NCBI GenBank assembly: GCA_021813405.1
Contig: JAKAKS010000022.1
Location: 1-64,000, forward strand
Origin: Nitrospirota bacterium
Lineage (GTDB): Bacteria > Nitrospirota > Thermodesulfovibrionia > Thermodesulfovibrionales > JdFR-88
Direction of reading: 5' to 3'
DNA length: 64,000 nt
Part shown: one piece after another, positions 1-64,000 of the stretch
Layout: each line of letters starts with the position of its first letter
Numbering within the stretch: position 1 is the first letter of the stretch
Translations under genes and position numbers: made by a program
Notes under the pieces: generated by a model
The model's database searches: none
What the model saw: only the letters and a program-made list of their open reading frames with translations
What the model was told of the DNA's origin: nothing

Positions 1-97
1 TTACTATCTGGAGTTTGAAATCGGCCGGGTAACGCTTGCTTCTCTCGGGATACTTCTTCTTTGAACCACTTCCTTGTACGCCATTGACCTGTTCCAT
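1..97 (-). CDS. Transposase N-terminus (partial, runs off window)
   Basis: An open frame starts at an ATG (97 to 95) and runs leftward off the window edge for 32 codons without a stop. A clear Shine-Dalgarno, AAAGGAG, lies 8 nt upstream. The basic peptide contains KKKYPERSKRYPADFKLQIV, which resembles the helix-turn-helix start of IS3-type (orfA) and related transposases, where 'Y-[PS]-x-x-F-K-x-x-I-V' is common. The family call rests on this short stretch only. The gene points away from the integrase remnant, and its insertion would explain why that integrase lacks its N-terminus. What lies further left (orfB, second end) is outside the window. Confidence 0.6.
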   Translation of the reverse strand, partial: MEQVNGVQGSGSKKKYPERSKRYPADFKLQIV

Positions 98-100
98 CGC

Positions 101-136
101 TGACACTCCTTTCAAAAAACCAATCTTGGAGTGTCA
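101..136. repeat. 9-bp inverted repeat, candidate insertion-sequence end
   Basis: TGACACTCC (101-109) and GGAGTGTCA (128-136) form a perfect inverted repeat just upstream of the transposase start. The outer copy sits where integrase homology begins on the right, so it probably marks the end of the inserted element. The inner copy overlaps the transposase Shine-Dalgarno, so the arms could also act as a self-regulatory operator or hairpin. Inference from position only. Confidence 0.4.
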
Positions 137-137
137 C

Positions 138-854
138 CCTATTTTCTCAAACCCTTGGTATCAGAAACTGGTCGCTAGGACAAGGCCAGGGACCAGGAAC
201 AGGGAATTAGCCATGCTGTCAAAGGCGTTTAATCTCGCGCGTCTTTGGAAGTGGACGAAGGAGAACCCCTGCCAGCTCGTAAAAAGAGAGAAGGAAGACA
301 ACGAGATCGGCAGGTGCTTGACGGATGAGGAGGAACAGAAGCTCCTTACTGCATGCAAAGGTTTTCTCGACGGCCAACTTTACGAGATGGTAACGCTAGC
401 CCTGAACACCGGCATAAGGGAAGGCGAAGTCCTGAAACTGAGATGGGAGAGGATCGATCTTTTCAGAAAGACTTTCGAATCCTACAACGAAAAGACGAAC
501 TCTTGGAGGGCCATACCGATGAACGAGACCGTCTATGCCCTTCTGAAAGAAAAGGCAAAGGTGAGGTCCATGTCGGGATATGTCTTCACTACTTCTCAGG
601 ATACGCCGATAATTGCCCGCAACCTGTTAAGAGCGTGGTACAAGGCCATTAAATTGGCAGGGATTACAGGCCTTCGATTCCATGATCTCCGGCACACTGT
701 AGGGACCCGTCTCGGGCGCGCCGGACAGGACATCCACACGATAGCCAGCATCCTGGGCCATTCTCAGCTTTCAACGACAAGGCGCTATGTCAAGCACAAT
801 ACAGAGAGCATGAGAAACGGGCTCAGTATACTGGACAGGGTGCACCATGGCTGA
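138..854 (+). pseudogene. Tyrosine recombinase (phage/island integrase), 5'-truncated
   Basis: The C-terminal ~230 residues are a good tyrosine-recombinase catalytic domain. The catalytic Arg is in TGIREGE, the H-x-x-R pair in HDLRHT, the second His in ILGHSQ and the nucleophilic Tyr in RRYVKH. The end of the core-binding domain is visible (RNRELAMLSKAFNLA). The upstream SAM-like/arm-binding part is missing: sequence left of about 138 is the incoming transposase element, and the frame can be extended to an ATG at 36 only through that element. The gene lies beside the 3' end of a tRNA-Lys, the usual place for an island integrase. It is probably inactive because the N-terminal DNA-binding region is gone. 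Integrase identity is sure; loss of function is inferred. Confidence 0.8.
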
Positions 855-892
855 TTATCACGTTTTTATCACGTTAGGCTGCTCTGAAAAGG

Positions 893-923
893 AAAAGGGG
901 CGGGAAGAATCTCCCAACCCCTT
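893..923 (-). terminator. Intrinsic terminator behind tRNA-Lys
   Basis: Read on the minus strand, AAGGGG pairs with CCCCTT and, inside, GGGA pairs with TCCC; a T-rich tract (TTTTCCTTTT) follows. It starts about 10 nt past the tRNA 3' end, so it should end the tRNA transcript. Confidence 0.6.
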
Positions 924-933
924 GATTTTTAAG

Positions 934-1006
<73 letters not shown>

Positions 1007-1119
1007 TTTTCCATAATTATAAAGCAGCAATCATTATAAACTCTGCATGAGCACCTTTTCAAGCCGCCGAATTGTGCCGTTTAAAATGTAACCCTGTGAA
1101 TAATCATTACGACATGAAC

Positions 1120-1316
1120 AATGTAACCTTACTTTTCGGCACTGTGATATGCGAAGGAGGAAGGTTACTAAATGAGCAGGGGAACGGCAAAGACCTCTGT
1201 CAAAAGTCGAAAAAGAAACCATGAGCGCATTGTCCAGAATCTTTCCCGGATTAGCGGTTCAGGGCAATGCCACCGAGGAGAAAAGACGCCGCTGAGATAA
1301 AAATCATGGTTACATT
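1120..1316. mobile_element. Short inverted-repeat-bounded remnant (MITE-like)
   Basis: AATGTAACC at 1120-1128 and its reverse complement GGTTACATT at 1308-1316 bound a 197-bp unit. A third copy in direct orientation lies 35 bp outside the left end (1085-1093). Multiple short TGTAACC-type end repeats remind me of IS21-type ends, but the family cannot be settled from this. No transposase is left apart from a short SD-led frame inside. Confidence 0.35.
1172..1300 (+). CDS. Small basic ORF, possible transposase fragment
   Basis: A 42-codon frame opens at an ATG preceded by AAGGAGG (12 nt upstream). The product is rich in Arg/Lys/Ser (starting MSRGTAKTSVKSRKRNHERI) and has no recognised domain. 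It is enclosed by the 9-bp inverted repeats at 1120 and 1308, so it may be the first codons of a deleted transposase gene. It may equally be untranslated; codon number is too small to decide. Confidence 0.25.
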   Translation: MSRGTAKTSVKSRKRNHERIVQNLSRISGSGQCHRGEKTPLR

Positions 1317-1662
1317 CTTAATGTCTCAATGATCTACTACAAAGTTACTTTTTTAAACGGCTTGACGGGGCCGCCCACGGCTAAGACCTCTTGATTCCGG
1401 ATTACAGGCCAAAAGCTGGACGGGGCTGCCCGCGGCCGATGTCCTCCTTTGCACTCTGGACATCAAATCTCCAATTATGTATCAAAAGTAAACAGATTCA
1501 ATGTGTAATTCGGAGTCAATTTTTTATGCTCGTAAATTCAAAATCCTTTTTACATTAGGGTAAAAAAATAGTTGGATCAGGAAATTATTAAAAATTCCGG
1601 AAATAAGCAGTTGCTGCCATTGCCCTGTTGCCTGGCGGTATAGAATTTGTATTCTAAATTCC

Positions 1663-2610
1663 GTGCTTATGAAAAACGGCCCCCTGATAAGCGTTATCAT
1701 GCCGCTTTATAACAAAAGGCCATACGTTGCCAGGGCCGTAAAAAGCGTAATGGAGCAGACTTATGAGAACTGGGAATTGATCATTATCGATGATGGTTCC
1801 ACGGACGGATCATCGGACGCCATCCCCCATGGAAATCCTAGAATCAAGCTTCTGCGGCAGACTAACAGGGGGCCGGCTGCCGCGCGAAACGCAGCCATCC
1901 GCGCCGCTTCCGGCGAATACGTGGCATTTATCGACGCCGATGACTGCTATTACCCTTTTAAGCTGGAACAGGAGATAGCTTGTCTTTGGGAGGGCCAAAA
2001 GGCCGAATGGATGATGTCCGCTTATGACTGGCAGGTGAACGGGCAAACCACACGTTACTATATGAAAGACATAAACAGGGAAGAGGTCAACAAGGAGACC
2101 AAAGTTTTCGATGATGCGCTTGAACAACTGACCGTTTCCGGCTGGCCCAGTGACGGCCTGTTCATGAGAAAATCCTTATTTGAGCGGTTGGGCGGATTTA
2201 ATGAAAACATGAGATATGGAGAGATAAGCGAGTTTATACTGCGGTGCGCGGCAGCTCAGCCCAGGGTTTTGATTTGCCACCTCGCATTATATCTTCATAT
2301 AGATGTTCCTCTAAGCACGGCAAAGGTCACAAACAGAAATGAATTTCATAAACAAATAGGAAAGACCCTTGTAGGGCTGGCAAAAAACTATCCTCAATAT
2401 TCCGGTTTATTGATTGGCAGGGGGTACTCTCACCTGATATCTTACAGCCAGTCGCTTATACTGGCAGGCAAAGGCCGGGAGGCCCGCAGGTTCCTGTTTG
2501 AGGAGTTCCGTATGGAGTTCATGGCGCGATGGGCCTTGCTGTGGATGGCCAGCTGGTTGCCCAAGGGCCTCCTTGCCCGCATTCCAAAAACGGCTAAAGG
2601 ATGGCTGTAA
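1663..2610 (+). CDS. Family 2 glycosyltransferase
   Basis: A 315-residue GT-A fold enzyme that would transfer a nucleotide-activated sugar during surface polysaccharide or LPS synthesis on the cytoplasmic face. The N-terminus is classical: SVIMPLYNKRPYVARAVKSV, then the nucleotide-binding IIIDDGSTDGS, RGPAAARNAAI, and the DxD-type metal site FIDADD near residue 95. The C-terminal third is less conserved and has no clear membrane span. GTG at 1663 or ATG at 1669 could be the start; neither has a Shine-Dalgarno. The gene stands alone and converges on lptD with 7 bp between stops, so a role in the outer envelope is plausible. Acceptor and donor sugars cannot be read from sequence. Confidence 0.85.
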   Translation: MLMKNGPLISVIMPLYNKRPYVARAVKSVMEQTYENWELIIIDDGSTDGSSDAIPHGNPRIKLLRQTNRGPAAARNAAIRAASGEYVAFIDADDCYYPFKLEQEIACLWEGQKAEWMMSAYDWQVNGQTTRYYMKDINREEVNKETKVFDDALEQLTVSGWPSDGLFMRKSLFERLGGFNENMRYGEISEFILRCAAAQPRVLICHLALYLHIDVPLSTAKVTNRNEFHKQIGKTLVGLAKNYPQYSGLLIGRGYSHLISYSQSLILAGKGREARRFLFEEFRMEFMARWALLWMASWLPKGLLARIPKTAKGWL

Positions 2611-2617
2611 ACAGATC

Positions 2618-4813
2618 CTAGTCCGTTTGAGGAAAGGGGCCGGGCGTTGTGGGCTGATTATCCCGGGCCGTCATGTTCGTCATCCACTCAGCCGGAACAT
2701 GAATGCCCCCATCGTTTACCATGGAGTTTTCATCCGGCTGTAGCGGCTGGCCGTTTCCCCCCGCCGCAGATGACCACATGGAAGACCAATCGGGCGTCGT
2801 TATATTTTGCGCTGTTTTGCCAGACGGCACTGGCGTAATAAGCGGAACTGGGGCCGGGCTTGTGGGCTCATTTGCGGAGCCCTGGCCGATCCCTTGCAAC
2901 TGAACGTTAAAGTAAACCGATGTGTCCCCGGGTTTCCGGCTGAAGACCAGCCTTGCCCCCCAGCATTCGGTCTTGTAAACAAGAGTGGTGTGGAACAACT
3001 GGAACCCCCCGCCGCGCAGATCATACCAAATGCTGGCCTCACTCCATAATTTTTTGGTTAGCTGCCTTTGAACACCCACTGTATTTAGCCATGTGTTGTC
3101 CAGCCTAGAAAAACGCTCGCTTATGGAAACAGAGGTGGCTTTGACCACTTTGAAGCTGGAATCCGCTTCAAACGTGCCTACATTCCTGCTATACGGGTCC
3201 AAAGTGAGTACAGAATTGATGTAAAAAGGCTTTGTTGTCCAAAGGTTTATATTCAATGGCTGCAAAGGGTGGTAGTCCTGCCTGGCATCATACTGGTCCG
3301 TCACCCTGAATTCCATGAACTGCCCGCTTTTATCCTTGAGCCTGTTTTCCAGCTGAAACTGGATAAGGGCTGACCTGGTCTGGGTCTCCAGCTCATCAAA
3401 CACCACCGGGGACTGCTGCCCGGTAACATCCTGATACAGAAAACCGACGCTTGGTTCCAGGTAATGCGTTATGCCGTTCCCGTATGCCCTGCGCAGCCTG
3501 GCTGTTGCGGTTGCCTGATATTGCGTTACGGCCTCTGCAAAATCCTGGCTGGGGCCGGTAAGCTGATAGGACCTCAATGAAGCACCCGCCGCCTGGTAAA
3601 TATCCAGCCCGTCACCAAATACATATGAAATGCGTGGGGCAATTTCCAGCCTGTCTGCCGATTGCCCGTGCTCACGCCAGAAATAGGAATTTTCCGTCCG
3701 GCCTTCCAGGATAAAAGGGCTGCCAAGGACCGATCCCAACTGGCGTGGATACAGGGAGAAACCAAGGGTGGGCAGCCGCTCCGGCACCGATTGCTGGTCT
3801 GCGCCGGGGGCGAGGTCCTCAAAATACCTTGTCTGCAAGTACAGCTTGCCGGTACCCGGATAATAGAGCCTGGCCTCTCCATCAGATTCCAGATAGCGCC
3901 TGGCCCGCTGTTCGAATTTCTGGTTGAAAAGCTGGTGAAAATCTCCGTGATTCACCATGTCCAGCGTTAAAAACCCGAAAGGCATTGTCTGGGTGCCGCT
4001 CAATGCCAGGTAATTTTTATTGTCCTTCCAGTCATTCAGATATGTAAGCTTGTCCTCTCCCTCAAGTCCGTTCAGCTCCAGGAACCTGCCATCCAAAACT
4101 GCCCCCGCGGCCCTCCTGGAATGCAATTCCAGCGCCGCGGTCAAATCCTCCTTGTCCGATATCACCCAATAATAGGGCAGGTCCATGCGGAAGCCGGAGA
4201 ACGTGCTGAAGCCGAAGGTTGGGCTTAGAAACCCGGACTTCTTCTCTTTGAAAACCGGAGCGGGGAAAACAGGAGCGTAGAGCACCGGCGTGTCCTTCAC
4301 CATGAACGTGGCGTCGGTAACCACGGCCATTCCGCTTGGGTTTACCGTAATCCTGCGGCCGCCTATGGACCAGTCCGGGCAGTCGGCCTTGCACGCCGTA
4401 TATGCGCCCTTGAAAACCTTGTAGGTTGCCTCTTCCGGAGGGCCGGCCCCTTTTTCAATGAGTTCGCCCTTCAGCCGGGAGTGCTCTTTCTTGAAATAAA
4501 TCGTTCCATTGTAAATAGTCCCGCTACTGTCGTCCACGTTTAAAAAGGCCGAGTCTGAGTTTATCTTTACAAAGGGATCTTCGAAAAAGAAGTGCCCCAT
4601 AAAATGGAACTCTTTTGTTGTTGCGTTATAAATCGCGTTGTCCGATGTCGCGGTGAAATCGTCCCTCACAACGCGAACCGAATGATGGAAGAAATACTGG
4701 CCCTTGCTGGCTGTTAGCTGCTGGGAATAAATATCCGTCTGGATGGCCAGGGCCATCGTGGGAAAGAACATGCCTATGAGCACCAGAAGACTTGCAGGGA
4801 TTATTTTTTGCAT
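2618..4813 (-). CDS. lptD: LPS-assembly outer-membrane protein LptD
   Basis: 731 residues. A signal peptide ends near residue 23 (FFPTMALA). Residues ~25-140 form the periplasmic LptA/OstA-like beta-jellyroll. The rest is the LptD barrel that inserts lipopolysaccharide into the outer leaflet with LptE. The typical C-terminal barrel strand is seen at YKTECWGARLVFSRK. Cysteines occur in TACKADCPDW and near the C-terminus, where disulfides form in E. coli LptD. Odd: after the last predicted strand (~residue 645) comes an ~85-residue Pro/Ser/Thr/Asn-rich tail ending in PGPFPQTD, where the family normally stops at the barrel. It lies 49 bp behind folC and is probably the last gene of the trp-acc-fol transcript. 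No strong SD is visible. Confidence 0.9.
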   Translation of the reverse strand: MQKIIPASLLVLIGMFFPTMALAIQTDIYSQQLTASKGQYFFHHSVRVVRDDFTATSDNAIYNATTKEFHFMGHFFFEDPFVKINSDSAFLNVDDSSGTIYNGTIYFKKEHSRLKGELIEKGAGPPEEATYKVFKGAYTACKADCPDWSIGGRRITVNPSGMAVVTDATFMVKDTPVLYAPVFPAPVFKEKKSGFLSPTFGFSTFSGFRMDLPYYWVISDKEDLTAALELHSRRAAGAVLDGRFLELNGLEGEDKLTYLNDWKDNKNYLALSGTQTMPFGFLTLDMVNHGDFHQLFNQKFEQRARRYLESDGEARLYYPGTGKLYLQTRYFEDLAPGADQQSVPERLPTLGFSLYPRQLGSVLGSPFILEGRTENSYFWREHGQSADRLEIAPRISYVFGDGLDIYQAAGASLRSYQLTGPSQDFAEAVTQYQATATARLRRAYGNGITHYLEPSVGFLYQDVTGQQSPVVFDELETQTRSALIQFQLENRLKDKSGQFMEFRVTDQYDARQDYHPLQPLNINLWTTKPFYINSVLTLDPYSRNVGTFEADSSFKVVKATSVSISERFSRLDNTWLNTVGVQRQLTKKLWSEASIWYDLRGGGFQLFHTTLVYKTECWGARLVFSRKPGDTSVYFNVQLQGIGQGSANEPTSPAPVPLITPVPSGKTAQNITTPDWSSMWSSAAGGNGQPLQPDENSMVNDGGIHVPAEWMTNMTARDNQPTTPGPFPQTD

Positions 4814-4862
4814 GCCATTGCGCTTACTTTGCCATTTAACATTTGAGATTTGAAACCAGGCA

Positions 4863-6224
4863 TTATTCCCTCAGGCCTGCAAGCGTTCCGCCGCCCGCAA
4901 ATGCCTCTTTGGCCTCGCCCGCCGTATAGAAGGAACCTGCCACCAGCACAAGGCCATCCGGGCCTGCCAGGGCGCGCGCCCTCGTAAGGGCCGCCTGTAC
5001 CGTGGCCACGCACTCGCACTCCGCATAGCCCAGCGTTCTGGCGAACTCCGCAAGCAGTTCCGGCGCAGCCGCCCTCCCATAGGCCGGGGCTGTAAAAACG
5101 GTCTTTGCGGCCAGCGGCAGAAGGGCCTCGAGCACGCCTCTTATGTCCTTGTCGGCCATTATGCCGGCAACCAGAATTACTTTTCTTTCCGGGTAAATCT
5201 CTTTTACCAGCGCGGCAAGGGCGCGCGCCGCCTCCGGGTTATGGGCGCCGTCAAGCCTGGTTTCCGGCTTTTCCGCCAGCAGTTCAAACCGGCCCGGAAG
5301 CTCCGTAAGAGCAAGCCCTTTTCTTATGGCTTCTTCATCTTCAATGCCGGCCAGCCTGGCGGCCGTGATGGCCACAGAGGCATTTACCGCCTGGAACCGC
5401 CCAGGCAGAGGGAAATAGATGTCCCTCATTTCAAAACCGGTGCAAAGATAATCAAACCGTATGCCACTGGCCGATATATCCTTGAGGCTTGCGCTGAACT
5501 CTTTCCCGTAAACATATATCTTTGCACGCATGCGCGCCGCCTGTTTTTCAATTACCTGCATGGCATCCTCCGGCTGGGGCGCCAGGACCAGCGGAACGGA
5601 TTTTTTTATTATCCCGGCCTTTTCGGCGGCTATCTTTTCCAGTGTGCCGCCAAGGAACTCCATGTGGTCCATGGACACAGGGGTAATCACGGACACCGCC
5701 GGGGTAATCACGTTTGTGGCGTCCAGCCTGCCGCCCATACCGGTCTCGATTACAGCCCGTTCAACGCCGCGCTCCCTGAAATAAAGGAACCCCATCGCCG
5801 TCACCACCTCGAAGAAGGTGGGGCTCATGCCTGGCAGTTTGCCGCGGGCCGTTTCAGCCACTTCCCCGGCAAGCCGCACAACATCGTTCCGGCTTATCTG
5901 CACGCCGTCAACTGCTATCCGTTCGGTAAAACTCAACAGGTGCGGGGAGGTAAACAGGCCGGTCCGGAAGCCGGCCGCCCTGAATATGGAAGCCGTTGCC
6001 GCGCACGTGGAGCCTTTGCCATTTGTGCCCGCAACGTGTATAAACCGGCAAGGGGCAAATGCCTGCGCAGGATCTTTGATATGGTCTGTGGTCTTGTGTG
6101 CGGAGGGGAATATGCCTTTAGGCATCCCCAGGGCCTTCAGCAGCTTCCTGGGGTTTTCAAGCCCCAGTTTTATGCCATGCTTCTGGAGGCCAAATAGGTA
6201 CTTAAGCGCCTCATCGTACCTCAT
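4863..6224 (-). CDS. folC: Dihydrofolate / folylpolyglutamate synthase FolC
   Basis: A 453-residue Mur-ligase-fold enzyme that adds glutamate to dihydropteroate and to reduced folates, using ATP, in the cytoplasm. The P-loop is HVAGTNGKGST (G66-T73), followed by RTGLFTSPHL. The Mur-ligase segment VIETGMGGRLDATNVITP is clear, and RLDGAHNPEAARAL marks the C-terminal glutamate-binding domain. Between the usual N-terminal helix (GIKLGLENP) and the P-loop there are about 20 more residues than is typical, containing SAHKTTDHIK. The start overlaps the end of accD by 14 bp, so translation is probably coupled. Confidence 0.95.
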   Translation of the reverse strand: MRYDEALKYLFGLQKHGIKLGLENPRKLLKALGMPKGIFPSAHKTTDHIKDPAQAFAPCRFIHVAGTNGKGSTCAATASIFRAAGFRTGLFTSPHLLSFTERIAVDGVQISRNDVVRLAGEVAETARGKLPGMSPTFFEVVTAMGFLYFRERGVERAVIETGMGGRLDATNVITPAVSVITPVSMDHMEFLGGTLEKIAAEKAGIIKKSVPLVLAPQPEDAMQVIEKQAARMRAKIYVYGKEFSASLKDISASGIRFDYLCTGFEMRDIYFPLPGRFQAVNASVAITAARLAGIEDEEAIRKGLALTELPGRFELLAEKPETRLDGAHNPEAARALAALVKEIYPERKVILVAGIMADKDIRGVLEALLPLAAKTVFTAPAYGRAAAPELLAEFARTLGYAECECVATVQAALTRARALAGPDGLVLVAGSFYTAGEAKEAFAGGGTLAGLRE

Positions 6225-7056
6225 GCGCCGGGGCCAGGTGCAGAAGTATCTTTTTGATCACCGGCTTCATTTCCTTCCGGTGCACGACCATATCTATCAG
6301 GCCGTGCTCCAGCAGGAATTCGGCCCTCTGAAAATTGTCCGGCAATTGCTGCTTTATGGTCTGCTCTATCACCCTTGGCCCGGCAAAGCCTATCAGGCTT
6401 CTTGGCTCCGCGATTATGATGTCCCCGAGCATCGCAAAACTGGCCGTCACCCCGCCGAATGTGGGGTCTGCCAATATGGAAACATACGGAATGGCCTCCT
6501 GCTTAAGCCTGCCTATGGCCGCGGAAACGCGCGCCATCTGCATAAGCGAGAAAAGCCCCTCCTGCATCCTGGCCCCTCCGGAAGAAGATACGGTTATAAG
6601 GGCAACCTTCTGCTCCAGGGCGCGCTCTGCCGCCCTCATTATCTTTTCCCCCACGGCGGAACCCATGCTGCCGCCCATGAATGAGAAATCCATTATGACG
6701 GCCGATACGCTTGTGCCTTCCACGGTTGCCGTCCCGGAGACCGCCGCCTCAAGCATGCCGGTTTTGGCGGCATTGGTTTTCAGCCTGTCGGCGTACGGGA
6801 CGGAATCGCGGAAATCCAGGGGATCGCCTGAGGTTATCGCCTCATCGGATTCAATGAAACTGCCCTGGTCAAACAGAAGCCGTATCCTCTCCCGCGCGTC
6901 TATCCTGAAATGGTAATTGCACTTGGGGCATACCTTCAGGTTCCGCTCCATCTCGCGGCGGTATATTATCTCCTTGCAGCCCTCGCATTTAACCCAGGAC
7001 CCTTCGGGTATCTTTACCTTCTTCAGGGACTCTTTTTCTTTTTTAAACCAGGTCAT
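6211..7056 (-). CDS. accD: Acetyl-CoA carboxylase carboxyltransferase subunit beta
   Basis: 281 residues, the normal length for AccD. This subunit pairs with AccA to move the carboxyl group from biotin to acetyl-CoA, forming malonyl-CoA for fatty-acid synthesis. The four-Cys zinc ribbon is complete (C24, C27, C43, C46: KCEGCKEI ... CPKCNYHF). The crotonase-fold core has SSSGGARMQEG and the oxyanion-hole glycines around GGVTASFAMLGD. The start ATG overlaps the trpA stop by 4 bp (ATGA). accA is not in the window. The trp-accD-folC order is found in many proteobacteria and relatives. Confidence 0.96.
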   Translation of the reverse strand: MTWFKKEKESLKKVKIPEGSWVKCEGCKEIIYRREMERNLKVCPKCNYHFRIDARERIRLLFDQGSFIESDEAITSGDPLDFRDSVPYADRLKTNAAKTGMLEAAVSGTATVEGTSVSAVIMDFSFMGGSMGSAVGEKIMRAAERALEQKVALITVSSSGGARMQEGLFSLMQMARVSAAIGRLKQEAIPYVSILADPTFGGVTASFAMLGDIIIAEPRSLIGFAGPRVIEQTIKQQLPDNFQRAEFLLEHGLIDMVVHRKEMKPVIKKILLHLAPAHEVR

Positions 7057-7847
7057 CCTATGGCCTCGCGCATGCTTTTAAGCCAGGCGGAAAAGTCCCT
7101 GGCGGAGTCCTCCCGCGCCCTCCGGACCACGGCGCTTCCAACTATCACCCCGTCAGCCGTTTTGGCTATCCGGCCTGCCTCATCGGGATTGGACACCCCG
7201 AAGCCGACCGCCACAGCCTTGCCGCCTGATAATTTTTTAAGCCTCTTTACGGATTTTTCTATCTCTTCGTAATGGGCCAGTTTTGCCCCTGTAATGCCAG
7301 TAAGCGACACATAATAAATAAACCCGGTGGATGCGTTTGAGACCAGCCTGAACCTCTCAGGCCCGGAAGTGGGCGCGGCAAGAAATATGGTATCCAGCCC
7401 GTGTTTATATGAATGCTCCTTTAGCAAATCCGCTTCCTCAACAGGCAGATCGGGCACGATTACCCCGTCCGCCCCGGCCTCCACGGCCTGTTTTGCAAAT
7501 TTGTCCTCGCCGAACTTCAGCACCGGGTTGTAATAAGTCATAAGCACAATCGGGATATCGGAACGCTTGCGGATAGCTGCCACAAGCCCCAGCGCCTTCC
7601 GCAGGTTTACCCCGGCCCTGCGCGCCCTCTCCGCCGCCGCCTGGATAAGCGGGCCGTCGGCAACGGGGTCTGAAAACGGGACGCCAAGCTCTATGATATC
7701 CGCCCCAGCATCTTCCAGGGTGCCTGCCAGCCGCAGCGAGGCGTTCAAAGACGGATCGCCGGACATTATATAAGGAATGAACGCCTTTTTCCCGGCAGCC
7801 GCAAGCTCTTTGAATCTGGCTTCTATCCTGGATCCGGCTTTCAGCAA
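7053..7847 (-). CDS. trpA: Tryptophan synthase alpha chain
   Basis: A 264-residue TIM barrel that cleaves indole-3-glycerol phosphate to indole and glyceraldehyde-3-phosphate. The catalytic pair is present: Glu53 in [11 protein letters not shown] and Asp64 in VADGP (E49/D60 in E. coli). The phosphate-binding end is [11 protein letters not shown] and GVIVGSAVV. It overlaps trpB by 7 bp, as expected for partners of one alpha2-beta2 complex with an indole tunnel. No other tryptophan genes are in the window, so the first pathway genes must lie elsewhere. Confidence 0.97.
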
Positions 7848-9034
7848 AGCTGCACCCCTTTTATTCTTGCCACTTCAAGCACGTCCTTGTCACCCCTGCC
7901 AGACAGGTTCACTATGATGATCTTGTTTTTCTTCATCTTCGGCGCCGCCTTCACGGCCTCCGCTATGGCATGGGAGGACTCCAGCGCCGGGATTATCCCT
8001 TCCATCCGGGAGAGCAGCTCGAAAGCCGCAAGGGCCTCTTCATCGGTGGCATACGTATATTTTACCCGCCCGGACTGCATCAGCCAGGCATGTTCCGGAC
8101 CTACGGAGGCATAATCCAGGCCTGCCGATACGGAGTGGGTGTCAAGCACGTTTCCGTCCCCGTCCTGAAGCAGATAGCTTTTTGTACCCTGCAAAACGCC
8201 CACGGAACCGCCGGCAAATCTTGCCGCATGCTTGCCGGATTCGATCCCCAGGCCGCCTGCCTCCACGCCTGTCATTGCTATCTTCTTCTCTTTGAGGAAT
8301 GCATGAAAGAGCCCGATGGCGTTGCTGCCGCCGCCCACGCAGGCTATCATGTGGTCCGGAAGCCTTCCTTCCGCTTTCAATATCTGCGCCCTGGCCTCCC
8401 TGCCTATTACGGACTGGAAATCCCTCACCATCTCCGGGAAGGGATGGGGGCCAAACACCGTGCCTAAAACGTAATGCGTGTTGCGCACATTGGTTGTCCA
8501 ATCCCGCAAGGCCTCGTTTATGGCGTCCTTGAGGGTCTTGCTCCCGGCGCTTACTTCGCGCACTTCCGCGCCAAGAAGCTTCATCCTGAAAACATTCAGG
8601 GCCTGGCGCTTGATGTCCACAGAGCCCATGTATATAACGCAGTCCAGCCCCAGAAGCGCGGCACCGGTTGCCACGGCAACACCATGCTGGCCGGCCCCGG
8701 TTTCGGCTATCACGCGCTTCTTGCCCATCTTCTTTGCAAGCAGCGCCTGCCCAAGCGCGTTGTTTATCTTGTGGGCGCCGGTGTGGGCCAGGTCCTCCCG
8801 TTTAAGGTATATCTTCGCCCCGCCCAGGTGTTGCGTCAGCCGTTTGGCAAAATAAAGAGGGGTAGGCCTGCCTATGAACTTTCCGGCAAGGCTGTCAAAT
8901 TCGCGCTTGAAGCCCGCGTCTTTTCTGGCCTTGAAGTATTCGTGCTCCAGATCTTCCAGGGCGGGCATGAGTGTTTCCGGCACAAACCGCCCTCCGTAAG
9001 GCCCAAAATACCATTTTTTGCTTTTACCGCTCAA
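7841..9034 (-). CDS. trpB: Tryptophan synthase beta chain
   Basis: 397 residues when started at TTG 9034. This PLP enzyme joins indole and serine to make tryptophan. The PLP lysine is K89 in [16 protein letters not shown], and the glycine-rich phosphate loop is [11 protein letters not shown] chose TTG because the conserved N-terminus ([17 protein letters not shown]) begins right after it, a GAAGGAAG Shine-Dalgarno sits 6 nt upstream, and the TTG overlaps the TGA stop of the preceding small gene (TTGA). A longer in-frame extension to 9139 would run inside that gene and shows no TrpB homology. Length matches the main TrpB1 type, not TrpB2. Confidence 0.95.
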
Positions 9035-9243
9035 TTGCGCTTCCTTCTTTCGCGGCCGCAGTTGCAGTTGAGCCCGTGGGTGCAGCCCTCGAAGGGCTCC
9101 GCCACAAGCCTGTCTGCTATAACCTCGCCGCACTTGCAAAGATACCCGTCCGGCCCGTGCGCTTCAGGGGCAAGCTCCCTGCCGCAGACCGGACATAAGG
9201 GCAAAACTCCCTCCGGCCTCCATTTGGCTGGCCCGTTATTCAT
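9031..9243 (-). CDS. Small Cys-rich zinc-ribbon-like protein, first gene of trp operon
   Basis: 70 residues with eight cysteines in ordered pairs: CPVCGRE, then LCKCGEV, then [16 protein letters not shown]. The spacing suggests zinc binding, possibly a rubredoxin-like or zinc-ribbon knuckle followed by a basic tail. I do not recognise the family. It is the promoter-proximal gene, and its stop overlaps the trpB start by 3 of 4 bases, so it is co-translated with trpB. A zinc or redox sensor role is only a guess. The start ATG lies 8 nt behind an extended -10 box with no Shine-Dalgarno, so the mRNA is probably leaderless or nearly so. Confidence 0.7.
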
Positions 9244-9251
9244 AAGGTGAT

Positions 9252-9260
9252 ATTATAGCA
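9252..9260 (-). promoter_or_regulatory. Extended -10 promoter of the trp-acc-fol operon
   Basis: TGCTATAAT on the minus strand, a perfect extended -10. Eight bases separate it from the ATG at 9243, so transcription should begin within about 2 nt of the start codon. The -35 region is poor, as is usual for extended -10 promoters. No attenuator or T-box fits in so short a leader. Confidence 0.65.
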
Positions 9261-9513
9261 TTTGGGGGGCATTCTCCGGCCTTTGGCGGCAAAGATGTGA
9301 ACAATCGGGCAGATGACGCAAACTTCCCCTTTGGGGAGGGATGGCCGAAGGCAGGGTGGGTTATATAAGCGGGGTTTCCGCCGCCGGTTTTTATCTTTTG
9401 CCGTCACCCAGGGCCCCGGCACTAAAAATCAACTCCGCACTAGGTTTTTTTACTTTTAATTGTTATTTTGGACAGATATGCAATTACACCAGGGCGGCAA
9501 TCCTGCCCGGAAC

Positions 9514-10623
9514 TCAAGGGGTAGGCTGAAGATTTTCGGGGAAATTAAATGCAGGGCCGCCCATAGCCTGGATAGAGTTGCTGCGTGCCGGATAGATTTT
9601 CCTTGCAGTACGGACGGCCTTTTTATCATGTTTTGCACGGAAATGGACGGGGGAGGCTTTGGCCCATTTAAGTTTTTCCTGTTTTTTTACTGCATGCCTG
9701 GCAGCCGTGATTTTGTAATGAAAAGAAACCGTTTTGGCCCGGCCTATGACATGCCTGTTTGCAGAACGGGCCTTCCTTATAGCATGGACTGCGTAAGGTT
9801 TTATGGATAGATGGCGCATTACCTCCGAAGCCAGTGATGGCGCCGTACCGTTTTCCACTGTCAGGTGTTCCTTCCGGCCCTCCCCGGCCTGGTTTTGCTG
9901 CTCAATTTCAGCCATAATTTTTTCAAGCCCCTCGTTGAAGGCGTCCCGCCTGGCCATAAGCCTGTAAATTGTCCTGACGCGGCGCACGGCAAACCTGCTT
10001 TGAGCATTGGGGCTGAATCTTACCGGGTTCGGCAGCGAGGCTGCCAGTTTTGCGGCCTCAATAGGCGTAAGCGCACTGGCTGGTTTTGCAAAATAATATC
10101 TGGACGCGGCCTCGGCCCCGAATATGCCTTCTCCCCACTGCGCGTAATTAAGATAGAGCTCCAGGATCCTCTTCTTCGACAAGTCCTTTTCCAGCCGCCA
10201 GGTAAGGATTGCCTCTTTGATTTTCCTGAAGGGAGTTTTTGCGGGCGTAAGGAAGAGATTTTTTGCAAGCTGCTGGGTTATGGTGCTTCCGCCGAACTTA
10301 AAACTTCCGGCCTTCATGTCTGCCTCTATCGCCTTCTGCAAGGCGGACAGGTCAAACCCGTCATGTGTCCAGAAGTTCTCATCCTCGCTTATAAGCACTG
10401 CCTTTATGAGATTAGGCGATATGTCTGAATAGGGGACCCATATCCTTACAGGCTTTCTCCGGATTCCCAATTTCCGCCATTGCCTCTGGCGAAGGCGCAT
10501 CATGGCGGATTCTTCCGGCGCGGATTTGCGGAGCACCGATATTCGCGGAAAGAAGAAAAACCTGCCCACGTCCGCTGCCATTGCCAGCAGAAGCAATAAA
10601 AGTGCGATCTTGAGCCCTTTCAT
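9514..10623 (-). CDS. mtgA: Monofunctional peptidoglycan glycosyltransferase (GT51)
   Basis: 369 residues: a membrane anchor (~residues 5-25), then a GT51 domain to ~residue 215 that polymerises lipid II into glycan strands in the periplasm. Motif 1 is SEDENFWTHDGFD with catalytic Glu80, motif 2 is GGSTITQQLAKNLF, motif 3 is RKIKEAILTWRLE, and ELYLNYAQWGEGIFG follows. No transpeptidase domain is present. Unusual: an extra ~150-residue Lys/Arg/His-rich C-terminal tail, of unknown role, replaces the usual end of the protein; it could bind the anionic wall or DNA-like polymers, but that is a guess. The gene follows hisH by 96 bp in the same direction. Confidence 0.9.
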   Translation of the reverse strand: MKGLKIALLLLLLAMAADVGRFFFFPRISVLRKSAPEESAMMRLRQRQWRKLGIRRKPVRIWVPYSDISPNLIKAVLISEDENFWTHDGFDLSALQKAIEADMKAGSFKFGGSTITQQLAKNLFLTPAKTPFRKIKEAILTWRLEKDLSKKRILELYLNYAQWGEGIFGAEAASRYYFAKPASALTPIEAAKLAASLPNPVRFSPNAQSRFAVRRVRTIYRLMARRDAFNEGLEKIMAEIEQQNQAGEGRKEHLTVENGTAPSLASEVMRHLSIKPYAVHAIRKARSANRHVIGRAKTVSFHYKITAARHAVKKQEKLKWAKASPVHFRAKHDKKAVRTARKIYPARSNSIQAMGGPAFNFPENLQPTP

Positions 10624-10719
10624 CCCTTGCTGTTTCCTTTTCGGCGATTTTACCTGATGCAGGAACCGGAGAGAATGCTGATAGGAACATTATAGGGCAG
10701 AAATGGACGGCAGGGAAGA

Positions 10720-11337
10720 CTAATTCTTTTCTACAAATTTTTTAAATGACGACAGCATGTTAAGCCCGACCGCCTGGCTCTTCTCCGGATGGAACTGGGT
10801 GGCAAAAACATTGTCTTTCCACACCATCGAGGTATATTCAACACCGTAAGACGTAGTGGTTGCGGTTATGGATGCGTCTTCGGGCACAACATAATAGGAA
10901 TGCACAAAATAAAAACTTGCGCCGTTTTGTATGTCTTCCAGCAGGGGGGCCTTATTGATTATGTTTATTGAATTCCAGCCCATGTGCGGGACCTTCAGGG
11001 ATGTTTGCTCCGGGAAACGGACAACCTTCCCGGCAAACACACCCAGCCCCTCATGCCTTCCAAACTCATATGATTCCGTAAACAGCAATTGCAGGCCCAG
11101 ACAGATGCCTAAAAACGGCTTGCCGGATTTGATCGCGTCCAGCACGGGGATTTTTAGGCCCTGCGATTCAAGGTTTCTCATGCAGTCGCTGAACGCGCCC
11201 ACCCCCGGCAGGACCACTCCTTTGGCGTCCTTTACGGCCTGTGCGGAGGAGACTATCCGTGCGTCCGCCCCCACCATCTGGAGGGCCTTCTCCACGCTCC
11301 TTAAGTTTCCCATGCCGTAATCTACTACCGCGATCAT
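10720..11337 (-). CDS. hisH: Imidazole glycerol phosphate synthase, glutaminase subunit HisH
   Basis: A 205-residue class I glutamine amidotransferase that feeds ammonia to HisF for histidine (and AICAR) synthesis. The nucleophile is Cys79 in FLGICLGLQLLF, and the His-Glu pair is H183/E185 in ATQFHPEKS. GYGxGN-type start DYGMGNLRSVEKAL and PGVGAFSDCM are diagnostic of HisH. The gene stands apart from hisA/hisF, which are not in the window. It starts 8 nt behind an extended -10 box with no Shine-Dalgarno. Confidence 0.95.
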   Translation of the reverse strand: MIAVVDYGMGNLRSVEKALQMVGADARIVSSAQAVKDAKGVVLPGVGAFSDCMRNLESQGLKIPVLDAIKSGKPFLGICLGLQLLFTESYEFGRHEGLGVFAGKVVRFPEQTSLKVPHMGWNSINIINKAPLLEDIQNGASFYFVHSYYVVPEDASITATTTSYGVEYTSMVWKDNVFATQFHPEKSQAVGLNMLSSFKKFVEKN

Positions 11338-11345
11338 AACGTTTG

Positions 11346-11354
11346 ATTATAACA
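11346..11354 (-). promoter_or_regulatory. Extended -10 promoter of hisH
   Basis: TGTTATAAT on the minus strand, 8 nt before the hisH ATG: the same geometry as at 9252-9260. The predicted transcript has a 0-2 nt leader. Confidence 0.6.
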
Positions 11355-11380
11355 GGCTGAAATATCAAAATTGAAATTTT

Positions 11381-11410
11381 TTGGACGCAGGATGGCAAAT
11401 CGCGTAAAAT
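11381..11410 (+). promoter_or_regulatory. Sigma-70-type promoter of ribH-nusB operon
   Basis: TTGGAC (-35) and TAAAAT (-10) with an 18-bp spacer, about 78 bp before the ribH start. The leader is too short and lacks the conserved helices for an FMN riboswitch. Confidence 0.5.
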
Positions 11411-11487
11411 AAAGGTTTGCCGGGGCGGGCAGATTGGCCCCAGTCCCCGGGATTGCACCCTGAACGGGAAAGGAAATGGGGGTAGAG

Positions 11488-11961
11488 ATGAACTTCTTTG
11501 AAGGTGAGCTTAAGGCCGAAGGGCTCAGGTTCGGTATTGTTGTAAGCCGCTTTAACGATTTCATAACCGGCAGACTGTTGGAAGGCGCTCTGGACGCGCT
11601 GAAAAGGCACGGCGCCAGCGAAGAGGACATAGACATTGTCAAGGTGCCGGGCGCATTCGAGATACCGCTGGCCGCAAGAAAGATGGCTGGCAGCGGGTAT
11701 GATGCAGTGATCTGCCTTGGCGCGGTAATAAGAGGCGCAACTCCGCATTTCGACTACGTGGCGGCCGAGGTTTCCAAAGGCGTGGCGCAGGGTTCCATGG
11801 AAACGGGGCTCCCCATGGCTTTTGGCGTGATTACCGCCGATACCATCGAACAGGCCGTGGAGAGGGCTGGCACCAAAAGCGGCAATAAGGGATGGGATGC
11901 CGCCCTTACCGCCATAGAGATGGCCAGGCTTTTTAAAAAGCTGCCCGGGAAGAAAAAATAG
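11488..11961 (+). CDS. ribH: 6,7-dimethyl-8-ribityllumazine synthase
   Basis: 157 residues from the ATG at 11488, the usual length. It condenses 5-amino-6-ribitylamino-uracil with dihydroxybutanone phosphate in riboflavin synthesis, as an icosahedral or pentameric shell. Family blocks are [50 protein letters not shown] (with the catalytic His) and [13 protein letters not shown] prefer 11488 over the upstream ATG at 11476 because GGGGGTAG precedes it at proper spacing. It is followed by nusB after 15 bp, a very common ribH-nusB pairing. Confidence 0.96.
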
Positions 11962-11976
11962 GAAGTTTCCAGCGGA

Positions 11977-12387
11977 ATGAAACGAAGGAAAGCCAGGGAG
12001 TATGCCCTTCAGATGCTGTTTCAGCTTGATTTCGGAACGGAAAAGCCGGATGCGGCCTTCTTCAGCCGGTTCTGGCAGAACCTCGATGAGCCGCAGGACG
12101 TAAAAAAATTCGCGGAGGATTTGGTAAAGGGCGCAGCCGGCCACATTGAGGAACTGGACAGGCTTATCACCGAAAACGCGGAAAACTGGGTGCTGGACCG
12201 CATGGCCATTGTGGACCGTAACATCCTGCGGAGCGCCGCGTATGAACTGGTTTTCAAGGAGGAGATACCTCCGGCCGTTGTTATAAACGAGGCCATAGAG
12301 GTAGCAAAAAAGTTTTCAATGAAGGAATCGGCCTCGTTCATAAACGGCATACTGGACAAGATAGCGAGGATCAAGGGGCGGGCGTAA
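11977..12387 (+). CDS. nusB: Transcription antitermination factor NusB
   Basis: A 136-residue all-helical protein that binds boxA RNA with NusE (S10) to keep RNA polymerase processive through rRNA operons. It begins KRRKAREYALQMLFQLDF, and WVLDRMAIVDRNILRSAAYE and NEAIEVAKKFSMKESASFIN are the family's typical helices. It lies in the ribH operon and is followed after 8 bp by a phosphoesterase gene. Confidence 0.96.
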   Translation: MKRRKAREYALQMLFQLDFGTEKPDAAFFSRFWQNLDEPQDVKKFAEDLVKGAAGHIEELDRLITENAENWVLDRMAIVDRNILRSAAYELVFKEEIPPAVVINEAIEVAKKFSMKESASFINGILDKIARIKGRA

Positions 12388-12395
12388 AATAGGGC

Positions 12396-13148
12396 ATGGC
12401 CGCAGAACCGGGCCCTGATTACGCCGTTATCTCAGATGTCCACTCCAACCTGGAGGCGCTTGAGGCCGTCCTGGCCGATATCCACTTTAAGATGGGCTCA
12501 CCCGCAATCCTCTTCCTGGGCGACGCGGTGGGCTATGGCCCCAACCCAAACGAATGTGTGGGAAAAATAAATGAAGTTGCACGGCGGGCCGTTGCGGGCA
12601 ATCACGACCGGGCAGTCCTGGAATTAACTGATATCACTTGCTTTAACCCCAACGCCAGAAGCGCCATAGAGTGGACAGCCCGCGTCATCGCGCCGGAAAG
12701 CAGGCTGATAATGGAAAAATGGGAGCTCGTAAACCGCATAGCGGAAAACAGCCTGCTTCTGGTGCACGGAAGCCCTTTAGAGCCGCAAGAGTGGCATTAC
12801 ATAATTACGCTTAAACAGGCGGAGGAGAATTTCAGGCATTTCATCGAGCGGATATGCCTGATAGGCCACAGCCATCTGCCCTTCATAATAGAACAGTTTC
12901 CGGACGGCGGCCTCGCGCTAGCAAAGGGACGCGCGGACATATCTGCCAACCGGTTTATCATTAACGGCGGCAGCGTGGGCCAGCCAAGGGACGGGGACCC
13001 CAGGGCATCATGGCTAAGGCTGGCACGCGGGAAGGCGGAGATTATGCGAGTGCCCTACGATTTCCGGCGCACACAGCAGAAGATGAGAGCGGCGGGAGAA
13101 AGGAACCTTCCGCCGCCGCTTATAGAAAGACTGGAAAGAGGCTTATGA
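12396..13148 (+). CDS. Calcineurin-like metallophosphoesterase
   Basis: 250 residues with all five metal-binding blocks of the family: SDVHSNLEAL, GDAVGYGPNPNECV, GNHDRAVL, VHGSP and GHSHLPF. The layout matches the YfcE-like phosphodiesterase branch that often sits with housekeeping genes. The substrate is unknown; members act on cyclic nucleotides, nucleotides or protein phosphates. It starts 8 bp after nusB, so it is the third gene of the ribH operon. Confidence 0.88.
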   Translation: MAAEPGPDYAVISDVHSNLEALEAVLADIHFKMGSPAILFLGDAVGYGPNPNECVGKINEVARRAVAGNHDRAVLELTDITCFNPNARSAIEWTARVIAPESRLIMEKWELVNRIAENSLLLVHGSPLEPQEWHYIITLKQAEENFRHFIERICLIGHSHLPFIIEQFPDGGLALAKGRADISANRFIINGGSVGQPRDGDPRASWLRLARGKAEIMRVPYDFRRTQQKMRAAGERNLPPPLIERLERGL

Positions 13149-13158
13149 GGGGCGTTGA

Positions 13159-13287
13159 TCAGTGCGCCCCGTGAATCAGCACCGGCAGGCACCTGGTGCA
13201 CACAAGCTTCTCCACGCCCTCGTGCACGCAGTGCAGATATACCTTGTCCGTTTCCTCAGCGCCGCAAACAAAACATTTAACCTTCAT
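13159..13287 (-). CDS. 42-residue Cys-pair protein (putative zinc-binding)
   Basis: A short frame with a strong GGAGGG Shine-Dalgarno 6 nt before its ATG, overlapping the 3' end of the DUF1858 gene by 11 bp. The peptide begins MKVKCFVCGAEE and ends in VCTRCLPVLIHGAH, so it has two CxxC knuckles (C5/C8 and C30/C33), a further C20 and several His. That pattern fits a single zinc ribbon. The overlap and the SD make a real gene likely. It is probably co-expressed with the redox-disulfide protein upstream. Function unknown. Confidence 0.7.
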   Translation of the reverse strand: MKVKCFVCGAEETDKVYLHCVHEGVEKLVCTRCLPVLIHGAH

Positions 13288-13483
13288 TTTTGCCCTCCTT
13301 GTTTATTTCATTTATTACCTTATCGGCATCAACATTGTGCATCATAGCCCCGAAGGACAATGACTCCACCTTTATGCCGGGGCAGGTAAAGCAGCCGTTG
13401 CCGAAATATTTCTCTATAACGCCCCTTGCTTCCGGGCTGGAATCTATCACATCGCCGATCAGTGAATCTTTTGTTACCTTCAT
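13277..13483 (-). CDS. DUF1858 redox-disulfide domain protein
   Basis: 68 residues that match the DUF1858 / 'hybrid-cluster-protein-associated disulfide' domain: VTKDSLIGDVIDSSPEARGV, then NGCFTCPGIKVESL with the redox CxxC pair C31/C34. Such proteins are found with hybrid-cluster protein or other nitrosative-stress and anaerobic redox genes. A good AAAGGAG precedes the ATG. It shares its upstream region, with a dyad operator-like sequence, with the oxidase-like gene at 13641 that runs the other way. Confidence 0.88.
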   Translation of the reverse strand: MKVTKDSLIGDVIDSSPEARGVIEKYFGNGCFTCPGIKVESLSFGAMMHNVDADKVINEINKEGKNEG

Positions 13484-13544
13484 CTGGGGTCTCCTTTCGG
13501 TTTCAATCCTGATTTTATTTTATCCCACCCCCTTTAAAAGTGTT

Positions 13545-13573
13545 TATGACAGGCATCATACGCCCGTCATGAC
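13545..13573. promoter_or_regulatory. Dyad sites, CRP/FNR-superfamily-like
   Basis: TATGACAGGCATCATA (13545-13560) is a near-perfect dyad of the form TATGA-N6-TCATA, and GTCATGAC (13566-13573) is a second palindrome. TGA(C/T)-N4-(G/A)TCA is the shape bound by FNR/DNR/HcpR-type regulators. It sits 62 bp before the DUF1858 gene and 68 bp before the oxidase-like gene, so it could control both. Confidence 0.4.
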
Positions 13574-13640
13574 GCAGATCATTCATAATTGCAGTGAATA
13601 GATTTAAAATCTAACTGCAAATAAAAAACAGGAGGGCCTG

Positions 13641-14042
13641 ATGGACAGGTTTGTAAAGCGTTTTATCTTTATGAGCATCACATATCTGCTGGCGGCTTCT
13701 ATTATCGGCGTTATGATGCTGGGCAACCCAAAGTACCTTGGCCTCAAGTTCGTGCATTCCCATCTAATGCTGCTTGGGTGGGTATCCATGATGATCTACG
13801 GGGTGGGGTATCATATCCTGCCAAGGTTTGCCGGCAAGGCGCTTAAAAGCAAAACACTTGCGGAGATACAGTTCTGGCTGGCCAACGCCGGGCTTATTGG
13901 CATGCTTGGCTTCTATACCTCCGCGTACTATACAGGCACGGGCGCGTATATGAGGGTGTCGGCCCTCTTTGGGGCGATAGAGGTTGCCTCTATAGCGCTG
14001 TTTGTCTATAACATGATGACTTCTCTATACGGGAAAAGTTAG
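13641..14042 (+). CDS. Short haem-copper-oxidase subunit I-like membrane protein
   Basis: 133 residues with four predicted membrane spans (about 8-27, 42-60, 74-92, 105-126). The second-helix block KFVHSHLMLLGWVSMMIYGV, with H39, H41 and H58, resembles part of subunit I of cbb3 oxidases and NorB. It is far too short for a whole oxidase (12 helices), so it probably cannot hold the binuclear centre. Similar stand-alone mini-subunits occur in anaerobes; a haem-binding or NO/O2-related role is possible. AGGAGG gives a strong start. Confidence 0.7.
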   Translation: MDRFVKRFIFMSITYLLAASIIGVMMLGNPKYLGLKFVHSHLMLLGWVSMMIYGVGYHILPRFAGKALKSKTLAEIQFWLANAGLIGMLGFYTSAYYTGTGAYMRVSALFGAIEVASIALFVYNMMTSLYGKS

Positions 14043-14085
14043 CGTTGTAACAGCTTGAAAATGCGCGGTTTTAGCCTGTTTGCCC

Positions 14086-14114
14086 TTGACATAAAAACCG
14101 AACTGCGGTATAAA
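14086..14114 (+). promoter_or_regulatory. Sigma-70 promoter of inositol-phosphate operon
   Basis: TTGACA (-35) and TATAAA (-10) with a 17-bp spacer, 76 bp before the start of the inositol-phosphate synthase gene. This is one of the best consensus promoters in the window. Confidence 0.7.
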
Positions 14115-14190
14115 GGTTTGAAGGCAGTTCCAGGTTAAAAACGCCGCAGTAAAATTCCGTCTGGCAAAAGGAAAGGCAAGAATTCCGGGG

Positions 14191-15291
14191 ATGCGGAAGA
14201 TCAGGGCAGCAATCGTCGGAGTGGGCAATTGCGCAAGTTCGCTTGTCCAGGGGATCGAGCATTACAGGGCGCTTGGCAAAGGGCATCCGGACGGCACACT
14301 TGGCCTGATGCACGAAAAGATAGGGCCTTACGGCGCCGGGGACATAGACGTTGTGGCCGCCTTCGACATAGATAAAAGGAAGGTTGGCAGGCCCCTTTGC
14401 GAAGCCATATTCGCCCAGCCCAACTGCACCAAAACCATCTGGCAAAACCCGGCAAACGATATACCCATCCGGATGGGGCATATACTGGACGGTGTTTCCG
14501 CCCACATGGGCGATTATCCGGAGGCGCGCCGTTTTCAGCCCAGCGCCAGAAAACCGGTCAACGTGGCGGCCGTCCTGAAAAAAAGCGGGGCAGAGGTGCT
14601 TGTTAACTTCCTGCCAGTGGGTTCGGAGCAGGCCGTAAAGTTCTATGTGGGCGAGGCAATAAAGGCGAATGTGGGCGTGGTAAACTGCATGCCCGTCTTC
14701 ATCGCCTCGGACCCCGCCTGGGCCGGCCGGATGGAAGAGGCGGGCCTGCCCATAATCGGTGATGATATAAAAAGCCAGATAGGGGCCACAATCATCCACC
14801 GCACCCTGACTAAACTATTTGAGGACAGGGGCGCAAAGCTGGACCGCACCTACCAGCTTAACGTTGGCGGCAATACGGACTTCCTTAACATGCTGAATGC
14901 CAGCAGGCTGAAGTCCAAAAAGATATCCAAAACGTCCTCCGTGCAAAGCCAGCTGCGCACCCCGCTGGAGGCGGAGCGGATACATATAGGGCCGTCCGAT
15001 TACGTTCCGTGGCTGTGCGACAACAAGGTGTGCTTTGTCCGCATGGAGGGCAGGATATTCGGCAGCATCCCCATTAACCTGGAATTAAGGCTGTCCGTGG
15101 AGGATTCCCCCAACAGCGCGGGGGTTGTCATAGACGCCGTCCGGTGCATAAAAGTAGCGCTGGACAGGAAATTGAAAGGGGCGCTCGTGGCCCCGTCGGC
15201 TTACTTCATGAAGCATCCGCCACGGCAGTTCCCCGATTCGGAGGCCCGCCAGATGGTGGAGGACTTCGTCTCTGGTAAAACAGGCCAGTGA
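14191..15291 (+). CDS. ino1: Myo-inositol-1-phosphate synthase
   Basis: 366 residues. It converts glucose-6-phosphate to inositol-3-phosphate through an NAD-dependent oxidation, aldol closure and reduction. The NAD-binding start is AAIVGVGNCASSLVQG. Further family blocks are DIDVVAAFDIDKRKVGRPL, GDDIKSQIGATI and LNVGGNTDFLNM, the last near the active-site lysines. The length fits the shorter bacterial/archaeal type, not the 500-residue eukaryotic type. The GTG start of the next gene overlaps the stop by 4 bp, so product and user are translated together. Confidence 0.92.
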   Translation: MRKIRAAIVGVGNCASSLVQGIEHYRALGKGHPDGTLGLMHEKIGPYGAGDIDVVAAFDIDKRKVGRPLCEAIFAQPNCTKTIWQNPANDIPIRMGHILDGVSAHMGDYPEARRFQPSARKPVNVAAVLKKSGAEVLVNFLPVGSEQAVKFYVGEAIKANVGVVNCMPVFIASDPAWAGRMEEAGLPIIGDDIKSQIGATIIHRTLTKLFEDRGAKLDRTYQLNVGGNTDFLNMLNASRLKSKKISKTSSVQSQLRTPLEAERIHIGPSDYVPWLCDNKVCFVRMEGRIFGSIPINLELRLSVEDSPNSAGVVIDAVRCIKVALDRKLKGALVAPSAYFMKHPPRQFPDSEARQMVEDFVSGKTGQ

Positions 15292-15857
15292 TCTCCGGCA
15301 GAATATCTAAAAACCTGGTTGAGGAGCCGCTGGCCCCGGTTTTCAAGAGAGTAGCGGTAAGCCCTAATGTCATTACCATAACTGGTTTCCTGATAACGGT
15401 GGCCGGCGCGGCAGTGATTGCGTTTAATCTCAGGGCGGGCGGCCTTATAATTCTGTTCGGAGGATTATTCGACGGCCTGGACGGGATGGTTGCCAGGGCC
15501 AACGGCAAGTCCACCAGGTTTGGCGCATATCTGGATTCCGTCCTGGACCGCTATTCAGATGCCTTCATCTTCTTCGGCGTGGCCTATTACCTGAGGGCAA
15601 ACATAACAGGCGTGCTGCCGGCGATGGGCACCCTTGCCGGGGCCTTCCTCATAAGCTACGCAAGGGCCCGTGCCGAAGGGCTTGGCGTACAGTGCAAGAT
15701 AGGGCTTATGGAGCGCCCCGAGAGGCTGGTGTTCATCATCGCGGGCGCGCTTACGGGATACATGATACCTGTGCTCTGGGCCATGTTCATTGCAACGCAC
15801 TTCACGGTTGTCCAGCGGATGGTCCACACAAAAAAAATGCTTTCGGAAAGGGGATAA
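15288..15857 (+). CDS. CDP-alcohol phosphatidyltransferase (phosphatidylinositol-phosphate synthase type)
   Basis: 189 residues, mostly membrane helices, with the complete CDP-alcohol motif D-x2-DG-x2-AR-x8-G-x3-D-x3-D: D62, D65, G66, A69-R70, G79, D83, D87. It would join a CDP-lipid to a polar alcohol, releasing CMP. Because it overlaps the inositol-phosphate synthase gene by 4 bp, the alcohol is most likely inositol-3-phosphate, giving phosphatidylinositol phosphate as in mycobacteria and archaea. A second phosphatase step would be needed; the IMPase-family gene at 23426 could do it but is not adjacent. Confidence 0.85.
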   Translation: MISGRISKNLVEEPLAPVFKRVAVSPNVITITGFLITVAGAAVIAFNLRAGGLIILFGGLFDGLDGMVARANGKSTRFGAYLDSVLDRYSDAFIFFGVAYYLRANITGVLPAMGTLAGAFLISYARARAEGLGVQCKIGLMERPERLVFIIAGALTGYMIPVLWAMFIATHFTVVQRMVHTKKMLSERG

Positions 15858-15860
15858 AAA

Positions 15861-16553
15861 ATGAGAGCGCTTGTGCTTAAAAATACACCTGCCGAAGGCC
15901 CGGGCACCATTGAAAACGGGCTGAATGCGCTTGGCGTGCCGTTTGATACCGTTGAACTGCTGAACGGCCAGAAACCTTCGGATGCCGCGCAATATTCCCA
16001 CGTGATAATGATGGGCGGCCCGATGGGGGTTTACGAGATGAACCAGTACCCGCACCTGGTTGCCGGGGCGAAGATACTGGAAGAGTTTATAAAGGCTGGC
16101 AAGCCGGCGCTTGGAGTGTGCCTGGGGGCGCAGATGCTGGCGCACGCGCTGGGGGCGCGCGTCTATCCGGGCGGCCGGAAGGAGATCGGCTGGTATGAAG
16201 TGCAGATGACAGCCGAAGGGGCAAAGGACCCGGTGTTTGGCGCCTTGAAGGTAAATGATAAGCCGGTTGCCCAGGTGTTCCAATGGCACGGCGACACCTT
16301 CGACCTGCCGGATGGGGCAGTCCGGCTGGCCTCTTCCGAAATCTACCAAAACCAGGCCTTCCGGTTCGGCAACGGCGTGTATGCCCTTCAGTTCCATATC
16401 GAGGTTACCCCCGCAATGATAAGGGACTGGCTGAAGGACGACAAGGAACTGATGCTGGAGACCAGGAAGATATTCTCGTTCTCGGACGAGGTGTATCCAG
16501 CCTATTCAAAACGGGCGGCTGAGTTCTATAAAGGGTTTTTCAAGGCCGGATAA
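15861..16553 (+). CDS. Class I glutamine amidotransferase-like protein
   Basis: 230 residues, similar to the stand-alone GMP-synthase-like amidotransferases (YfeJ/GuaA N-domain type). The nucleophile is Cys87 in ALGVCLGAQMLA, the oxyanion region is MMGGPMGVYE, and the His-Glu pair is in ALQFHIEVTP. No synthase domain is attached, and the acceptor is unknown; relatives include gamma-glutamyl peptidases. It starts 4 bp after the CDP-alcohol transferase, so it is the third gene of the inositol operon. Confidence 0.85.
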   Translation: MRALVLKNTPAEGPGTIENGLNALGVPFDTVELLNGQKPSDAAQYSHVIMMGGPMGVYEMNQYPHLVAGAKILEEFIKAGKPALGVCLGAQMLAHALGARVYPGGRKEIGWYEVQMTAEGAKDPVFGALKVNDKPVAQVFQWHGDTFDLPDGAVRLASSEIYQNQAFRFGNGVYALQFHIEVTPAMIRDWLKDDKELMLETRKIFSFSDEVYPAYSKRAAEFYKGFFKAG

Positions 16554-16567
16554 TTACGCGGCGGCCG

Positions 16568-17284
16568 CTATTTCCCAAAAACTTTCCTGAGCAGGTCTGT
16601 CACCCTGGCGGCAGGATCGGTCCTGATCTTTTTTTCCTCCTGGCCTACCATGTAAAAGAGGCCGTTCAGGGCCTTGTTGGTAACGTAATGATCCAGATCC
16701 AGAGACTGTTTGGGCACAAAGGGAACGGCCTCATACTTCCCCATCATCTCTTTGTAAGCGCGTGTAGTGCCCACCTGGTCCATGCTGGACGATATGACCG
16801 GCTTAAATTCATCATAGAGCCTGGCGCTGGTTTTCTCTTTGAAATATTCTGTTGCGGCGGTATCGCCGCCGCCAAGTATCTTTTTGGCGTCTGAAATGGA
16901 CATCCCCTTAATCGCATCAACAAAAATGGCCTTTGCCCTGGGCGCCGCTTTTTCAGCCGCCCTGTTCATGCTCAGCACAAAGGCATCCACCTGTTTTTGA
17001 TATCCCATCTTCCCAAGCACATTGGCCGCCTGCCGGATTTTACCGGGCATCTGTATCCTGATCGCCTGATTGCCGAAATAACCGTCCTTGCGGGAGACCA
17101 GCCTCACCGCGTTTTTGGCGCCAATAGAGAGCGCCTCTTTAAGCCCCGCTGCCGTGGTGCTTTCATCGGCCCCGCCGCTTTGGGACATCCCGGCCTTTTT
17201 CATTACGTCTTCAAGCATCCCAGCCCTTACCAGCGTTGCCGAAAACAGAAGCGCAAGGAGAAACATCGGAAATGCCTTCCGCAT
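16568..17284 (-). CDS. DUF4197 periplasmic protein
   Basis: 238 residues with an N-terminal signal peptide ([14 protein letters not shown]) and a DUF4197 body: [49 protein letters not shown] and [20 protein letters not shown]. The fold and role of the family are unknown; members are secreted and occur in many Gram-negatives. Good AGGAGG Shine-Dalgarno 5 nt before the ATG. It converges on the amidotransferase gene with a 14-bp gap. Confidence 0.85.
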
Positions 17285-18036
17285 ATAAGACCTCCTGACA
17301 GGCAGAATTACTCAGGAATGTACTTCCTGGAAAAATTGTAGCACGCCCCGCGCCTTATTAAAGAGGAAGTTTCAGAACATGCCCGGCCGGGATGGCCCCG
17401 GAGGAAGCGGCTTGCAGGGGCTGACCCTGTTTACCGTCTGATAGCCGCAAACAAAAAACCCATGACGCAAACTTCATGACATGTGTCATATGGACAATGT
17501 CATTTCCAGGCGGGTATGATGGCGGTGTGGTGGGCAACCCACACCGGCTTGCGGCTATGGAACATTCCCCTAAAAAACCTCACAGGCAGGGCAAGGAATT
17601 GGCAATGCGTCAAAATGGATTCACGATTGCAGCAAGCGGGCATTGCGGCCTGACGGGAAAGGACGAAATTGTCCCGCCTGGGCAGGACTGCGCGCATGGA
17701 TGCCATAAAATACAAAAATCCGTAAGGCCGTGAAAAAACAAGATATTGGGCCTGTTCCACCGGCTTTTGGGCAGAAAAGGGCAAATTCTTTTAAAATCAA
17801 AAACTTGGCAAGCAAACAGCAACCTGAAAAACAGGGAAAAGATGGAACAGGCGGAACAAAAAAAACGGACAAAAAACATTTTAAACCGGGCTGTTGCCAT
17901 TTTGGGTTGGAACATATAAAAAGAAAAGGCCCGGGCTCGTGAAAAACACAAGCCGGAAGAGCTGGAAGGCATATTGCTGGGCACCCGGACCCGTTTTTAA
18001 AAAAACGGGCCGTTTTGAAGTAAAATATATAACGTT
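17285..18036. other. Long gap with a duplicated 43-bp element
   Basis: 750 bp without a convincing coding gene. It holds copy A of a 43-bp element (17461-17503), a -10-like TATGAT, a hairpin (17523-17544: GGTGTGG and CCACACC around an 8-nt loop), and a 17990-18009 inverted repeat of CCCGTTTTT type just before the selenoprotein gene. Short frames exist (for example one starting at 17605 behind AAGGA, MRQNGFTIAASGHCGL...), but none shows conserved features. Confidence 0.5.
17461..17520 (+). promoter_or_regulatory. Conserved 43-bp element, copy A, with -10 box
   Basis: 17461-17503 matches copy B (37339-37381, reverse complement) at 37 of 43 positions. It contains the dyad ATGACATGTGTCAT (17477-17490) and a second half-site set GGACAATGTCAT. 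A TATGAT -10 lies 11 nt behind the element, and a hairpin follows. The form TGAC-N4-GTCA fits a CRP/FNR-superfamily activator. No gene start lies close downstream, so a small RNA is the likeliest target. Confidence 0.5.
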
Positions 18037-18210
18037 ATGATGTGCAAGGACAAAGAGTGCGGCGGCAGGATAGAGCCGGTTTTCGGCTGAAGACTGGTCA
18101 AGTTGCGCTGCATGGACTGCGGCCTTGATTACAGCATACATGACTATCTGGAAGAGATAGACGACGAGCTGTGGGAGAGGATTTCAAGACGGCCGGCAAA
18201 CAGGGCATAA
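18037..18210 (+). CDS. Probable small selenoprotein with two Cys pairs (in-frame TGA)
   Basis: A 58-codon frame (57 residues) interrupted only by TGA at 18088-18090. Around it the reading is protein-like: MMCKDKECGGRIEPVFG, then U18, then RLVKLRCMDCGLDYSIHDYL and an acidic helix. Cys pairs are C3/C8 and C25/C28. It resembles, from memory, a family of very small 'dual CXXC (seleno)proteins'; I could not verify this. Support for selenocysteine is a hairpin at 18098-18128 right after the TGA, with G in the second position of a 5-nt loop, 22 nt from the TGA, which fits bacterial SECIS rules. The 3' end overlaps the next gene by 40 bp. The alternative is a nonsense-mutated gene. Shine-Dalgarno weak. 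Confidence 0.6.
18098..18128 (+). promoter_or_regulatory. Candidate bacterial SECIS hairpin
   Basis: Upper stem GCTGCA (18107-18112) pairs with TGCGGC (18118-18123), one G-U, around the loop TGGAC. A lower stem TCAAG (18098-18102) pairs with CTTGA (18124-18128), with a 4-nt bulge on the left side only. The TGA ends 7 nt before the lower stem and 22 nt before the loop. E. coli fdhF has the same plan: a GG-containing loop closed by a short GC stem about 17 nt after the UGA. Confidence 0.55.
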
Positions 18211-18812
18211 CCGGCGAGGTTATCAGGCGGATAGCCTCGCTTTATGGGGAGATGGACCGGGCATATGCCGAGTTCGCGGGGGAGTACCGGCTGGACTGCG
18301 CCGGCTGCCGGGACAACTGCTGCACACAGCGCTTTTATCATTACACCCTTGCCGAGTATATCTTCCTGCTGGAAGGCCTGAAAAAGATACCGTTTGCAAA
18401 GAGGGACCTCATCATAAAGCGCGCCCGCGTGGTTGTGGGAAGCTATGCCCACGAAGCGCAGGCGGGTGAGATATTCAAGCTCATGTGCCCGGCCAATTTC
18501 GAGGGGCTGTGCGCGCTTTACTTCTGGCGCCCCATGATATGCAGGCTTCACGGCGTGCCTAATTTTTTTACAATGCCTGGGGGCGAAACAAAGGAAAGCG
18601 GCGGCTGCGCCGTACTTGCCGGAAAACACAAGCAGCCCGGCAGGCTGCTGGACAGGACGCCTTACTATTCAGCACTGGCGGCGATAGAAAAGGATTTAAG
18701 GCAGGGGCTTGGGTTCCGGCAGAAGCTGCGCAGGACAACGGCCCAGATGATCCTGGATATGGCTTTGGAACTGGATGTTGAGGGAGAGTTCTCTCCGGAA
18801 GGCGGGATATGA
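18171..18812 (+). CDS. YkgJ-type Cys-cluster protein
   Basis: 213 residues with a Cys cluster: LDCAGCRDNCCTQRFYHY, then FEGLCALYFWRPMICRLHGV and a late GGCAVL. The cysteines would bind zinc or an Fe-S cluster; YkgJ-like proteins have no settled role. The GTG at 18171 is the likely start, since the helix before the first Cys (RIASLYGEMDRAYAEF) looks conserved, but ATG 18252 is possible. It overlaps the selenoprotein gene by 40 bp and the response-regulator gene by 4 bp, so the four genes form one unit. A second YkgJ-like gene of different make-up lies at 59090. Confidence 0.78.
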   Translation: MGEDFKTAGKQGITGEVIRRIASLYGEMDRAYAEFAGEYRLDCAGCRDNCCTQRFYHYTLAEYIFLLEGLKKIPFAKRDLIIKRARVVVGSYAHEAQAGEIFKLMCPANFEGLCALYFWRPMICRLHGVPNFFTMPGGETKESGGCAVLAGKHKQPGRLLDRTPYYSALAAIEKDLRQGLGFRQKLRRTTAQMILDMALELDVEGEFSPEGGI

Positions 18813-19504
18813 CTGAAAAGCAGACGATTCTGGTTGTAGAGGACGAAAGAAAGATATCGGACATAATCAGGCTGTATCTGGAACGGGAGGGCTATCATTC
18901 GGAGATTGCCAACTCCGGCGAGGACGCCTTAAAACTTCTTAAAACAAATCCTTCGCTTGTGGTGCTGGACCTGATGCTGCCCGATATCCAGGGCGAGGAA
19001 CTCTGCGCAATGATAAGGCAAAGCTCCGACATTCCCATTATCATGCTTACGGCCAAAACAGGCGAGGACGATATTATAAAAGGGCTTTCGCTGGGGGCCG
19101 ACGACTACGTGGCCAAGCCCTTCAGCCCCGGCGAGCTGCTTGCCAGGATAAAGGCCCAGTTGAGGCGGCACAAGCGCCCATATACAAAGCTCAGCTTCAA
19201 CAAAGGCATGCTTGTGATAGACGTGCTGAAAAGAGAGGTGCTCCGGGGGGAACGGATAATACTGCTTACGCCATCGGAGTTTGGAATACTGGTGTCGCTG
19301 GCTGAAAAACCCGGCAGGGTGCTCTCCAGGCTGCAACTGGTAAACCTGGTGCAGGGATATGACTTTGAGGGGTACGAGCGCACCATAGACGCCCATATAA
19401 AAAATCTGCGGCAAAAGATAGAGGACGATCCCAAGACCCCCATGTTCATCAAGACCATCTACGGAGTAGGCTACAAGTTCATAGGCTCAAGGGATGAGGA
19501 GTAA
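18809..19504 (+). CDS. OmpR-family response regulator
   Basis: 231 residues: receiver domain (acid pocket E11/D12, phospho-Asp D54 in VVLDLMLPD, Lys in YVAKPFSP) and a C-terminal winged-helix DNA-binding domain (LTPSEFGILVSLAEKPGRVL, ending KTIYGVGYKFIG). It would bind DNA after phosphorylation by the kinase encoded next, whose start overlaps its end by 11 bp. ATGA overlap with the YkgJ-like gene implies joint translation. The signal is unknown; the gene order suggests a redox or metal input. Confidence 0.95.
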   Translation: MTEKQTILVVEDERKISDIIRLYLEREGYHSEIANSGEDALKLLKTNPSLVVLDLMLPDIQGEELCAMIRQSSDIPIIMLTAKTGEDDIIKGLSLGADDYVAKPFSPGELLARIKAQLRRHKRPYTKLSFNKGMLVIDVLKREVLRGERIILLTPSEFGILVSLAEKPGRVLSRLQLVNLVQGYDFEGYERTIDAHIKNLRQKIEDDPKTPMFIKTIYGVGYKFIGSRDEE

Positions 19505-20846
19505 GCTTTTCTGCGGCTTTCTTGCCGTAATCATTCTGGCCCTGTTCTCCGATGTGCTCTTTGAAAAACTGATTATCAGGGACTTTGGCGAGTACGGCAA
19601 AAGCGAGCAGCAGGACCACGTATACTGGCTTATCACGGCCGTGGAGAGCAGCTATACGTCGCAGGGCTGGAACAGACAGGCCCTTACGGACGCCCTTCAG
19701 TGGGCCGTTATGCTCCGCTTCGACTGCAGTATCCAGGACGAATCAGGCAAGGCCATAATGGACACAGACAGCGTAATACGCGGCCTGTCGGATTCCATGC
19801 GCAGGCGTCTTCAGATTGCCGGGCCGGAGGTAAAAACAGCAACCCCGTATGACAGTTATCCCCTCTTCCACAGAGGGCAGGAGATAGGCAGTTTCAACAT
19901 AAAAGACATGGCCGGTAAAAACCTGAGCCTCCGAAAGAAGGAGCATGCGTTCAGGGAAAGGGGAAGGGCTTTCCTTCTGCTTTCCTTCTCGCTGGCCGGA
20001 GGCAGCGCATTCTTCATGGCCCTTATCCTCAGCCAGTTCTTCTCCAGGCCGATAAGCGAACTTAAAAAAGCTTCAGAGGCCGTTGCAAAAGGGGACCTGA
20101 GCGTAAGGCTGGAAACCGGCACGGACGAGATAGGACGGCTTAAGGCGGCCTTCAACAGGATGGCCGAGGCTCTCCAGAGGGAAGATGCCCTGCGCAAACA
20201 CCTTACATCCAATGTGGCGCACGAGCTCCGCACCCCCCTTGCCATAATGAAAGCACGGGTGGAGGCGATGCTGGATGGCGTGCTTACTGCCAGCCCGGAG
20301 GAGTTCGAGCCGCTTTTGGCGGAGTTGGATACCCTCACCCGGCTTATAGGCGGCATAGAGGACCTCACTAAGGCCGAGGCGAGCTTCCTTAAAGTGAATA
20401 TGGAGGAGGTATGCCTTCATGACTTCCTCAGGGGGGTTACAGATTCACTGGCCCCAGTGTTCAAGGACAAGGGCCTCTCCCTGCAGCTGGCATCAAAGGG
20501 GGAGTTTGTGGTGCAAATGGATGTTGAGAAACTTGAAAAAACCGTCAGAAATATCCTGGTAAACGCTAAAAACCATACGGAAACCGGCGGGGTTTTCGTG
20601 GATTACGGCATCGAGGGCGGCAAGTATTTTATCGAGATAAAAGACACCGGAAAAGGCATTGCGGAAAAAGACCTGCCGCACATATTCCAGCGCTTTTACA
20701 GAAGCGGCGGCTCAAAAGGGTTCGGCCTGGGGCTGGCAATAGCAAAGGAGCTTTTGGCCACCATGGACGGAGACATTTCAGTAAGTAGCAAACAGGGCGA
20801 AGGCTCCGCATTCAAATTGTCCGTACCGCTAAACCAAACGGCATAG
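19494..20846 (+). CDS. Sensor histidine kinase with HAMP domain
   Basis: 450 residues. TM1 at ~7-25, a periplasmic sensing domain of ~130 residues (to ~155), TM2 at ~158-181, HAMP (~182-235), DHp helix with the phospho-accepting His243 in NVAHELRTPLAIM, and a HATPase_c domain with NILVNAKNHTE, DTGKGIAEKDLPHIFQRFYR and GFGLGLAIAKELL. The periplasmic part has no domain that I recognise. It pairs with the OmpR-type regulator upstream. Confidence 0.94.
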   Translation: MRSKLFCGFLAVIILALFSDVLFEKLIIRDFGEYGKSEQQDHVYWLITAVESSYTSQGWNRQALTDALQWAVMLRFDCSIQDESGKAIMDTDSVIRGLSDSMRRRLQIAGPEVKTATPYDSYPLFHRGQEIGSFNIKDMAGKNLSLRKKEHAFRERGRAFLLLSFSLAGGSAFFMALILSQFFSRPISELKKASEAVAKGDLSVRLETGTDEIGRLKAAFNRMAEALQREDALRKHLTSNVAHELRTPLAIMKARVEAMLDGVLTASPEEFEPLLAELDTLTRLIGGIEDLTKAEASFLKVNMEEVCLHDFLRGVTDSLAPVFKDKGLSLQLASKGEFVVQMDVEKLEKTVRNILVNAKNHTETGGVFVDYGIEGGKYFIEIKDTGKGIAEKDLPHIFQRFYRSGGSKGFGLGLAIAKELLATMDGDISVSSKQGEGSAFKLSVPLNQTA

Positions 20847-20894
20847 AAAAACCCGGATTTGAAATTTAAAATGCTGGACAATGCCATTTTGAAC

Positions 20895-23429
20895 CTATCG
20901 CAAATCGAGGATCGCACTTCTCAGGGCCGCACGCATCTCTTCAGCGGTGTTGAAATCATCTGGCATAAGCGGCCTTCCAAACCGCACGGTTATTTTTACG
21001 GGCCTGGGAAAAACCGCGCCCCTTGGGAGGGCCTTGTTCGCCCCTTCTATCCAGGCAGGCACCACGGGAACGCCTTCTTTTTTAGCCAGCTCCGGCACGC
21101 CGCGCTTCAGCTCCATCAGCTCGCCCTCTATGGACCTGCCGCCTTCCGGGAAAACGCACAGCGCACCGTTTGCCTTAAAGACGCCTGCTGAGGCCTTTAG
21201 CGCGCCTGACAGCAGCGCGCCGGCATCTATTGGAATAACATGCGCCCCGGCCACCAGCCGCGGCGGAAACGGCCTGAAATATTTTTTTATCCCCTGAAAA
21301 TAAAGCAAATCCAGCAATCTGGAGGGCAACACCCCCAATATCAAAAAACCGTCCAGGAAACTGGTGTGGTTTGGGGCGATAATGAAAGGCGGCTCCGGAA
21401 TATTTTCAACCCCAGTGGCATCCGCCCTGAAAAGTGTTTTGGTAGCTGCCTTTACCAAAACCGTTACAGCCTTGAATAAAATCCCTCCCCTGGAAAGCTC
21501 CTCTTCTTTTTTCCGGGGTTTGCGGGCCCCGGTATGCCCTTCTATCAATTTTTCCGTTTTATCGAGCAGCTCGCCCACGGTCTGCACGTCTGACAGAAAG
21601 TCGTCGGGCACGGACAAGGCCAGGGCATTTTCCAACGCATTCAGCAATTCCACCCTTCCAAGCGAATCCAGCCCAAGGTCCATCTCCAGGTTGTCACCGG
21701 CTTTTATAGCAACCTTTTCCCTCATTACCGAATGGATAGCGCCCACCAGCGTGCGCCCGGCTGCGGATTTCGTAAGAACGGGGTCTGTTATGGCACCGGC
21801 CGCCTGCTCTTTCCGCGCCTCACCGCTTTTCATTTTTGCCAGCAGATGCCTTTTCAGCTTGCCAAGGGAAGTACGCGGCAACGGCCCTTCCACAAGGGAA
21901 AAACCGCGTATCCGCATATAAGGCGGAATTTTGGCTGATAACCGCATCAGTTCCCAGCCGATTGCTTCTTTAAGGCCGCCAGCTCCTTGCATTTTGGCCG
22001 CCTCCAGGTCCGGCACCACAAAGGCTTTAAGCGCGCCCTTCTCCTCATAAACCGCTATCTCTTTGACCAACCCGGCCTGCCCGTAGTGCTTCTCCACCTC
22101 ATCGGGAAACACATTTTTACCGGACGAAAGCACTATCACTTCCTTCTTCCTGCCGGTTATAAACAGATATCCTTCGTTATCTATATAACCCAGGTCCCCG
22201 GTATGGAACCAGCCGTCTCTGATGACCCTGGCCGTCTCCTCGGGCCTGTTCCAGTATCCGCTCATGAGCATCGGCCCGGAAAGCAGCACCTCGCCGTCTT
22301 CTACCTTAAGCCTGGCCGTAGACAGTGCGATCCCGGCGGAGCCGGGCTTTCTTTTTTCAAGCGGATTAAAGGTGACTACCGGCGAGGTCTCTGTAAGCCC
22401 ATAACCCTCCACAACCGTAAACCCAAGCGCCTCAAGTGACAGCATCACAGATGGTTCCAGCTTTGCGCCGCCGCTGGCCAGAATCCGGACCTTCCCGCCA
22501 AGGGCCCTATGCGCCTTTGCAAAGACGAGCCTGCCGGCGTTAAAACCCGTGCTGCGCCTGATGAGGCCGCATGCCCCCACCAGGGGCCGTGCCCACGCCG
22601 GGAGTTTTCCCCTGATGGACTGGTCCATCAATTCGAGCATCTGGGGAACTGCCAGGATAATGCTTACCCCGGATTCCTTCGCGGTACGCGCCATCTCTTT
22701 TATCGAAGGCGTAATGGTTATGGTGGCCCCGGCAAAGACTTCTGCAATGAAAGAGCACGTAAGCGGATAAGCGTGGTAGAAAGGCAGGGGTGCAAGGACG
22801 TTTTCGTCCTCTCCAATTATCTGCGTATCCAGCGCGGCCAAGGCGTCCGATACAAGATTATTGTTGGTAAGCACAACGCCTTTGGGCATTGAAGTGGTGC
22901 CGGAGGTATAAAGAATTACGGCCGGCTTTTCCGGGGCTGAAAAATCGGACCAGCCGGAAAATCCGGCCTCGTCCGTAACCGGCCCCGCCAGCTCCGATTC
23001 AACATCAGGAAGCAGCATCCCGGCACAAACGCCGCCGCACAGACCGGAAATTCTCTGTGCCTCTGAAGACAGAAAGGCACCCCTGGGCTGCGCGTCTTTT
23101 AAAATGGCCGCGATCTCTTCAGGCTGAGCCGATTCGTTCAGCGGCACTGCCACGGCCCCGGCAAGCACGATGGCGGCAAACGAAAGGCACCACCGGGGCG
23201 AAGGGGGCGCGATGATCGCAACCCTGTCCTGCGGGTTTATGCCGCGCTGCCGCAATAACAAGGCCAGGCCGCAGGCCCTGGAAAAAAATTCATTGTATGT
23301 GAGCGTTTTTTTCTGGCCGCCGGATTCATAACTGAAAAGGGTCTTGCCATGGAAAAGTTTTGCCGATTCCAGAAACGCCCGCGTGAGGGTCCTTTGGTTT
23401 TCCGGCAGCTCTGAAATTTTAAATCTCAA
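20895..23429 (-). CDS. Fused acyl-AMP ligase / acyl carrier / acyltransferase
   Basis: 844 residues with three modules. Residues 1-~510: AMP-binding ligase (VILYTSGTTSMPKGVVLT, GYGLTETSPVVTFN, GDLGYIDNEGYLFITGRKKE). About 555-635: carrier domain with the phosphopantetheine Ser in LGLDSLGRVELLN. About 655-844: PlsC acyltransferase with the H-x4-D site in APNHTSFLDGF and the FPEGGRS block. The arrangement suggests activation of a free fatty acid, loading onto its own carrier, and transfer to a lysophospholipid or other acceptor, like E. coli Aas plus a built-in ACP. The start overlaps the end of the upstream IMPase-family gene by 4 bp. Confidence 0.9.
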   Translation of the reverse strand: MRFKISELPENQRTLTRAFLESAKLFHGKTLFSYESGGQKKTLTYNEFFSRACGLALLLRQRGINPQDRVAIIAPPSPRWCLSFAAIVLAGAVAVPLNESAQPEEIAAILKDAQPRGAFLSSEAQRISGLCGGVCAGMLLPDVESELAGPVTDEAGFSGWSDFSAPEKPAVILYTSGTTSMPKGVVLTNNNLVSDALAALDTQIIGEDENVLAPLPFYHAYPLTCSFIAEVFAGATITITPSIKEMARTAKESGVSIILAVPQMLELMDQSIRGKLPAWARPLVGACGLIRRSTGFNAGRLVFAKAHRALGGKVRILASGGAKLEPSVMLSLEALGFTVVEGYGLTETSPVVTFNPLEKRKPGSAGIALSTARLKVEDGEVLLSGPMLMSGYWNRPEETARVIRDGWFHTGDLGYIDNEGYLFITGRKKEVIVLSSGKNVFPDEVEKHYGQAGLVKEIAVYEEKGALKAFVVPDLEAAKMQGAGGLKEAIGWELMRLSAKIPPYMRIRGFSLVEGPLPRTSLGKLKRHLLAKMKSGEARKEQAAGAITDPVLTKSAAGRTLVGAIHSVMREKVAIKAGDNLEMDLGLDSLGRVELLNALENALALSVPDDFLSDVQTVGELLDKTEKLIEGHTGARKPRKKEEELSRGGILFKAVTVLVKAATKTLFRADATGVENIPEPPFIIAPNHTSFLDGFLILGVLPSRLLDLLYFQGIKKYFRPFPPRLVAGAHVIPIDAGALLSGALKASAGVFKANGALCVFPEGGRSIEGELMELKRGVPELAKKEGVPVVPAWIEGANKALPRGAVFPRPVKITVRFGRPLMPDDFNTAEEMRAALRSAILDLR

Positions 23430-24220
23430 ACTTGAGGTTTCCTCAGGGCATCCAGCGCCTTTTCGTGCGCCTCGCTATTGGCTGAAGCCAAAATAGAAGC
23501 GCCGCGCTTTATCCCAAGCTCCACATGGCCTATACCGTTGCCGTCCAGGTCTGTAAAAATCCCCCCCGCCTCGGTTACCAGCACGTACCCGGCAGCAAAA
23601 TCAAAACTCCGTGCCCTGCCGGGATTTGCCAGCGTAGTCAGCCCCCCGGCCGCCAAATAAGAAAGCGCCAGCGCAATAGAGCCAAAGCACCGGGTTCTCC
23701 TGGCCGTCTCCAGAAGGTGCAGTATACGCCTTATGTCTGAGGACGGATTTTGCGCTTCATATGCCACAGACAAAAAGCCGCCATCCGGCAGGCAGCGCAC
23801 AGGCGCGCCGTTCTGGAATGTCCCCTTGCCTCTTGCAGCCCAGAACTCGTCGGCATTTGCAAGGTTGATCACATAACCCATCTCCAAGTCCCTTACAGTA
23901 GCGCCGGAAGCAACCGCTATCGACGCGCCGAAGAAAGGCACCCCGGAGACCGCGTTCTTGCTGCCGTCTATCGGGTCTATTACAACCGTCTTGCCACCCG
24001 GGCCGCCGATGTTCAGCACCCCGGCCTCTTCGGTAATAACTGTAAAAGGCTCACCAAGGGCTTCCAGCCCCTTAAGTATTGCATCTTCGGCTATCTTATC
24101 CACGGGGAAAGTGCGGTCACCTCCAGCCCCGCGCTCCATGGGCGCTTCGCCCTTTACCTGGATGCCCCGGACCGCCTTCAGCACCTCTCTGCCTATTGTT
24201 ATCAAATCCTCAGTTTTCAT
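23426..24220 (-). CDS. Inositol-monophosphatase family phosphatase
   Basis: 264 residues from ATG 24220 (a TTG at 24250 would add 10). Metal and catalytic residues are present: VITEEAG (Glu pair) and VIDPIDGSKNAV (D-P-x-D-G-[ST]), and FDFAAGYVLVTEAGGIFTD replaces the usual W-D-x-A-x-G block (Trp-Asp becomes Phe-Asp). Relatives dephosphorylate inositol-1-phosphate, fructose-1,6-bisphosphate (archaeal type) or 3'-phosphoadenosine phosphate. Co-translation with the acyl ligase/acyltransferase hints at lipid work, for example removing phosphate from a phosphoinositide head-group, but this is not shown. A TACAAT -10 lies 9 nt before the ATG. Confidence 0.85.
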   Translation of the reverse strand: MKTEDLITIGREVLKAVRGIQVKGEAPMERGAGGDRTFPVDKIAEDAILKGLEALGEPFTVITEEAGVLNIGGPGGKTVVIDPIDGSKNAVSGVPFFGASIAVASGATVRDLEMGYVINLANADEFWAARGKGTFQNGAPVRCLPDGGFLSVAYEAQNPSSDIRRILHLLETARRTRCFGSIALALSYLAAGGLTTLANPGRARSFDFAAGYVLVTEAGGIFTDLDGNGIGHVELGIKRGASILASANSEAHEKALDALRKPQV

Positions 24221-24286
24221 CTTCCAATTATTGTATGTGAATTCCGCCAAAACTGGAAACCAGCTGCTTTATGCCATGTGTTTGCA

Positions 24287-24295
24287 TGATATACT
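24287..24295 (+). promoter_or_regulatory. Extended -10 promoter, leaderless start
   Basis: TGATATACT with 6 nt between the box and the ATG at 24302, which puts the transcription start at or next to the A of ATG. No Shine-Dalgarno is present. Confidence 0.6.
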
Positions 24296-24301
24296 GCGGA
24301 T

Positions 24302-24631
24302 ATGAGGCAAAAACGGGAAGGGCCGCCCGTTCTGGAACGGCCCGATACGATCAGGCATGAGATAATGGCCGCGCTTAAAAGCCAAAAAACCCTTACTGCC
24401 AAGGACATTTCCCAACAGGTAAGGATTTCCGAAAAAGAGGTTTACGGCCATCTTGAGCATATCCAGAAGAGCCTGGGCGGTATGCACGGCCTTCTGATAA
24501 TTACCCCCGCCCAATGCAAAAAATGCGGCTTCATATTTAAAAAGAGGGAGCGCCTGACAAAGCCGGGCAGATGCCCCGTCTGCCGCAATGAGGCGATAAG
24601 GCCCCCGGGGTTTTCGATCGGATCAAATTAA
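24302..24631 (+). CDS. HTH plus zinc-ribbon regulator (archaeal-type)
   Basis: 109 residues. The first ~60 form a winged-helix-like HTH (RHEIMAALKSQKTLTAKDIS, ISEKEVYGHLEHIQKSL). The rest is a four-Cys zinc ribbon (CKKCGFIFKKRERL, then CPVCRNEA) with 16 residues between pairs. This layout matches a group first noted in archaea as predicted transcription regulators with HTH and Zn ribbon. The target is unknown. The promoter is of the leaderless kind, divergent from the IMPase-family gene. Confidence 0.8.
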   Translation: MRQKREGPPVLERPDTIRHEIMAALKSQKTLTAKDISQQVRISEKEVYGHLEHIQKSLGGMHGLLIITPAQCKKCGFIFKKRERLTKPGRCPVCRNEAIRPPGFSIGSN

Positions 24632-24688
24632 CCTGTTTCAGGCCTGGTTCTTTTTATAGGTGCTTATCCCGAGCACCTTCCAAAGCGG

Positions 24689-24844
24689 TCAAAATCCAAA
24701 TATCCCGGTAAACAGTGCAACCGCGGCCACGATGAAAAGAATGATCCTTACCCCTCCAGCCATACCGGCCAATGCGCCCACCAGGGCAAGGACAATACCA
24801 AGGATTATCCTTAATATCTTATCGGCTCCGCCAACATTTCTCAT
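24689..24844 (-). CDS. DUF2892 (YgaP-like) small membrane protein
   Basis: 51 residues beginning MRNVGGADKILRIILGIVLA, the hallmark of DUF2892: an N-terminal 'N-x-G-x-x-D-R/K-x-x-R' start and two membrane hairpin helices. The family is often fused to rhodanese domains (YgaP) and may act in sulfide or polysulfide handling. I chose ATG 24844 over longer in-frame starts because the conserved domain begins there and GGGGGGG precedes it. Confidence 0.82.
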   Translation of the reverse strand: MRNVGGADKILRIILGIVLALVGALAGMAGGVRIILFIVAAVALFTGIFGF

Positions 24845-24897
24845 GCTTTGCCCCCCCTTAACTGAAGGATACCACGCGATTGGGAAATGTATAGGAC

Positions 24898-24906
24898 TGT
24901 TATAAT
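24898..24906 (+). promoter_or_regulatory. Extended -10 promoter of rlmI, leaderless start
   Basis: TGTTATAAT, a perfect extended -10, with 6 nt (agccaa) before the ATG at 24913. No Shine-Dalgarno. Confidence 0.65.
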
Positions 24907-24912
24907 AGCCAA

Positions 24913-26112
24913 ATGCCAAACGGAACTCTTCAAACAATCACCCTCAGAAAGACACGCCGCCTCCTCGCGGGCCATCTTTGGGTATTTTCAAATGAGCTTG
25001 CCCAAAGCCCAAAGGGGCTGGAGCCCGGCTCTATTGTGGAGCTTGAGGACATGAGAGGCAATTTTTTGGGCACCGGTTACGTAAACCCGGCAAGCCTTAT
25101 AGCCGTGCGCATACTCAGCCGGGGGCGCGGGAAGATAGATTACGCCTTCATCAAACGGCGGCTGGAAAAGGCAATATCTTTCAGAAAAAGATTTTCCCCG
25201 CCCGAAGCCCTTGGCCCCAAAGGCGGGACAAGGCTGGTCTTCGGGGAGTCGGACTACCTGCCAGGCCTTGTTGTGGACAAGTACGCGGACGTGCTTTCCG
25301 TACAGATACTTACGGCCGGGATGGAGGCGCTTAAAGACCATGTGATAAACGCCCTGGACGAACTTTTAAGCCCCAGGGCCATTGCGCTTCGAAACGACAG
25401 CCGCTCCAGGCTGCTTGAGGGGCTCTCACAGTACAAGGAGGTTGTAAAAGGCAATATCGAACCCGCTCCCGTTATAACGGAAGAAGGAATCTCCTATGAA
25501 ATAGACGTGCTTGAGGGGCAGAAGACAGGTTTCTTTCTGGACCAGCGGGAAAACCGGGCGCAGTTCGCCAAGCTGGTTTCAGGAGGGCGGGGATTGGACC
25601 TGTTTTGTTATTCGGGTGGCTGGGGTATCAGCCTGGCCGGCAAGGCGGCAGGCCATGTTACCTTTGTGGATGAATCCGCAAAGGCGCTGGCCCTGGCACG
25701 TAAAAACGCCATGTTGAATAACGTGCCGGACAAGGTTGATTTCGCCCACGCCAACGTTTTTGATTTCCTGGAAGAAAAGAAGGCCGCCGGAGAAAAATTC
25801 GATTTCATAGTGCTGGACCCGCCCGCCTTCGCCAAAAGCGCAAAGAAGGCACGGGAGGCGGTAAAGGCGTACAAGGAATTAAACGAGCTTTCGATGGGGC
25901 TTCTGGCGCGCGGCGGACTGCTGGCCACCTCCTCCTGCTCCCATCACGTAGCCAGGGAGGAGTTCGTGGAGATGCTGCGGGAAGCTGGAAGGGGGGCGGG
26001 AAGAAGCCTGAGGCTTCTGGACTTAAGGTCCCAAGCCGTGGACCATCCTGTACTTCTGCCCATGCCGGAGACGGAATACCTGAAGTGCGCCTTTCTTGCC
26101 GCTGAAGACTGA
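24913..26112 (+). CDS. rlmI: 23S rRNA (cytosine-5)-methyltransferase, RlmI type
   Basis: 399 residues: an N-terminal PUA domain (RRLLAGHLWVFSNEL, GSIVELEDMRGNFLGTG), a central EEHEE-like domain and a class I SAM fold. SAM motif I is GLDLFCYSGGWG, motif IV is FIVLDPPAFAKS, and the catalytic-Cys region is LATSSCSHHV. RlmI methylates C1962 of 23S rRNA in E. coli; a close paralog type acts on other cytosines, so the exact position is uncertain. It is transcribed alone and converges on the lipoprotein gene with a 1-bp gap. Confidence 0.9.
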   Translation: MPNGTLQTITLRKTRRLLAGHLWVFSNELAQSPKGLEPGSIVELEDMRGNFLGTGYVNPASLIAVRILSRGRGKIDYAFIKRRLEKAISFRKRFSPPEALGPKGGTRLVFGESDYLPGLVVDKYADVLSVQILTAGMEALKDHVINALDELLSPRAIALRNDSRSRLLEGLSQYKEVVKGNIEPAPVITEEGISYEIDVLEGQKTGFFLDQRENRAQFAKLVSGGRGLDLFCYSGGWGISLAGKAAGHVTFVDESAKALALARKNAMLNNVPDKVDFAHANVFDFLEEKKAAGEKFDFIVLDPPAFAKSAKKAREAVKAYKELNELSMGLLARGGLLATSSCSHHVAREEFVEMLREAGRGAGRSLRLLDLRSQAVDHPVLLPMPETEYLKCAFLAAED

Positions 26113-26113
26113 G

Positions 26114-26656
26114 CTATCTGGGTATCCCGCCGGCGTCGCGGCCACCTTCCTCAACGGCGCCTCCGGAAAACCTGCGGTTTTTCAAAAATGGATTACTCTC
26201 AACGTACATGCTCACCGTTTTGCCTTTCAGCGTGTAACAGGTGGTAAGCACGTCGGGCATCCCGTAGACAAAAGGCTGGTAAAGCGGCCTTATCTCGTAG
26301 CCGATCAACTGGCCAGTGGACGCAACGGAAATCCTGTTTTTAGAGATGCCCGTGTAGTTGGGGTTGGATTTGAAGAACGCTTCCGCTTTTTTCATAGCAA
26401 CTGGCGCGGAGATGCCGTTTACGATGGAGTAATAGACGGACGACTTTGGTTTTACATTAAATTGGGAGGAAACCGGCTTCAAAAAAACCACGGTCTCCAG
26501 GTCCCCCACATATCTGTTGCCGTAAAAGATTACGCTGTAAGTTTCAGAGGGCGCTATCTCCCTGGCGGGCCGGCTTCGGAGCGAAGCGCCAAGGCTGCAC
26601 GCTGCCAGCATAAAGAGGCATAACGGTATTCCGGCAATGGGATTTAGACGCTTCAT
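26114..26656 (-). CDS. Lipoprotein of unknown function, paralog 2
   Basis: 180 residues with a lipobox signal (CLFMLAAC, Cys20), so it should be lipid-anchored in the periplasm. The body is not a known domain. It shares the block STGQLIGYEIRPLYQPFVYG with the gene at 27333 (ESGQKVIGYEITPFGFTLVP) and a similar start (SETYSVIFYG versus LPGYYTAILYG), so the two are paralogs. Both flank a PEBP-family gene in one operon. Function not inferred. Confidence 0.75.
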   Translation of the reverse strand: MKRLNPIAGIPLCLFMLAACSLGASLRSRPAREIAPSETYSVIFYGNRYVGDLETVVFLKPVSSQFNVKPKSSVYYSIVNGISAPVAMKKAEAFFKSNPNYTGISKNRISVASTGQLIGYEIRPLYQPFVYGMPDVLTTCYTLKGKTVSMYVESNPFLKNRRFSGGAVEEGGRDAGGIPR

Positions 26657-26712
26657 CCAATCACACTTCCCAGGACTCCTGTCTGTTGCCGGAATCCCCG
26701 GGCTAAAAGACC

Positions 26713-27297
26713 TTACTTTGAAAACAACCCCACTATATGAGTGCTCTGGATTATATGGCCACGCATGGCGGATTCCAGTTCCTCCTTTGTTGCCCCGGTC
26801 TTTAGGTCCAGCATCTTATCAAGCGCGTACAGTTTGAAGAAGTACCGGTGGGTGCCTGAAGGGGGGCATGGGCCGCCGTAATCGTTCCTGCGGAAATCAT
26901 TAATCCCCACAATCGCCCCGGAGGGGGCATCGCCGGATTCTATCTTGTCCGTATCCGGCCTGATGTTCCAGACCAGCCAGTGGGTCCATACTTGGGCTGG
27001 CGCATCGGGGTCGTCCACGATAAGCGCAAGGGATTTTGTCCTTTCCGGCACGTTCCTGATAACAAGGGGCGGGCTTACGTCCTCGCCTTTGCAGGTGTAT
27101 TTGCCCGGGATATCTCCCCGGTCCTTGAATGAGGGACTTGAAATGGAAAACGCAGTTTTTGTTGTAGCTGCTGTCGCCGTTTCTGCCGTTCCCGATTTAA
27201 TGTCCATGATCGTCACCACCATCAAAAAAATTAAGGATGTTAAGGCCAGTGCTTTCAGTGCCGCCCTCCTCTGGTTAGATAGAGTTGCCTTAGCCAA
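26713..27297 (-). CDS. YbhB/YbcL-type PEBP (Raf kinase inhibitor-like) protein
   Basis: 194 residues: an N-terminal membrane/signal segment (~14-35) and a PEBP domain. Family marks are DIPGKYTCKGEDVSPPL, LALIVDDPDAPAQVWTHWLV with the ligand-site residues D-x-D-A-P and H-W, and GPCPPSGTHRYFFKLYALD. Bacterial members are periplasmic or cytosolic with unclear ligands. The start is a TTG with no SD; no in-frame ATG fits before the hydrophobic segment. Confidence 0.88.
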   Translation of the reverse strand: MAKATLSNQRRAALKALALTSLIFLMVVTIMDIKSGTAETATAATTKTAFSISSPSFKDRGDIPGKYTCKGEDVSPPLVIRNVPERTKSLALIVDDPDAPAQVWTHWLVWNIRPDTDKIESGDAPSGAIVGINDFRRNDYGGPCPPSGTHRYFFKLYALDKMLDLKTGATKEELESAMRGHIIQSTHIVGLFSK

Positions 27298-27332
27298 ATA
27301 TTAGGAAATCCATAACAAAAAGTCCATCCGGC

Positions 27333-27854
27333 CTAGCTCTCCTGTCTTCTTTCCACATCCGGGCTGGGCCAGATCATTACCTTCACAACGCCTTTTTTGC
27401 AAAGTTCATAGGTGATTGAAGGCGGCTCCGCCGGGACCAGCGTGAAGCCAAACGGGGTGATCTCATAGCCGATCACCTTCTGCCCGCTTTCGTCCATTAT
27501 CCTCTTGAACTGTATGCTTGTGGATTTTATGAAATAAGGGACAATATTGCTTGCCAGCGCAGCCACTTCGTCCCCCCTCACATGCTGCATTGTAGTGTAA
27601 TGGCTATGGCTGAGGCTTGAAATTTCAAAAGAATATCCGCTGTTTTCCGCAGCCAGTATTATGGCCGTGTTCCTCTGCTCGCCGGGCTTTCCGCCGTAAA
27701 GTATGGCCGTGTAATAGCCGGGAAGTGTTCTGGGCAGGGTCATTACCCTGGAGCCAAGCATGCGGCAGGCGCACCCGGAAGCCAGCAAAAGGCAGCACGC
27801 AATTACCATATTGCGGCACAAAGGGTGAAACAGGACAAACAGCCGGGCTTTCAT
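27333..27854 (-). CDS. Lipoprotein of unknown function, paralog 1
   Basis: 173 residues with a lipoprotein signal (VIACCLLLASGC). Residues ~45-165 are related to the product of 26114-26656 (shared SGQKVIGYEI block). It is first in a three-gene operon, lipoprotein-PEBP-lipoprotein. Its ATG lies 6 nt behind a TATCAT -10 whose -35 (TTGTCA) overlaps the -35 of the divergent glutamate synthase promoter. Confidence 0.72.
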   Translation of the reverse strand: MKARLFVLFHPLCRNMVIACCLLLASGCACRMLGSRVMTLPRTLPGYYTAILYGGKPGEQRNTAIILAAENSGYSFEISSLSHSHYTTMQHVRGDEVAALASNIVPYFIKSTSIQFKRIMDESGQKVIGYEITPFGFTLVPAEPPSITYELCKKGVVKVMIWPSPDVERRQES

Positions 27855-27860
27855 TCCTAA

Positions 27861-27912
27861 ATGATAGACGTGTTTTTGTTCATTGACAAACGGAAAGGCG
27901 GCTTTTTATATT
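27861..27912. promoter_or_regulatory. Divergent promoters with overlapping -35 boxes
   Basis: Plus strand: TTGACA (27883-27888) and TATATT (27907-27912), 18-bp spacer, for the glutamate synthase operon. Minus strand: TTGTCA (27889-27884) and TATCAT (27866-27861), 17-bp spacer, for the lipoprotein operon. The two -35 boxes share five bases, so polymerase cannot load both at once and the two operons should compete. Confidence 0.6.
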
Positions 27913-27961
27913 AAAAGACGGCTTTAAATGCCTATACCTGAGATAAGGGGCCCTATTATAG

Positions 27962-29074
27962 ATGTGTCGATTAGCTGCCATAACGGCTTCGGAGTACTTT
28001 TCACCTCTGGAGAATATCCATGCCTTGGAGACTATGAAGGAGGGCCACGACGGCTCCGGGATGGGTTTGATGCTGAAATCCCTTGGTGGATTCGCTGAGA
28101 ATCTTAAGGAATATCCGGCCCTTTCGGGCATCTGTTCCAATGATGGGTTGAAAACGCTGGACGAATTCATGTCCTCCCGCGGCTGGCGCGAGGTGCACTG
28201 CTGGGAGCCCGATGTAAAACCATTGCCGCAGATAATCAGGCGTGACCACTACTTCACCAAGTTCTATGAATATCCGGCTGGAATAAAGGAAAGACCATGG
28301 GAGCAGAAGGAAGCCCTTCTTCTTGAAACCAGGATTGCTCTTCGCAAACTGGGCGATAAGGACGAGTCCATAACGGTGTTTTCTTTCTATCCGGATGTGC
28401 TCACGTTAAAGGAAGTTGGCGACCCGCTAATGCTTGCCGAATACTTCGGGCTGGAAAAAGGCGACCTTAAGGCGAAGATTGTCCTTGCCCAGGGCAGACA
28501 GAACACCAACTACGCCATAAACCTGTACGCCTGCCATCCCTTTTTCATTCAGGGTATCGGCACCATGACCAACGGCGAGAACACCGCTTTCGTGCCGATA
28601 AGGGAATATTTGATGAGCAGGGGGTTCCCCGGCTATATCGGTTATCAGAGCGACAGCGAGGTTTTCACGCACATATTGCACTACACGACCAAGAGGCTTG
28701 GCTTCCCCATGCCTTACTATAAAGACGTTATCACGCCACTTAAGCGGGCCGAAATGGAAGGCCGGCCGGACAAGGACGCCCTGCTTCTGATGAGGCAGTC
28801 TTTGAGGATGCTTGTGATAGACGGCCCCAATTGCATAATAGGCTTCACCCCTGATGGCACATGCTTCATGGTGCAGGATTCCAAGAAGCTGCGCCCCGGC
28901 GCGGTTGGGGGTGTAAAAGGCAAATACGCGCTTATGTCGGAGGAGTGCGGAGTGGATTCGGCCGTTCCTGAAAGGGACAGGGCCAAAGATATCTTTCCGA
29001 TGAAATACGATTTTGTAATGATCTCTCCGGGGGCCCAGGAGGTAAAGGTTTGGAACCAGTTAAAGGGAAACTAG
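27962..29074 (+). CDS. Glutamate synthase, glutamine amidotransferase subunit (GlxB type)
   Basis: 370 residues. The N-terminal nucleophile is Cys2 (MCRLAAIT), exposed after Met removal, as in class II amidotransferases. The inserts GHDGSGMGLML and TMTNGENTAFVPIREYL are typical of the stand-alone glutamine-hydrolysing chain of split glutamate synthases. It supplies ammonia to the FMN subunit encoded next. The 3' end overlaps that gene by 25 bp. Confidence 0.9.
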   Translation: MCRLAAITASEYFSPLENIHALETMKEGHDGSGMGLMLKSLGGFAENLKEYPALSGICSNDGLKTLDEFMSSRGWREVHCWEPDVKPLPQIIRRDHYFTKFYEYPAGIKERPWEQKEALLLETRIALRKLGDKDESITVFSFYPDVLTLKEVGDPLMLAEYFGLEKGDLKAKIVLAQGRQNTNYAINLYACHPFFIQGIGTMTNGENTAFVPIREYLMSRGFPGYIGYQSDSEVFTHILHYTTKRLGFPMPYYKDVITPLKRAEMEGRPDKDALLLMRQSLRMLVIDGPNCIIGFTPDGTCFMVQDSKKLRPGAVGGVKGKYALMSEECGVDSAVPERDRAKDIFPMKYDFVMISPGAQEVKVWNQLKGN

Positions 29075-30714
29075 ACGTCAACCACGAGCTTACGCTCAAG
29101 GAATTCCCTTATATAATCCAGTGGCGGGACGACCGTTGCAAGCGCTGCGGCCAGTGCACGGCAGTTTGCCCGGTAAAGGCCATTGTGCCGGATTTAAGGG
29201 TGGACCGCGCGGCCGGTTCCGAGGGGCCCACCCCCAACCCTTCAGTAACCCGCCGGGTGACACAGATAGTAAAGCAGGTGCACGACATAGACAGATACTG
29301 CGTGGGCTGCGCGATGTGCTCTCTGGTTTGCCCTAACGAGGCAATAACGCCGGAGTTTAACCCCAATCACAAATTCCTGTTCTATAAAAACAGGGCCGGG
29401 GATGCATACAAGAGGGGCGGCAGAAGGAACGACCCGACCCCTTCTACTTTGGACCAGCTAAAATTCACCCGCATCTCTATGCTTACGGATCCCGCTTTGG
29501 ACGCTGGCAGGCACGAGTTCCACCTGCGGACGTTTTTAGGCCGGATACTGCCGCCGGAGTCCATGCCTCTGAAGGCCGAAAACGGCAGGCTGGTTGTGGA
29601 CAAAAATTCCGATATCTTCATTCCTCCCGTAAGGGAGATATACCCGATAATGATCGGCAGCATGTCCGTTGGCGCGCTTTCCCCGCCGATGTGGGAAGGG
29701 CTTGCCATGGGTGTTGCTTATTTAAACGAGGAACTGGGGATGCCAGTGGTGATGGCCTCCGGCGAGGGCGGCATGCCCCCCAGGCTTTTAAAGTCCCGTT
29801 TCCTTAAGTATTTTATCCTGCAAATTGCTTCAGGCTATTTCGGCTGGGACGAGATTGTGCGGGCGCTTCCTGATATGGTAGCGGACCCCGCCGCGATAGA
29901 GATAAAGTACGGCCAGGGCGCGAAGCCCGGCGATGGCGGCCTCCTGATGTCCTATAAAGTTTTGAAGCTCATTTCGGAGATAAGAGGTGTGCCCATGAGG
30001 GTAGATCTGGCTTCGCCGCCCACGCATCAGACGAAGTACTCCATAGAAGAGGCCGTGGCCAAGATGATACAGTCCATGTCCATGGCGTGGGGCTTCAGGG
30101 TACCGGTGTATCCAAAAATTTCCGGAACGAAAACGGCAAGGGCCGTTTTGAATAACCTGGCAAGAAACCCATACGCGGCCGCTCTCTCCATAGATGGCGA
30201 GGACGGCGGTACAGGCGCGGCCTATAACGTGTCCATGGACAAGATGGGCCACCCCATAGCCTCCAACATCCGCGAATGCTACCTGGACCTGGTAAAGCAG
30301 GGCAAACAGAATGAGCTTCCAATAATCGCGGCCGGAGGCGTAGGCAAAAAAGGAAACCTGGCAGCCAATGTGGCGGCGCTTATAATGCTGGGGGCGTCAG
30401 CGGCTTCCATAGGCAAATATGTGATGCAGGCGACAGCGGACTGCCTTGGAGACGAGAATAACCGCTGCAACCTCTGCAATACCGGCAGATGCCCGCGCGG
30501 CATAACCACGCAGGACCCCAAACTCTACAGGAGGCTGGACTCCGAGAAGGTTGCCGAGAGGCTTGTGGACGTATTCAAAGCGGCGGATGTGGAACTGAAA
30601 AAAATATTCGCCCCGATGGGAAGAAGCACAGAGCTGCCCATTGGCATGTCCGACGGCCTGAGCGTGGGCAATCAGGAAATCGCCGAAAAGCTGGGTATAA
30701 GCTATGTCTGCTAA
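29050..30714 (+). CDS. gltB: Glutamate synthase, FMN/Fe-S central subunit with ferredoxin domain
   Basis: 554 residues. An N-terminal 2[4Fe-4S] ferredoxin-like part (C30, C33, C36, C40 in CKRCGQCTAVCPVKA, and CVGCAMCSLVCPNEA) precedes the FMN-binding TIM barrel that makes glutamate from 2-oxoglutarate and ammonia. GEGGMPPRLL, KYGQGAKPGDGGLL, SIDGEDGGTGAA and the 3Fe-4S motif CNLCNTGRCPRGITTQDP are all present. The TTG start has an AGGAGG at 7 nt and overlaps the amidotransferase gene. The archaeal-type domain split (amidotransferase, synthase and GXGXG on separate chains) is clear. Confidence 0.93.
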   Translation: MEPVKGKLDVNHELTLKEFPYIIQWRDDRCKRCGQCTAVCPVKAIVPDLRVDRAAGSEGPTPNPSVTRRVTQIVKQVHDIDRYCVGCAMCSLVCPNEAITPEFNPNHKFLFYKNRAGDAYKRGGRRNDPTPSTLDQLKFTRISMLTDPALDAGRHEFHLRTFLGRILPPESMPLKAENGRLVVDKNSDIFIPPVREIYPIMIGSMSVGALSPPMWEGLAMGVAYLNEELGMPVVMASGEGGMPPRLLKSRFLKYFILQIASGYFGWDEIVRALPDMVADPAAIEIKYGQGAKPGDGGLLMSYKVLKLISEIRGVPMRVDLASPPTHQTKYSIEEAVAKMIQSMSMAWGFRVPVYPKISGTKTARAVLNNLARNPYAAALSIDGEDGGTGAAYNVSMDKMGHPIASNIRECYLDLVKQGKQNELPIIAAGGVGKKGNLAANVAALIMLGASAASIGKYVMQATADCLGDENNRCNLCNTGRCPRGITTQDPKLYRRLDSEKVAERLVDVFKAADVELKKIFAPMGRSTELPIGMSDGLSVGNQEIAEKLGISYVC

Positions 30715-33073
30715 AGAGAAGATGCATAAAGAAGAAAAAATTATAAACGGCAAGATAGACGGCCAGCGTGTATCATCCAGGGTTCTGGAAGAACGCATCC
30801 AGGAGGCGATAAAGGAAGGCGCGCGCGAACTTTACGTGATCGCAGACGGTCAGCACGGCATTGGGGGGCGCATATGGCCCCGTGGAGCCCAGCATAACGG
30901 CACCGTCCACGTGAAGGTTGAAGGGCCTGTAGGCCAGCGCCTTGGCAGCATGGGCATGGAAGGCACGGAGATTATAGTCCACGGCAGCGCTTCCGATGAC
31001 GTGGGCTGGATAAATTGCGGCTCCAAAATAACAGTGCTTGGGGATGTTACAAATGGAGCTCACAACGCGGCGGCCCAGGGTGTGCTTTACGTTCAGGGCG
31101 GCGCGGGCGCACGATGCGATACCCTTACAAAACATAACCCCAGGTTCGCCCCTCCGCAGTCCTGGTATTTCAGGGACGTAGGTGATTCCTTTGCCGAGTT
31201 CAAAGCTGGCGGCATATCTGTAATTTGCGGCGTAGACCCCAGAAACCCGGATAATATCCTTGGGTACAGGCCATGTGTTGGCATGGTGGGCGGCGTTGTC
31301 TATTTCAGGGGGCCGATAAGAGGTTACAGCGCAGGGGACGTAAGGCTTGCAGAACTGACCGATGAGGATTGGGCATGGCTTAAGGAAAACATGCGCCCCT
31401 ACCTTGAAGCGATAGACAGAAAAGATTATTACAGGGAACTAACAAAAAACAGAAGCGACTGGAAAAAACTTGTAGCCCATACCCCGGCTGAAAAAAACGC
31501 GCTCAAAAAGAAGGCGCGCACCTTCTCCGATTTCAGGGTAAGCGCATGGGACAAGGAAGTGGGTGAAGGGGGCATCTTCGCGCCGTATCTGGACCATGAA
31601 AGAAGCCTTCTTCCGTATATAACCACAGGGGCGGAAAGAAGGAACAAGCCCGTATGGGCAAACGGCAAATATAATCCGCCCTGCGCTTATAACTGCCCAA
31701 CCCATATACCTACCCATAAGCGCACGGCGCTTATACGGCAGGGGAAATTCGTAGAGGCACTGGATCTGGCGCTGGAGTATAGCCCTCTTCCTGCCACCGT
31801 TTGCGGCCAGGTGTGCCCGAACCCCTGTATGCAGGCCTGTACGCGCGGGCTTTATATCGATAAGCCGGTAGACATCAGCGCGCTTGGAGCGCTTTCGCTT
31901 TCTCTTAAGGCCCCCAAACCGGCCAAAAAAACCGGCCACAAGATAGCCGTTATCGGCGGCGGCCCCGGCGGGCTCTCGGCAGCATGGCAACTGGCCCTCA
32001 AGGGGCATACAGTGGACCTTTATGAGGAGGCGGCCAAGCTTGGCGGCAAGCTGGAGCTTTGCATTCCGCGTGAGCGGCTGCCGCAAGCCGTACTCCGGAA
32101 GGAACTGGAGAGGTTCCAGGAGATCGGTGTAAAGGTAAACCTGAAAAACAAGATTGATAATAAAAAATTCGAAAAGATATACAAGGACCATGAGGCTGTA
32201 ATAGTGGCCTGCGGTGCGCACGCGCCGAGGATGATTCCTTTTGAAGGCTCTGCTGATGCCATATCCGCCTACGATTTCCTGAAAGGGATAAACGCGGAGA
32301 AGGCCCCTGTGCTTAAGAAGAAGCACGTGGTAGTAATAGGGGCGGGCAATGTGGGCATGGACGCGGCATGCGAGGCGTGGCGGCTTGGTGCGGAATCCGT
32401 AACGGCTGTTGATGTGCAGAAGCCTGCCGCCTTCGGCAAGGAAATGGACGCGGCCGCGGCGCTGGGGACAAAGATACTCTGGCCCAAAGTCACGGAAAAA
32501 TATGACAAGAAAGAAAAGACCATTTACTTTAAGGATGGAAGCTCCCTTGAGGCTGGCCTCGTAATAGTGGCCATAGGCGAGACCCCCATAACTGGCTTTC
32601 TTCCGGAGACAATAGACAGGGTAAAGGGAAGCTGGGTGCGTGTGGACGAGACAGGCCGCACAACAGACCCTAAAGTCTTTGCGATTGGGGACGCAACAAA
32701 ACCCGGCCTGGTTACGCACGCTATCGGAGCCGGGCGCGAGGTCGCTTTGCGGCTGCACTCCGAGCTGATGCATTATGACTATATGTCCGAGGTGACAACC
32801 CCTATCCCTTACGGGCGGGTTAAGACGGCGTATTACGAGCGTTGCGTCACTGAGACCGGAGAACCGGAGAAGGACGCGGCAAGGTGCCTCTCATGCGGCT
32901 CCTGCCGGGACTGCCACATGTGCGAAAACGTATGCTACTGGGGCGCAATCTCCAGGATAGAAAAACCGGACGGTCAGTTCGAGTACATTGTTGACGCAGA
33001 CAAGTGTATCGGTTGCGGGTTCTGCGCGGGCGTGTGTCCCTGTGGCATCTGGGAGATGGCCGAGAATATATAA
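30704..33073 (+). CDS. Fused GXGXG domain, NADPH oxidoreductase and ferredoxin of glutamate synthase
   Basis: 789 residues. About 20-230: the GXGXG beta-helix domain normally at the C-terminus of GltB (RLGSMGMEGTEIIVHGSA). About 325-400: the GltD Fe-S part (CAYNCPTHIPTHKRTALI, CGQVCPNPCMQAC). About 405-720: FAD and NADPH domains (AVIGGGPGGLSAAW; VVIGAGNVGMDAAC). About 725-789: a 2[4Fe-4S] ferredoxin (CLSCGSCRDCHMCENVC, CIGCGFCAGVCPCGIW). So the electron-input chain of GltD and the GltB tail are one protein, and ferredoxin could also feed it. It overlaps the FMN subunit gene by 11 bp. Confidence 0.93.
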   Translation: MSAKEKMHKEEKIINGKIDGQRVSSRVLEERIQEAIKEGARELYVIADGQHGIGGRIWPRGAQHNGTVHVKVEGPVGQRLGSMGMEGTEIIVHGSASDDVGWINCGSKITVLGDVTNGAHNAAAQGVLYVQGGAGARCDTLTKHNPRFAPPQSWYFRDVGDSFAEFKAGGISVICGVDPRNPDNILGYRPCVGMVGGVVYFRGPIRGYSAGDVRLAELTDEDWAWLKENMRPYLEAIDRKDYYRELTKNRSDWKKLVAHTPAEKNALKKKARTFSDFRVSAWDKEVGEGGIFAPYLDHERSLLPYITTGAERRNKPVWANGKYNPPCAYNCPTHIPTHKRTALIRQGKFVEALDLALEYSPLPATVCGQVCPNPCMQACTRGLYIDKPVDISALGALSLSLKAPKPAKKTGHKIAVIGGGPGGLSAAWQLALKGHTVDLYEEAAKLGGKLELCIPRERLPQAVLRKELERFQEIGVKVNLKNKIDNKKFEKIYKDHEAVIVACGAHAPRMIPFEGSADAISAYDFLKGINAEKAPVLKKKHVVVIGAGNVGMDAACEAWRLGAESVTAVDVQKPAAFGKEMDAAAALGTKILWPKVTEKYDKKEKTIYFKDGSSLEAGLVIVAIGETPITGFLPETIDRVKGSWVRVDETGRTTDPKVFAIGDATKPGLVTHAIGAGREVALRLHSELMHYDYMSEVTTPIPYGRVKTAYYERCVTETGEPEKDAARCLSCGSCRDCHMCENVCYWGAISRIEKPDGQFEYIVDADKCIGCGFCAGVCPCGIWEMAENI

Positions 33074-33096
33074 GCGTCTGTTTAAAAATTGTCTTT

Positions 33097-33130
33097 AACA
33101 AAAGCCCGCTCTTTTAGCGGGCTTTTGTTC
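33097..33130. terminator. Bidirectional intrinsic terminator
   Basis: AACAAAAGCCCGCT and AGCGGGCTTTTGTT form a perfect 14-bp stem around a TTT-type loop, with A and T runs on both sides. It serves the glutamate synthase operon (+) and the P-type ATPase gene (-), whose stop is at 33140. Confidence 0.9.
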
Positions 33131-33139
33131 TAGCCATGT

Positions 33140-35767
33140 TTACCCCACTCCATGCGTCTTCAATTTAAGCGCCTCGGTCCACAAGGCGCTTGCAAGCCCC
33201 ACTGCTGCCGCAAGGGCAAAATAATATGGGCTAAGCTTTTCAAAGAGGAATAATCCTCTTAGAAAGGGCAGATAAACAGTAAGCACAAGAAAAAGGAGCG
33301 CGCCGCCAAGGACAAACCAGAAGCTGCGGTTATGCTCCTTCAGCCGGAGTAGCAGGGACCTCCCCCAGGCCCTGTTTGCTATTATCAACCCCAGGTTCGC
33401 AAAAATAAGAGTGGAAAAAGCCAGCGCGCGTGCTTCCCCGTTGCTGGCCCCTTTGTGCAGCACGGTAAAGAAAAGAGCAAGAGCAACCGCCAGCACGCTT
33501 ACTCCCTGAAGAGCACCAAGCGCAATCAGCCTTTTTCCAAAAAGGGGCGCATCTGCCGCCCTTGGGGGGCGCTGCATTATGCCGGGCTCTTCCGGCTCCG
33601 CCTCGAACACTATAGAGCACGCCGGATCTATTATTAATTCCAGGAATACGATGTGCACCGGAAGCAGTGCCAGCGGCAAGCCGGCAAGCACGGGGAAAAG
33701 GGCAAGTCCGGCTATGGGGATATGCACGGCAAGCGTATATACCATGGCTTTTTTAATATTGTCGTAAGTTTTTCTGCCGGTTTTCACCCCTTCCACTATG
33801 GAAGAGATATTATCATCCAATAGCACAATTGAAGCCGCTTCGCGTGCCACGTCCGCGCCTCTGGCGCCCATGGCAATTCCGATATGGGCGGCCTTAAGTG
33901 CAGGCGCGTCATTTACGCCATCGCCAGTCATGGCTGTTACCTCACCGCTCGCTTTCAGCGCGTTAACTATCTTTAATTTCTGTTCCGGCATTATCCTGGC
34001 AAAAACGTTTACTTCCTTTACCCTGCGGGCAAGCTCGTCTTCGGGCATTTTCTCCAGTTCCGGCCCGGATAATACATTTTCCGGATGGGAGATGGCCGCC
34101 TCCCTGGCTATCTGTTTTGCGGTTTCCGGATAGTCGCCCGTTATCATCGCCACCCGAATTCCGGCCTGGGCGCAGGCAGCAACTGCGGCAGCAACGCCGG
34201 GCTTTACGGGGTCTGACAATCCGATAAGGCCCAGGAACTCAAACTCGAAATCGTGCTGGCCAGAAGGCAGCTCCATATTTTCAGAGTGCCTTTGCAGGCC
34301 CCAAGACCCCCTGGCAACAGCGATAATGCGCAGTCCTTTGCGGGCCAGCGCATCAATCCGGGAGGAAAAGTGCCCGATATCTTTCTGCCCCATGTGGCAG
34401 ATATCGAATATAGCCTCGGGCGCGCCCTTTGCCGCTATCACGTGATTTTGCGAACCGCCCGTTTTCCATGCGCGCGCAACCGCAAGCAGTCTGCCGGTCA
34501 GCGGGTATTCGCGCGCAAGCTCCATCCCCGCATAAATGTTTTTCCCCTGCGGAAGCGCCTTTTTCCATAAATCAAATAGGGCCGTCTCCATCGGGTCGAA
34601 TGGTTCCGGACGGCTGGCAAGTATTCCGTAATAAAGGAGCTCCCTGGCGCGCGGGTCCTTTTGCACCCCGGACGGGTCTATCACCTCGCCGTCGGCATAA
34701 AGCGCCTTCACGGTCATCATGTTCATTGTGAGCGTCCCTGTTTTGTCTACGCAAAGGACGGTTGCGGAGCCAAGGTCCTCCACCACGGGCACCCGGCGTG
34801 TGAGCACTTTTTTTTGTGATATGCGCCAGGCGGCCAGGGCCAGAAACACTGTGAGCACCATCGGGATTTCTTCAGGCAGCACGGCCATCGCCAGCGCTAT
34901 TCCCGCCAGAAATCCGCCGCGCCAGTCGTAACGGTCCAGGCCATAAGCCAGTACAACCAGCGTGCATAGCACAAGTCCAACCGCGGCAAAAAGCCTTACG
35001 AGATGTCCGGCTTCCTTCTGGAGTCTTGTTTTTTCAGGCTGTATGGTTTTCAGGCTTTTGCCTATCTTGCCCAGAAACGTGTTCTCACCTGTTGCTGCCA
35101 CTCTGGCCGCGGCCCAGCCGCGCACCGCGAGCGTTCCGGAATAAACAAAAGGATGCCCGTCACCGCCTGGCGGCTGAACTTCATTTGTATTCTGCAAATC
35201 CGTTGCGGAATTTTTGGTAACAGGAGCGGATTCACCCGTCAGCAGTGACTCGTCTACCTGCAATCCGCCCTCTTCAAGGACAATGGAATCCGCCGGGACC
35301 CTGTCTCCTTCCGCGATCAACACCAGGTCCCCGCGGACGGTTTCGCGCCCCGGTATGCGCCTTTGCCTGCCGTCCCTTATAACAAGCGCGCGCGGGCTGG
35401 AAAGGTTTTTGAGGGCGGCCAGCGAGCGTTCCGTCCTGTCTTCCTGGTACAAAGTTATTGTTATTGAAATGCATACGAAGAAGATTAGCATCAGGGCCTC
35501 TTTCAGATCGCCTATGGAAAAATAAATGGCCCCGCCCGCTAGCAGAAGGATGAACATGGGCTCCTGGATAATCCGCCAAACCAGTTTAAGCAGACCCGGC
35601 CTGGATTCGGCCGGCAGGTCGTTATAGCCTTCCTGGGCAAGCCTCCTTGCGGCCTCCGCTTCCGTAAGGGCGCCCAGCCTTTCAGCCAAAGCCCCGGGGT
35701 TGAATCCCGCGTCCTTATAGATCTGCTTATTAATTTTGTTCCCCTCAGGTAAATGATACATCACCAT
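33140..35767 (-). CDS. P-type cation-transporting ATPase (P2-like)
   Basis: 875 residues with all P-type blocks: actuator TGES (SLLTGESAPVTK), phosphorylation site CVDKTGTLT, nucleotide domain, and TGDGVNDAPALKAAHIGIAMG. The layout (N-terminal cation_ATPase_N, ten membrane helices, C-terminal helices) is that of Ca2+/Na+/Mn2+ pumps. The M4 motif is PEEIP, not the PEGLP/PEALP of well-studied Ca2+ pumps, and M6 has ELIIDPACSIVFE where Ca2+ pumps have a N-x-x-T-D type, so the ion cannot be named. It ends at the bidirectional terminator. The ATG has no Shine-Dalgarno; a second ATG two codons later is possible. Confidence 0.9.
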   Translation of the reverse strand: MVMYHLPEGNKINKQIYKDAGFNPGALAERLGALTEAEAARRLAQEGYNDLPAESRPGLLKLVWRIIQEPMFILLLAGGAIYFSIGDLKEALMLIFFVCISITITLYQEDRTERSLAALKNLSSPRALVIRDGRQRRIPGRETVRGDLVLIAEGDRVPADSIVLEEGGLQVDESLLTGESAPVTKNSATDLQNTNEVQPPGGDGHPFVYSGTLAVRGWAAARVAATGENTFLGKIGKSLKTIQPEKTRLQKEAGHLVRLFAAVGLVLCTLVVLAYGLDRYDWRGGFLAGIALAMAVLPEEIPMVLTVFLALAAWRISQKKVLTRRVPVVEDLGSATVLCVDKTGTLTMNMMTVKALYADGEVIDPSGVQKDPRARELLYYGILASRPEPFDPMETALFDLWKKALPQGKNIYAGMELAREYPLTGRLLAVARAWKTGGSQNHVIAAKGAPEAIFDICHMGQKDIGHFSSRIDALARKGLRIIAVARGSWGLQRHSENMELPSGQHDFEFEFLGLIGLSDPVKPGVAAAVAACAQAGIRVAMITGDYPETAKQIAREAAISHPENVLSGPELEKMPEDELARRVKEVNVFARIMPEQKLKIVNALKASGEVTAMTGDGVNDAPALKAAHIGIAMGARGADVAREAASIVLLDDNISSIVEGVKTGRKTYDNIKKAMVYTLAVHIPIAGLALFPVLAGLPLALLPVHIVFLELIIDPACSIVFEAEPEEPGIMQRPPRAADAPLFGKRLIALGALQGVSVLAVALALFFTVLHKGASNGEARALAFSTLIFANLGLIIANRAWGRSLLLRLKEHNRSFWFVLGGALLFLVLTVYLPFLRGLFLFEKLSPYYFALAAAVGLASALWTEALKLKTHGVG

Positions 35768-35985
35768 GCGAGGGCAACAGACTGGAAACTGCGCGGTTTC
35801 CGCGATTTTAATGGAAAACGCGGAATTGGATAACCGGTTTTAAGGAGGCCGGGAAAGCAGCGCAGGGAGGGGACTTTGTACGCCGCAAACCCGGCTCCGG
35901 ACTTTATTTTAATTTTTTTCTTTGTATTTTTCAAACAGTTTTTTTCAATCTTTGCCGCTAAAGCTAACCCTATAAGCACATTTAA

Positions 35986-36015
35986 TTGAATTATATTGCC
36001 GCTTTATTTTAAAAT
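35986..36015 (+). promoter_or_regulatory. Promoter of lysR-type gene
   Basis: TTGAAT (-35) and TAAAAT (-10), 18-bp spacer; the -10 ends 10 nt before the ATG at 36026, and a TAAGGA Shine-Dalgarno lies between them, overlapping the predicted +1 region. A short leader of a few bases is expected. The AT-rich stretch upstream (35880-36000) also divides this gene from the ATPase. Confidence 0.5.
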
Positions 36016-36025
36016 GTAAGGACTT

Positions 36026-36955
36026 ATGAGCATGGAAGATCACAAGCTCAAGGTTTTCTGTACAGTTGCAGATACGAAGAGCTTTTCAAAAGCCTCTGAA
36101 GTTATACATCTTACTCAGCCGGCGGTAAGCCTGCAGATACAGGCGCTGGAAGAGATTTTTGAGACCAAGCTGTTCGACCGCTCTTCAAATACAGTTGCGC
36201 TCACGCCAGCCGGCGAAATTCTCTACAAATACGCAAAAGAAATTCTTGGCCTTTATGCCAACGCCGAACGGGCCGTAGGCGGCATAACCGGGCTTGTAAA
36301 AGGCTCCATAACCATAGGCGCCAGCACCACGATAGGCAACTATCTGCTGCCGCTTGTGATAGCGGAATTCCGGAAAACAAACTCCAAGACAAAAATCCAC
36401 CTGCTGGTTGGCAACAGCAAGAGAATTATAGAACTGCTCAAGGGCGGCGTTATTGATCTGGGGCTGGTGGAAGGTGACGTGCTAAGGTATAAACTTGCCA
36501 TCGAAAAGCTTGTTCCCGACGAACTGACGCTTATAGTGTCTTCCAAGCATCCGCTGGCCAAGCTGAGCGAGATATCGATTCTGGACCTGCCCAAACTTCC
36601 GCTTATCTTCAGGGAAGAAGGCTCCGGCACCAGGCAGGTAATCGAATATTATTTCCAGAAAAACGGCCTCTCGCCCCTGAACATGAACATCACCGCCATC
36701 CTTGGCAGCACGGAGGCCATAAAGGGCGCTGTTGAAGCCGGCATAGGAGTGGCAATAGTCTCCAGGTGGGCCGTGCGCAGGGAAGTCAACTACGGTACCA
36801 TAAAAATGCTCAAGTTCAAGGAATGCGAATTCCTGAGGGACTTTTCACTTCTCTTTAACCGAAACACCGTAAGCACCTATTCAGTGGACACGTTTCTGAC
36901 CTTCCTTAAGAAATTCCCTTACAACAAGGCGCTGGAAACCAGCCCGGAGTCCTGA
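36026..36955 (+). CDS. LysR-family transcriptional regulator
   Basis: 309 residues: an N-terminal HTH (FCTVADTKSFSKASEVIHLT, QPAVSLQIQALEEIFETKLF) and a substrate-binding domain (ITIGASTTIGNYLLPLVIAE, GSGTRQVIEYYFQ). The closest group in feel is the CysB/CysL/YeiE sub-branch, often tied to sulfur or selenium metabolism, but this cannot be fixed from sequence alone. It may control the divergent P-type ATPase gene, the usual arrangement for LysR regulators; inference. Confidence 0.92.
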   Translation: MSMEDHKLKVFCTVADTKSFSKASEVIHLTQPAVSLQIQALEEIFETKLFDRSSNTVALTPAGEILYKYAKEILGLYANAERAVGGITGLVKGSITIGASTTIGNYLLPLVIAEFRKTNSKTKIHLLVGNSKRIIELLKGGVIDLGLVEGDVLRYKLAIEKLVPDELTLIVSSKHPLAKLSEISILDLPKLPLIFREEGSGTRQVIEYYFQKNGLSPLNMNITAILGSTEAIKGAVEAGIGVAIVSRWAVRREVNYGTIKMLKFKECEFLRDFSLLFNRNTVSTYSVDTFLTFLKKFPYNKALETSPES

Positions 36956-37135
36956 CGCCCACGGCCCCCGCTGCCTGCAAGAGCTGCTAAATATCAGCCG
37001 TTGACCGGACGGGCCAATTTGCTACCTTCTTGGCTTACGCAAGAGACTGAAAATGAAACGTCGGCCACAAACCCCTTTCCAGGCGCTGGCGCAAAGAAGG
37101 CTGAAAGTTACAAGCAAATGAAATTCATTTCTCAT

Positions 37136-37158
37136 GGGGCGCTTGGCGCCTTTTTTTT
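37136..37158 (+). terminator. Intrinsic terminator
   Basis: GGCGC-TTG-GCGCC followed by eight T. It lies 180 nt past the lysR stop. On the minus strand the stem is preceded by a run of A, so it is mostly a plus-strand terminator; read on the minus strand it lacks a T tract. Confidence 0.7.
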
Positions 37159-37320
37159 ATGTTCAATCCTTAACCGAAAACATCTTGATTTTAAAGCATT
37201 TCATGGTTTTGCCCGTTCAACCGTTCAATGCCCGGCCCAACTTTCCCGGCAGCACCAGGTGCCTCCGGCAATCATTTTTCAAAGACCATTTGGGAGCCAG
37301 TGGCCCCTCCCCCAAAGCCA

Positions 37321-37381
37321 ATCATAAACCATCCGGCCATGACATTGTCCAAATGACATATGTCATGAAGTCCATGTCATG
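37321..37381 (-). promoter_or_regulatory. Conserved 43-bp element, copy B, with -10 box
   Basis: On the minus strand 37381-37339 matches copy A at 37 of 43 positions, with the perfect palindrome ATGACATATGTCAT (37353-37366) and GGACAATGTCAT. A TATGAT -10 (37326-37321) follows after 12 nt, almost as in copy A (11 nt). A GGGAG/CTCCC hairpin comes next at about 37290-37310. Likely promoter of a small RNA into the gap. Confidence 0.5.
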
Positions 37382-37432
37382 TGTTTCAAGTACAGGCATT
37401 TTGCAGGTGTCTGGAGCGCCTGGGGCTGATTT

Positions 37433-38179
37433 TCATGATTTCTCGATTACACGTTCTTCCTGGCCGTCTAAAATATCCTTGGCCAACAGGTCTTGCACGT
37501 ACCTCTTTATAACCAGCATTTCATCATCTGTGAGTCCTTTGAATCGTACAGCCATACCCGGGGGAAGATCCAGGAAGTCGCCGCATATTTTCTTTTCATA
37601 AATAACATCGCCTTTCAAACGCATTGACTTTGCGGAACCAAGGGCAAGCGTTAATTCAATTTCCGATCCTACCGGGAAGGGCTCTTTCGTCCTTAAGTAG
37701 ACCCCGCCTTCCGATAAGCATTCCGAATAAAATTCATGCTGTTTCCCTTCATAGGTTACCGGCAGTCTCCTGACGAATTTCTCTCTTAAATGCTCCCTTT
37801 TAGTTCCCTTGCAGGAGTAGAAACACTTCTCCAGGATTCCGTGCAATTTATCAATCTTGACAGGTTTTGTGAGGTAGGCATAACATCCCAGGTCTTTACA
37901 TTTTTCGATTGATCCGGAATGCCCATCAGTAGTCACCATAATCACCGGAATCGCGGATGTTTGTTTATCGCCTTTTATGTGTTTTAAAATCTTCAGGCCA
38001 TCCATCATTGGCATATGCAGATCCAGTAAAATAGCATCCGGTTTGGTCAATTTAAGAAGGCCGAATAACTCAACGCCGGTATCGGCTGGAATAACTCTGT
38101 AGTTCATCCTTGTCAAGAGCAGCCCCAGGCACATCAGAAATGTCTGGCTGTCATCAACTATCATTATTTTTTTCTTCAC
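37433..38179 (-). CDS. Receiver domain plus PilZ domain protein
   Basis: 248 residues: a CheY-like receiver (MIVDDSQTF, phospho-Asp in AILLDLHMPMMDG, Lys in AYLTKPVKIDKL), then a PilZ domain from ~125 on (REKFVRRLPV, SEGGVYLRTKEPFPVGSEIE). PilZ domains bind cyclic di-GMP through an R-x3-R and [DN]-x-S-x-x-G motif; here the second motif is truncated to LSEGG and the first is RRLP, so ligand binding is uncertain. It may link phosphorelay to c-di-GMP output such as motility or surface attachment. GTG start with GGAGTG upstream. Confidence 0.85.
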   Translation of the reverse strand: MKKKIMIVDDSQTFLMCLGLLLTRMNYRVIPADTGVELFGLLKLTKPDAILLDLHMPMMDGLKILKHIKGDKQTSAIPVIMVTTDGHSGSIEKCKDLGCYAYLTKPVKIDKLHGILEKCFYSCKGTKREHLREKFVRRLPVTYEGKQHEFYSECLSEGGVYLRTKEPFPVGSEIELTLALGSAKSMRLKGDVIYEKKICGDFLDLPPGMAVRFKGLTDDEMLVIKRYVQDLLAKDILDGQEERVIEKS

Positions 38180-38459
38180 CGGGCACTCCGTTCAGTTAAG
38201 CTTATCCACAAATGCAATATATTCCCCCCCGCGGACTCCGGTGTTAAAAATATTACACCATCCTGCTTTAAGATTCAGAAATCCTATATTTTCTATCAGT
38301 AATGCCCGTTAAATTCAAGGTATTTTCCACAAATGCAGATACAAACTTGTCCGCCAGCCCGGCAATTCCGCTCTGAAAGGGAGCAGAGGCCGCCTCATGA
38401 TAAGGCTTGCTCTCAAACAGTTAATCAGGGAATGCGTGTGCCTTGATTGATTGTGGCTT
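38180..38459. other. 280-bp gap with two DnaA-box-like sites
   Basis: TTATCCACA (38202-38210) matches the DnaA box consensus, and TTTTCCACA (38323-38331) differs by one base. Both are followed by AATGCA, giving a 13-base direct repeat 121 bp apart. The gap is AT-rich in the left half. It lies upstream of the receiver-PilZ gene and downstream of sppA. No origin-type genes (dnaA, dnaN) are near. Confidence 0.3.
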
Positions 38460-39416
38460 TTACGGGTTCCAAAGGTAATAGAACCGGAGGGACGGTCCGG
38501 CGGGTGCTTCCGCGCTGAGGTTAAGCAGATTGATAACTGTGGCGGGCCCGGAGTAAATATTGGGCTTGCCGCCTTCAGCCCTTGAATATTCAATCAACCT
38601 GGCTTTTTTAATGCCAAGATTTTTCTTCATCAATGCAAACGTGTCATCAAGATACCCCACCTTGTCCACCAGTTTGTCATCCAGCGCCTGCCCGGCAGTA
38701 AGTATCCTGCCGTCGGCAAGGGATTTTAGCTGCTCCATCGATATCCGGCCGTGCCTGCCTTTGTAAACGATTTGCAGGAACCGGCCATACAGGCCGTTTA
38801 CAATGGACTGCAGCATCTGCTGTTCTGCCGGCGTGCTGGGCCTGAAAGGCGACCAGAAATCCTTTTTTGCCCCGGATTTGTAAGTTTCCGCCTGGATCCC
38901 GATTTTGGAGAAAAGTCCCTGCGCATTGAACTTCATTGCTATCACGCCGATGCTGCCCACAAGGGCGGCCGGCTCCGCAACTATCATATCGGCGGCAGAT
39001 GCATCGTAATAAGCCCCCGATGCGCCTGTCTCCATTATGTAAGCGTAAACCGGCACCTTCTTTTCCTTTTTGAAGGCCATAATCTCATGGTAAATAAGGT
39101 CGCTTGCCGCAACCCCGCCACCGGGGGAATCGATTCTAATGATAAGACCGGCCACATCTTTGTCCGCCTCTGCCATGGCCAGCTGCCCCCGTATCTTTTC
39201 CAGCAGGGATTGTCCTTTTTCTCCAAGCAGGGAGGAGGATTTGCTTAAAGAGATGACCCCGGATAGGTCCATCAGCAGGATTTTAGGCTCGCCCTCACCC
39301 TCTACCACCCGCTCCTTTAACGGTTTTGCCGGGGGCGCCAGTGAAAAGTTAAACGTGCAGGAAGAGCTTAAAATCAAAAGGGCGGCCAGACAAATGAGTG
39401 TTTTCCTTGTTTTCAC
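38460..39416 (-). CDS. sppA: Signal peptide peptidase SppA (short type)
   Basis: 318 residues with a lipoprotein-like N-terminus (ILSSSC, Cys20). It is a serine protease of the ClpP/crotonase fold that degrades cleaved signal peptides in the membrane. Catalytic Ser is in METGASGAYYDASAAD and catalytic Lys in TYKSGAKKDFWSPFR; substrate-groove blocks are IRIDSPGGGVAASD and LVGSIGVIAM. It is the 36-kDa single-domain form. Start is GTG 39416 with no SD; 6 nt upstream lies TGATATACT, whose TGA is the stop of the HD gene. Confidence 0.92.
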   Translation of the reverse strand: MKTRKTLICLAALLILSSSCTFNFSLAPPAKPLKERVVEGEGEPKILLMDLSGVISLSKSSSLLGEKGQSLLEKIRGQLAMAEADKDVAGLIIRIDSPGGGVAASDLIYHEIMAFKKEKKVPVYAYIMETGASGAYYDASAADMIVAEPAALVGSIGVIAMKFNAQGLFSKIGIQAETYKSGAKKDFWSPFRPSTPAEQQMLQSIVNGLYGRFLQIVYKGRHGRISMEQLKSLADGRILTAGQALDDKLVDKVGYLDDTFALMKKNLGIKKARLIEYSRAEGGKPNIYSGPATVINLLNLSAEAPAGPSLRFYYLWNP

Positions 39417-39422
39417 AGTGTG

Positions 39423-39431
39423 AGTATATCA
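39423..39431 (-). promoter_or_regulatory. Extended -10 before sppA, leaderless start
   Basis: TGATATACT, 6 nt before the GTG of sppA. It overlaps the stop codon of the HD gene (TGA), so sppA could be both co-transcribed and started from its own promoter. Confidence 0.5.
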
Positions 39432-40225
39432 TTCTTCCGTCCCGCCGGCTATGCCCGATTTTTCGCGCAGAAATTCATTTAACCGGGCGTGGAGCGCGCC
39501 CTTGCCCTCAAATTCCGGCATCTGTGCCAGTATCCGGTCCACGATGCCCCTGTCCAGGGCCAGCCGGAAGGACATCTGGAAATTCAGGTCGTAAATCCAG
39601 GCAAGCTGCAAAAGCCGGTAGTCATTTTCGGTTTCCGCCGCGGCCAGGGATATTTTTTTGCCGCTTTTAACAGCTTCCAGGACCTTTGCGCTTATCCCCT
39701 GGCCGCTTGGAAACCCAAGGCTGCGGATGGAAGGCCTTTGCTCCTCCGGAATCTCGAATATGTCCAGGAATACCCTCCAGATATCCAGCTTGTCGGCGTC
39801 CCTTACAGTTTTAAAAACAGGGCGGGCCTGCTTCCCATTGCGGGCACGGAATAGGCATTATGGAACTTTACGCTTTCAAGTATTACCGCCTTTTCATCAT
39901 CAGGAAGGCCTTCAAGGATGCCGGCTTCATTTATAACGCGTACACCCAGTTCCCCATGATTTTCACTCTGGCTGTCTTTAAAAGTGCCGTATTTGGCATA
40001 CTGAGGGAATCTGCCCACGTCATGTAGCAGCCCTATTGCCCCGGCAAGGACAATGTCCCCGCCTTTAAGGCACTCGGACTCCGCTAAAATGGTTATGTCC
40101 CTGCATACGTACGCCGTATGCACTTCTTTTAATTCCATGGGCTGGCGGCTTCCGGTGGCGCCGCCAAAGGAATGCACGTACCGGGAAAACCAAGCCTTCA
40201 GCCCGTCTAAAAATGCCTGTTCCAT
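39429..40225 (-). CDS. HD-domain hydrolase split by a -1 frameshift
   Basis: Two frames add up to one 265-residue HD protein. Frame 1 (40225 to 39803) has the first metal ligands (KEVHTAYVCRD, GLLHDVGRFPQYAKYGTF) and KFHNAY, then meets TAA after LFLKL. Read -1 from there, the text continues as KTVRDADKLDIWRV, the expected next block of this HD family, to 39429. The change of frame falls in TTTAAAA, a classical X-XXY-YYZ slippery heptamer in the right phase. It is either programmed frameshifting, a real 1-base loss, or a sequencing error in a T/A run. The family is of unknown substrate. Upstream of sppA by 12 bp. Confidence 0.8.
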
Positions 40226-40328
40226 ATAAAATTCAGAAATCCAGCTTTATATTTTATCAAAAAAAACTTGCTTTTTTAGGGCAATATCGGGTATTAGTAA
40301 TTAGAATTTGATGTTTTAGAGAGGTCCG

Positions 40329-41378
40329 ATGGAAGAGGCTGGTTTTTCCGGCTTAAGGGAAACAGGCAGTATTGAGGGGGCTGGCAATACCCGCCCTGAC
40401 GGGGTGATGGCATTCTTAAAACCCCATCTGGAAATAGACAAGGAACTTGTTATTGTTTTCCTGCTTGTAGCGATAACCGGAATAATATACTATTTTGTGG
40501 ACAACCAGAGGGCATTTCTCAACTTTTTCTATCTTCCGGTATTGCTGTCAGCTTATTTGTTCGGGAAAAGGCACGGCACTTATTCCGCGGTTCTGACAAC
40601 CCTGATTGTTGTAAGCCTGGCCTACCTGGTGCCAGGTACGTTCGAGTACAGGCCTGGCCATGTTGTACTTTATAAATGGCTGGATATTGTTACCTGGAGC
40701 GGATTTCTGCTTTTAACCGGCTACTTCATGGGCCATTTGTATGAAAAGAAGGAAAAGTCCAGAGAGGAACTGGCGGCCACCCACAGGGGCATTGTAACCA
40801 TGCTCTCGATAATAATAGATTCCGTGGACAAGGAAACCCGGAACCATTCCTACCGGGTATCGAGGTACGCGGAAATACTGAGCAGGGCGGCGGGGCTTAA
40901 GGCTGATGAACGGGAAGAAATTCGCACAGCGGCCCTTCTGCACGATCTTGGAAAGATTGGCATCAGCGCCGAGATACTCAAAAAAATCGGCGCCCTGTCC
41001 TCAACTGAAAGGGACGCCATGACAAAGCACGCCTCCAGGGGGGCGGCCATTGTGGATCTGGCCGGGGGAACGGTAAAAAAGATAGTTCCTCTTATCCTTA
41101 ACCATCACGAACGTTATGACGGCAAGGGATATTATGGGCTGAAAGGGGACGAAATACCCCTTGGCGCCCAGATCATAGCCATTGCTGACGTTTACGACGC
41201 GCTTACCTCAGACAGGACTTACAGGCGCGCCCTTCCGCCTGAAGAAGTAAAGAAGGAGATAACCAAGGGAGCGGGCACCCAGTTCAACCCGAAACTGGTG
41301 GCGCATTTTGAAAGGATATTCCCGGCCCTGATGGATATCAGCAGCCATGAGCTCTACAATGAGGTCTCGGCCGTCTAG
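40329..41378 (+). CDS. HD-GYP-like phosphodiesterase with DUF4118 membrane domain
   Basis: 349 residues. Residues ~40-140 carry four membrane helices of the DUF4118/KdpD type (VIVFLLVAITGIIYYFV). After a linker, an HD-GYP domain has HSYRVSRYAEILSR, LLHDLGKIGIS and HHERYDGKGYYGLKGDEIPL. Family members hydrolyse cyclic di-GMP to GMP. The GYP signature reads GYY with one residue fewer before GLKG, so activity is likely but not certain. Divergent from the HD hydrolase gene. Confidence 0.88.
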   Translation: MEEAGFSGLRETGSIEGAGNTRPDGVMAFLKPHLEIDKELVIVFLLVAITGIIYYFVDNQRAFLNFFYLPVLLSAYLFGKRHGTYSAVLTTLIVVSLAYLVPGTFEYRPGHVVLYKWLDIVTWSGFLLLTGYFMGHLYEKKEKSREELAATHRGIVTMLSIIIDSVDKETRNHSYRVSRYAEILSRAAGLKADEREEIRTAALLHDLGKIGISAEILKKIGALSSTERDAMTKHASRGAAIVDLAGGTVKKIVPLILNHHERYDGKGYYGLKGDEIPLGAQIIAIADVYDALTSDRTYRRALPPEEVKKEITKGAGTQFNPKLVAHFERIFPALMDISSHELYNEVSAV

Positions 41379-41439
41379 AGCCTAAGCTGCAGCTTTTAGG
41401 GGCCCCCTCCTGCAGCCGGAAGCGATTTTAAGATAGGGC

Positions 41440-42480
41440 CTAGTAAACAGTCCACTGCCTTGGCATGAAGATCCTCTCATAGCTCATCAGGGCGAAGCTG
41501 TCTGTCATACCCGCTATGAAATCGCATACCACCCTGTGGGGGTTGGCTTTTTTCTCCACCGGTATGTCCCGGAACACCTCGTCTATGTGCTCCAGGTAAT
41601 AGTGATAGAGGTCTTCAAGCAGCTTTCTAGCCTTCCTGAATTCGGTTTTGGTGGCCTCGTTTTCATATACCCTTTCAAACAGGAAATCCCGGAGCCTGAT
41701 CATTGCCGACATTACCACTTCACCCATTACAAGAGAGTCCATGCTGTGTGATTGCATCGTGCCGTACACAAGGTCCTTAACCATGGTGTCTATGCGCGCG
41801 GAATGCTTGTCCCCAAGGGTTTTGAGCACCTCGGCCGGGATCTCCGATTTTTTTATGACCTGGGCCCGCAGTGCGTCATCCAGGTCATGATTCAGATACG
41901 CGATGGTATCTGAAACCCTTACCACCTGGCCTTCCAGCGTTATGGCCATCTCCCCTTTTCCCAGCGGGATTATATTGCCCTTGCCCTTGGAATGCTTTAC
42001 TATGCCGTCTCTTACCTCATACGTAAGGTTCAGGCCCTTGCCGTCCCTTTCAAGAAAGTCCACCACGCGGAGGCTCTGCTCATAGTGCTCGAAGCCGCCG
42101 GGATGGATGCTCCGCAGCACGGACTCCCCAACGTGGCCAAAGGGGGTATGCCCGAGATCGTGGGCCAGGGCTATGGCCTCGGTTAAATCCTCATTCAGCC
42201 TCAGCGCCCTTGCTATGGTGCGGGCGATCTGGCTTACTTCCAGCACATGGGTGAGCCTGGTGCGGTAATGGTCCCCCCTGGGGGCAAGGAACACCTGTGT
42301 TTTATGCTTTAAGCGCCTGAAGGACTTTGAATGGATTATCCTGTCGCGGTCTCTCTGGTAACAGGTCCTTATGTCGCCTTCCTTTTCATGCCTCTGGCGC
42401 CCCCTGCTTTTTGAGCTAAGGGCCGCATTAGGATGAAGGGACCTTTTTTCTATCTCTTCAGTCTGGGTGCGAACGCTCAT
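41440..42480 (-). CDS. dgt: Deoxyguanosinetriphosphate triphosphohydrolase-like protein
   Basis: 346 residues of the HD superfamily. Metal ligands are in [20 protein letters not shown] and [19 protein letters not shown]; the start is [20 protein letters not shown], typical of dNTPases. It hydrolyses dNTPs to nucleoside and triphosphate and helps balance nucleotide pools. It is shorter than E. coli Dgt and matches the widespread type 2 group. It is encoded 126 bp behind smc in the same direction. Confidence 0.92.
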
Positions 42481-42606
42481 TTCGTTAATTTCAAATTTGA
42501 AATTTCATATCTCAATTTCAAGATTTATTTTAAAACATTTAACGGCTGGACAGATATGATTTAAAATTTTTTGCAGATTGCAGCCGGGTGCGGTTTTGAG
42601 ACAGGT

Positions 42607-45600
42607 TCAAGACGCTTCAGCAAACCGCATCGATACCATCTTTGAAACACCCGGCTCCTGCATTGTCACTCCGAAGAGGGAATCGGCCACTTCCATGGTC
42701 ACCTTGTTATGTGTGACCACTATGAACTGGATGTCCCTGGAAAGCGTCTTGAGCATATGCGAGAATTTAACCACGTTGGATTCGTCAAGGGCGGCATCGG
42801 CCTCGTCCAGCACGCAAAGCGGCGTGGGTTTTATAAGAAACCCGGCAAAAAGAAGGCTGAGCGCGGTCAGTGATTTTTCACCGCCCGAAAGCAAGTGTAT
42901 GTTCTGGAGCTTCTTGCCCGGAGGGCATGCAACTATATCTATTCCTGTTTCAAGAATATTATTTTCATCGGTAAGCACAAGCTCCGCGCTGCCGCCCCCA
43001 AAGAAGGCGGTAAACATCTCCGAAAATTTTACCTTCAGCGCATCGTAAGCGTCCCGCAGCATCTTCCGGGTGGACGAATTTATTTTCTTTATCGCCTCTT
43101 CAAGTTCGGCTATGGATTTCTCGAGGTCCTCTTTCTGCCCGTTCATGAACTCAAAGCGGGTCTTCAGCTCCTCGTACTCCTCAATGGCGCCCAGGCTTAC
43201 CGGGCCCATCTCGGCCATCTTCTGCTTAAGCCCGGCTGCGCGCTCTTCGTCCTCCGGGGCCGGCGGCCCGGCCTCGTAGGAAGCCAGATCAACCGAATAG
43301 GATGTAGTTATATTTGACACCAGATTCTCCGCCCTTACACGCAGTTCCGCCTGCCTCACCTCGGCGGAAGATATGGAATGCGTAAAGGAGTCCAGCTCCT
43401 GGCGCAGCGCTTTGATCCGTTCTTCCAGGGCGGTCAGCCCTCCGGCAGACTCCGCGGACTCCTGCCGGCCTGCATCCAGGGATATTTTAAAGGACTCGGC
43501 CTTCCTCACCAGCTGCCTCTGCGCCTCCATCAGGCCTTCGGAGGATTGCTCTTTATTTGCGGCAAGCTCCAGCGCTTCCTGCCTCTGCCTTATCGCCTGC
43601 TGCTGCCTCTGAACATTCTCTTCCTTGAGGGCCAGAAGACCGGTTACTTCCTTTTCCAGGTTGCCCAGGGCCTGTTTAAGCGCATTTTGCTCCATGCGGG
43701 CCTCAACCAGCATCGCCCTTTTCTGCTCAAATGATTCCTTAAGGGAGGCCAGTTCCTCCTGAAATTCCTCTATCTCCTGCTGCCTGCCGGATTTTTCAAT
43801 CTCCATCTTCTCCCTGAGTTCCAGCTTGCCGGCTATTACCTGCCCTATATACTCTATCTCCTTGACGGTAGACTCTTCCTCGGCGGACAGGAACAAGGAT
43901 TTCTTGCTGAGCCTTTCCATATCGGCCCCCGCGCCTTCTATTGCCTTGGCGATGCCAGATATCTCCTTTTCAAGCTCTCTGGCAACCGCAGAGGCGGTAT
44001 TCAGGGCCTCTTCATTCTGCACCAGAAGGCCGGAAATCCGTTCCGATTCCGCTTCGGCGGCCGAAATCTCCCCTTTCAGCCCTTCGGCCTCCCTTTCGAG
44101 TTCCCTTAGCCTTCTCTTTTTTTCAAGCAGCCCTTTATCGGTTCCGCCGGTGAGCACGCCCCTGTGATCGAGGGTCTCCCCGGTAAGGCTTACGCAGGTC
44201 CATCCCTGGTACTGGGGGCCGCTGACGTCGCGTATGTCTTTCACTATCAGCATATCGCCAAGCAGGGCCTTTAAAAGCCCCTGATACCTGGGCTCGGCCT
44301 TTACAAGATCAGACGCCCTGCCGATGGCCCCCGAAGGCGGCGTTTTGCCGTTTCCGCCGTCTGCAATGCTATGGCCATTGCCATTTATACTCAAGGGCAC
44401 AAACGCAGTACGCTCCACGCCCTTGCCCTCCATTGCGCCTATCGCCCTGAGGGCCTCGTCAATATCGGCAACAATGTAGCCCGCGGCAGATTCCTTCAGC
44501 CCGGCCTCTATGGCGCGTTCGTATTCCGGGGCAGCCTCGAATATGTCCGAGACGCCTTTTTCTATATTCAGCCCCGCCTGCCCGAATACCTCTTTTGCGG
44601 CAGGGTTCAAAAGCATCTCGCCAAGCGATTCCGCCCTGGATGCCGTCCCGGCAAGCGCCTCCCTTTTTGTTGCTATAAGTACGCGGGCCGCCTCCAGTTC
44701 CCCTTTAAGCGCCAGTATTCTGGACGAGGCGTTTTCCATCTCCGAATGGGCGGCGCTCAACTGCTCCTTTTTGAGCCCGGCGGAGTTTTCCAGTTCTGCC
44801 CTGTCATTCTGCCTTTGGTCAAGGGCTATCTTTTCGGTCTCGATCTCAACGGCAAGGCTTTCTTTGCGTTTTTGAAGCCCCTCAAGGGCCTGCTGGGCCT
44901 TCCCAAGCTCGCCGTTATGCATGCTTAAATCCCCGGCTATCCGGAAAAGCTCCTTCCTGGCCTCTTCAAGCCGGGCCTCAACCGCATCCATCTGCTCTTT
45001 TTCGGACTCCACCAGAAGGCCTTTCTCTTTTATTGCATCTTCCATCCCGGCAATCGAAACCGAAATAGTTTCTTTCTCCGATGCCAGCTCGCAGACCTTC
45101 TGGTCCGCCGCTACGGCCCTTTGGCCAAGCTCTTTTTCGTCATTTTCAAGCGTGGCGGCGCGCTCCCGCAGGCCCGCGATCTCGGCCGTCAGCACGGCCA
45201 TCTGCCTCTCTTTTTCGGCCAATTCCCGCTCGGTGCGCTGGAGCTCGTCCTGGAGGGCCGCTATCTTCTTTTCCTTTTCGGCCAGCTCCATGCGGCCAAG
45301 CGAATATTCATTTTCCGCTTCCGAAAGCCCGGCCCTGAGGGTTGCCTCCCGCTCTCTGAGCCCGGAAAGCTCGTTCTCGCATTCGGACAGTGATTGCGAA
45401 AGAGTGACAAACGCCTGTTTTGCCAGCTTCAGCTCCAGCTCGCGGAGCTCTTCCATTATCTTTTTATAACGCTCCGCCTTCCTGGCCTGCCTGTCCAGCA
45501 TGTTTATCTGCTTTTTGACCTCGCCGATTACATCGTTTACCCGCTGGAGGTTCTGCTTGGAGGACTCCAGCTTGCTTTCGGCTTCGGCCCGCCTTACACG

Positions 45601-46104
45601 GTACTTGATAACCCCGGCAACTTCCTCGATGATAAAGCGCCTGTCTTCTGGTTTGGAGTTTATGATCTTGGAGATGCTCTCCTGCTCGAATATGGAATAG
45701 CCTTTAAGTTCAAGCCCTGTGTCCAGGAACAGGTCCCTGATGTCTTTTAACCGGCAGGCAGTCTTGTTGATCATGTATTCGCTTTCGCCGGAGCGGTAAA
45801 GCCGCCTGGTAACAACCGCATGCCCGTCCTCGGAATTGCCGCCCAGCCCGGATACATGCAGCGAAACCTCGGCCATACCCCTGGGTTTCTTGCTGGTTGA
45901 GCCCTGGAATACCACCTCCATCATCTTGTCGCCGCGCAGGCTTTTTGCGCTCTGTTCCCCAAGCACCCATTTGAAGGCGTCCACCACGTTGCTCTTGCCG
46001 CTCCCGTTGGGGCCAACTACGCAGGTAATGCCGCCCTGCAGGTCCACAATGGTCCTTTCGGCAAAAGATTTAAATCCTATCAGCTCTATTTTTTCTACGC
46101 GCAT
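42607..46104 (-). CDS. smc: Chromosome segregation protein SMC
   Basis: 1165 residues from ATG 46104, normal for bacterial SMC. It forms the condensin core with ScpA/ScpB. The N-terminal head holds Walker A in VVGPNGSGKSNVVDAFKWVL, then a coiled coil, a hinge at ~480-640 (GVLTGGTDKG follows it), a second coiled coil, and the C-terminal head with LLSGGEKSLTALSLLFAGF and the Walker B LCVLDEADAALDESN. The TTG at 46143 gives a longer frame but no homology. No SD is seen at the ATG. Confidence 0.96.
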   Translation of the reverse strand: MRVEKIELIGFKSFAERTIVDLQGGITCVVGPNGSGKSNVVDAFKWVLGEQSAKSLRGDKMMEVVFQGSTSKKPRGMAEVSLHVSGLGGNSEDGHAVVTRRLYRSGESEYMINKTACRLKDIRDLFLDTGLELKGYSIFEQESISKIINSKPEDRRFIIEEVAGVIKYRVRRAEAESKLESSKQNLQRVNDVIGEVKKQINMLDRQARKAERYKKIMEELRELELKLAKQAFVTLSQSLSECENELSGLREREATLRAGLSEAENEYSLGRMELAEKEKKIAALQDELQRTERELAEKERQMAVLTAEIAGLRERAATLENDEKELGQRAVAADQKVCELASEKETISVSIAGMEDAIKEKGLLVESEKEQMDAVEARLEEARKELFRIAGDLSMHNGELGKAQQALEGLQKRKESLAVEIETEKIALDQRQNDRAELENSAGLKKEQLSAAHSEMENASSRILALKGELEAARVLIATKREALAGTASRAESLGEMLLNPAAKEVFGQAGLNIEKGVSDIFEAAPEYERAIEAGLKESAAGYIVADIDEALRAIGAMEGKGVERTAFVPLSINGNGHSIADGGNGKTPPSGAIGRASDLVKAEPRYQGLLKALLGDMLIVKDIRDVSGPQYQGWTCVSLTGETLDHRGVLTGGTDKGLLEKKRRLRELEREAEGLKGEISAAEAESERISGLLVQNEEALNTASAVARELEKEISGIAKAIEGAGADMERLSKKSLFLSAEEESTVKEIEYIGQVIAGKLELREKMEIEKSGRQQEIEEFQEELASLKESFEQKRAMLVEARMEQNALKQALGNLEKEVTGLLALKEENVQRQQQAIRQRQEALELAANKEQSSEGLMEAQRQLVRKAESFKISLDAGRQESAESAGGLTALEERIKALRQELDSFTHSISSAEVRQAELRVRAENLVSNITTSYSVDLASYEAGPPAPEDEERAAGLKQKMAEMGPVSLGAIEEYEELKTRFEFMNGQKEDLEKSIAELEEAIKKINSSTRKMLRDAYDALKVKFSEMFTAFFGGGSAELVLTDENNILETGIDIVACPPGKKLQNIHLLSGGEKSLTALSLLFAGFLIKPTPLCVLDEADAALDESNVVKFSHMLKTLSRDIQFIVVTHNKVTMEVADSLFGVTMQEPGVSKMVSMRFAEAS

Positions 46105-46199
46105 GGCTTGGAATTGGGAATAGGGTAGTATAACGGGAGGCAATAATTAAAAACAAGGCTAGTGGCACAGCGCATATTTAATTATTAAAAAACACTGAG

Positions 46200-47462
46200 T
46201 TATACGATTAGAACAATGTTGATAACCGTTATGGCGGCTGCTATGGCCCAAAGGAGTGCAGTTGTGGCGGGCCGGTTCGAAAACCTACCCATTATTCTTC
46301 TGGAAGACGTAAGTATTACAAGCATAACTATCGTAAAAGGGAGCTGAAGCCCAAGAGCTATCTGGCTCCACAATATTCCAGTAAATGCGTCCCGGATAAA
46401 AAGGATGACAAACACGGCCCCGACAATGGTGATGAGGATGCCCGCGCGCGTATGCGGGTCCCGGTGGTTGTAAGGCTCCTTGAACAGTCCGGCAAAGATG
46501 CTGCCTCCGGCCATGCCGGCAGTAACCGAAGAGGACACACCGGAAAGCAGCAGCGCGGCGCCAAAGACAAAGGCGGAGGCATTGCCAAGAAGCGGCCTCA
46601 TGATTTCCCGCGCCTGTGTCAGTTGCGCAACGTAAATGGAACGCGAAAAAAAGACCGAAGCGGCCATCATTATTATCGCGCAGTTTATTGCCCACCCTAA
46701 AATCATCGCAAAGAGGGTATCCGTGAACTCGAACCGCAGCTGTTTTTTTATCGCGCTTTCGCCCTTGGTATTCCATTGCCTGCTCTGTATTATCTCCGAG
46801 TGCAAAAAAAGATTGTGCGGCATTACCACCGCCCCAAGTGCGCCAAGCACAACGGGTACGGAACCGTGCGGAATGAGCGGGACAAAGGTGGCTTTAAGCG
46901 CGTCCGTCCAGCCTATATTAACCAGGCCCAACTGGAACAGAAACGAAACGCCCACCAGTGAGACCAGACCGATGATCCACCTTTCGATATTCCTGTACCC
47001 GTTTGAAAAAAGCATGTAAATCGCAAATAATGACGACAGCGCGGCCCCAACCATAATGTGCAGCCCAAATAACATGTTAAGCCCGATTGCCGCGCCAAGC
47101 ACCTCGGCCAGTGCAGTTGATATGGAAGCCAGCACAGCGCTGGCCAGAAACAGCCTGCTTACGGTTTTTCCGGCATAAATGGAAGACGCCTCTGAAAGGC
47201 ACAGGCCGGTTGCTATGCCCAGGTGCGCGGCGTTGTGCTGGAGCACTATCAGCATGAGCGTGGAGAGTGTAATTACCCATAGGAGCTCATAGCCGTATCT
47301 GGAACCAGCCGCCACATCGGCCACCCAGTTGCCTGGGTCTATAAAGCCTACGGTTACAAGAAAGCCGGGGCCGATATATTTCAATATGGCAAGCGCATCT
47401 AATGTAGCCTTGTGCCTGCGGTACAGATTCCGGAGCGGATAAAACCTTCCAATTTGGGCCAT
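46200..47462 (-). CDS. mntH: Nramp-family divalent metal transporter
   Basis: 420 residues, 11 predicted membrane helices. The metal-site signature of helix 1 is FIDPGNWVADVA and of helix 6 is VMPHNLFLHSE, the two unwound helices of Mn2+/Fe2+ importers. The start at ATG 47462 has a GATAAT box 7 nt upstream and no SD; TTG 47498 would add 12 residues. It lies 83 bp from a divergent membrane protein gene. Canonical A/M variations in helix 6 do not allow Mg2+ or Al3+ transport to be inferred; Mn2+ is the default guess. Confidence 0.92.
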   Translation of the reverse strand: MAQIGRFYPLRNLYRRHKATLDALAILKYIGPGFLVTVGFIDPGNWVADVAAGSRYGYELLWVITLSTLMLIVLQHNAAHLGIATGLCLSEASSIYAGKTVSRLFLASAVLASISTALAEVLGAAIGLNMLFGLHIMVGAALSSLFAIYMLFSNGYRNIERWIIGLVSLVGVSFLFQLGLVNIGWTDALKATFVPLIPHGSVPVVLGALGAVVMPHNLFLHSEIIQSRQWNTKGESAIKKQLRFEFTDTLFAMILGWAINCAIIMMAASVFFSRSIYVAQLTQAREIMRPLLGNASAFVFGAALLLSGVSSSVTAGMAGGSIFAGLFKEPYNHRDPHTRAGILITIVGAVFVILFIRDAFTGILWSQIALGLQLPFTIVMLVILTSSRRIMGRFSNRPATTALLWAIAAAITVINIVLIV

Positions 47463-47544
47463 GATTAAAATTATCGCGGCAATGGGGAAAGATGGCAAAT
47501 GCGGCTATGTTCCCCTGCAACCGGCATTTCCGTTAAAATAAAAA

Positions 47545-48234
47545 ATGGAAACACTCGGAGGGATAAAGATCCAAAGCGTTGCCCAGCCGGACATGGGGCT
47601 CTTTTACAGATGGGCAGCCGCGCTCTCCTTTATTACCATCTTCTACAACCTGATAGAAGGGGTTGTATCCGTCTTTTTCGGAGCAAGGGGCGAGGCCGTT
47701 TCGCTGCTGGGTTTTGGTGTGGACTCGTTTGTGGAAGTGATATCTGCCGTAGGCGTGTGGCATATGGTTTTGCGGATGAAAAGCAACGGGTCCGGAGATG
47801 CGGACCGCTTTGAAAAGACCGCGTTGCGGATCACAGGGGCCGCTTTTTACATGCTTACAGGGGGGCTTACAATCGCGTCCGCAATCAACCTGTACGAGGG
47901 CAATGAACCAAAGACCGCCTTCATGGGCATTGTTATATCAAGCTTGTCTATTCTGGGTATGTGGGCGCTTATTCACTACAAGGTAAAAATCGGCAGGGCT
48001 TACAATTCAAAAGCCATGCTAACCGACGCTGCCTGCTCAAAGACATGCCTTTACCTTTCGTTTGTGCTTCTGGCCGCCAGCGTGGGTTATGAACTTACGG
48101 GCATTGGCATAATGGATTCCATTGGCGCGCTTGGCATAGCTGCTTTTTCTTTCAAGGAAGGGCGCGAGGCGTTTGAAAAGGCTAAAGGCAAGCCGTGCGG
48201 ATGCGCCGGCGCGTGCCGCGGCACCCAATCCTGA
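47545..48234 (+). CDS. Cation-efflux (CDF)-like membrane protein
   Basis: 229 residues with about six membrane helices and no long cytosolic C-domain. Blocks ISFITIFYNLIEGVVSVFFG, SLLGFGVDSFVEVISA and YNSKAMLTDAACSKTCLYLS resemble the cation-diffusion facilitators, whose metal site is two D/H-x3-D patterns; here D and E positions (VDSFVE, TDAACS) would serve. The C-terminus is a Cys-rich tail (CGCAGAC) that may bind metal. It diverges from the Nramp importer, so import and export of one metal may be set by one small regulatory region. A TAAAAT box lies 5 nt before the ATG. Confidence 0.75.
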   Translation: METLGGIKIQSVAQPDMGLFYRWAAALSFITIFYNLIEGVVSVFFGARGEAVSLLGFGVDSFVEVISAVGVWHMVLRMKSNGSGDADRFEKTALRITGAAFYMLTGGLTIASAINLYEGNEPKTAFMGIVISSLSILGMWALIHYKVKIGRAYNSKAMLTDAACSKTCLYLSFVLLAASVGYELTGIGIMDSIGALGIAAFSFKEGREAFEKAKGKPCGCAGACRGTQS

Positions 48235-48367
48235 GGGGCTGTTTATTTAATTTCCACCTTTTTTGTATGGGGGCAAGCCCCTTATAGCCCCCAAAAAAAT
48301 AAGAATCACCCCTTTTACAAACAGCTGGCAAGCCTGGTTTATGCGCCCCGTCCATAAATGTTTTCAA

Positions 48368-48547
48368 TGGTCATCGGGGAAAAACAGTCTCTGACGTACC
48401 CAGGGGACGCGGGCGGTTTCGTAAAGTGGGCCGCGCGTGCGTACGTCTGCAAGTGGCTCGCCGGTAATAATTCTGGCACGAGTAAATGCGGATGAGGCTG
48501 TGAAACACGTGAGGCGCGGCCCTGTTGGCATGCCAACCGGGTGGCCA
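48368..48547 (+). ncRNA. Candidate structured RNA of ~180 nt (6S-like architecture)
   Basis: The ends pair: TGGTCATC (48368-48375) with GGTGGCCA (48540-48547), 8 bp including two G-U. Inside is a perfect 9-bp stem GGGCCGCGC (48428-48436) with GCGCGGCCC (48514-48522), and an apical hairpin CTCGCCGG ... CTGG-ca-CGAG. TTGGCATGCCAA forms a hairpin in the right arm. The G-U pairs become A-C mismatches on the other strand, so the plus strand is favoured. Size, closed ends and an open middle recall 6S RNA, but no conserved 6S sequence was recognised. Confidence 0.4.
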
Positions 48548-48583
48548 AAGATAAACCCAGATATTCAGCCACCATCCAATAAA

Positions 48584-48617
48584 AAAGGCCGCCCTGGGTT
48601 TCCCCAAGACGGCCTTT
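48584..48617 (-). terminator. Intrinsic terminator of hppA
   Basis: On the minus strand AAAGGCCG pairs with CGGCCTTT, and inside TTGGG pairs with CCCAG around a GAAA loop; six T follow. It lies 14 nt past the hppA stop. In the plus direction a weaker T run (TTTGGTTTT) follows, so it may also end an RNA from the left. Confidence 0.8.
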
Positions 48618-48630
48618 GGTTTTCTACCGA

Positions 48631-50724
48631 TTACAGCTTGGAAAGAAGCGGCACTATCAGCAGCGCCACTATGTTGATGACTTTTATCATCGGGTTGATC
48701 GCCGGGCCGGCGGTGTCCTTGTAAGGGTCGCCAACCGTATCGCCGGTAACGGCCGCCTTGTGCGCGTCAGACTTCTTGCCGCCGTAAGCGCCGTCCTCGA
48801 TGTATTTCTTGGCATTGTCCCATGCGCCGCCGCCACTGGTCATGGCGATGGCCTGGAAAAGCCCGGTGATGATGGAGCCTATGAGCAACCCGCCAAGGGC
48901 CTCTTTACCCAGTATGAAACCAACCAGTATCGGGGCCGCAACCGGGATGAGCGCCGGGAGCATCATCTGCCTGATGGCGCCCTTGGTTACTATATCAACG
49001 CACTTGCCGTACTCCGGACGGCCCGTGCCTTCCATGATGCCCTTTATTTCGCGGAACTGCCTTCTTACTTCCTCAACCACACCGCCAGCCGCACTGCCGA
49101 CAGCTTCCATGAGAAGCGAGCCGAAGTAGTACGGCAGCAGGCCGCCTATGAAAAGGCCCGCGAGGACCTTAGGGTTGGAGATATCAAACGCCATGCCGCT
49201 GGCCATTCCCGCCGAGGCAGTCCTGGAGTATTCCGCGAACAGGACGAGGGCCGCCAGGGCCGCAGATCCGATTGCGTAACCCTTCGTGACCGCCTTTGTG
49301 GTGTTGCCAACCGCGTCGAGCGGGTCGGTAATATTGCGGACTTCGTCAGGCAGCTCCGCCATTTCCGCGATGCCGCCGGCATTGTCGGTTATAGGCCCAT
49401 AGGAGTCTATGGCCACAACGATACCAGTCATTGAGAGCATTGCCACGGCCGCGAGAGCCACCGCGAAGAGGCCGTTGACCATCTGCGCAGCGCTGAACCC
49501 GGGGTCGCCTATCGAAAACGCCCAGAGGATGGCCCCTACAATCGCCAGGACGGGAAGCGCCGTTGACTTCATGCTAACGGCAAGCCCCGCGATAACGTTT
49601 GTGCCATGCCCGGTCTGGCTGGCCGCCGCTATATGGCGGACTGGCTTATAGGTCTTAGAGGTAAAGTACTCTGTAATCATGACAATAAGCCCGGTAAGGA
49701 TAAGCCCGATCAGGGCTATCATGAAGACTCCCCCGGCCGATATGCCGAATTGCACCGTTGCGGCGGTATCCGGTGTGCCGAGGAACCATTGGGAACCAAA
49801 GTAGAACGCTACAGCCGCCAGGACGCCAGAAACGGCCAGGCCTTTGTAAAGGGCGCCCATTATGTTATTGCTCTTGCCAAGCTTCACGAAGAACGTTCCG
49901 ATGATGGAGGCTACTATGGAGATGCCGCCAAGCAGAAGCGGGAAAAGGACCCAGTGACTGCCCGCCCCGAACGCCGTCTTGGCCAGCAGCATGCCCGCAA
50001 CCAGTGTAACCGTGTAGGTTTCATAAAGGTCGGCCGCCATGCCGGCGCAGTCGCCAACGTTGTCGCCAACGTTGTCGGCGATAACGGCGGGGTTCCTCGG
50101 ATCGTCTTCGGGAATGCCAGCTTCAACCTTGCCCACCAGGTCCGCGCCTACGTCGGCGGCCTTCGTGTAGATGCCGCCCGCTATCCTTGCGAACACACTC
50201 ATCAGGGAGCACCCGAAGCCAAGCCCTACAAGCGCGTGGAATACGTTCGGCTCACCGCTGGCGTCAACGCCACCCATGTGCTTCACCAGCGCATAATACG
50301 CGGTAAGGACGAAAAGACCGAGACCCACGACCATCATGCCAGTCACAGAGCCGCCCTTGAAAGAGAGCGTCAGGGCGGACTGAAGCCCCTTGTGAGCGGC
50401 CTGAGTGGTCCTTACGTTGGACCGCACCGAAACCATCATGCCGATATAACCGGCCAATGCGGACCCGATGGCGCCCACGGCAAAGCCGACGGCCGTCCAG
50501 ATGCCCAGGCCTAAAACTGCTATAAGTATGAAAATAACTACTCCGACAACGGCCACCGCCGTGTACTCCCTTTTAAGAAACGCCTCGGCCCCTTCCTTGA
50601 CCGCCGCGGATATCGACTGCATACGGTCGCTGCCAGGGTCCTGTTTACTAACCCATAAGGCGGTAAAGAGCGCGTAAGCGACTCCCACGGCCCCGCATAT
50701 TAACGCGAATACTGTGATGCTCAT
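48631..50724 (-). CDS. hppA: Membrane-bound proton-translocating pyrophosphatase
   Basis: 697 residues, 16 predicted helices. It couples hydrolysis of pyrophosphate to H+ export. The substrate-site signature is [20 protein letters not shown], and [16 protein letters not shown] is present. In [15 protein letters not shown] the Lys (after NTT) marks the K+-independent type; K+-dependent enzymes have Ala there, as known from work on this position. It lies 136 bp behind qmoC in the same direction, with its own SD (AGGAGG) and terminator. In a sulfate reducer the PPi would come from ATP sulfurylase. Confidence 0.95.
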
Positions 50725-50860
50725 TCAACCTCCTCCTTCAAATTTTTTATAACTACGGATTCAAAAAGAACCCTTCGCCTCGCAAAAAACCTTGCAGCCG
50801 GGCTTTAGCCCCGCCCTTTCAAGCTGAAAGACAATAAGCCAAAACCCTTTGCGGTGTCAA

Positions 50861-52018
50861 TTAACCTCTTCCGGTTGCGCGCGCAAAGACCATCGCCGTT
50901 GCCCTGTAAAACATATGGGCCATCTTCGAAAACGGCGCGTACGCAAACAGGAAGAATACAAAGCAAAGGTGTATCACGTAAGTCGGATATGCGGCAGGTA
51001 TATTGCTGATCCTGAGAAGCTCCGCCAGAAGCCCGGTTATCCCAAGCCCCGCCACAATAGTGATAAACAGCCAGTCGTAATAGCTCCCCACGCCCGCTTT
51101 TTTGGAATTCTTGAACCTGTTGGTCATAACAAGGAAAATGCCGGCGATAAGGGCAAGCGCGCTTGCGTTGCCGATTATTTTGAAAATAACCGTAAGCCCG
51201 GTAATTGCCGATTCGCCGATCTGCACGGGATGGCCCAGGAATGCAAGGTATCCCGTATTGGGCTCCAGTATCACCTTTACGAAGGCAAGGATTGTGGTGA
51301 TGAAAAGCCCTATGAAGCTGTAAAAGACCAGCAGGTGCGCCGTGGAGCGGCCTTTTGTGGTCTCGCATTTCTGGAAACGCCTGTGCGCAAGTATCTCGCT
51401 TACGGTCTCTTTAACCGCCGCGCCCAGGTTGATTTTGGCGGCCTGGTCCGCAGGCAGGTCCGCTGCCATCGCCTTCCAGTATTTCCTTACGCCCAGGCCA
51501 AGGCTAACCAGCGCAAACAGCGCGGCAGCCGTAAACAGCGGGTCTATGAAATACATGGAGAACAGGAACCCGTGGGGTTTCCCAAACGCAACCGGGCCTG
51601 CCGGCGTCTGGCCTGCCCCGGAAGCCAGAAGCAGCAACACGGGAATTGCAAAGAGCACAAGCAGGAATTTGGGCTGCCCCACCATCTTTGCCATGAACCC
51701 GGGGGCCGAAAACTCCTTTATGCTCATCTTCCGAATGGCCCCAAGCACTTCGCCCGGCTTGGCCCCTCTGGGGCAATAGGCCGTGCAGTCGCTGCACTGG
51801 TGGCAAAGCCATATGTCGGGGTTCTTCATAAGCTGGTCCTTAAGCCCCCACTGTGCCTGCAGCATCTCCTTCCTGGGGAACGGCTTGTCCTCCGGAGTGA
51901 CATTGCAGACAACCGAGCAGGTGGCGCACTGATAGCACTTTTTAAGCGACTCACCGCCGGAACGGATAACCTCGTTTACAAAGCCGAGGTCGGGTTTCAG
52001 TATGGTCGTGCCGCTCAT
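50861..52018 (-). CDS. qmoC: Quinone-interacting membrane oxidoreductase subunit QmoC
   Basis: 385 residues. The N-terminal third is an HdrC-like ferredoxin domain (CYQCATCSVVCNV and CHQCSDCTAYCPRGA). The rest is a membrane cytochrome b-like HdrE/NarI part with five or six helices and conserved His. It would take electrons from menaquinol and pass them to QmoA/QmoB. It ends the qmoABC operon and begins 12 bp after qmoB. Confidence 0.94.
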   Translation of the reverse strand: MSGTTILKPDLGFVNEVIRSGGESLKKCYQCATCSVVCNVTPEDKPFPRKEMLQAQWGLKDQLMKNPDIWLCHQCSDCTAYCPRGAKPGEVLGAIRKMSIKEFSAPGFMAKMVGQPKFLLVLFAIPVLLLLASGAGQTPAGPVAFGKPHGFLFSMYFIDPLFTAAALFALVSLGLGVRKYWKAMAADLPADQAAKINLGAAVKETVSEILAHRRFQKCETTKGRSTAHLLVFYSFIGLFITTILAFVKVILEPNTGYLAFLGHPVQIGESAITGLTVIFKIIGNASALALIAGIFLVMTNRFKNSKKAGVGSYYDWLFITIVAGLGITGLLAELLRISNIPAAYPTYVIHLCFVFFLFAYAPFSKMAHMFYRATAMVFARATGRG

Positions 52019-52030
52019 CTTAATTCCTCC

Positions 52031-54265
52031 TTAGAAGCCCTTGAACGGGTTAGGGCCAATCTCGTCTTCTATCTTTTTGACAAACTGGTTTATCTTTTCG
52101 GGCAGTTTGTTGTAATCGTCTATGCCCACTTCCATCATCTGGCAGCGCTCGGCCTCAAGCTGAAGCCTGTTGAGGGTTTCCTGCACCTTGCTGAAGCGGT
52201 AATTGGCCAGTTCGCTGCCTTTTACGAAGTGACACTGGTAATCCTCGCCGAACTTGCAGCCCAGAAGCAGCAGGCCGTCCACGCCCCTTGAGAAGGCGTC
52301 GGCCACCCATACCAGGTTTGTGGAACCAAGGCACCTTACAGGTATTACCCTGATGGCCGGGTTCAATTTCTGCTGCCTTCTGATACCCACTGTGTCCAGG
52401 GCCGGGTAGGCGTCGTTTTCGCACGCAAGCACTATTACCCTGATGCCGTCTTCCGGTATATCGACGGATTTGATCATGGAGCCTATGAGGTCCACGTTGA
52501 AGTCCTTAAAGGACACTATACGCTCCGGGCAGGCGCCCATGCAGGTGCCGCACCTTCTGCAGCGGTTTATCTTGTAGAACGGGGTGCCTTTGGCGTCCTC
52601 GTCAATCGCGCCGAAGGGGCATTCCTCCGTGCAGCGTTTGCAGGAAGTGCATCTGGCCATGAGCGGGTCCGGATAGGTCTGGTCCCACGCCCTGGGGTGC
52701 ACGGCAATGCCCTTGGCCACGTGCTCCATGCACTGGATGGCCTTCATGGCCGCCCCGGCCGCGTCGGCCTCGGCCTCGGCCTCGGTCATAGGCTGCCTTA
52801 CACAGCCAGCAGCGTAGATGCCGGTCCTTCTGGTTTCGTACTGAAAGCAGAGGAAATTGGAATCAGCAAATCCGAACGCCCCTTCCATGGAAGGTATCTC
52901 GGGCCCCTGCCGGTATCCGAGATTGAGTATGAACTGGGGTTTCGGGGTCTCTTCAATAAATTTGGCCTTTTCGGCATCGCCCTTGCCGGCAGCCTTTGCA
53001 AGCCCGTCCAGATAGGCCTGCGGCCCGGCGGTAGCAGGCACAATGCCAGTGGCAAGCACCACCATGTCCGCCTCTATTTTTACACTGCCGCCGAAAAGTG
53101 TATTTTCAGCCTCTATCATCAGGTTGCCGCCAACACCCTGGGTAACCTGTTTTACTTCGCCTTTTGTAAGCATTACGCCGGGGTCGTTCTGCATATTCAT
53201 GTAGAACAGCTCGGACTGCCCTGGTGTCCTTATGTCCTTGTAGAGGATCATGGCTACCGCTTCGGGATCCGCCTCGCGCACATACTTGGCCTGCTTTAAT
53301 GACCCCATGCAGCAGGTATGGGAGCAGTACGGCAGATGCTCCGGGTCCCTTGAGCCCGCACACTGGATGAACGCCACTTTCTTGGCAGGCTTGCCGTCAA
53401 GGGGCCTCTTTATGCCGCCTTTTTTTGCGATCTCTTCAAACTCCGTGCTGGTGACTACGTTTGGAAGCCCGTAACCCAGCTTCCCGAGCTTGGTTGCATC
53501 ATACGGCTTATAGCCGGCAGCAAGGACAATCGCGCCTGCCTTCAGGGCCTCCTCACCCGCGGGGGTCTTCAGAGTAACATCATAAAGCCCCGGCTGGCCG
53601 TCTATCTTCTCCACCGTGGTGGACTTGAATATCTTTATTTTGGGGTTGGACTCCGCCTTCTTGATTTTCTCAAGCACCGGCAGGGCCTGAAGCTCCTTGA
53701 AAGGGTACTCGCTTGGCAGGGCCTTGAAATTCTTTATGGCCATGCCGCCCAGCACCGCTTCCTTTTCCACAATAGCCACTTCGTAACCGGCGGCCGAGGC
53801 CTCCAGCGCCGCGGTAAGTCCGGCAGTGCCGCCGCCTATTACCAGTATTGTTTTGTTCAGGTTTTCAAGGATGCCCGGCTCCGGCAGTTCGGCCTTCTGC
53901 ATCTTGATTATGCCCATTCCAACGTAATCAGCCGCAATGGCGCCGGTCTGTTCGTTGCCCGGCTCCTGGCTCCAGACAACCATCTCCCTTAAATTGGTGC
54001 GCACCATTACGCAGCCGGGGAAATCGAACTCCTCGTACTTGGCCCTCTGGGAGCACGCGCAGATGTTAAGTGCGTTTACACCCTCGTTTTTGATGTCCTC
54101 GCGGATCATGGCAATGCCTTCAGGGCTGCAAAGCACGCCGTGCGTTTTTATCTTGTCCTTGGCAAAGCGGGTATTGGAGACAACCGAGTCTATTACCTTG
54201 TCTACATTAAGGCTTTCCCCGATGCCGCAGCCTTTGCATATATATACGCCATATTTCTTTTCCAT
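52031..54265 (-). CDS. qmoB: Quinone-interacting membrane oxidoreductase subunit QmoB
   Basis: 744 residues from ATG 54265 (GGAGG at 9-10 nt; a GTG at 54277 lies too close to the SD). An HdrA-like FAD protein: VIGGGTAGLTAALEASAAG, two Fe-S clusters in CTSCKRCTEECPFGAID and CRRCGTCMGACPE, and a C-terminal MvhD-like domain (VIVLACENDAYPAL, LLLLGCKFGEDYQCHFVKGS). The MvhD part sets QmoB apart from QmoA and is known in hydrogenase-heterodisulfide reductase links. It starts 1 bp after the qmoA stop. Confidence 0.95.
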   Translation of the reverse strand: MEKKYGVYICKGCGIGESLNVDKVIDSVVSNTRFAKDKIKTHGVLCSPEGIAMIREDIKNEGVNALNICACSQRAKYEEFDFPGCVMVRTNLREMVVWSQEPGNEQTGAIAADYVGMGIIKMQKAELPEPGILENLNKTILVIGGGTAGLTAALEASAAGYEVAIVEKEAVLGGMAIKNFKALPSEYPFKELQALPVLEKIKKAESNPKIKIFKSTTVEKIDGQPGLYDVTLKTPAGEEALKAGAIVLAAGYKPYDATKLGKLGYGLPNVVTSTEFEEIAKKGGIKRPLDGKPAKKVAFIQCAGSRDPEHLPYCSHTCCMGSLKQAKYVREADPEAVAMILYKDIRTPGQSELFYMNMQNDPGVMLTKGEVKQVTQGVGGNLMIEAENTLFGGSVKIEADMVVLATGIVPATAGPQAYLDGLAKAAGKGDAEKAKFIEETPKPQFILNLGYRQGPEIPSMEGAFGFADSNFLCFQYETRRTGIYAAGCVRQPMTEAEAEADAAGAAMKAIQCMEHVAKGIAVHPRAWDQTYPDPLMARCTSCKRCTEECPFGAIDEDAKGTPFYKINRCRRCGTCMGACPERIVSFKDFNVDLIGSMIKSVDIPEDGIRVIVLACENDAYPALDTVGIRRQQKLNPAIRVIPVRCLGSTNLVWVADAFSRGVDGLLLLGCKFGEDYQCHFVKGSELANYRFSKVQETLNRLQLEAERCQMMEVGIDDYNKLPEKINQFVKKIEDEIGPNPFKGF

Positions 54266-54266
54266 G

Positions 54267-55532
54267 TTAATTTGCACCTCCAGAAGACAGAAGCTTGCCG
54301 ATAGATTTCAGCGCTATGCCTGTTGCGTCCTGCATGGATTTGGCAACGTCCACCGGGCTCTTGGCTGTGCCTGATGCATATATTCCAGGCGGCAGTGATG
54401 AGGGGATTATCATACCTTCAGGCGTGTAGGACACGCTCACAGGAACAGGCCTGGTCCTCTGGGAAGCTTCCATCCCGGAGGCCAGCACCACCATATCGAA
54501 CTGCTCTTCCACCTTCTTGCCGGAGAGCACGTCCTCAATCACCACAACCGGATCGTCCGTGCCCTGGGCGTTGTATATCTTGGCCACTTTGCCTTTTGTA
54601 AGGGTAACGCCCTCCATGTCCCTTACCTTCCAGTAGAACTTCTCGTATCTTCCGGGCGTCCTTACGTCTATATAGAACATGGTGGCCTGGGCTTCGGGGT
54701 ACTGCTCCTTTACATAGGAAATGTGCTTCAGGGAAGCCAGGCAGCATATGTAGGAGCAGTAGGGCAGATGGTTTTCATCTCTGGAGCCCGCGCACTGCAC
54801 AAAGGCCACTTTTTTGGGCTCCTTGCCATCAGATGGCCTCAGTATCTTGCCGGAAGTCGGCCCGTTTGCGGCCGCCAGCCTCTCCATCATCATATTGTTT
54901 ATTACGTTTTTGACCTTACCCATCCCAAGGTTGTCTGCCCTGGTAATGTCATAGGGGTTCCAGCCGGTGGCCATCACTATGGCTGAGACCTTCAGGTTCA
55001 GGGTCTCCGGCTTCATGTCCATGTCTATGGCCCCGTACTTGCAGGCCTCCTGGCATTTCCTGCCGCAATCGGCCTTGCAGCTTGCCCCGTCTATCACGTA
55101 TTTCTGGGGGAAAGCCTGGTCAAAAGGAAGATAGGCCGCCTTGGTCCTGGACATCCCGAAGTTGAAGTCGTCAGAACGCTCCGAAGGGCAGGCCTGTGCG
55201 CAGGCGTCGCAAGCCACGCATTTATCGTTTACAAAACGCGGGGCAACCTGGATGGTCACGTTATACCCGCCGTCGCTGGCCGTTATGCTGGTCACTTCGG
55301 CCTGGGTATGGAAGGTTAGCCGGGGGTTTTCCTTGATCCTGCGGTAGTTTATCTCCAGTCCGCAGAGAGGGGGGCAGAGCTTGGGAAAATACTTGTTCAG
55401 CTGGGCGACTCTGCCGCCCAGGTAGGCGTTCTTTTCAACCACCACCGCCTCGCAGCCGCACTCGGCAGCCTCTATCGCGGCAGTGAGGCCGCTGATGCCT
55501 CCGCCTATGACGAGGATCGGATCTTGAGCCAT
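54267..55532 (-). CDS. qmoA: Quinone-interacting membrane oxidoreductase subunit QmoA
   Basis: 421 residues, HdrA-like. The FAD site is ILVIGGGISGLTAAIEAAEC, then AYLGGRVAQLNKYFPKLCPP. Cysteines in KCVACDACAQACPSERSDDF and ASCKADCGRKCQEACKYGAI bind Fe-S clusters. With QmoB and QmoC it passes electrons from the quinone pool to APS reductase. aprBA and sat are not adjacent; the gene upstream points the other way. Good AGGAGG Shine-Dalgarno; leader about 105 nt with two hairpins. Confidence 0.95.
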   Translation of the reverse strand: MAQDPILVIGGGISGLTAAIEAAECGCEAVVVEKNAYLGGRVAQLNKYFPKLCPPLCGLEINYRRIKENPRLTFHTQAEVTSITASDGGYNVTIQVAPRFVNDKCVACDACAQACPSERSDDFNFGMSRTKAAYLPFDQAFPQKYVIDGASCKADCGRKCQEACKYGAIDMDMKPETLNLKVSAIVMATGWNPYDITRADNLGMGKVKNVINNMMMERLAAANGPTSGKILRPSDGKEPKKVAFVQCAGSRDENHLPYCSYICCLASLKHISYVKEQYPEAQATMFYIDVRTPGRYEKFYWKVRDMEGVTLTKGKVAKIYNAQGTDDPVVVIEDVLSGKKVEEQFDMVVLASGMEASQRTRPVPVSVSYTPEGMIIPSSLPPGIYASGTAKSPVDVAKSMQDATGIALKSIGKLLSSGGAN

Positions 55533-55579
55533 CTGGGAAACCTCCTAATCATTCTTCTTAAGGCCTTTTCGTTTCAGTT

Positions 55580-55615
55580 TGATCTGCATCAGATCACGGC
55601 TGGAATACCTCAGCC
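55580..55615 (-). promoter_or_regulatory. Two adjacent dyads in the qmoA leader
   Basis: TGATCTGCATCAGATCA (55580-55596) is a perfect 17-nt palindrome, and GGCTG/CAGCC (55598-55615) is a second, smaller hairpin right upstream. They lie 48-83 nt before the qmoA ATG, inside the predicted mRNA leader. The first could be an operator or an RNA stem. Confidence 0.45.
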
Positions 55616-55643
55616 GGAAAATCGGATCTTCCATTAACAGAGA

Positions 55644-55673
55644 AGTATAACCTAAAAACAACCCTGATGTGAA
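55644..55673 (-). promoter_or_regulatory. Promoter of qmoABC
   Basis: On the minus strand TTCACA (-35) and TATACT (-10) with an 18-bp spacer, giving a predicted start near 55637. Confidence 0.45.
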
Positions 55674-55829
55674 ATTTCTTTCTTTTATAAGTGCATAAGG
55701 CGCAAACAATTACCTTAAAAGATAAGTTGCTGATTTTAAACTAAAATGTATCATCCCCCGCTTGTTAGGCCCATTTACGGCTGGCATTGGGTATATACTA
55801 GAGGTCGCGGCCGTTATGTGGCCATTATT

Positions 55830-56606
55830 ATGAATATAGTTGCAATAGTCGCTTTGCCGGAGAACAGGGAAGAGGCGGCAGGCCGCCTTGTAAAAGCGCT
55901 TGGGCTATCCCTCTACGAGGCCCGCCAGAGGCTTGGGGCAGGCGGTGGCTCAGTAGCCGGCCCAATAGTGGTGGGTGCTTTTGCGGAAAAAGAGCGGGCT
56001 GGGCTGCTGCTGGAAAAACTGCAGTCCGAAGGTTTCAGCGCAATGCTGCTGGAAGATGAGGCCCTGCAGGCCGAGGCCGGGATTAAGTCCGTAAAAAGGT
56101 TTGAGCTTGGCGAAACCGGACTGGCCCTCAATCTTACAGACGGCGGGAGCCTGATACTTCCATACCTGGCAATTAACCTTATAATCCGCGGCAGGACCAC
56201 CAGCACTAACATCCGGACGGAAACAAAGGTGGAGCGCAAATTCAGCCTTCAGCGCACCCTTATTACTCAAGGGTTATCCATGACCAAAAAAGAAAAGACC
56301 GTCCACGAGATAAAGACCGTGGAGCAGGAAGGGTTTGCAAACATTTACTCCGATGGATTGCCGGCCGTTTGCCTCCCGGAAAACAGGCTGCTATATGATT
56401 CGCTTGGCCTTGCGCTTAAACCCACGCGGGCAGCAAATTTCGGCTATTTGATCCAGGAACTGCGCCGCCGATGCACGCAGGCCCGGTATGACGAGCGCCT
56501 GCTCAATAAATTCGCTTATACATCAATGCTAGGCCCCTCGCTTCATCTGGAAAAATACCCGTTTGTGGCCACCGCGCTTCTGTTTAAGACCCTTACGGCC
56601 CGGTAA
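55830..56606 (+). CDS. Hypothetical protein
   Basis: 258 residues from ATG 55830. I do not recognise a domain. The N-terminal ~75 residues are hydrophobic and Ala/Leu-rich with an alpha-beta pattern (NIVAIVALPENREEAAGRLV, EKLQSEGFSAMLLEDEAL), like a small ferredoxin-like/SPOR-type fold. The middle has a charged segment (RTTSTNIRTETKVERKF) and the end is helical. A frame reaching back to 55746 shows no homology. Divergent from qmoA, 297 bp away. Not predicted secreted. Confidence 0.55.
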   Translation: MNIVAIVALPENREEAAGRLVKALGLSLYEARQRLGAGGGSVAGPIVVGAFAEKERAGLLLEKLQSEGFSAMLLEDEALQAEAGIKSVKRFELGETGLALNLTDGGSLILPYLAINLIIRGRTTSTNIRTETKVERKFSLQRTLITQGLSMTKKEKTVHEIKTVEQEGFANIYSDGLPAVCLPENRLLYDSLGLALKPTRAANFGYLIQELRRRCTQARYDERLLNKFAYTSMLGPSLHLEKYPFVATALLFKTLTAR

Positions 56607-56680
56607 GGCAACCGCAACCGCATTCCAACTTCCCTTTCCGCCTGATATTATAAAGGTGTTTACGGCACGCCAATTTGAAA

Positions 56681-57346
56681 ATGGATATAGTCCTGAACGG
56701 CATAGAGGTGCGGGTGCTTGGCTGTCTTATTGAAAAAGAGATGGCCACCCCGGAGTATTATCCGCTTTCACTGAACGCGCTTACAAACGCCTGCAACCAG
56801 AAATCAAACAGAAACCCGGTGCTGGTGATGGATGAGCAGACCGTGCTAAAGGGGCTGGAAGTGCTAAGGCAAAAGGGCCTTGCAGCCGGCATAAACGCCC
56901 CCGGGGAGCGCGTTACCAAATATATGCACGACATGCTGTCTAAGTTAGAGCTTTCAAAGCAGGAGACCGCATTGATTTGTGAGCTGATGCTGCGCGGTCC
57001 GCAAACACAAGGGGAGTTGCGCTCCAATGCGGCCAGGCTGGCCCCTTTTGACAGTCTCAATGAGGTGGAAGAGACGCTACGCTCCCTTATGGAATACGGC
57101 CCGCCGCTTGTTATGAAACTGCCCCGCGAAGCGGGGAAAAAGGAATCCAGGTACATGCACCTGTTTGCAGGCGCTGATGCAATGCCGGAGACGGCACCGG
57201 AGACGGCGGAGTTGCCGGATATGGCCTCCGGCGAAAAGGCCGGGGCCTCCGCAGCCATAACGGAGCTTAAAGACCAGGTTGACAGCCTTAAAAACCAGCT
57301 TGAAGAGCTAAGGCGGGAATTCGACGCATTCAAGAAACAGTTCTAG
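56681..57346 (+). CDS. yceH: YceH/DUF480-family protein
   Basis: 221 residues from ATG 56681 (TTG 56675 would add two). The whole N-terminus is the family signature: VLGCLIEKEMATPEYYPLSL, NALTNACNQKSNRNPVL and LRGPQTQGELRSNA. The fold is two winged helices; the cellular role is not settled. The C-terminal ~60 residues have a coiled coil (ITELKDQVDSLKNQLEELRR) that is usual for this family. Weak upstream SD. Confidence 0.9.
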   Translation: MDIVLNGIEVRVLGCLIEKEMATPEYYPLSLNALTNACNQKSNRNPVLVMDEQTVLKGLEVLRQKGLAAGINAPGERVTKYMHDMLSKLELSKQETALICELMLRGPQTQGELRSNAARLAPFDSLNEVEETLRSLMEYGPPLVMKLPREAGKKESRYMHLFAGADAMPETAPETAELPDMASGEKAGASAAITELKDQVDSLKNQLEELRREFDAFKKQF

Positions 57347-57368
57347 TCAAAAAACCGGGCTTGCATTG

Positions 57369-57377
57369 TGATAGAAT
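57369..57377 (+). promoter_or_regulatory. Extended -10, leaderless start
   Basis: TGATAGAAT with 6 nt (gattct) before the ATG at 57384: the same geometry as at 24302, 24913 and 39416. No Shine-Dalgarno. Confidence 0.55.
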
Positions 57378-57383
57378 GATTCT

Positions 57384-58085
57384 ATGTGCAAAGGCCGCCT
57401 TTTCCCGACCCTTTTGGCCCTTTTGTTTGTTTTTACCGCCATTCCCGCTTTTGGAGCTTACAGGATATACCTGAAAAACGGCTCCGTAATAAGCGGCCTG
57501 CCCAACATCGAAAAAAAAGACGGCCAGGTAAAATTCCTTTATCACGGCGGCATGATAGGCGTGCCCGACTCCGAAGTCCTGAAAATCGAGCAATATACCC
57601 CCGAAGCGGGTGAAAAACTGGTGCCCGAGCATGCCGTGCCTTCCGCCCCCGCGCCAAAAACCGTGAAACCGCATGCGGGCGGCAAAGGGCAAAGCGCCAG
57701 GGAAAGCCAGATTCAGAACCAGATAGCAATAGACGACGGCGCGCTCCAGCGGCTGCAAGTGAAGCTGGACAAGTATAAAGCTCTGCAGGACGAGTATTAC
57801 CAGGTAAAACTGCGGATAGAAAATCTCTTTGAAAAGGGCAGAAACGCCGCCATAGCGGCAGGCAAGAGCCCCCTTGTGGCCAATCAGGTATACATGCAGT
57901 ATCTTTCTCCCGATGAACAGAGCATGGTCCAGTCCAACTTCATAAGGAAGGGGCAGCTTGAGGATATCTTTAACAGAAAACAAGACGAAATAGCTGCCGA
58001 CCGCCGGAAGAAAGCAGATTTATTACGGGAAAAAGCACACCTGGAAGGCCAGCTTAAAGGTCTTCAAAGTGGGACAGCTTTTTAA
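57384..58085 (+). CDS. Secreted coiled-coil protein of unknown function
   Basis: 233 residues with a signal peptide (LLALLFVFTAIPAFGAY). Mature part begins with a small beta domain (YRIYLKNGSVISGLPNIEKK), then a Pro-rich linker (VPSAPAPKTVKPH) and a coiled coil (~120-225; LQRLQVKLDKYKALQDEYY). The beta part resembles the 'RIYLKNGSVI...' start seen in several periplasmic proteins. Its last 32 bp overlap the 3' end of the convergent sugar kinase gene. Confidence 0.75.
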   Translation: MCKGRLFPTLLALLFVFTAIPAFGAYRIYLKNGSVISGLPNIEKKDGQVKFLYHGGMIGVPDSEVLKIEQYTPEAGEKLVPEHAVPSAPAPKTVKPHAGGKGQSARESQIQNQIAIDDGALQRLQVKLDKYKALQDEYYQVKLRIENLFEKGRNAAIAAGKSPLVANQVYMQYLSPDEQSMVQSNFIRKGQLEDIFNRKQDEIAADRRKKADLLREKAHLEGQLKGLQSGTAF

Positions 58086-58962
58086 ACTCCCTGAACCTGC
58101 CTTCAATTTCTTTGTAGTCCAGCGCCTTTATGCCGCCCAGGCTGAAATCCTCCACCGCATAAGAGGCCATAACGCTGCCCATAACAAGGGCTTTCCTCAG
58201 ATTGGTGTCCGCCCAGTCCATTATGCTTGATATGTAGCCCATGAACCCGCCGGCAAAGGTGTCCCCGGCCCCGGTTGGGTCATACACGGCCTCCAGCGGA
58301 TAGGCCGGCGCGGAAAAGAAATTGCCGTCATTGAACATCAGCACGCCGTATTCGCCCCTCTTTATTATGAGGGTTTTCGGGCCGAAGGAGAGCACCTTCC
58401 TGGCCGCCTTTATCAGATTGGGCTCGCCGGAAAGCTCCCTGGCCTCAGACTCGTTTATGGTAAGAATGTCCACCAGTTTCAGTGTTTCAATAAGCTCGTC
58501 CCGCTTGTTTTCTATCCAGAAGTTCATGGTGTCCGCGGCAACCAGCCTGGGCGACCTTACCTGGCTTAAAACGCGCCTTTGGAGCACCGGGTCTATATTG
58601 GCAAGAAACACTATCTCTGAGTTCGCGTATTCCTCCGGCAGCTTAGGCTCAAAGCTCTCAAATACGTTAAGCTCGGTTTTAAGCGTATGGGCGGTGTTGA
58701 GGTCGTAATCGTAAAACCCGGCCCAGCGGAAGGTCTTGCCGGGGGCGCGCTCCAGCCCTTTAAGGCAAACCTTCCTGGCTTTGAGCATGGAGACGTGTTT
58801 TTCCGGGAAATCCTGTCCAACCACGGCCACCACACGCACGTCCGTAAAATAGCTTGCGGACACGGAAAAATAGGTGGCGGACCCGCCCAGGGCCTCTTCA
58901 ACCTGGCCAAAGGGGGTCTTTATGGTATCCAGAGCTACCGAGCCTACAACCAGTATGCCCAT
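58054..58962 (-). CDS. PfkB-family carbohydrate kinase
   Basis: 302 residues from ATG 58962 (TTG 58974 would add four). PfkB marks: GILVVGSVALDTIKTPFG at the start, GGSATYFSVSASY, and the ATP/anion-hole motif DPTGAGDTFAGGFMGY with catalytic Asp. Substrate groups in this family include fructose, ribose, adenosine and fructose-6-phosphate; the sugar cannot be told here. An extended -10 (TGATATAAT) lies 11 nt before the ATG. The 3' end overlaps the convergent gene by 32 bp. Confidence 0.88.
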   Translation of the reverse strand: MGILVVGSVALDTIKTPFGQVEEALGGSATYFSVSASYFTDVRVVAVVGQDFPEKHVSMLKARKVCLKGLERAPGKTFRWAGFYDYDLNTAHTLKTELNVFESFEPKLPEEYANSEIVFLANIDPVLQRRVLSQVRSPRLVAADTMNFWIENKRDELIETLKLVDILTINESEARELSGEPNLIKAARKVLSFGPKTLIIKRGEYGVLMFNDGNFFSAPAYPLEAVYDPTGAGDTFAGGFMGYISSIMDWADTNLRKALVMGSVMASYAVEDFSLGGIKALDYKEIEGRFREFKKLSHFEDL

Positions 58963-59089
58963 AAGCGAAATCAATTATATCACATATGCTTTTGGCCATA
59001 TAAAGGCCGCGGGGCTTTGGGGGCCGGTGCTATGTTAGAATAAACAAGCTTTAATCTGAGCTTAAACCGAATTTTTAGAGGAACAAGAA

Positions 59090-59884
59090 ATGTTTAACAT
59101 GAAGGCCGTGCAGCCCACCCAGCTCAATCTGGAATCCGGGTTCAAGTTTAAATGCCATCCGGGGGTATCCTGTTTCACGCGGTGTTGCTCCAATATAGAC
59201 ATAATGCTCACCCCTTATGACGTGCTGCGCCTTAAAAGAAGGCTGGGCATAAGTTCCGAGGAGTTCATAGAAAAATATACGATAATCCGCGCCGACAAAA
59301 ACTCGTCCCATCCCTATGCCTATCTGAAGATGACGGACGCAGAGGGCAAGCTGTGCCCGTTTCTAAAGGTGCCAGATGGATGCACTATTTACGCCGACAG
59401 GCCCGTAAGCTGCCGGTATTATCCAATTGGGCAGGGCACGCTAAAAAAGAGGGATGACGCGGGCAAGATAATCCACGAGGAGTTCTATTTTTTTGTAAAG
59501 GAGCCTCATTGCAAAGGCTATGACGAGCCCGATGAGTGGACCATTGCCACATGGAAGGACGACCAGGAGATAACCCTGTACGACTCCATGAACCGCGATT
59601 GGAAAGAGATTCTTATGCGCCGCAATCTTCCAAACCAGCCAGCCCTGGACGAAAAGAAACGCCTCCAGTTCTTTATGGCCAGCTACGATCTGGATAAATT
59701 CCGCAGGTTCGTCCTGGACAGCCGCTTTTTCGACATCTTCGATGTCCCGGAGGAGCAGCAGAAGGCTGTTGCGGAATCCGAAGAGGCCATGATGAAGCTG
59801 GGTTTTAAATACCTCAAATTCATACTTGGCCTGGAACAGACCCTGGCGGTAAAAGAGCAGCACCTCAAAAAGAAAAAGGAATAG
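59090..59884 (+). CDS. YkgJ-type Cys-cluster protein
   Basis: 264 residues with the YkgJ cluster FKCHPGVSCFTRCCSNIDIM and later KLCPFLKVPDGCTIYADRPV, CRYYPIG. Six to eight conserved Cys would bind zinc or an Fe-S cluster; members are called zinc/iron-chelating domain proteins. The C-terminal ~90 residues are a charged, helical extension. It is monocistronic with an AGAGGAAC Shine-Dalgarno. A second, quite different YkgJ-type protein sits at 18171. Confidence 0.85.
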   Translation: MFNMKAVQPTQLNLESGFKFKCHPGVSCFTRCCSNIDIMLTPYDVLRLKRRLGISSEEFIEKYTIIRADKNSSHPYAYLKMTDAEGKLCPFLKVPDGCTIYADRPVSCRYYPIGQGTLKKRDDAGKIIHEEFYFFVKEPHCKGYDEPDEWTIATWKDDQEITLYDSMNRDWKEILMRRNLPNQPALDEKKRLQFFMASYDLDKFRRFVLDSRFFDIFDVPEEQQKAVAESEEAMMKLGFKYLKFILGLEQTLAVKEQHLKKKKE

Positions 59885-60054
59885 CTGCGCTTTTCCAGTT
59901 CTTTGCCTAAAAATTATCCCTAGAAGTATCAAGCCGGGTTTGGCTTCGTATCGTCCTGAAATCCTTCAACTTGCAATCCTGCCGGCATCTGCTAGCCTTT
60001 GAAAAAGGATTTTATCCTCGCAGACAATCTTCCCCCTAAACAAGGAGGCACCCA

Positions 60055-60528
60055 ATGGCAAAACCGATACCGGAAGGATTTCACAGCGTAACCCCGATGC
60101 TCACGTTAAAAAATGCGGGCAAGGCGATTGAATTCTACAAACGCGCATTCGGGGCCACGGAGAAGTACTCGGTCCCAGGGCCCGACGGCAAAGGAATAAT
60201 GCACGCCGAGATGCAGATCGGCAACTCGCTTATCATGATGCAGGACGAAAACCCGAACCAACCCTGCAAAAGCGTGGAGGCTATGGGATGCTCCCCTGTC
60301 AGCTTCTATATTTACGTGGAAAATGCGGACCAGTTGTTCCAGAAGGCGGTGGCGGCGGGCGCAAAAAGCCAGATGCCGCTGCAGGAGATGTTCTGGGGGG
60401 ACAGGGTGGGCACCGTTCAGGACCCCTTCGGTTATAACTGGTGGATAGCAACCCATGTGAAGGATGTTTCGCCCAGGGAGATGCAGGAGGGCGCACAGGC
60501 CATGTTCGCCCAGGCGGGCAAGAAGTAA
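60055..60528 (+). CDS. VOC-family (PhnB/glyoxalase-like) protein
   Basis: 157 residues. Blocks TPMLTLKNAGKAIEFYKRAF, GATEKYSVPG, IMHAEMQIGNSLIMMQDE and GDRVGTVQDPFGYNWWIATH place it in the PhnB-type VOC group. The family includes glyoxalases, bleomycin-resistance and unknown proteins; without metal-ligand confirmation no reaction is given. Monocistronic with AGGAGG and its own terminator. Confidence 0.9.
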   Translation: MAKPIPEGFHSVTPMLTLKNAGKAIEFYKRAFGATEKYSVPGPDGKGIMHAEMQIGNSLIMMQDENPNQPCKSVEAMGCSPVSFYIYVENADQLFQKAVAAGAKSQMPLQEMFWGDRVGTVQDPFGYNWWIATHVKDVSPREMQEGAQAMFAQAGKK

Positions 60529-60544
60529 TGTAACCAGTCAGCCG

Positions 60545-60577
60545 GCGCCCGTTTTTTGGTAACGGGCGCTGATTTTT
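60545..60577 (+). terminator. Intrinsic terminator behind the VOC gene
   Basis: GCGCCCGTT pairs with AACGGGCGC (9 bp, loop TTTTGGT) and is followed by TGATTTTTTT. Confidence 0.85.
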
Positions 60578-60868
60578 TTCAATCCAAGACAGTTGTCTGA
60601 CAGCAACCGCCTCTGCTCCAACCCGATGAACGCCACCGCAGATAAACTCTAAAAAAATAATTAGCCATTGTTTTCTAATTGTAAATAGTACCTTGACAAA
60701 GAGGGCAATTTAAAGCATTTTTTATAAAAGGAAAGTAGAAGCTATTTTTAAAGAATTTACAATAAAAAATCTGCTGGTCATTTTTAAGTGGCCACACTAA
60801 CGGGCGCGCAGGGCAGAAAATTATAAATACAAATTGCCAGGCGTGAGGCATACGCCGGGGGAGGAATA
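60578..60868. other. AT-rich leader of the large lipoprotein gene
   Basis: 291 bp, strongly AT-rich around 60650-60780. A TTGACA at 60692-60697 is followed 24 nt later by TATAAA, not at ideal spacing. Just before the Shine-Dalgarno is a small hairpin GGCGT-GAGGCAT-ACGCC (60839-60855) that could affect start access. No gene seen. Confidence 0.4.
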
Positions 60869-63800
60869 ATGAAAACGGAATTCAATGTAACCAGGAAGGC
60901 GCTATGGTTGTTATTGCCGGTTCTGCTGATAGCCTTTTCGGGCTGTGGTAGCGGGGGCTCAGGGTCGTCCCTTGCCTTAAGCGGCAAGGTGATAGACGGT
61001 CCAGTATCCGGAGCGCAGATAACCGTATACCAGGTTACTGCTTCGGGTCTTGTCCAGGCGGGGACCGGATACACCCAGTCGGATGGGAGCTTTTCTTTAA
61101 CCATTAACCCTTACGTTTCTTCCGACTACTATCTGCTCTATGTTTACGGCGGGACATTCACCAATAACGGGACCAGCACCACCTCGCCCACCATGGTTGG
61201 ATTTCTTGTCCCCGGAGGCACGCCAACAGTTTACATAACACCCTTGACCACTTTAATAGGCGAAGCGCTGTTTAATCCCAATGGCACCATAAACACCAGT
61301 TTGAATTCCTCTCAGGTGGATTTCTATCTTGAACAGATGCTTTACTATATTGGCCAGTTATTTAACGGCATGTCGGGAAGCAGTTTAAACGGGATATCGT
61401 CTTCCAATCCTGCGCAGTCTCAGCTAATTTCGGAATTATTGACCCTGCTTCAGGACCTTGCAAATACTGTTGCCGGACAAACAGGAGAAAAATACGGCCA
61501 GGCGATGCAGGACCTGCTTAGCTATTTAAGCTTCCCTAATAATGGAGGCGGGCAAGCCCTTCTTGCGGCTTTAACAGCCAATGGCGGAAACGGAAACTTC
61601 ACGTTTAATAATTTCCCGTTTTCCGGCAACGGCGGCGGGTCCGCAAATATCAGCTTCATTTTGAACAGCACCGACCAGTCGGGATTGTCTAATGCGGAAT
61701 CGTTTCTTCCCTCCTCTTCGGGAGTAAGCAACATCCCGGCATCATTTTCCGTGCCGCCTGTTGCGATGTGGGTTCTTAGCGGTGGAGGGGCAGGCAACGG
61801 CACTGTAAGGAAAATAGATTCATCAGGCAATATATCCGGGCCCTATACTGTAGGCCCTCACCCGGGTTCGATGGCCGTTGATTCCGGCGGCAATTTATGG
61901 GTAGCCGGCGCCGGCATGGTTACAGAGCTCAGCCCGGCGGGGGCATCCGAGCAGACCTGTTATTTGCATACGGGCGGCACTTCCGGGCTGGAGCCGGATT
62001 TTAACGATATTAATTATGTAGCAGTCGATTATTCAAACAATGTGTGGGTTACAAGCGCAGCAGGATATAATTACACCCCGGTAACAGAAACAACACCTCC
62101 GCGCTCTTACCCCGGCTGGGGCTATAACCCCGGCGGTGGAGGCGAAGGCAGTTATTGGGAGCCCGGGACGTCCAATATAGTGAACTGGTGGGACGGGGCG
62201 ATAATAAAACTTAATACCACAAGCTGCGGCATGAACCAGAGCCAGTATCCGTATATTACATATTTCGATACATATAGCGGATCAGGCAACTCGCTAAGCA
62301 GCCCCGGCCCAATCGCCGTGGACAAGGCCGGCAACCTCTGGGTTGTCGCATTGGAAGGCGGGTTCCCCAACTATGGGCAGTGGTTCAGCGTAAACACTGC
62401 GGAATTCAGTCCTTCAACGGGCAATCTCATATCCCTGCCAAGCGGGGTCCCTGACCACGGGCTGCAGAACTTTAACTCACTGGCTGCGGACCCTGCCGGC
62501 AATATATGGGCCTATGCCGGATTATCCGCTCCAGCCAACTATACCGGCACCCCTAATCTCAGCGAAATAGAACCGGGCGGACCGGTTTCAAATTATACGG
62601 TACAATCAGCGGGAAGTTTAAACAATGACGCACTGGTCCCTTACAACGGGTCTCCGATGGCCGTTGACCCTTCAGGCAACATCTGGATCGTGAGCACGCC
62701 ATACGCATATGTGCCTGGTAATTCTTCTTCAACTGTTTATGAATATGCTCCGGACGGCTCCCTGAAAAACAAGTATATTCTGGGCGTTACCGTGCCCGGA
62801 TTTTTTGTTTCGAATGGGCCTGGGCAGATAGCATTCGATCCTTCAGGCAACGCCTGGGTGATAGGAAAAAACGCCAGCGGCGCTGAAGGCGTTATCGTAA
62901 TAAACCCGCAATCAGCGGGGGGCCAGCAGGCCTTTTTCCAAGTACCCGACCCTGTTGCCATCACAAGTGGAAGTTATAGCTTAACCCCTCCAGGCGTAAG
63001 CTCTGTAAGCCCCGCGGCAAATGCAACCGGCGTAAGCACATCCTCGCCTGTCACGGCAACCTTCAGCGAGGCAATGAATCCTTCTACTATCAATTCGTCA
63101 ACATTCACCCTTACAGGCCCCAACGGGACTCAGGTGGCAGGAACAGTGATTTATAATGCCACCGCCAATACGGCAACCTTTACCCCGTCATTCCCGCTTA
63201 GCACCGGGACATCTTACACAGCCACAATAACGACGGGGGCCTACGGGGCCAGCAATCTGGCGCTTGCAAGCGCCTATCCGTGGAGTTTCACTACAACCGC
63301 GCCGGCCTCAGGCGGCACCAACACATTTACGATAGGTACCAATCCCGTGGGGATAGCCATCGACGCCTCCGGTAATATCTGGGTGGCTGATTCCGGCGAT
63401 GGTAATGTGGAAGAATTGAACCCGTCCGGCAGCGTAATAGGCACATTTGGCGGCGGCAATATAACGGGGGCGGGGTACATAGCCATAGACGCCTCCGGCA
63501 ATGTCTGGGTAACGCCAAGCAGTGGCAATTTAGCCATAACCGAATTGTTAAAAAGTTCGGGCTACAGCTATACACCAAGCACAACGTTTAATATGGGTAC
63601 GCCAAACAATAGCCCTGGGCGTATAGCAATAGACTCCTCCGGCAATGTCTGGGCGGCAAACACTTATACCGGCACACTGTACGAATTCCTGGCGCCAAAT
63701 TACAAAACATCGAACACATTCCCTGGCTCCATAGGTATTGCCACCGGCCTGGCAATTGACGCCTCCGGCAATGTGTGGGCTGGATATAATGGTTACGGCT

Positions 63801-64000
63801 ACGGCCAGGTAACCGAATTGTTGAGCTCAAGCTCATACAGTTCAAGTAACGGGTTTAGCAACTCAGACATGACAGGCGCGGAGGACATAGCGATTGACGC
63901 CTCCGGCAGCGCATGGGTAACAAATCAGGCTGGTTCAAATCCAACTACTTCCGCGGGAACTGCAGTTAAATTAACCGCGCCGTCAACTTACTCCGCGCTA
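60869..64000 (+). CDS. Very large repeat-rich surface lipoprotein (partial)
   Basis: Open for 1044 codons to the window end without a stop. ATG 60869 has AGGAGG 5 nt upstream. A lipoprotein signal precedes LLIAFSGCGSG (Cys at ~24). Order: carboxypeptidase-regulatory-like start (LALSGKVIDGPVSGAQITVY), helical part (~120-220), a beta-propeller region of NHL/Vgb-like blades (GSMAVDSGGNLWVAGAG; SPMAVDPSGNIWIVST), an SbsA/Big_5 Ig-like domain near residues 710-810 (PAANATGVSTSSPVTATFSE, AMNP), and a second run of blades with AIDASGNVWV. It is likely exported to the cell surface. The end is not visible, so total size is unknown. Confidence 0.9.
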   Translation, partial: MKTEFNVTRKALWLLLPVLLIAFSGCGSGGSGSSLALSGKVIDGPVSGAQITVYQVTASGLVQAGTGYTQSDGSFSLTINPYVSSDYYLLYVYGGTFTNNGTSTTSPTMVGFLVPGGTPTVYITPLTTLIGEALFNPNGTINTSLNSSQVDFYLEQMLYYIGQLFNGMSGSSLNGISSSNPAQSQLISELLTLLQDLANTVAGQTGEKYGQAMQDLLSYLSFPNNGGGQALLAALTANGGNGNFTFNNFPFSGNGGGSANISFILNSTDQSGLSNAESFLPSSSGVSNIPASFSVPPVAMWVLSGGGAGNGTVRKIDSSGNISGPYTVGPHPGSMAVDSGGNLWVAGAGMVTELSPAGASEQTCYLHTGGTSGLEPDFNDINYVAVDYSNNVWVTSAAGYNYTPVTETTPPRSYPGWGYNPGGGGEGSYWEPGTSNIVNWWDGAIIKLNTTSCGMNQSQYPYITYFDTYSGSGNSLSSPGPIAVDKAGNLWVVALEGGFPNYGQWFSVNTAEFSPSTGNLISLPSGVPDHGLQNFNSLAADPAGNIWAYAGLSAPANYTGTPNLSEIEPGGPVSNYTVQSAGSLNNDALVPYNGSPMAVDPSGNIWIVSTPYAYVPGNSSSTVYEYAPDGSLKNKYILGVTVPGFFVSNGPGQIAFDPSGNAWVIGKNASGAEGVIVINPQSAGGQQAFFQVPDPVAITSGSYSLTPPGVSSVSPAANATGVSTSSPVTATFSEAMNPSTINSSTFTLTGPNGTQVAGTVIYNATANTATFTPSFPLSTGTSYTATITTGAYGASNLALASAYPWSFTTTAPASGGTNTFTIGTNPVGIAIDASGNIWVADSGDGNVEELNPSGSVIGTFGGGNITGAGYIAIDASGNVWVTPSSGNLAITELLKSSGYSYTPSTTFNMGTPNNSPGRIAIDSSGNVWAANTYTGTLYEFLAPNYKTSNTFPGSIGIATGLAIDASGNVWAGYNGYGYGQVTELLSSSSYSSSNGFSNSDMTGAEDIAIDASGSAWVTNQAGSNPTTSAGTAVKLTAPSTYSAL
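63353..63920 (+). repeat. Periodic coding repeats (propeller blades)
   Basis: Five near-identical segments of about 33 bp, each like ATAGCCATAGACGCCTCCGG..., begin at 63353, 63479, 63623, about 63751 and 63887 (spacings ~126-144 bp). They encode AIDASGN[VI]W[VA]. Close similarity at the DNA level shows recent expansion or gene conversion of propeller blades. Confidence 0.8.

Follow-up and report, generated by a model that had tools for sequence, protein, structure and literature searches.

In all probability, the stretch of DNA analysed here (the window, 64,000 nucleotides of contig JAKAKS010000022.1 from the Nitrospirota assembly GCA_021813405.1) encodes a small selenoprotein of family NF041197, in which an in-frame TGA specifies selenocysteine (Sec). 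This meaning of the TGA had been proposed in a sequence-only reading, and is supported by four computationally established lines of evidence: (i) the match of the protein to NF041197, (ii) the conservation of the TGA in homologs, (iii) the presence of the Sec machinery in the same genome and (iv) the constraint acting on the SECIS hairpin. The features of the locus are listed in Table 1.

Table 1. Features of the selenoprotein locus, in window coordinates, with the evidence for each.
Feature	Position	Strand	Evidence
Small selenoprotein gene (very probable), NF041197 member	18037..18210	+	Translation; family score; homologs in 52/61 genomes of the relatives set and 88/246 genomes of the phylum
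In-frame TGA, probable Sec codon (residue 18)	18088..18090	+	TGA 83/88, Cys 5/88; invariant column
Apical SECIS hairpin, stem GCTGCA/TGCGGC, loop TGGAC	18107..18123	+	Fold; pair conservation and codon bias in 67 homologs
Extended SECIS-like stem-loop with lower stem TCAAG/CTTGA	18098..18128	+	MFE -14.0 kcal/mol; z = -2.14 versus synonymous recodings
YkgJ-like (CxxCxxCC) Cys-rich protein, 213 aa	18171..18812	+	ORF; conserved downstream position; relatives match PF03692
OmpR/PhoB-type response regulator	18809..19504	+	PF00072 and PF00486; downstream in 12/12 genomes of the bacterial family
Sensor histidine kinase (HAMP, HisKA, HATPase)	19494..20846	+	PF00672, PF00512 and PF02518; after the regulator in 12/12 genomes

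Reading frame and family assignment

Translation of 18037-18210 (+) gives MMCKDKECGGRIEPVFG*RLVKLRCMDCGLDYSIHDYLEEIDDELWERISRRPANRA*, where the first asterisk is the TGA. These 57 residues and a stop are interrupted only at codon 18, in agreement with the 58-codon frame that had been described from the sequence, and ordinary gene callers miss it. The protein has Cys residues at positions 3, 8, 25 and 28 and Sec at position 18; its first Cys pair is a CX4C motif (C3 and C8, within MMCKDKEC) and not CXXC, and its second pair is CMDC. The CX4C motif (18037-18060) arises from a two-codon insertion that is restricted to the genus, being found also in the sister species, whereas the other aligned NF041197 members have CXXC.

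With Cys entered at the Sec site, the protein scores 49.2 bits against NF041197 (NCBIfam; CxxC_Se_CxxC), the "dual CXXC motif small (seleno)protein" family, whose curated cut-off is 40 bits; a search of the translation against small proteins of this kind, which had been suggested earlier, thus gives a positive match. In a six-frame search of the genome, in which the TGA is not read, the score is 39 bits, just under the cut-off. The place between the two Cys motifs that holds Sec or Cys in NF041197 is taken here by the TGA of codon 18. A Pfam scan of the selenoprotein gave no match above cut-off, and its nearest named relatives, in a contig scan with an alignment narrower than the 52-row one used for the structure prediction (see below), belong to metagenome-assembled genomes of Nitrospirae/Nitrospirota.

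The family is already catalogued among the small selenoproteins with two Cys pairs. Indeed, NF041197 corresponds to OS_HP3 in a 2026 review (PMC13188914), which credits Zhang and Gladyshev 2007, and it shares with the window protein its length, the Cys pairs, the Sec between them and a conserved C-terminal block, but has CXXC as first motif where the window genus has CX4C. The "hypothetical protein DW" found by deep-Sep in Desulfosarcina (PMC12013277) is assigned to NF041197 by the same review and likewise has Sec and Cys homologs, although it comes from another phylum and is likened to the window protein through this family assignment and not through its sequence. NF041197 is entered twice in the family table of PMC13188914, as OS_HP3 and as hypothetical protein DW, and the two entries look like one family.

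Conservation of the TGA codon and the selenocysteine machinery

Among 61 genomes (the window's own and 60 relatives), the gene is present in 52, of which 51 have exactly one in-frame TGA and one has none. Once translated, the 52 sequences all align with the TGA in one column, except for L055, which has Cys (TGC) there, so that the column is invariably U or C; the two g34 species differ at this codon, one having TGA and the other TGC. In a phylum-wide sample of 246 Nitrospirota genomes, full-length matches were found in 88, excluding two weak matches inside long ORFs (G065 and G074). The TGA is kept in frame in 83 of these 88 homologs and replaced by Cys (TGC or TGT) in the other five. The sequence-only reading would have been undermined by homologs that all end before the TGA, or by a lack of Sec or Cys homologs across it; the homologs run across the TGA and include these five Cys forms.

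If the TGA were an ordinary stop, a short peptide or leader of 17 codons would be made upstream, and the downstream part would be translated separately or not at all. In line with such a reading, no table-11 ORF of at least 50 aa is listed for the frame, and hairpins such as the one that follows the TGA are common in the window. It is nevertheless very improbable, given that neither TAA nor TAG occurs inside any of the 88 matches, that Cys stands at this position in five of them and that the protein is conserved on both sides of the TGA.

The Sec machinery is complete in the window genome, which encodes selA, selB, selD and a tRNA-Sec with a TCA anticodon (selC); a genome lacking selB or selC had been named as a result that would contradict the selenoprotein, and all four genes were found. 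Close to its start, the selD gene (L038, G000:C4:21832-22755) also contains an in-frame TGA (MSSCAG*AAKFS), which makes it another selenoprotein gene of this genome and a positive control. Reassignment of TGA to Trp or to another residue in this organism is extremely improbable in view of this machinery, of a homologous residue that is Cys and never Trp, and of neighbouring genes that are intact under table 11, with no internal TGA seen in those examined.

The distribution of the Sec genes agrees with that of the two forms of the protein. Among the genomes with the TGA form, selA is present in 79 of 83; tRNA-Sec or selB occurs in each of the remaining four (G041, G097, G226 and G231), whose missing selA is therefore likely to reflect assembly gaps, and no TGA-form genome lacks all of the parts tested. 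In contrast, selA is absent or decayed in three of the five Cys-form genomes, and Cys forms go with the loss of Sec genes (Fisher's test of TGA or Cys form against selA, p = 0.003, shared ancestry ignored). In brief, (i) in G255 and G206, no selA, selB or tRNA-Sec was found above cut-off, (ii) in G257, selA and selB occur only as broken pieces, with tRNA-Sec still above cut-off, and (iii) G249 and G050 retain the Sec machinery. With fragmentary selA and selB and the family gene in its Cys form (contigs C97 and C105), G257 has apparently been caught while losing the use of Sec. In G050 (contigs C20, C27 and C41), two selB-like genes and two tRNA-Sec matches, all above cut-off, accompany the Cys-form gene, and one selB (C20:13633-15489) and one tRNA (C20:15540-15631) form an adjacent pair.

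The SECIS hairpin and its constraint

SelB, carrying the Sec-tRNA, would decode the TGA of codon 18, assisted by the SECIS hairpin, in which the apical stem would start 16 nt after the TGA. The stem-loop at 18098-18128 that had been noticed from the sequence, with its stem GCTGCA/TGCGGC and its loop TGGAC, was recovered by folding the 42 nt after the TGA, at -14.0 kcal/mol with the lower stem included. The bSECIS model (PMC13188914) requires a loop of 3-9 nt, a stem of 4-16 bp, a G in the first two loop positions, a distance of 16-37 nt from the UGA and an MFE of at most -7.5. The window hairpin lies within these limits, with a loop of 5 nt, a stem of 6 bp, a G at loop position 2, a spacing of 22 nt between TGA and loop and an MFE of -14.0 with the lower stem, the apical stem alone (-7.0) being slightly too weak for the -7.5 limit if the lower stem is left aside. 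Compared with synonymous recodings, the window's own hairpin is only mildly unusual (p = 0.115 for the apical part and 0.03 for the whole); the mean z of hairpin energy against such recodings is -1.84.

A hairpin alone was rejected as proof of a selenoprotein. Indeed, 65 of the 1603 TGA triplets of the window are followed by a hairpin at least as stable that satisfies the limits on distance and loop, and a similarly open frame is present as well for 7 of the 65. The match to NF041197 and the conservation among homologs, unlike the lone hairpin, are far beyond chance.

Four of the six stem pairs (17-31, 18-30, 19-29 and 20-28, numbering from 0 the bases that follow the TGA) can be drawn in all 67 Sec homologs, and the remaining two in 85% and 97% of them. 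The stem overlaps the conserved RCxxCG/CxxCG motif of the protein, so that the pairing is partly dictated by the protein, and synonymous codon choice was therefore used to separate out the protein constraint. Within the hairpin, Cys is encoded by TGC in 124 cases and by TGT in 10, compared with 86 and 48 where Cys codons lie upstream of it in these genes (p = 1.5e-8, relatedness ignored), and Arg-24 is encoded by CGC in 45 of 45 cases, compared with CGC in 67 of the 352 Arg codons at other positions (relatedness ignored). In two Cys forms (L104 and L106) the apical hairpin no longer folds; other Cys homologs retain an apical-like CTGCA...TG(C/T) sequence, as expected since the protein constraint contributes.

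This codon constraint also bears on the idea that the gene is a decayed one, in which a nonsense mutation turned a Cys codon (TGC or TGT) into TGA. Although Cys homologs do exist, as this idea presupposes, it has hardly any likelihood: the TGA form is in the majority and spread over many families of the phylum, the codons within the hairpin are constrained, and the sister species differs from the window gene over the frame by only three codons, two of them synonymous and one non-synonymous.

Predicted fold, gene neighbourhood and possible function

The product would be a small soluble protein with a zinc-ribbon-like fold built on its two Cys pairs, and Sec would lie between these pairs, in the turn of a beta-hairpin. 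In the AlphaFold model (52-row alignment, Sec entered as Cys; pLDDT 81.9), strands 11-16 and 21-25 are followed by two helices, and residue 18 is in the turn between the two predicted strands. A fold search against the PDB returned no significant match (best E 0.74); the weak ones include several zinc ribbons and other small proteins that bind zinc. The best of them, ZifS from Thermus (8yoz), is a small zinc-binding protein, but the match is not significant (E 0.74) and ZifS has no Sec. With no PDB fold match reaching significance, the zinc-ribbon-like fold and the redox role are both weak inferences. A thiol/selenol redox protein seems the most likely kind of product, in which Sec would cycle against a Cys and which may act together with the overlapping Cys-rich YkgJ-like protein; the chances that the selenoprotein has a redox role are about even.

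At its 3' end, the selenoprotein gene overlaps the beginning of the YkgJ-like gene, which is likely to be translationally coupled to it. PF03692 is matched by relatives of this downstream gene (6.5e-06), which is separate from the selenoprotein, whereas the window copy is under the cut-off (14.3 versus 23 bits). The YkgJ-like gene is directly downstream in 12/12 genomes of the bacterial family and in 5/40 loci elsewhere (17/52 overall). Upstream, about 750 bases (17285-18036) are without a convincing gene and end in a hairpin and T run (~17985-18020) that resembles an intrinsic terminator and has no Rfam match; the Rfam scan of the window found only a tRNA.

All 12 genomes of the bacterial family share the gene order selenoprotein, YkgJ-like protein, response regulator, histidine kinase, and the two-component system next to the gene had been taken earlier as a hint of redox sensing. 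That hint is borne out only in part: this neighbour is constant within the bacterial family but absent beside most homologs elsewhere, this response regulator being nearby in only 2 of the 40 loci outside it, and a link to two-component redox sensing was accordingly rejected as a general property. Other genes recur in the neighbourhood: what is presumably a YacP-kind NYN-domain gene lies near the selenoprotein gene in 7 of the 12 genomes of the bacterial family and at 9 loci belonging to other families, and a presumed PAP2-like membrane protein gene in 8 loci, both names coming from a reading of the sequences and not from a domain scan. YacP (PF05991) was looked for in the window genome and not found, which places the NYN gene outside the window's own cluster. 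In other lineages the adjoining genes are presumably purH, rpsT or unrelated ones, so the cluster is a lineage feature and only a lead to function.

The conserved four-gene order would suit a selenoprotein that acts as a sensor or switch for the downstream two-component system rather than as an enzyme or redox carrier. With this response regulator so rarely nearby outside the bacterial family, and with purH, rpsT or other genes beside the homologs of other lineages, such a role is quite unlikely. It is somewhat less doubtful, yet still improbable, that the selenoprotein and the YkgJ-like protein could form a redox or metal-handling unit feeding the two-component system, within the conserved cluster of this Nitrospirota family and often with an NYN/YacP-type gene.

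The finding of an NF041197 selenoprotein at this locus is more a confirmation of what is already known than a revision of it. It adds the CX4C first motif of the window genus and, in its bacterial family, a conserved cluster headed by the selenoprotein gene. The gene is widespread in Nitrospirota (88 of the 246 sampled genomes), where it tracks the presence of the Sec machinery. The exchange of Sec and Cys, including a genome that is apparently losing selA and selB, offers a natural test of what Sec contributes, and the lineage-specific gene cluster provides a handle on the function of the orphan family NF041197.
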